From positions 1 to 20,262 of the IMG/VR virus record IMGVR_UViG_3300042391_000328: a stretch of 20,262 bases of DNA; one strand, written 5' to 3'. Both the position numbers and the translations under genes were made by a program. The notes beneath the pieces were generated by a model, which ran no database searches, had not been told where the DNA came from, and was given only the letters and a program-made list of their open reading frames with translations. Within the stretch, counting starts at the first letter, position 1. Every line of letters begins with the position of its first letter. The DNA comes from a virus. This document shows positions 1 to 20,262 of the stretch, one piece after another.

Positions 1-1
1 T

Positions 2-907
2 ACATCTGGAACTTCTGGAACTTCTGGAACAAGTGGTACTGCTGGTAGTGGTGGTATAACTGGAGCCGGTGGATTGGGTGGTACGAATGGTAGTGGTGGA
101 ACAAGTGGAACGAGTGGAGCGGATGGTAGTAGTGGAAGTAGTGGTTCTAGTGGTACATCAGGAACTTCGGGAGTAACCGGTGCAGGTGGAACCGGTGGTT
201 CAGCTGGTACATCAGGAACTTCGGGTACATCAGGAACTTCGGGTTCAGCTGGTACATCAGGTTCAGCTGGTACATCTGGTGCAAGTGGAATACAAGGTTC
301 ATCTGGTTCGGCAGGTACTTCAGGTACTTCAGGTACTTCTGGAACTTCTGGAACTTCTGGAACAAGTGGTTCGGATGGAATACAAGGTTCATCTGGCTCG
401 GCCGGTACTTCAGGAACATCTGGAGTAAGTGGTACCGGTGGAAGTAGTGGTACTTCAGGAACATCTGGAGTAAGTGGTTCAGCTGGAAGTAGTGGTTCAT
501 CTGGAACATCCGGAGAAAGTGGTTCATCTGGAACATCCGGAGTAAGTGGTTCGGCAGGAAGTAGCGGAACTTCTGGTACATCAGGAACTTCAGGAACTTC
601 AGGAACATCTGGTACATCAGGAAGTAGCGGAACATCTGGAGAAAGTGGTTCGGCGGGAAGTAGTGGAACTTCTGGTACATCAGGTTCAGCTGGAACAAGT
701 GGGTCTTCTGGTACATCAGGAACTTCTGGTACATCAGGAACAAGCGGAACATCAGGAACTTCTGGTTCATCAGGAGCTTCCGGTTCATCGGGAACTTCTG
801 GTACAAGTGGTTCGGCAGGAACTTCCGGTACAAGTGGAACTTCTGGAACTTCTGGTACAAGTGGTTCATCTGGAACATCTGGAACACGCGGTACATCAGG
901 TACTTCT
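2..907 (+). repeat. Collagen-like Gly-X-Y coding repeat (GTS-rich)
   Basis: About 100 uninterrupted Gly-X-Y triplets, mainly GTS, GSS, GSA and GAS, encoded by near-repetitive 9-bp units of GGN ACN TCN type. There is a higher-order repeat: GIQGSSGSAGTSGTSG occurs twice, near 289 and 379. Known family behaviour: such triplets form a triple-helical or extended trimeric stalk in phage fibres. The X and Y positions are Thr/Ser/Ala rather than Pro. The array continues beyond the left edge of the window. Confidence 0.92.
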
Positions 908-3900
908 GGTTTATTAGCATTAACTGGTACAACTGATAATGGTGTAATTACATTAAACGGAACTGCACCAAACGGAACTGTTGAAGCAAATTTAAAATTC
1001 GATGGTAGTACATTGACGGTAACTGGAGATGCTACAATTAGTGGTAACTTAACTGTTAGTGGTACTACAACATATATTAATACAACAACTTTAAATGTAG
1101 GTGATAATATCATTACACTTAACGCAGATATTGGAGCATCAACTACACCAACTGAAAATGCTGGTATAGAAGTTAAGAGAGGTAATGCAGCAACAAAACA
1201 ATTTATTTGGGATGAGGGAAATGATAGATGGTCATTTGATGATAACGTAAACGTAAGTGGTAACGTAGTTCTTAGTGGTACAATAGATACTGGATTAGGT
1301 GCAACTGAAGTTTATTTAATGAACCAAAATATCAGAACAACGGATGCAGTAACTTTTGCTACGGTTAATACCGGACAAGGTGCTAACGAATTATATGCAA
1401 TGGACCAAAACGTAAGAACTACGGATGGTGTAACATTTGCAACCGTAAATACCGGACAAGGTGCTAACGAACTATATGCGATGGACCAAAATGTTCGTAC
1501 AACTGATACTGTAAGATTTGGTAAAGTAGAAATTGATGGTGCATCGAATTATATAGATACAAATGGAGGATATTTTAGTATAACATCTGCGGGTAATGAA
1601 ATAACGCTTGGGGGCACTGCAAGTTCTATGTATATTAATTATCGCGCGGCTTTAGGTGGAACTCCAACTTCATATATTTGGAACGCGGGTACTCCATCTA
1701 CATTTGCCAATCATACGATGGGTAGAATAGATGCGGATTCTCTATACGATAGAAATGATACGACTTTTTATATAAATCCAGCTGGAACTTCAAAGGCAAG
1801 TACAATAAATGTAGATAATCTTAATACTGGTAACTACGTTAATATTGGTTATACAAATAATAATGAATCAATATCAACTACATCATTTAGAGGTATAGAT
1901 TTTCATACAACTAGTGATTTTAACTATTATATTGGTAAGCCGGCAGGTGCTTGGACACAACCATTACATATACATTTTTATACTGGTATAAGACTTCGTT
2001 CTCATCATTCATACGGTGGTACTCAATTTTATAATATAGCAAATAGTGTTGCTGTTGCAAGTTTCAACGATGGTGATAACCACTTTAGAACTTTCTACAA
2101 TAGTTATTTGGGTAATAGTAGTGGTGATTTAACTTGGGTTAATGATACTCTATATGTCGGTGCAAGTGATAGTGGAGATGCTGAATTCCGTTTTGGTGAA
2201 GATAGTAGTGGTTGGTATGGTGATAGATGGTATTGGGATAGTGCGTATAATGTATATCGATATAGTAGATATGCCGGCACCGATTCTTTAATTCACTATC
2301 ATGATACAAGAGATGCTGCGAGAATTACTTATGGAAGAAATATTGTATTTGATGATTTTGGAAAAGGTATAGTTGGAAATTATGATTCCGTTAGATTGCA
2401 AGCCGTATTTGCTATGGGTGACTCTTATAAAATGGCGGTAAATGGATTGGCAACTAATAATATGTATGGCATCGCATGGTCTCATCCAAATGCAGGTGGT
2501 TTGGGTGGTGCGAATAATTTGAATGACCATGGTTTGTTAATAATAAACAATGGTTCTTTTAGAGCATCGATTTCATCTCGTATAGTAGCATCGGAAGAAG
2601 TTAGAGGAACACTATTCAGAGATTATACTGATACTGGATATTTTTTAGATCCTGGTACAAGTGCAACTTCATTAAGAATAGCAGGTGGTATAAAACAAAA
2701 TAACTTAGTAGGTAGACCTTACGCAGTTTGGGGAGCCAGCAGTAGTACAACTGGAGCAGTTGTTATTAAATTTCCTGGTAATACTAGTAACTATGGAATG
2801 ATACATGCGGTTATTGACATTTATGAATATAACGGAAATAATGCATGTACTGTAATAGTTGGTGGACATAACTGGAATGGTGCTTGGTATAATTTCGGAG
2901 CAACTCTTGTAGGATATACCGATAAACCAATTAGAGTTGGTGTTAAAGATGGTAAATATTGTATCGTAATTGGTAACGGTTCATCTGGTTGGTCTTATGG
3001 ACAGGTTGTTCTTCGTAAAATACAAAATGGTTCATATTATAGTGGAGTAATGGATGTTGCGGAAGGATATACTGCAGCAATAGAATCAGATTCCTACTCA
3101 TATATATCTAGCAATTTAAGTGGATTTAGAAGTACAACAATTCAGGCTACTTCGGCAATGTATTCTCCAATCTACTATGATAGTGATGATACTACATTTA
3201 GAATAGATGGTGATAATACGTCTGTTCTTAGAAGATTACAAGTACGTCCATCGGGAGGTAGTCCAGGTGACTCTATACAAATATATTCATCTGGAGTACA
3301 TCAATATCCACAAATTTATTCTGATGGAGCTCTTGAAGCAATGTGGAATTATAGAAATACATATGCACAATGGTATGTTGGTTTAAGAACAACATCTCAA
3401 TTAGTTGGTATTACTGGTTTCCATTTTTATAATACAACATATGGACAAACCGTTGGTGGGTGGAGTATCGATGGAATTGGATATGCAATATCTTCATTTA
3501 GAGCACCTATATTCTATGACCAAGATAATACTGGTTATTATTTTGATGGAAATGGTACTACTGTAATGAACGTATCATACAATTATGGTAGACATTATTA
3601 TGATAACTATTTAGTAAGCCGTAACGAAGGTGGTATGATGGGTAGTTATAATTCAACCGGAACTGCTTCTAAAGTAATTTGGACAATCGGTGAGTCTTGG
3701 CCAATTGGTAATATGTACGGATTAGGATATGAATATGCTAGTAGTACATTCTTACCTGGTGACCCGCATGTTATTGCATTAAGAAACAATGGTAGTACCT
3801 ATACTAGATTACAAATGAATGGTGGTATTTACACCACTGGAGCTATATATTCAACCGCGGCATTATATTCACCAATATACTACGATTCGGATAATACTGG

Positions 3901-6900
3901 ATATTATGTGAATGCAGCTGGTACAACAAACCTTGTTTATTTAGTTGTTGCAAACGGAAACTCTATTCAACATAACGCATATAATAACAATGGTTCATTT
4001 ATGATGAATAACGCATCTACCTATTGGGGTATGATTAGTAACGTATCTGCAAATGACTGGAGATTGGGTTATGGTGGTGGTAACTCTATTGTTGGTTGGA
4101 ACTTAAGATGGGATAATGGTAGTACTGCTTGGGCACAAAGTTTCCAAGCTAATATAATGTATGATGCCCAAAATACTGCATATTATATAGACCCTAATGG
4201 TACATCTTATTTAAGAGGTAGATTAGAAGTAGCTGGTGGCCACTACGATTCATCTCTTAGAATTATTGCTAGAGGAAATGAAATGGGTACTGGTGTACCA
4301 TCTTATTTACAAATGTGGGTATCTGAACCTGGTGTGACTTGGAATGATGGTGGTTTTGGATTTAACGTACATAATAATGGTAGTGGTCCTGGTGGATTTG
4401 ATAGAATAAATACGGGGCAGGGACAAGCATATATGAGGTTTACTTCAGCTGGTGATTGGTATTTCTATAACACGAATACATCCGGTACTAGAGTTACTAA
4501 TATGGAAATGTACCCAAATAATACGGTATATTTTAATAACTATGCAACTGGTGGTAACTCATTAAGAGCACCAATATTTTATGATTCAAACAATACTGGA
4601 TATTATGTAGACCCAGCTGGTACTGCTAGATTAAGTTATGTATTATCAAACGGTGGTATTAGAGTTGATTCAAACGAACACATTTATTTGGATTATAACT
4701 ACGGACAAACTATTTTTGGAGTTTATACATCAACTAGATATCAGGGTATATTCTCAATGGGTACTTCTTGGAGACTTCCTGTTGATGGTACATCTCCTGG
4801 TAACTTATATGGATTATCTTGGTCACATCCTAATGCCGGCGGACAAGCTGGTTATTTGACTGACCACGGATTGTTAGTAATGGTTAATGGTTTAACATAC
4901 GCAGCACTTACAAGCACAGTTTGGGCAAGAAGTGATATGAGGTCACCTATTTACTATGACCACGATACTGGATACTATTTCAATGGTAATGGTGATAGTA
5001 ACTGGCAAGGTTTGACCGATTATGGTAAAATGAGAATTGGATTGACCGGTAAAGGTAACTACCGTAGAAATGATTATACTGGAGATACTAATTATTGGAT
5101 AGGTTCTATGGGATGGGGAACTACTGATATGAACTCAGTAGCGGGATGGGGTTCAGGCTTTATTGATTCTTGGTCAAACCCAGGTAATCAGCCGAGTGGT
5201 ACATCGCATTGGGTTGGTACACAAGCTTTCCATTATGCGGCTGGTGGAAATAATAACACTGGTTGGCAGTTGGTTGGTGGACCGATAAGTAACTTAAGAT
5301 TTAGAAGTGCTTGGAGTGGTTGGAGCGGTTGGTGTACTGTTGCAATGCATGACCGTAATGATGGTAGTGGTGGACCTTTATATGCAGGGTATTATGCCGA
5401 TAGTAACGATACTGGATATTATTTAGACCCTAACTCAACATCGGATTCTGCTTTAAGAATTAGAGGCGGTACTCTACATGGACCTAACCCAACTTGGGGA
5501 GCATATCTTTATGTTGGTTCTAATGGTAGACCTAACTCATACGCATCTGTTGTGACAACTAATGGTAACTTACACTTAGATTGCCAAAACGGATATGAAA
5601 CTTATATCAACCACTATTCTGGAAATAGAACGTATCTTTATGAGATAAGAACAAACTTTATTTACGATAGAGATGATACTTCATACTATTTAGACCCTAA
5701 TGGTACTTCACAATTAAGTAGATTTGCACAAAGAACACATGCCGCGATAAATAGGGGTTATCATTGGAATACCCCTAGATTTGATTATACTGGTGATACT
5801 AACTATTGGACAGGTACTTTCGGTTGGGGAACATCTGCTGGAAACTGGGATAATGCTTGGAAAGCTGGTTTTTCTGGATGGGATATTTGGGGTGGTGGAA
5901 CTGGTCACCCTCAAGGTGGTGGTTACATTCACGCTCAAGGTATTGTATCCGGTCAACACTATGCAACATCGGATGGTGGTGCGGCGTATGGTTGGATGAT
6001 GGTAGGTGCCGGTGATGCAACCGCAAATAGATATTGGGCAAGAGGTAAATGGGGTGGTGGTACATCTGGATGGTTAGAATTCGTAATGAGTGGTTCTAAT
6101 CCTGGATATACATTGTACGCATATATAATGTATGATGCAAATAATACTGGATATTATAGTGACCCTAATGGTGATTCTCGTTTAAGCGCAATATACATAG
6201 ACCAGGGTTATAACTACGGATGGTGGAGAAACTATGGTTGTACTGGATTGTATAACCAATCATATGGTAGAGGTATATGGGCAGCTGAATGTGGTGGAAA
6301 TTCTTATGGTAACTATACAACTTACGATGGTGGTAGAAATGGCTGGCAAGGTTGGGGTATTGGTTCTAGACACTGTTTAATGAGTACCGGTGGTGATAAC
6401 ATTGGTATACATGATAATAGTAGAAGTTGGTTGTATTATTGGGGTGGTGATTATCATAGATTCCAATATGGATATTTCCAAGCGGATGGCTCTATAAGAA
6501 GTCCGTTATTCTATGATAATAACAATACGGGATATTATATGGATGGTGATGGTAGTTCTCGTATGTTTAGAATTAATGCAAACCAATTATACGCATACGA
6601 ATGGGTATTCTGTCAGGGAAATATCATCGCTTACTATTCTGATGAAAGATTAAAAACAAAAGTTGGCAAGATTGAAAACCCAATAGAAAAGATTTCTCAA
6701 TTAAATGGTTTCTATTATGTGAACAATGATTTGGCAAAATCAGTAGGATACACCGATGAAAAAGTACAATTGGGTCTTTCAGCACAAGAAGTTCAAAGAA
6801 TACTTCCTGAAATTGTAACATTAGCGCCATTTGATACTGAATTTGATTCGGAAGGTAACGTGATAGGTTCTAAGAGTGGTGAAAACTATTTAACAATCGA

Positions 6901-7024
6901 TTATGATAAATTAGTTCCACTTTTAGTAGAAGCTATTAAAGAACAACAGGTTATAATTGACAAACAAAAGAACGATATTTCTGAAATTAAAGAAATGTTG
7001 AAAATCTTAACTAACAATAGATAA
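2..7024 (+). CDS. Giant modular tail fibre with collagen-like stalk and C-terminal S74 chaperone (5' partial)
   Basis: The reading frame is open from base 2, so the gene starts upstream of the window; a TTG at 74 is only an internal codon. About 2,340 codons are visible. In order: Gly-X-Y triplets rich in GTS (2-907); a beta-rich shaft typical of phage fibres (GNLTVSGTTTYINTTTLNVG, about 1042-1100, then a TENAGIEV...WDEGNDRW stretch); three 27-residue repeats (1292-1534); a long Gly/Asn/Tyr/Trp-rich region with twelve YD...TGYY...DP motifs and duplicated cassettes (1741-6554); and a C-terminal intramolecular chaperone (from 6638) with SDERLK and a terminal coiled coil. The architecture indicates a trimeric host-recognition fibre exported on the virion surface. 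It ends 49 bases before the next gene. The fibre role is well supported by domain order; the receptor is unknown. No proline is seen in the collagen part, unlike animal collagen. Confidence 0.9.
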   Translation, partial: TSGTSGTSGTSGTAGSGGITGAGGLGGTNGSGGTSGTSGADGSSGSSGSSGTSGTSGVTGAGGTGGSAGTSGTSGTSGTSGSAGTSGSAGTSGASGIQGSSGSAGTSGTSGTSGTSGTSGTSGSDGIQGSSGSAGTSGTSGVSGTGGSSGTSGTSGVSGSAGSSGSSGTSGESGSSGTSGVSGSAGSSGTSGTSGTSGTSGTSGTSGSSGTSGESGSAGSSGTSGTSGSAGTSGSSGTSGTSGTSGTSGTSGTSGSSGASGSSGTSGTSGSAGTSGTSGTSGTSGTSGSSGTSGTRGTSGTSGLLALTGTTDNGVITLNGTAPNGTVEANLKFDGSTLTVTGDATISGNLTVSGTTTYINTTTLNVGDNIITLNADIGASTTPTENAGIEVKRGNAATKQFIWDEGNDRWSFDDNVNVSGNVVLSGTIDTGLGATEVYLMNQNIRTTDAVTFATVNTGQGANELYAMDQNVRTTDGVTFATVNTGQGANELYAMDQNVRTTDTVRFGKVEIDGASNYIDTNGGYFSITSAGNEITLGGTASSMYINYRAALGGTPTSYIWNAGTPSTFANHTMGRIDADSLYDRNDTTFYINPAGTSKASTINVDNLNTGNYVNIGYTNNNESISTTSFRGIDFHTTSDFNYYIGKPAGAWTQPLHIHFYTGIRLRSHHSYGGTQFYNIANSVAVASFNDGDNHFRTFYNSYLGNSSGDLTWVNDTLYVGASDSGDAEFRFGEDSSGWYGDRWYWDSAYNVYRYSRYAGTDSLIHYHDTRDAARITYGRNIVFDDFGKGIVGNYDSVRLQAVFAMGDSYKMAVNGLATNNMYGIAWSHPNAGGLGGANNLNDHGLLIINNGSFRASISSRIVASEEVRGTLFRDYTDTGYFLDPGTSATSLRIAGGIKQNNLVGRPYAVWGASSSTTGAVVIKFPGNTSNYGMIHAVIDIYEYNGNNACTVIVGGHNWNGAWYNFGATLVGYTDKPIRVGVKDGKYCIVIGNGSSGWSYGQVVLRKIQNGSYYSGVMDVAEGYTAAIESDSYSYISSNLSGFRSTTIQATSAMYSPIYYDSDDTTFRIDGDNTSVLRRLQVRPSGGSPGDSIQIYSSGVHQYPQIYSDGALEAMWNYRNTYAQWYVGLRTTSQLVGITGFHFYNTTYGQTVGGWSIDGIGYAISSFRAPIFYDQDNTGYYFDGNGTTVMNVSYNYGRHYYDNYLVSRNEGGMMGSYNSTGTASKVIWTIGESWPIGNMYGLGYEYASSTFLPGDPHVIALRNNGSTYTRLQMNGGIYTTGAIYSTAALYSPIYYDSDNTGYYVNAAGTTNLVYLVVANGNSIQHNAYNNNGSFMMNNASTYWGMISNVSANDWRLGYGGGNSIVGWNLRWDNGSTAWAQSFQANIMYDAQNTAYYIDPNGTSYLRGRLEVAGGHYDSSLRIIARGNEMGTGVPSYLQMWVSEPGVTWNDGGFGFNVHNNGSGPGGFDRINTGQGQAYMRFTSAGDWYFYNTNTSGTRVTNMEMYPNNTVYFNNYATGGNSLRAPIFYDSNNTGYYVDPAGTARLSYVLSNGGIRVDSNEHIYLDYNYGQTIFGVYTSTRYQGIFSMGTSWRLPVDGTSPGNLYGLSWSHPNAGGQAGYLTDHGLLVMVNGLTYAALTSTVWARSDMRSPIYYDHDTGYYFNGNGDSNWQGLTDYGKMRIGLTGKGNYRRNDYTGDTNYWIGSMGWGTTDMNSVAGWGSGFIDSWSNPGNQPSGTSHWVGTQAFHYAAGGNNNTGWQLVGGPISNLRFRSAWSGWSGWCTVAMHDRNDGSGGPLYAGYYADSNDTGYYLDPNSTSDSALRIRGGTLHGPNPTWGAYLYVGSNGRPNSYASVVTTNGNLHLDCQNGYETYINHYSGNRTYLYEIRTNFIYDRDDTSYYLDPNGTSQLSRFAQRTHAAINRGYHWNTPRFDYTGDTNYWTGTFGWGTSAGNWDNAWKAGFSGWDIWGGGTGHPQGGGYIHAQGIVSGQHYATSDGGAAYGWMMVGAGDATANRYWARGKWGGGTSGWLEFVMSGSNPGYTLYAYIMYDANNTGYYSDPNGDSRLSAIYIDQGYNYGWWRNYGCTGLYNQSYGRGIWAAECGGNSYGNYTTYDGGRNGWQGWGIGSRHCLMSTGGDNIGIHDNSRSWLYYWGGDYHRFQYGYFQADGSIRSPLFYDNNNTGYYMDGDGSSRMFRINANQLYAYEWVFCQGNIIAYYSDERLKTKVGKIENPIEKISQLNGFYYVNNDLAKSVGYTDEKVQLGLSAQEVQRILPEIVTLAPFDTEFDSEGNVIGSKSGENYLTIDYDKLVPLLVEAIKEQQVIIDKQKNDISEIKEMLKILTNNR
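1292..1534 (+). repeat. Three tandem 81-bp (27-residue) repeats in the fibre shaft
   Basis: Units begin at 1292, 1373 and 1454, exactly 81 bp apart. The protein unit reads GQGANELYAMDQNVRTTD followed by xVTFATVNT. Unit 2 is closest to consensus, unit 1 diverges at its start (GLGATEVYLMNQNI), and unit 3 diverges at its end (TVRFGKVEI). The regular spacing suggests repeated beta-structured shaft turns made by recent duplication. Confidence 0.9.
1741..6554 (+). repeat. Twelve dispersed YD-x-TGYY-x-DP motifs in the fibre
   Basis: A motif close to I-x-YD-x(3)-NTGYY-x-DP-x-GTS recurs near 1741, 2614, 3170, 3510, 3874, 4154, 4574, 4949, 5393, 5659, 6125 and 6507. It is often preceded by RSPIYYD or RAPIFYD. 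The spacing between copies is uneven (about 230-870 bp), and each gap holds a different or duplicated globular stretch. The motif therefore looks like a constant joint between exchangeable modules of the trimeric fibre. Confidence 0.88.
6638..7021 (+). other. Peptidase S74-type intramolecular chaperone domain of the fibre
   Basis: The last 128 residues begin SDERLKTKVGKI and continue with LGLSAQEVQRILPE, a NYLTIDYDKLVPLLVEAIKE segment, and a final coiled coil. This matches the C-terminal auto-processing chaperone of phage fibres and endosialidases. In that family a Ser and a Lys five residues later (S-x(4)-K) cleave the chain just before the Ser once the trimer has folded. Here the Ser codon is 6638-6640 and the Lys is in SDERLK. 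Cleavage itself is inferred, not seen. Confidence 0.88.
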
Positions 7025-7046
7025 TAATTATTTTTTAAAAATAATA

Positions 7047-7063
7047 TATTTATACAATATAAA
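7047..7063 (+). promoter_or_regulatory. Putative late-promoter motif upstream of the 7074 gene
   Basis: TATTTATACAATATAAA lies 10 bases before the ATG at 7074. The same 17 bases recur at 11614-11630, also 10 bases before an ATG. The block holds an inverted repeat, TTTATA-caa-TATAAA. A role as promoter or operator is inferred from recurrence and position only. Confidence 0.5.
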
Positions 7064-7073
7064 ACACAATATT

Positions 7074-7478
7074 ATGGGATTAACATACGAATGGAAACTA
7101 ACAGGCCTTAAAAAGCAAAACGCTGACAATATCAGCGATGCGGTTGTTGGTACACAATGGAAACTAACCGGTACGGATGAAGATGGTAATTTTGGAACAT
7201 TTAGTGGAGCAACTCCATTTAAAATTTCGGAAATTAACACAGGTAGTTTTACCGAATATAGTTCTTTGACAGAAGAGCAAGTACTTAGTTGGGTAAAAAA
7301 TCACGTAAGTGGTGGTGCTGCAAGTAATTATATGGAGCATATCAATGGACAAATTCAAAAAGAAATAGCTAGTAAAAAATGGACTAAGCTTGAAGTTAAT
7401 GAAGCAGACTTGCCTTGGTCACCTATATCTGGTAGTACAGTAGCTCCTACTGTTAATGAACCAGCTCCGGTTGATTAA
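7074..7478 (+). CDS. Conserved small phage protein of unknown function
   Basis: 134 residues. I do not recognise a named function, although similar short proteins with EWKLTGLKK and TDEDGNFGTFSGATPF segments are familiar near structural genes of marine T4-like phages. The N-terminal half carries two WKLTG copies (EWKLTGLKK and QWKLTGTDED), suggesting paired beta strands. The middle has a helix-like SLTEEQVLSWVKNHV, then a Lys/Glu-rich stretch and a Pro/Val-rich tail ending PAPVD. There is no signal peptide or membrane segment. It lies between the fibre and sheath genes, has its own upstream motif at 7047, and is followed by a putative terminator, so it may be separately transcribed. The ATG at 7074 is the first in the frame and has no Shine-Dalgarno sequence. 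A minor virion or fibre-associated protein is plausible but unproven. Confidence 0.8.
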   Translation: MGLTYEWKLTGLKKQNADNISDAVVGTQWKLTGTDEDGNFGTFSGATPFKISEINTGSFTEYSSLTEEQVLSWVKNHVSGGAASNYMEHINGQIQKEIASKKWTKLEVNEADLPWSPISGSTVAPTVNEPAPVD

Positions 7479-7498
7479 TTTAATCGAAACTAAATTTT

Positions 7499-7548
7499 AA
7501 ATATCCAAAGTGCAGATTTAATAATAAATTTGTGTTTTGGATATTTTC
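7499..7548 (+). terminator. Putative AT-rich intrinsic terminator
   Basis: AAATATCCAAA (7499-7509) pairs perfectly with TTTGGATATTT (7536-7546), and the 3' arm runs into TTTTCTTT. The loop has further pairing (ATTTA with TAAAT around ATAA). It sits 21 bases after the stop of the 7074 gene. GC content of the stem is low, so termination strength is uncertain. Confidence 0.55.
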
Positions 7549-7552
7549 TTTA

Positions 7553-7560
7553 TATTTATA
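7553..7560 (+). promoter_or_regulatory. TATTTATA motif upstream of the tail sheath gene
   Basis: TATTTATA lies 59 bases before the sheath ATG and directly after the putative terminator at 7499-7548. It belongs to the motif set at 7047, 9966, 10560 and 11614. It would give a longer leader than the others. The promoter role is inferred. Confidence 0.4.
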
Positions 7561-7619
7561 TGAGTATTAATGTAGGTAATAATTAATACACACTTAAAAA
7601 TACAAATAGCACAAATAAA

Positions 7620-9944
7620 ATGGCAGAAAGAATCGTATCACCCGGTGTATTCACAAGAGAAAATGACCTTTCCTTCTTATCGCAAGGGGTAGGTGAAATT
7701 GGAGCAGCGTTTATAGGACCTTTTAAACAAGGACCGGCGTTTATCCCAACAATTGTTAGAACACAATCAGAATTCGAAGAAATTTTCGGAACACCTGATG
7801 GAACTTATTATACTGAATATGCAGTACAAAATTATTTAAGAGAAGCTGGTAGTGCAACTATCGTAAGAGTAGGCGGAATTGGTGGTTACCAACAAGTAGC
7901 ACCTTTAGCGATATTCGCATCGGGTTCATCCCTACAATCAGTAGGTACTAAATTAATTGGTTTATTGCATTCAACTAAAGCAGGTGATGAAGGAGTTGGT
8001 TTTACCGGAGCAACTGTTGTTAGCAATGATGCAACCGATGGTTCATTTGTAATCAACACATTAACTGCGGGAGTAAACGTATCAGCATCAATCCTACCAT
8101 CAGCAACAAACGATTTATCCGATGTATTTGGTGAATCTCCATTTGGAGCAAAAACAGCATACGCATATTCATATTTTGAAAACGTAGCTGGATATTATAC
8201 TGGTTCTGCTGGAAACAACATCGTAATAACTAGAGTGGTATTACCAACTCAGAATTTCGCAAACGATGCAACTGAAGCACAAACTCCAACCGTTAAATCT
8301 CAATTAATTAGTGGTGAAAGATACGATTTATTTAACTTTGTAACTTTAGGACATGGTACATTATATAATACTAAATTCAAAATCGGTATTTCTAATGTAA
8401 AGGCAGCTGGTGAAGATGGTTCAACTGATTATTCTACGTTTACGGTAACAATACGTTCATTTAATGATACTGATAAGAGAAAGACTGTAGTTGAAACATT
8501 TAACAATGTAAATTTAGATGCAGCATCTCCTAACTATATAGCTAGAAGAATTGGTGATAGATATAATACAATCGACAATGCTGGTAAAATAACTGAAAAT
8601 GGCGATTATTCAAACAAATCAAAATATGTAAGAGTAGTTGTATCAACACCGGGTTCATTCCCAATTTCAGCAGCACCATTTGGACATGGAGCATATACAA
8701 ACCCAATTAAAGCAACTGATAATGCAGAATCACTTTTAATACCTGCAGTAACATACCAAACTAATTCTATTGGCAACTCATCATCATCTCCAATTTATTA
8801 TAGTGGATTTGATTTTGAAACATCCGCTGTTAAATTGGATAATTTACAATATTTGAAACCAATACCGGCTTCAGCTGAAACTGGTTCAAACGTATCATTT
8901 GCATTTGATTCTCAATTAGGATATCAAATGACAGGTTCTGCGGCAAGTGATATGGTTAAAAGACAATTTATATTAGCATTCCAAGAAGGATTTGATGGTA
9001 TGAATCCAACAATCATAAAAGCTAAAGCAGGTGATACTGATTGGGGTAATTCAAATACACAAGGATTCAATTGTGCAACATCATTAACTTCTGGTTCAAT
9101 TGCATATACAAAAGCAATCAACGCTGTATCAAACGCAGATGAGTGGGATATCAACTTAGTTGTAACTCCGGGTATCATCCGTTCTAAACACCCTGCTATT
9201 ACTACAAAAGTAATAGATATGGTTGAAGATAGACAAGATTGTTTCTATATTGCTGATTTTGTAGATTACAATGCAACAATTACTGAAGCAACTGAAGAAG
9301 CAAACGCAGTAGATTCTAACTACGTTGGAACTTACTACCCTTGGGTTAAAACTGTTGACACTAACACTAACAAATTAACATCAGTTCCTCCATCAGTATT
9401 ATTACCGGCAGTATTTGCTAGTAACGATAGATTGGCGGCTGAGTGGTTCGCACCAGCTGGTTTGAATAGAGGTGGTATCACTGGAGCAGTTAGTGTGTTG
9501 AATAGATTAACACATTCTGAAAGAGATACTCTATATGAGAACAAAGTAAATCCAATTGCGGCATTCCCAGGACAAGGTATTGTAGCATTCGGACAAAAAA
9601 CATTGCAAGATAAGGCATCTGCTTTAGATAGAATCAATGTTAGAAGATTACTTATTACTCTTAAGAAGTTTATCGCATCTACATCTCGTTATTTAATATT
9701 CGAACAAAATACATCTACAACTCGTCAAAGATTCTTAAACACTGTGAACCCTTACTTAGAGGCAGTTCAACAAAGACAAGGACTTTACGCATTCAGAGTT
9801 GTAATGGACGAGAGTAACAACACACCGGACGTAATTGATAGAAACATATTAGCAGGACAAATTTTCTTACAACCAGCTAAGACGGCTGAATTCATAGTAA
9901 TTGATTTCAACATCTTACCAACTGGAGCAAGTTTTAACGCATAA
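7620..9944 (+). CDS. Contractile tail sheath protein (T4 gp18-like)
   Basis: 774 residues, somewhat longer than T4 gp18 (about 660). The N-terminus, SPGVFTRENDLS followed by AAFIGPFKQGPAFIPTIV and FGTPDG, is the classic start of myophage sheath proteins. The C-terminal part has the conserved sheath core: LNRGGI, then NPIAAFPGQGIVAFGQKTL, INVRRLLITLKKFI, FLNTVNPYLEAVQQRQGLY, and a final FIVIDFNILPTG. The middle (about residues 110-480) is variable and probably forms surface-exposed domains. Subunits stack around the tube and contract on infection. The ATG at 7620 is preceded by an A-rich leader (ACAAATAAA) with no Shine-Dalgarno sequence and begins ATGGCAGAA, as three other genes here do or nearly do. 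The tail tube gene follows 52 bases downstream, the usual sheath-tube order. Confidence 0.96.
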   Translation: MAERIVSPGVFTRENDLSFLSQGVGEIGAAFIGPFKQGPAFIPTIVRTQSEFEEIFGTPDGTYYTEYAVQNYLREAGSATIVRVGGIGGYQQVAPLAIFASGSSLQSVGTKLIGLLHSTKAGDEGVGFTGATVVSNDATDGSFVINTLTAGVNVSASILPSATNDLSDVFGESPFGAKTAYAYSYFENVAGYYTGSAGNNIVITRVVLPTQNFANDATEAQTPTVKSQLISGERYDLFNFVTLGHGTLYNTKFKIGISNVKAAGEDGSTDYSTFTVTIRSFNDTDKRKTVVETFNNVNLDAASPNYIARRIGDRYNTIDNAGKITENGDYSNKSKYVRVVVSTPGSFPISAAPFGHGAYTNPIKATDNAESLLIPAVTYQTNSIGNSSSSPIYYSGFDFETSAVKLDNLQYLKPIPASAETGSNVSFAFDSQLGYQMTGSAASDMVKRQFILAFQEGFDGMNPTIIKAKAGDTDWGNSNTQGFNCATSLTSGSIAYTKAINAVSNADEWDINLVVTPGIIRSKHPAITTKVIDMVEDRQDCFYIADFVDYNATITEATEEANAVDSNYVGTYYPWVKTVDTNTNKLTSVPPSVLLPAVFASNDRLAAEWFAPAGLNRGGITGAVSVLNRLTHSERDTLYENKVNPIAAFPGQGIVAFGQKTLQDKASALDRINVRRLLITLKKFIASTSRYLIFEQNTSTTRQRFLNTVNPYLEAVQQRQGLYAFRVVMDESNNTPDVIDRNILAGQIFLQPAKTAEFIVIDFNILPTGASFNA

Positions 9945-9965
9945 TACGAAAATCAATAAAGTAGA

Positions 9966-9974
9966 TATTTATTA
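9966..9974 (+). promoter_or_regulatory. TATTTATTA motif upstream of the tail tube gene
   Basis: TATTTATTA is 22 bases before the tube ATG, in the 52-base gap after the sheath gene. It is a one-base variant of the TATTTATAC motif seen elsewhere in the window. It could let the abundant tube protein be transcribed independently of the sheath. Confidence 0.35.
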
Positions 9975-9996
9975 ATACAAATAAAAGGAATAAAAA

Positions 9997-10485
9997 ATGG
10001 CAGAAATATTAGAGTTTGATAAGATGTTCTATACGAACTTCGAACCCAAAATGAAAAATAGATATGTGATGGAGATAGATACTATCCCTTCATATCTTGT
10101 AAAGGCAGCAAATAGACCTACAATTCAATTTGAAACCGTAACTTTAGACCATATCAACGTAAAGAGAAAGTTAAAAGGTAAAGGTGAGTGGCAAGATATC
10201 ACTATCACACTTTATGACCCAATCGTTCCATCTGGAGCACAAGCGGTAATGGAGTGGATTCGTTTAGGACATGAATCAATCACTGGTAGAGATGGATACG
10301 CTGATTTCTATAAGAAAGATATTGATTTTTATCTATTAGGACCAGTTGGTGATAAGATTGAACAATGGAAATTGAAAGGTGCATTTATCTCTCAAGCAAA
10401 CTTTGGAGATTTATCATTTGATTCAAATGAAGTTGCAACAATCGAATTAACACTATCTTATGATTACGCAATCTTAGAATTCTAA
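9997..10485 (+). CDS. Tail tube protein (T4 gp19-like)
   Basis: 162 residues, almost exactly the length of T4 gp19 (163). Family-typical features: RYVMEIDTIPSYLVKAANRP near the N-terminus, then TVTLDHINVKRKLKGKGEW, ITITLYDPIVPSGAQAVMEW, and the closing IELTLSYDYAILEF. The product polymerises into the inner tube through which DNA passes. A purine-rich AAAAGGAA about 8 bases before the ATG is the only plausible Shine-Dalgarno-like sequence in the window. The gene sits between the sheath and a strong terminator, as expected for an abundantly expressed tail protein. Confidence 0.96.
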   Translation: MAEILEFDKMFYTNFEPKMKNRYVMEIDTIPSYLVKAANRPTIQFETVTLDHINVKRKLKGKGEWQDITITLYDPIVPSGAQAVMEWIRLGHESITGRDGYADFYKKDIDFYLLGPVGDKIEQWKLKGAFISQANFGDLSFDSNEVATIELTLSYDYAILEF

Positions 10486-10503
10486 TCTAAAAATAATAAA
10501 AAT

Positions 10504-10532
10504 AAGGGGATATCAAAAGTATCCCCTTTTTT
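10504..10532 (+). terminator. Strong rho-independent terminator after the tail tube gene
   Basis: AAGGGGATA (10504-10512) pairs with TATCCCCTT (10520-10528) around a 7-base loop, TCAAAAG. A run of six T begins at 10527. It lies about 20 bases past the tube stop codon. This is a textbook intrinsic terminator and separates the sheath/tube block from the chaperone block. Confidence 0.9.
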
Positions 10533-10559
10533 ATGCTTTCTAATTTTTTAATTTCTATG

Positions 10560-10567
10560 TATTTATA
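10560..10567 (+). promoter_or_regulatory. TATTTATA motif upstream of the gp26-like gene
   Basis: TATTTATA, continuing TATAC, lies 24 bases before the ATG at 10592 and 27 bases after the terminator's T-run. A terminator directly followed by this motif fits a new transcription unit. Inferred promoter. Confidence 0.45.
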
Positions 10568-10591
10568 TATACAAACAAAATAAACATCGTT

Positions 10592-11401
10592 ATGGCAGAA
10601 ATGACAAATACATCTAAGGTGCAAATGCAAACAGCACCAAAACAAATTGATTTCCCAACGGAAGTTATTGAATTACCATCTCAAGGATTAGTATATCCTG
10701 AAGGACATCCTTTAAGAAAGGGTACTTGTGAGATAAAATATATGACAGCACGAGAAGAAGATATCTTAGCTTCTCAAAACCTTATTAAAAAAGGTATTGT
10801 ATTAGATAAACTATTTGAATCGGTTGTAGTTGAACCTGGTGTAAATACGAATGATATTTACCTTGGTGATAAGAATGCTATTTTATTAGCAACTCGTATT
10901 TTAGGATATGGTGCGGATTACGAAGTGGAATTAACTGACCCATTTACATTAGAAACTCAAAAAGTAACTATTGATTTGGGTAAAGTACAAACGAAAGATA
11001 TTGATACTGATGTATTGAGTTCTACAAATTCATATAAATTCACATTACCTTCAGATGGTAAAGAAATTGAATTTAAATTACTTACACACGGTGATGAGCA
11101 AGAAATAACAAAAGAAACTCAGGCATTAGAAAAGTTAAATAAAAATTCACAATCTTCATTTGATGTGACAACTAGATTGAAATATATGATTAAATCGATT
11201 GATGGTAATACTGATAGAGGATTTATAAATAGATGGGTTGTTAATGGGTTTTTAGCAAAAGATACTAAAGCGTTTAGAAAGTATGTTAAGGAAATTAGTC
11301 CTGATATGGATTTGACATTCCAATTTACATCACAAATAACTGGTGAATCGGAGGCGCTGGATATACCCTTCGGGATTAACTTTTTTTACCCTTCCAACTG
11401 A
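10592..11401 (+). CDS. gp26-like baseplate/tail-assembly chaperone, short (zero-frame) product
   Basis: 269 residues. Recognised by VIELPSQGLVYPEGHPL, then EIKYMTAREEDILASQNLIKKG, a pattern of T4_baseplate-type (gp26-related) proteins in marine T4-like phages, and by the near-terminal DIPFGINFFYP, which fits the FFWP-like end of that family. T4 gp26 is a baseplate hub assembly factor. It lies upstream of the tape measure with one small gene between, the usual place for tail-assembly chaperones. Its last 62 bases overlap another frame (11340-11591), and a run of seven T at 11381-11387 sits 11 bases before the stop, so a longer frameshifted product is likely. It starts ATGGCAGAA with an A-rich leader. 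Family assignment is from memory of motifs; exact orthology to gp26 is moderately sure. Confidence 0.75.
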   Translation: MAEMTNTSKVQMQTAPKQIDFPTEVIELPSQGLVYPEGHPLRKGTCEIKYMTAREEDILASQNLIKKGIVLDKLFESVVVEPGVNTNDIYLGDKNAILLATRILGYGADYEVELTDPFTLETQKVTIDLGKVQTKDIDTDVLSSTNSYKFTLPSDGKEIEFKLLTHGDEQEITKETQALEKLNKNSQSSFDVTTRLKYMIKSIDGNTDRGFINRWVVNGFLAKDTKAFRKYVKEISPDMDLTFQFTSQITGESEALDIPFGINFFYPSN

Positions 11402-11591
11402 TTATAAATCTCAACTTCATTCTCAAATTTGGGAAATGGTTCAATTTGGTAATGGATTCAATTGGTATGAGGTTTACCATATGCCTGTATATCTAAGAAG
11501 GTTTTATTTCAATAAATTAATAGAATTAAAGAAAAAAGAAGCCGAAGAGATGAAAAAAGCTCAAAGTAAATCTAAAGTGAGGATGCGTTAA
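11343..11591 (+). CDS. Frameshift-accessed C-terminal extension of the tail chaperone (GT-like)
   Basis: This frame opens at 11340, just after a TAA, and ends at 11591. Its only upstream start is a GTG at 11343. The first 15 or so residues merely re-read the end of the upstream gene and look unlike protein, whereas from LPTDYKSQLHSQIWEM onward it is clearly coding: FNWYEVYHMPVYLRRFYFNKL, then a Lys/Glu-rich helix. That pattern resembles the small tail-assembly domains found before T4-like tape measures (compare gp51 or lambda T). Expression by -2 or +1 slippage on the T7 run would fuse it to the gp26-like protein, giving about 332-333 residues. A sequencing error (T7 for T6) would instead make one continuous gene. 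Independent initiation is the least likely option. Confidence 0.65.
   Translation: MNRRRWIYPSGLTFFTLPTDYKSQLHSQIWEMVQFGNGFNWYEVYHMPVYLRRFYFNKLIELKKKEAEEMKKAQSKSKVRMR
11381..11387 (+). promoter_or_regulatory. T7 candidate slippery site for programmed frameshift
   Basis: The zero-frame codons here are AAC TTT TTT TAC. Phe-tRNA on TTT (11384-11386) can re-pair two bases back on TTT with full complementarity, or a base can be skipped. Either move enters the downstream coding frame, giving F(F)TLPTDYKS. The site is 11 bases before the zero-frame TGA, as in tail G/GT genes. Confidence 0.55.
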
Positions 11592-11604
11592 TCCTCACTT
11601 TTTT
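11574..11604 (+). terminator. Rho-independent terminator overlapping the chaperone stop codon
   Basis: AAAGTGAGGAT (11574-11584) pairs perfectly with ATCCTCACTTT (11591-11601) around a 6-base loop, GCGTTA, with a run of six T from 11599. The TAA stop of the extension frame (11589-11591) lies in the loop and at the base of the 3' arm. The stem therefore doubles as coding sequence for the last residues, KVRMR. Confidence 0.88.
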
Positions 11605-11613
11605 ATTATACAA

Positions 11614-11630
11614 TATTTATACAATATAAA
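11614..11630 (+). promoter_or_regulatory. Putative late-promoter motif upstream of the 11641 gene
   Basis: TATTTATACAATATAAA is identical over 17 bases to 7047-7063, with the same 10-base distance to the ATG. It directly follows the terminator at 11574-11604. This is the strongest candidate for the start of the tape measure/baseplate transcription unit. Confidence 0.55.
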
Positions 11631-11640
11631 TGGATAAACT

Positions 11641-11856
11641 ATGTCAAAAGAAAAACAACCAATAAAAGAAGGTCTATTCAGTTCGGCAAAAAAATTTACT
11701 GATGCATTTTTTGATGGATTGAAACAAAATGCAGTAAATAAAGCATTAGACCAAGCAAAACAAAATAAATTCCCACCCGATGTAATCGATGCCATGGAAA
11801 GAATTGAAAAAGAAAGTGATACTCTTAATAAATTAATACAAAAGTATTCAAAATAA
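11641..11856 (+). CDS. Small helical protein of unknown function before the tape measure
   Basis: 71 residues, not recognised. The sequence is charged and probably all-helical: MSKEKQPIKEGLFSSAKKF, then FFDGLKQNAVNKALDQAKQN, a break at FPPDV, and DAMERIEKESDTLNKLIQK. There is no signal peptide or membrane segment. It is the first gene after a terminator and a putative promoter, and its stop is 8 bases before the tape measure ATG, so both are probably cotranscribed. Its position suggests a tape-measure partner or tail-assembly factor, but that is inference from context only. The ATG at 11641 has no Shine-Dalgarno sequence. Confidence 0.75.
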   Translation: MSKEKQPIKEGLFSSAKKFTDAFFDGLKQNAVNKALDQAKQNKFPPDVIDAMERIEKESDTLNKLIQKYSK

Positions 11857-11864
11857 TTCCATAA

Positions 11865-14447
11865 ATGGCGGAAAATTTAGATAAAGAAAAACAAAAAGCT
11901 ATATTAGCTTTTGCAAAAGCTAGACAGGAACAAAAGCGCCTTGAACAGGAAGCACTACAAACTGGTGTGGATATGACCGCTCAAATAAAGGCTCAAAGAG
12001 ATTTGGCAGCTGAGCAACTTAAAGTAGTTAGAAAACTAAATCAAACTAGATTAGATGGATTAAAAAGTGCGGAAAGTTCACTAGGTAGTATGAGTGGCAT
12101 ATATCAAAATCTAAATAAATTTGAAAAAGAAAGAATTAAAAATACATTTACTTCAAAAGATTTAACAATAGAGCAAACCGCTTCATTGAATAAAATGGCT
12201 GAAATTAATAGAAGTATTTCTCAATTAACAATAGATGATATAGCCGGTCATGCTGCTTTAAATCAAGAATATAAAGAAATCCAAGCCAGCTTGGGTAATA
12301 TGAGTGAAGAAGATAAAAAAATTATTGAAAATTTAAAAGAACAAAATACGCTCGCTAGAAATTATGGGAAAATGACAAAAGCCCAAAAGGATTTTTTAGG
12401 AAAGCAAATAGCGGTATATGACGGTATAAAGGATACGATAGGTGGTATATTAGAAACTGCAAGCTTATTAACATCTAATTTTAAAGGAGCTTTGGGGGCT
12501 GCAATTATTGGAGTTGGGTTTGGTTTGGATAAATGGGGTAAGAGTGTTAGAAGTTTTGGTGGATATGTAGATTCGGCACAAATATCAACATTTGCTTTAG
12601 GATTCGCATTTAAAGATGCGGAAGAAACGGCAAAAGGATTATCTAAAGAATTTGGTGGATTAAAAGATGTATCATTTACTACTCAGTTGAATACCAATTT
12701 AATGGCAACTAATATGGGTATTAGTGGTGCTGAAGCCGCTAACGTTGTTGGTAACTTTGCAAGAATGAACGATGGGTCTGCTTCAACTGCTATGGATATG
12801 GCAGCAACCACAAAAGCATTGGGTAAAGCCGCTGGTGTTCCGATTGATTCTTTAATGAAAGATGTTGCTGGTTCAACAAAAGCATTTGCAGAATATGGTA
12901 AGAATGGTGGATTAAACATGTCCATTGCCGCAGTAGCAGCTGCTAAGATGGGTGTTAGTATGGATTCAATGGCCAAAGTAAGTGATAGTTTATTAGACTT
13001 CGAAACCTCTATTAATAATGAGATGGAATTGGGGGCTATGATGGGTAAGCAACTTAACTTAGATAGAGCAAGGGGATTGGCATATGAAGGAAATATGACT
13101 GGTGCTGTAAAAGAAACATTGAATCAACTAGGTGGTATAGATGCATTTAATAAAATGGATATTTTCCAAAAGAGAAAAGCGGCAGAACTATTGGGATTAT
13201 CAGTTGATGAGTTCCAAAAGATGGCAGCAAATTCTGATAAGATATCTGAGAATGGTGAAGCTAGTGTTTCCAAATGGAGTACTTTCTGGGAAGGAACTAC
13301 AGCATTTGTAACTGGACCATTGGCTGGTATGGCTAAAACATTTGGTAGTAGTTTAATAGCAATGGGTCAGATGAGTCCTATGTTGAAAGATATGGGTATT
13401 AATATGGGTGGTATGGCCAAACAAGCGTTTGAATGGGTTAAAAATTTAATAAAAGGAAAGGCAATAGCGAAAGTAACCGATTCGGTATCTGGAAAAGCAA
13501 CCGATGCGATAAAAGATAAAGCTACCAGTGCTGTAAAAGATAAAATGGGTGGTATTGCACAGGATAAAATAAAAGGAGGAGCGACACCAGATCCAGATAA
13601 GGCTAATAAAATGGGAAAAATAAATGGACCGGCATTAATACAAGCCGCAGCCGCGATGTTAATTATGGCCGCGGCCCTTTGGGTATTTGCAAAAGCAGCA
13701 CAAGAGTTTAGTGGTAAGATAGATTGGGGTAATGTATTTATTGGTATTGCAGCGATGGCCGCATTGGGCGGGGTAGCGGCATTATTAAGTTTAGCAGGAC
13801 CAATGATATTAGTTGGAGCCGCGGCATTATTAGTAGCATCGGCTGCATTCTATGTATTTGGACTTGCTTCACAACAAGTGGCAATTGGTATGAATATGTT
13901 GGGACCGGCATTGGGTATTTTTGCAGCAGGTATGGTTGCGTTTGCAGCTGCTCCATATATACAATTTGGAATCGGAATGGCAGCAGTAGCTGCATCTATG
14001 CTTGTATTGGGAGCCGCTTCACCATTTATGATATTGGCCGGTGCTGGGTTAAATTCGGTTGGTGGTGCATTAAACGCATTAGCACCAACAATACCAATGA
14101 TTGTTGAACAAATGGCGGCATTATCTCAAATTAGTTTTTTACCAATTTTAGGACTAGCCGGTTCATTGACAATGTTGGCGGGTGCATTAGCAATGGTGGC
14201 TATGGGGGGATTACTTGCACTTCCTATTTTAATGGCATTGAACGGGTTATCATTTTTAACCGGTGGTGGAGAAGGTGGTGGTGGAGGAAAGACGGATAGT
14301 ACCGCAGAATTAATTAGTGAAATAAAAGGATTGAGAGCGGATTTAAATGCTGGTAAAATATCCGTTCATATGGATGGACAAAAAGTTACATCAAAAATAT
14401 CAGCTGTGGTTGCTAAAAGTAGTACAAATTCATACGCTAAACAATAA
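11865..14447 (+). CDS. Tail tape measure protein
   Basis: 860 residues. The N-terminal 150 or so are Lys/Glu/Gln-rich and coiled-coil-like (EKQKAILAFAKARQEQKRLE). The middle (about 190-500) is Gly/Ala/Met-rich. Residues about 588-800 hold several long hydrophobic helices (AAAAMLIMAAALWVFAKAA, MAALGGVAALLSLAGPMILV, then similar blocks). A Gly-rich linker (GGGEGGGGGK, about 14262-14290) and a short charged tail follow. Size, composition, membrane-like segments and location after the chaperone genes all fit a tape measure: it sets tail length and is ejected with the DNA. It is longer than T4 gp29 (about 590). At 1.5 angstrom per residue it predicts a tail near 130 nm (inference). It begins ATGGCGGAA, matching the start context of the sheath and tube genes. 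The next gene begins 2 bases after its stop. Confidence 0.88.
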   Translation: MAENLDKEKQKAILAFAKARQEQKRLEQEALQTGVDMTAQIKAQRDLAAEQLKVVRKLNQTRLDGLKSAESSLGSMSGIYQNLNKFEKERIKNTFTSKDLTIEQTASLNKMAEINRSISQLTIDDIAGHAALNQEYKEIQASLGNMSEEDKKIIENLKEQNTLARNYGKMTKAQKDFLGKQIAVYDGIKDTIGGILETASLLTSNFKGALGAAIIGVGFGLDKWGKSVRSFGGYVDSAQISTFALGFAFKDAEETAKGLSKEFGGLKDVSFTTQLNTNLMATNMGISGAEAANVVGNFARMNDGSASTAMDMAATTKALGKAAGVPIDSLMKDVAGSTKAFAEYGKNGGLNMSIAAVAAAKMGVSMDSMAKVSDSLLDFETSINNEMELGAMMGKQLNLDRARGLAYEGNMTGAVKETLNQLGGIDAFNKMDIFQKRKAAELLGLSVDEFQKMAANSDKISENGEASVSKWSTFWEGTTAFVTGPLAGMAKTFGSSLIAMGQMSPMLKDMGINMGGMAKQAFEWVKNLIKGKAIAKVTDSVSGKATDAIKDKATSAVKDKMGGIAQDKIKGGATPDPDKANKMGKINGPALIQAAAAMLIMAAALWVFAKAAQEFSGKIDWGNVFIGIAAMAALGGVAALLSLAGPMILVGAAALLVASAAFYVFGLASQQVAIGMNMLGPALGIFAAGMVAFAAAPYIQFGIGMAAVAASMLVLGAASPFMILAGAGLNSVGGALNALAPTIPMIVEQMAALSQISFLPILGLAGSLTMLAGALAMVAMGGLLALPILMALNGLSFLTGGGEGGGGGKTDSTAELISEIKGLRADLNAGKISVHMDGQKVTSKISAVVAKSSTNSYAKQ

Positions 14448-14449
14448 AG

Positions 14450-16888
14450 ATGGGTAAAACAATAGAAGAACTATTTAGGACCAAGGTATTAAGTGATGGT
14501 AATACGGCTGAAACGAAATATGATATTCGTAATAGTAAAGATTTGCCCATCACAACACCGGTGGGTGCATTAGGTCTGTCATTTAAAGCGGCAACTGCAA
14601 TTAGACAAAAGATATCAACAACTAAGGGAGAAAGTAGAATTGAAGAAGAAACAAGTGGATTGAGAATCTTAAATACACTATCAGCGCCAATAACATATGG
14701 TACTGATATATTTAGATTTCAAAAGAAATCCACTAGACTTGTTGAAATAATGAAGGATAGTGTTAATACAAATAATTCTCAAGATGCAGGTATTGTTGGC
14801 AATCTTCTTAAAAAAGCAGAAAACTTTGGATTAAATATTGCAAGTAAATTGGGTATTGCATTTCCTGAATCAACTATACCAACAAAGATTTCGTTAAACT
14901 CAGATTTCAAATCAGGCAAAGAGCCTGATACTATGATTACTCTTGCTAAAATAAAAGGAGATTCAAAAGGTAATTTAGTTGGACAACTTTTAAAAAATAA
15001 TGCAAAAGGAACTCCAAAACAAATTGGCAACCAAATATTAGGAGCTGGGATAGATTTACTTAAAGGAGAAATAAAGAAAAAATTATTTGGAGCACCTAAA
15101 CAGGGTGCACAAAATTTAGCAGGTAAAAGTGCAACCGAAGTACAATATGATAGTTCGGGTAAATACTCAGATACAGTAAATGCATCGGATGAAGATATCT
15201 ATAAAAGAAATGATTTATCGAGTATTCATTTTGAAAAAATAAATGGTAAAAAGCAAACGCAAGCAAATGCGGTAAATAAGTTTTTAGAAAATAGTAAATT
15301 AAAAATAACTCCAAAAGATTTACCAATACCTACTCCGAATTTAGGGGGGAAACTAAATTTAGACACATCTAGATTTAATATAGGTGGTAAAATTTCTTCT
15401 ATAACGGATTCTGTAACAAATAAATTATCTTCGGCTAGAAAGGAAGGTCAAACTTTAATATCAAGCGGAAAGTTAAAAATCGGAGATATAAACCCAGCAG
15501 TTCCACCTGAACAAGCATCTACACCAATTATGTATTCAGACACGGTTGATGAGGCACAGACTGATATTACATTAAGACATGATTTATCTTCCAAATTAGA
15601 TGCCTTAAATGCAGCGACTACAAAAATGAATACAAGTGAAACAGCAGCGGAAAGACAAGCGGTTACTATTAACACTTATTCATCTAGGAAAGATGGACAG
15701 ACACCTAAAGTAAGTTTAAAATCAAAATATGGTATTGATAGTAATGGTCAATCTGATTTTGTAAATGAAAAAACTCAATATAAAGGTGATACATTAAAAA
15801 TAGGAGCCGATACATTGGATGATTATGATTTTATAACTTTAAAATTTACATCAATCGGCAAAGGGCGATCTGTAAATTTTAGAGCAACTCTATCTGGTAT
15901 TACTGAAACCACAACGCCAAGTTGGGATTCAGCTAAATTTATTGGTTCACCATTTCCATATTGGACTTATACTGGTATAGAAAGAAGTGTATCTTTTAAT
16001 TTTAAAGTATATTCAACTACGCCATTACAGCATATAGCGGCTTGGCAACGATTAAACTTTTTAACATCACTGGCATATCCACAAGGATATAACGGCGATA
16101 TAGCTGTTGTGGCACCGTTTATTAGGATTACTATTGGTAATTTATATAAAAATAAAACATGTTTTATTTCACAACTTTCATATACAGTTGATGATAATGG
16201 TACTTGGGAAGTTGGGCCTATTGGAATTGATGATAAGGCTAAGTTTGAAATAAATGGTGAATCGACTACAATAGATAATTATAAATTACCTAAAATCATA
16301 GATGTGAGTGTAACATTAAACTTAATAGAATCTAGAGGTAATACGGAAGCCGGATATTTGTATGGATTTGATAAATTACCAAGACAAGTTTATAAAGGAA
16401 AAGATAAAGATGGTAAAGAAACAACTAGAATATTAAGTAGCGAAACCGCAATTCCTAAAGCTGAAGCTGCGACCGATGCGAATTCAAAAACAAGTACCGC
16501 ACAAGCGGCCGCCCCGGCAAATACAACACTTCCAAAAGCGGATACTGTATCGGTGGCTGCAAAAGTAAATAATCCGGCACAAGCAACCACACCGGCTCAA
16601 ACAAATACTCCCGCTATTGAAAACTCGGCTGGAGTGGATGTACCAGCGCCACCTAGATATATGGTTAGGGCACGATTAAATGACAATTCGACTAAGCTTA
16701 CTGGAAGAATTGCAGCAAATGGGAGAATAGAGTATGATGAAGATTACCCATTAAATTTTACTTATACATATAATGGTCAACAGTGGAGCGGTGTTGATGC
16801 GGTTAAATTAAAATTAATAGATGATTGTAGAAAGGGATGGACCGCAAGAAATGGTAAATATTGGGCAAAGAGTGAAAATATAAGTTAA
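14450..16888 (+). CDS. Baseplate / tail-tube-cap structural protein (gp48/gp54-like domain)
   Basis: 812 residues. The core at about residues 455-640 has features I associate with tail-tube-cap or baseplate proteins: TSIGKGRSVNFRATLSGITE, PSWDSAKFIGSPFPYWTYTG, then RSVSFNFKVY, WQRLNFLTSLAYPQGY, APFIRITIGNLYKNK and a closing IDVSVTLNLIESRG. The N-terminal 450 residues are low-complexity and include a duplicated YSDTV...DLSS element. After the core comes an Ala/Thr/Pro-rich linker (about 16440-16630) and a separate C-terminal domain of about 85 residues (PRYMVRARLNDNS to GKYWAKSENIS). It follows the tape measure by 2 bases and precedes the LysM-like wedge gene by 4, and in T4 genes 48 and 54 likewise follow gene 29. 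Structural role likely; exact gp48 versus gp54 assignment uncertain. Confidence 0.65.
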   Translation: MGKTIEELFRTKVLSDGNTAETKYDIRNSKDLPITTPVGALGLSFKAATAIRQKISTTKGESRIEEETSGLRILNTLSAPITYGTDIFRFQKKSTRLVEIMKDSVNTNNSQDAGIVGNLLKKAENFGLNIASKLGIAFPESTIPTKISLNSDFKSGKEPDTMITLAKIKGDSKGNLVGQLLKNNAKGTPKQIGNQILGAGIDLLKGEIKKKLFGAPKQGAQNLAGKSATEVQYDSSGKYSDTVNASDEDIYKRNDLSSIHFEKINGKKQTQANAVNKFLENSKLKITPKDLPIPTPNLGGKLNLDTSRFNIGGKISSITDSVTNKLSSARKEGQTLISSGKLKIGDINPAVPPEQASTPIMYSDTVDEAQTDITLRHDLSSKLDALNAATTKMNTSETAAERQAVTINTYSSRKDGQTPKVSLKSKYGIDSNGQSDFVNEKTQYKGDTLKIGADTLDDYDFITLKFTSIGKGRSVNFRATLSGITETTTPSWDSAKFIGSPFPYWTYTGIERSVSFNFKVYSTTPLQHIAAWQRLNFLTSLAYPQGYNGDIAVVAPFIRITIGNLYKNKTCFISQLSYTVDDNGTWEVGPIGIDDKAKFEINGESTTIDNYKLPKIIDVSVTLNLIESRGNTEAGYLYGFDKLPRQVYKGKDKDGKETTRILSSETAIPKAEAATDANSKTSTAQAAAPANTTLPKADTVSVAAKVNNPAQATTPAQTNTPAIENSAGVDVPAPPRYMVRARLNDNSTKLTGRIAANGRIEYDEDYPLNFTYTYNGQQWSGVDAVKLKLIDDCRKGWTARNGKYWAKSENIS

Positions 16889-16892
16889 GCGT

Positions 16893-17183
16893 ATGGAAAG
16901 TAGATATTATAATTTAGAAACTAAAAAAACTCACGATGGTAGAACGGTGTATAGACCAAAAATATATCCTAATATTCCATTGAGAGATGATGATGTATAT
17001 GTAATGACCGAATTGGGTGATAGATTGGATACGTTAGCATTTCAATATTACGAAGACCCAACTCTTTGGTGGATTATAGCATCTGCAAATAATATACATG
17101 ATGCTCCTCTAGGATTTCCAGAAGCAACCGTATTAAGAATTCCGTTAAACTATATAGCGATAGTAACTGATTTCACAAAATAA
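16893..17183 (+). CDS. LysM-like baseplate wedge protein (gp53-like)
   Basis: 96 residues. The diagnostic part is GDRLDTLAFQYYEDPTLWWI followed by IASANNIHD and then LRIP, the LysM-like fold shared by T4 gp53-type wedge proteins and gpX-type tail proteins: a Gly-Asp start, a Tyr-x-Asp-Pro-x-Leu-Trp-Trp core and a closing IP. T4 gp53 is about twice as long, so this is a compact version. It probably joins baseplate parts around the hub rather than binding cell wall. It begins 4 bases after the preceding stop and ends 13 bases before the hub-like gene, so cotranscription is likely. The ATG is preceded by GTTAAGCGT with no Shine-Dalgarno sequence. Confidence 0.75.
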   Translation: MESRYYNLETKKTHDGRTVYRPKIYPNIPLRDDDVYVMTELGDRLDTLAFQYYEDPTLWWIIASANNIHDAPLGFPEATVLRIPLNYIAIVTDFTK

Positions 17184-17196
17184 TTAAATAAAGTTT

Positions 17197-19518
17197 ATGT
17201 CAGCATTTCCAAATTTCTCAAATATTGCAGATTACGTTCAAAACGAACTAGCTCTTAGAAAAGGGGATATTTATAAAGTATCCAACTTAAATGCTTGGGT
17301 TAGAGTTGCATCCGGTGTAGGTGGCGGCTGTCAAATACTATCAAATCCAAATTGGGATTTATTTGCAAACTACCCATCTATATATGGTAGTGGTACTATG
17401 AGTGGTACAATAGGGCTTACTTGGTCTAATAATTATATTATTGCCAGTGGTGAGTTTCATGGATTTAGACCTAAACCAAATATAACATCAATTGAAATAG
17501 ACGAAGGTGCTGGTGCACTTTCTAGAAAAGCAACATTTTCAATAACCTGCTATACAAGAGCACAATTAGATACTGTGTGTAAATACTATTTAGAACCTGG
17601 ATATACAATATTTTTAGAATGGGGATGGAACACTGCAAACGGTGTATCCGGATATACTAAAGAATTAAATGGTGATAGTGTTGGTCAATTTCAATCATTT
17701 GATGCGGTTAATGAAAAACGTAAATCAGCTGGTGGTCATTATGATAATTATTTGGGATTTATAACAGGTGGAAGCGTTGCTATGAGTGGACAAGAATGGA
17801 CAGTGACTGTAAAATGTACGGGATTTACAGAACTACCAGCATTTCTTATGGCAGCGGATAACGTTGAACCGGCTAATGGTGAAACCACAACTACGAAAAC
17901 TTATGAATCATATGAAATAGATTTTGAAGCAGATTTTGGTAAACAGAGATTTAAGCAAGCATTTAATAGATTGGCAACAAATAAACAAAGTGTTGATGTT
18001 GCTGATACTTTAATACAAGATGTTATTACTGCATCTCCTTTGAATTTTATAAATGTTGATGAAAATGTAAAAGCTAAAATGAACAGCCAATTATCGGGGA
18101 CTAGTTTTTTAGGTTTTAAATTTGGAGGAGGGGCCAAGACAAAAGATGAAGGAAAAACCGCAACCGGTAAAAAATCAACAACGTCAAAAACTGTGGAGAT
18201 TCCAGACGGTACGGAATTAATTGGTGATGCGGGATTTATAAAGTTTTCGGCATTATCTGAAATTTTGAGTAGAATTGGATTTCAGGCATTTAAAGTAGGT
18301 CCTAAAATAGTTAGTGTAAGGGTAAATACAAAAAATACCGTATGTAGTGCATTTCCAAAAATATTTAGTACCGATAAAAGTAAACTATTTATACCAAACC
18401 CAAACACCCCTAAATTTTCATTACTCCAAGCATCAGAAGGGATTACTCAAAAAGATTTTACTAACATTATTAATAATTCAATATCATATGAACAAAAAAA
18501 AGTATTATTCCCATACGATAAAGATATAAAATTCGGTAATGTTGAAGGCAAAGGGCAGATACAATATGGGAAAGATACAACTATTGAACGAATAAATAAA
18601 GATGCATTAACGTATGGGTTTTTAGATGACCTTTATATAAATATGGAATTTGTTAAAGGTATTATGGAAACAAAGAATTTTTCTATAAAAGATGCGTTAT
18701 ACCAACTATTGAATGGAATATCTTCTGCAGCAGGGGGTATTTGGGATTTTCAAATTCAAGAACAAAGTGCTCCTGAAGATACTACCGAGTTGGTTGTAGT
18801 TGATATGAACATGGCACCACAATCTTCCACAACGCCATATCAATTTTCATTATCCGGTGTACAATCCGTTTTTATGGATGCGGCATTGGATTTAGATATT
18901 AGTGGTGCAAAGATGAATCAGATAATTGGAAACCGATTAGGACAAAAAGTTAATGGAAGTCAAACTGATATAAAAAGTAAGAAAAAAGGTCTTTTTTCTG
19001 ATTCGGATGATTTGGTTTTAAAAAGTATAGAAGCTAAACGTGGTGAACCAAATGATGCTACACCAGTTTTAAAAAATAAAAGTAAAGACGAGATTAAAAA
19101 AGATAAAGAAGCAGCTGCTGAGAAAGCCAAAGAAAAGGCAATGCAGATGTTTTTAAGTAAAATTGGATACGCACCAAAAATTGAGTTAAAAGACAATTCT
19201 GATTTTACGAAACCACTTGAGGAAATGACTTACATTACGGCATATAATGACCAATTGGTATTTGAGGCATTGAAAAATGGACATGATAAAGTAAGTGAAC
19301 AAAATGGAGTATCCGCATTGATGCCAATTAAATTTAGTTTTACGATGCATGGTATTAGCGGTATTAAAAGGGGCGATAAATTTACAGTAAGTGGAATTCC
19401 AAAAGCGTATGAAGAAACGGGATTCTTTCAAGTAACATCCGTAAAACATACAATTACAGATATGCTTTGGAAAACCGAAATAACAGGTGGGTTTAGATTA
19501 AATAAACCTAAAGCATAA
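17197..19518 (+). CDS. Baseplate hub-like structural protein
   Basis: 773 residues. The N-terminal part holds GEFHGFRPKPNITSIEIDEG, then RKATFSITCYTRAQLDTVCK and YYLEPGYTIFLEWGWN, typical of large hub-type virion proteins of marine T4-like phages. The centre (about residues 310-345) is a Lys/Thr-rich, probably flexible segment. Residues about 590-650 are Lys/Glu-rich and helical (KSKDEIKKDKEAAAEKAKEK). The C-terminal domain has FTMHGISGIKRGDKFTVSGI, then YEETGFFQVTSVKHTI and WKTEITGGFR, a pattern seen at the end of gp27/gpD-like hub proteins. It is about twice the length of T4 gp27 (391), so extra domains are fused. Position after the gp53-like gene supports a baseplate role. No lysozyme domain is visible. 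Confidence 0.65.
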   Translation: MSAFPNFSNIADYVQNELALRKGDIYKVSNLNAWVRVASGVGGGCQILSNPNWDLFANYPSIYGSGTMSGTIGLTWSNNYIIASGEFHGFRPKPNITSIEIDEGAGALSRKATFSITCYTRAQLDTVCKYYLEPGYTIFLEWGWNTANGVSGYTKELNGDSVGQFQSFDAVNEKRKSAGGHYDNYLGFITGGSVAMSGQEWTVTVKCTGFTELPAFLMAADNVEPANGETTTTKTYESYEIDFEADFGKQRFKQAFNRLATNKQSVDVADTLIQDVITASPLNFINVDENVKAKMNSQLSGTSFLGFKFGGGAKTKDEGKTATGKKSTTSKTVEIPDGTELIGDAGFIKFSALSEILSRIGFQAFKVGPKIVSVRVNTKNTVCSAFPKIFSTDKSKLFIPNPNTPKFSLLQASEGITQKDFTNIINNSISYEQKKVLFPYDKDIKFGNVEGKGQIQYGKDTTIERINKDALTYGFLDDLYINMEFVKGIMETKNFSIKDALYQLLNGISSAAGGIWDFQIQEQSAPEDTTELVVVDMNMAPQSSTTPYQFSLSGVQSVFMDAALDLDISGAKMNQIIGNRLGQKVNGSQTDIKSKKKGLFSDSDDLVLKSIEAKRGEPNDATPVLKNKSKDEIKKDKEAAAEKAKEKAMQMFLSKIGYAPKIELKDNSDFTKPLEEMTYITAYNDQLVFEALKNGHDKVSEQNGVSALMPIKFSFTMHGISGIKRGDKFTVSGIPKAYEETGFFQVTSVKHTITDMLWKTEITGGFRLNKPKA

Positions 19519-19522
19519 TAAA

Positions 19523-19897
19523 ATGAATATAGATAGATACAGTGAAATATCAAATAATGGTAGTACTTTTGATGAAAAGGTAATATCCGCTCATATACCA
19601 ACACCAACTGAATTGGATTATAATAGAGGCTATATTGTGCGATATTTTATTCAAAAAGCAAATGATTCAAAATCTAGAATAGTTGAAGTGGATTATATTG
19701 GGTATAAAAAATTTGTAGGAGATGTGTTTTATACCGCAGCTACCTTAGATTGGAAAATAAAGGGAAACGATGCGGAAATAACTGAGTGTAATTTTAAATC
19801 AATAAAGACCGTTATTAATAAAATACCATTAATACAATCATATCTTCCTAATTTAAAGCAATTTAAAAAGAAAACCGATTTGGTAGTTTCGGAATAA
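19523..19897 (+). CDS. Small protein of unknown function at the end of the baseplate block
   Basis: 124 residues, not recognised by name. The N-terminus is polar (MNIDRYSEISNNGSTFDEKV); the core is YNRGYIVRYFIQKANDSKSR, then VEVDYIGYKKF, FYTAATLDWKIKGNDAEITE, and a basic C-terminal helix (LPNLKQFKKKTDL). It looks like a compact alpha/beta protein without signal or membrane segment. It starts 4 bases after the hub-like gene and is the last protein gene before the tmRNA, so it is probably cotranscribed with the baseplate genes. A minor baseplate or hub-associated part is a reasonable guess from context only. Confidence 0.75.
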   Translation: MNIDRYSEISNNGSTFDEKVISAHIPTPTELDYNRGYIVRYFIQKANDSKSRIVEVDYIGYKKFVGDVFYTAATLDWKIKGNDAEITECNFKSIKTVINKIPLIQSYLPNLKQFKKKTDLVVSE

Positions 19898-19902
19898 TTT
19901 CG

Positions 19903-19911
19903 TATATTTAC
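19903..19911 (+). promoter_or_regulatory. Candidate tmRNA promoter element
   Basis: TATATTTAC ends 10 bases before the tmRNA 5' end at 19922, in the 24-base gap after the last protein gene. It resembles the TATTTATAC motif before several protein genes and also a relaxed Bacteroidota TAnnTTTG element. With RNase P trimming a leader of a few bases, the spacing fits a -10-like box. Inferred. Confidence 0.4.
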
Positions 19912-19921
19912 ATAATCATAT

Positions 19922-20262
19922 GGGGATGCCATGGAATTGATTGCAATGAGAATGGTAGTACCACACGTAGACCGAAGTACTAGATGTCTTTAAATCTGTA
20001 CAAAACAATAACTGACGAAATGTCAACTATGACCTTTGATTCTATGATGGAATTCATTGGGGCTTCTGAGTACGCATACGCTGCTTAGTTCATTCCGCAT
20101 CACTCGTGGAACATTTAAATAGAAGTGAACAAAAAGGAGCTCTACCTATCGGCTCTTAAAAACTGATAGGTTGGTGGAAAGCTGTACTAACCATACGGCC
20201 CCAATTATTTTGGAAAGTGAATAAGATTAAACTTTACCTAAACGTGTGATATGCTGGTATTA
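19922..20262 (+). ncRNA. ssrA: Phage-borne tmRNA (3' end outside window)
   Basis: The 5' end GGGGATGCCATGGAATTGATTG matches the tmRNA pattern GGGG-TG-TGGA-T-GA. Secondary structure supports it. CACACGT (19962-19968) pairs with ACGTGTG (20242-20248), the P2 helix. A candidate PK1 is AGAC (19969-19972) with GTCT (19986-19989), plus GTAC-t-AGAT (19977-19985) with ATCTGTAC (19994-20001). A tag frame ends EYAYAA and TAG at 20086-20088. A textbook H-type pseudoknot at 20135-20170 joins AGGAGC to GCTCTT (one G-U) and CCTATC to GATAGG. Later complementarity (GCTGTA with TACGGC, TGGT with ACCA) suggests another folded unit. tmRNA with SmpB rescues stalled ribosomes and tags the product for proteolysis. 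The T arm, acceptor 3' strand and CCA lie beyond the window edge, and the D-domain is diverged from host consensus. Confidence 0.88.
20014..20088 (+). other. tmRNA tag reading frame
   Basis: In the frame that ends GAG TAC GCA TAC GCT GCT TAG, codons are open back past 20011. If the resume codon lies about 12 bases after PK1, as in E. coli, it is GAC at 20014, giving a 24-residue tag: DEMSTMTFDSMM, then EFIGASEYAYAA. The end YAYAA resembles the usual YALAA degron, but the tag is much longer than the common 8-15 residues. The resume position is inferred. Confidence 0.6.

Follow-up and report, generated by a model that had tools for sequence, protein, structure and literature searches.

Phage-encoded tmRNAs have been reported before (PMC4131195; PMC7162821; PMC9004378), and in one survey they were found in 402 of 18,146 phage genomes, given there as 2.3% (PMC9004378). 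Tags of 10 residues are the commonest in the tmRNA database (PMC11915505). In the accessible parts of the sources, the tmRNA genes of aquatic or Bacteroidota phages such as Melnitz (PMC9004378), Maribacter phage Panino and Chryseobacterium phage MA9V-3 are circularly permuted two-piece genes. A longer tag is found in the Bixzunavirus tmRNA of mycobacteriophages Alice and LRRHood (Bxz1 type), where an acidic, K/R-free tag of 25 residues exceeds that of the host (ADSHQRDYALAA in the ARAGORN library). Large freshwater Bacteroidetes myophages that encode ribosomal protein bS21 have also been described (PMC9723584), in a report whose text does not contain the word 'tmRNA'. Phage tmRNAs are thus already known, and it is the long conserved tag described below that marks a new variant. 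Searches of the openly licensed literature on phage tmRNAs and tags turned up no recognised account of this long-tag family.

The window analyzed here, a linear IMG/VR record 20,262 bases long, carries T4-like phage tail genes, among them those for sheath, gp19-type tube and baseplate proteins. An earlier note on this DNA had placed a tmRNA at 19922-20262 on the plus strand, 24 nt past the stop codon of a gene for a 124-residue protein (19523-19897, same strand). The ORF list agrees with this placement, and the gene itself was borne out by a complete copy in a relative, L026 (IMGVR_UViG_3300042938_000586), which matches positions 19500-20262 of the window with 0 mismatches in 763. The tmRNA of the window is real, of the standard one-piece form and cut by the contig end. 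It opens with GGGGATGCCATGGAATTGATTG and comprises the first 341 of 386 nt, and the final 45 nt are readable at L026:6741-6785. In L026, ARAGORN predicts a one-piece tmRNA of 386 nt with the tag DEMSTMTFDSMMEFIGASEYAYAA, and RF00023 is matched over its full model at 92.6 bits (cut-off 47). The check proposed in the earlier note, an Rfam model match with a T arm and acceptor partner downstream, came out positive in L026 (GACAGGGGTTCGATTCCCCTCATCTCCACCA), where the T arm, the CATCTCCACCA end and the pair G3·U70 are present. On the window alone, ARAGORN predicted no tmRNA gene and an Rfam search at gathering thresholds gave no match; a permissive Rfam search returned a single match of 10.5 bits (E 6.1), to the permuted family RF04321. 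A permuted two-piece gene was considered and rejected, as this score compares with 47 bits needed and the order in L026 is that of a one-piece gene.

The final two proteins of the window served to fetch related loci from IMG/VR (21 loci and 80 loci). RF00023 scored 73-96 bits in all ten loci given to Rfam, and of 14 records that were large or served as references, 10 exceeded its cut-off. The four below the cut-off comprised two isolates, Microcystis phage Mel-JY01 and Flavobacterium phage immuto, a contig whose tmRNA is truncated at its 5' end, and a 276-kb relative with the 124-residue protein gene. At the DNA level, the end of the window had no match in the phages collection. The whole tmRNA matched 104 records there, none covering 80% of the query, and among the 20 matches listed it aligned over 31-35 nt at its 3' end only. 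A pattern built on the DNA of the tmRNA's 3' half gave no match in genome contigs.

In the Bacteroidia, the class of Flavobacterium, 110 of 119 genomes exceeded the RF00023 cut-off, with 112-164 bits in these 110 except for two at 76 and 48. The 30 best-scoring Bacteroidia loci were one-piece genes, all with ARAGORN tags of 8-10 residues that mostly resemble GENNYALAA; one of the 30 tags, DQVDKLNSVP, was probably mis-called. The gene studied here shares with such bacterial one-piece tmRNAs (RF00023) a full-length model match, the acceptor pair G3·U70, the T arm, P2, a resume region and a tag with a stop codon. It differs from them in being encoded by a phage, in its lower scores (57-100 bits among the phage genes) and in a tag of 23-26 residues. 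ARAGORN labels the phage tags 'not identified'; its library holds 37 tags of at least 23 residues among 1269, including those of Mollicutes, diatom plastids and Bxz1-type phages. A long, acidic, K/R-free tag is shared with the Bixzunavirus tmRNA, but the tags of the latter end in AALV and its host belongs to another phylum. Homology between the tag of the window and the Bxz1-type tag was considered and dropped (p 0.02-0.74 over 17 tags). The permuted genes of Melnitz, Panino and MA9V-3 differ from the present one in gene form and in their tags, as far as the accessible sources describe them. In our searches, Panino (L400:27557-27889) and MA9V-3 (L401:2767-3125) scored 62 and 65 bits with RF04321 and had tags of 16-17 residues, while the 30 tmRNAs of the host class are one-piece. 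The annotated span of the Panino tmRNA overlaps two tRNA genes, and an annotated clpX lies 3.8 kb from the tmRNA of MA9V-3.

The RNA structure was assessed in an alignment of 22 distinct phage tmRNAs by counting pairs in the acceptor, the T stem and P2. Standard pairs were found in 98.6% of 572 cells, and both sides had changed in 7 of 26 pairs. The acceptor, with its 5' strand GGGGATG at 19922-19928 (plus strand) and its partner CATCTCC in L026, was paired in 100% of cells, as was the T stem. The P2 helix named in the earlier note held up in these counts. Its 5' strand, GTAGTACCACACGT, lies at 19955-19968 and its 3' side (ACGTGT ... GGTATTA) at 20242-20262, both on the plus strand, with the last pair lost at the contig end; 97.0 and 97.7% of its cells were paired, with double changes in 3 of 14 pairs. 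Four of five covariation measures beat all 500 shuffles, and the fifth, which counts further pair types, did not rise above them (14 vs a shuffled mean of 15.7). Pairing fell to 31-58% in slid structures, a control that favours a structure read off one member sequence. Complementarity of the PK1 type is visible by eye, and an H-type pseudoknot is plausible by eye. The pair G3·U70, which is the alanine identity pair, was invariant in the 22 aligned tmRNAs. Among 31 representatives of a wider set, the acceptors varied widely (GGGGATG/CATCTCC, GGGGCAT/ATGCTCC, GGGCCTA/TAGGTCC and others), and G3·U70 was found by script in 30; the remaining one (L485, shortened by ARAGORN) reads CAGGTCC by eye and also has U70. 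CCA is encoded in 10 of the 22 aligned genes and the remainder read CAA or CTA, so the host must add CCA to the products of these 12 genes.

The tag reading frame of the window (20014-20088, plus strand) consists of 24 codons and a TAG stop, with GAC as the resume codon. GAC and GTA are unusual resume codons beside GCN and GGN. ARAGORN on L026 confirmed the YAYAA tag ending that the earlier note had read, and most relatives end in YAxAA. A set of tags was chosen regardless of tag sequence, giving 23 distinct frames from 144 of 162 loci, with the L066 type added by hand; 17 of the 18 loci without a readable tag are cut by the contig end. None of the tag frames in this set has an internal stop codon, and all length differences are whole codons. 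Entropy at the three codon positions was 0.38, 0.39 and 0.83, and the third-position excess was matched by 2 of 20000 column shuffles. The ratio pN/pS was 0.43 in frame, compared with 1.52 and 1.86 in the shifted frames, which hold stop codons in 24/24 and 18/24 sequences. Together, the codon-position and frame controls indicate that selection acts on the tag peptide. Ahead of the tag end lies a conserved extension of 15-18 residues with the pattern E[LM]S[ST]x[TN][FY]x[DS]x[MV]x[FW]. Alternative tags called by ARAGORN (VNKPEHYLSAP and others) were rejected as mis-chosen resume sites, since the upstream frame is open and conserved there too.

These controls bear on a reading in which the gene is an ordinary tmRNA of host origin and the long tag a product of neutral drift, with only the last residues mattering. 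Its YAxAA end does resemble host tags such as GENNYALAA, and the ARAGORN library contains long tags from Mollicutes. Neutral drift is nevertheless at odds with the frame and codon-position controls, and alignment columns 1-19 of the tag (pN 0.185, pS 0.442) are about as constrained as the last six (pN 0.156, pS 0.391). In one group of relatives, L479-L482, which were selected by their extension, the extension is retained where the end has changed to ADEATFA. Host derivation is further opposed by a tree that combines the 22 phage genes with 30 from Bacteroidia and 3 from other phages, 55 tmRNAs in all; the 22 form one clade with support 0.999, a result that is indicative only given the hard alignment. 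We therefore regard drift from a host gene as quite unlikely.

The tag had no match in solved structures at E 10 and none in the phages collection. Against 395 Bacteroidia, all 10 matches were weak (E 0.08-0.93) and fell in open frames of 68-932 residues, and ARAGORN found no tmRNA in the eight of these ten that were examined. A search of 395 Bacteroidota genomes, run without a positive control, gave 0 matches. The tag as a mimic of another phage protein was also considered and rejected: a profile search of six-frame ORFs from the window, two large related contigs (G002 and G009) and two isolate stretches (L207 and L208) returned nothing above threshold but the three tmRNA tags.

The T4-like context proposed in the earlier note is supported by the sheath (phrog_23, 4.4e-71), a gp19-type tail tube and baseplate proteins; the matches behind these assignments also include phrog_4542 (6.4e-31), PF06841 (6e-11), phrog_150 and phrog_7145. 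At its left end, positions 1-1113, the window holds the start of a large fibre-like protein with long collagen-like G-x-S/T repeats, open at the contig end. The 124-residue protein, the last before the tmRNA, has no Pfam or PHROG match. Of 174 loci in which the 5' end of the tmRNA is present, a count in which contigs repeat, 169 have a homolog of its gene no more than 1.5 kb ahead of the tmRNA. Among 80 IMG/VR contigs, 60 have a tmRNA start directly after this gene; the other 20 mostly hold more distant proteins or are cut short. The earlier note had placed the tmRNA inside the tail-gene cluster, but it sits at the 3' edge of that cluster. In contig G002, 10 of 13 ORFs between 56.7 and 72.3 kb were compared with PHROGs, and 8 of the 10 beyond the tmRNA could be named: DNA polymerase, nuclease, endolysin, SSB, UvsX, exonuclease, DnaB helicase and ribonucleotide reductase. 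These replication genes make the tmRNA of G002 the border between the tail module and the replication module. Host ssrA genes are known integration sites (PMC9004378; PMC11915505, in their accessible parts), and the tmRNA might on that account be a remnant of integration. Such an origin is extremely improbable for a whole gene that has promoter and terminator signals of its own, adjoins the same phage gene in nearly all loci and stands apart from host tmRNAs in the tree.

A candidate promoter precedes the tmRNA. TTTGG at 19879-19883 (plus strand), which we take to be the -33 element of a sigma-A-type promoter, belongs to the single match to TTTGG-N17-21-TATATTT on either strand of the window, ending 11 nt before the tmRNA. 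The looser pattern TTTGG-N17-21-TANNTTT has three plus-strand and four minus-strand matches in the window. The second box, TATATTTA at 19903-19910 (plus strand), corresponds to the Flavobacterium sigma-A -7 consensus TAnnTTTG, which is located at -12 to -5 (PMC9723704). TAnnTTT begins 18-27 nt ahead of the tmRNA 5' end in 55 of 57 distinct upstream sequences; the exceptions, L160 and L203, are both tmRNAs that adjoin tRNA genes. Behind the tmRNA, a hairpin followed by a T run was found in all three sequences folded (z -4.5, -5.8 and -4.6). In L026 (6786-6830) and relatives, this terminator hairpin often appears by eye to overlap the next promoter, with TTTGG inside the hairpin, a spacer of N19 and a TATCTTTG-like box after the T run. 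A promoter and terminator scanner was set aside as uninformative (6 promoter-like sites vs 7.0 expected), and folding was used instead. The scanner reported 0 terminators, with none behind the tmRNA or between the tail genes and the tmRNA, probably owing to an internal loop and a long end loop.

The distribution of this promoter class was examined in five large contigs, excluding the two promoter sites of the cassette itself. Upstream of the tmRNA lay 1 of 20 host-type promoters in G002, 0 of 16 in G009, 0 of 17 in G006, 3 of 40 in G013 and 2 of 4 in G010, where the upstream side makes up 42, 20, 23, 37 and 92% of the length, respectively. Depletion on the structural side had P values of 0.000018 to 0.032 over the five contigs, in tests that are not independent: G002 and G013 have most promoter sequences in common and G006 and G009 several, which leaves about three lineages rather than five. 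A sixth contig, G008, with its tmRNA beside tRNA genes, had three promoter matches. The earlier note had suggested late expression. Late transcription together with the tail genes, sustaining ribosome rescue after host shutdown, would fit the shared strand, the short distance to the last gene and a scan without a terminator-like site in between, which makes read-through possible. Against it stand the sigma-A-type promoter in that same gap, the only strict match in the window, the -7 box conserved in nearly all upstream sequences, the terminator signal that follows the tmRNA and the rarity of host-type promoters upstream of the tmRNA in the large contigs. Late expression is not supported by these signals and seems unlikely, and a promoter of its own, predicted to be readable by the host, appears to be the better reading. 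Five gaps between structural genes of the window (7025-7073, 7479-7619, 9945-9996, 10486-10591 and 11592-11640) have a TATTTAT-containing motif in common by eye. The idea that the ATATTTATA-type motif is an exclusively late promoter was dropped, as TATTTATA is found on both sides of the tmRNA, including the replication side in two relatives.

The nearest isolates by sheath protein are Microcystis phage Mel-JY01, at 48.8% over 99% of the protein, and Flavobacterium phage immuto, at 53% over 47% of it. Two of six large contigs with a tmRNA, the closely related G002 and G013, encode ribosomal S21, and so does Mel-JY01, as do the large Bacteroidetes myophages noted above (PMC9723584). In G002 the S21 gene, at 107 kb, lies away from the structural genes, unlike the arrangement in the accessible text of that report. 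These sheath relatives, the promoter type and S21 suggest that the host is likely, though not proven, to be a member of the Bacteroidota. A search for SmpB (PF01668) gave no match in any of 14 records, which measure 72-276 kb and include 12 metagenome contigs of uncertain completeness, while 11 of 14 control genomes were positive. The phage tmRNA presumably uses the SmpB of the host. This would also suit a decoy that titrates SmpB or blocks host trans-translation, as host SmpB would be common to both, and a decoy role has been suggested in the accessible text on the TLD-only form of DS6A (PMC4131195). A decoy has no need of a conserved peptide, and the present gene has a complete structure, a resume region and a selected frame with a stop codon; we consider such a role very unlikely.

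The findings are probably best explained by a phage-encoded one-piece tmRNA that acts in trans-translation with host factors and whose tag extension probably adds a function. For charging, SmpB use, timing, the fate of tagged proteins and the role of the extension, we infer the following course. The tmRNA would form a transcription unit of its own, with a promoter readable by host RNA polymerase with sigma-A, and the transcript would then be trimmed. Host AlaRS would charge it with alanine through G3·U70, and host SmpB and EF-Tu would bring it to ribosomes stalled on broken mRNA. Translation of the tag frame from GAC to TAG would append an acidic tag of 24 residues. Its YAYAA end (YAxAA in most relatives) resembles host degrons, and proteolysis of the ClpXP type would be expected. 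The extension, selected as a peptide, would probably add a function, for example by offering an adaptor or a phage partner a place to bind.

A further-reaching reading, which we put forward tentatively and hold to be rather less probable than not, is that the tmRNA serves as a vehicle for a viral peptide. The extension would then be the selected product and engage a host or phage partner during takeover, with phages swapping the cassette within a large aquatic family distinct from host tmRNAs. It could be joined to every rescued chain, or be freed almost alone from ribosomes stalled near the start codon. Candidate partners would be a protease adaptor, a defence protein or the ribosome. The extension may form an N-capped helix and is acidic and K/R-free (S-T-x-T-F-[DE]-D-x-M-x-F-[VI]-G-A). 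A long conserved tag unlike that of the likely host group offers a direct handle on why phages retain their own tmRNA. Should the extension redirect or protect the proteins that receive it, or bind a factor of the host, trans-translation would be a tool of takeover rather than housekeeping.

The long conserved tag and the exchange of the cassette are new beyond the first reading of this DNA. When IMG/VR was scanned with the tag alignment, 303 stretches emerged as candidates, of which 153 were confirmed and 80 kept, and a second scan with more distant tags gave 444 candidates, 248 confirmed and 80 kept; the two sets overlap each other and the earlier locus sets. In these loci, conservation at the N-terminal side of the tag is partly imposed by the search patterns, while the tag end is not. 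ARAGORN found a tmRNA in 109 of the 152 loci L403-L554 and one or more tRNAs in 72 of them; those without an ARAGORN tmRNA are cut by contig ends, bear introns or were missed. In 35 of the 41 loci L442-L482 a tRNA gene lies inside the fetched stretch, unlike the setting in the window. RF00023 exceeded its cut-off in 14 of 16 examined loci of this group (57-98 bits), and the two misses, L479 and L481, carry a group I intron. Overall, 44 distinct tags were obtained, 43 of them of 23-26 residues and one of 20. K, R, H, C or P occurs in none of the 44, and 42 end in AA. That the tag end is mostly kept without being imposed by the search speaks for a degron.

Exchange was examined in 153 pairs of 18 loci, among them 103 pairs in which the neighbouring gene had less than 70% nucleotide identity (mean 67%). 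In those 103 pairs, the tmRNAs averaged 83% identity, and their longest exact run had a median of 41 nt, compared with 16 in the gene. The clearest case is L039 and L085, which are identical over 448 nt (7 upstream, the 386 of the tmRNA and 55 downstream) and diverge immediately in both flanks. The tmRNA cassette thus appears to be swapped between phages as a gene-sized unit among otherwise diverged neighbours. Such exchange would explain why the contig ends at most 430 nt from the tmRNA 5' end in 30 of 60 contigs, and why it ends within the tmRNA in the window: a stretch common to co-occurring phages, if co-occurrence is assumed, would give branching assembly graphs.

Several members of the family have further features. 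The tmRNAs of L055 (6397-6829) and L175 have a pseudoknot region extended by about 47 nt, where a hairpin resembles a reverse-complement tRNA T arm; ARAGORN found no tRNA in the L055 stretch. The introns of L479 and L481 (both at 1789-2012; RF00028, 97 and 96 bits) split the T loop by eye, and L482 has a closely similar long-tag tmRNA gene without the intron. T-loop introns have been described in bacterial tmRNAs (PMC11915505, in its accessible text). GOLLD RNA (RF02032, 283 and 208 bits) was found about 0.8-0.9 kb downstream of the long-tag tmRNAs in L461 (2602-3016) and L462 (2700-3069).
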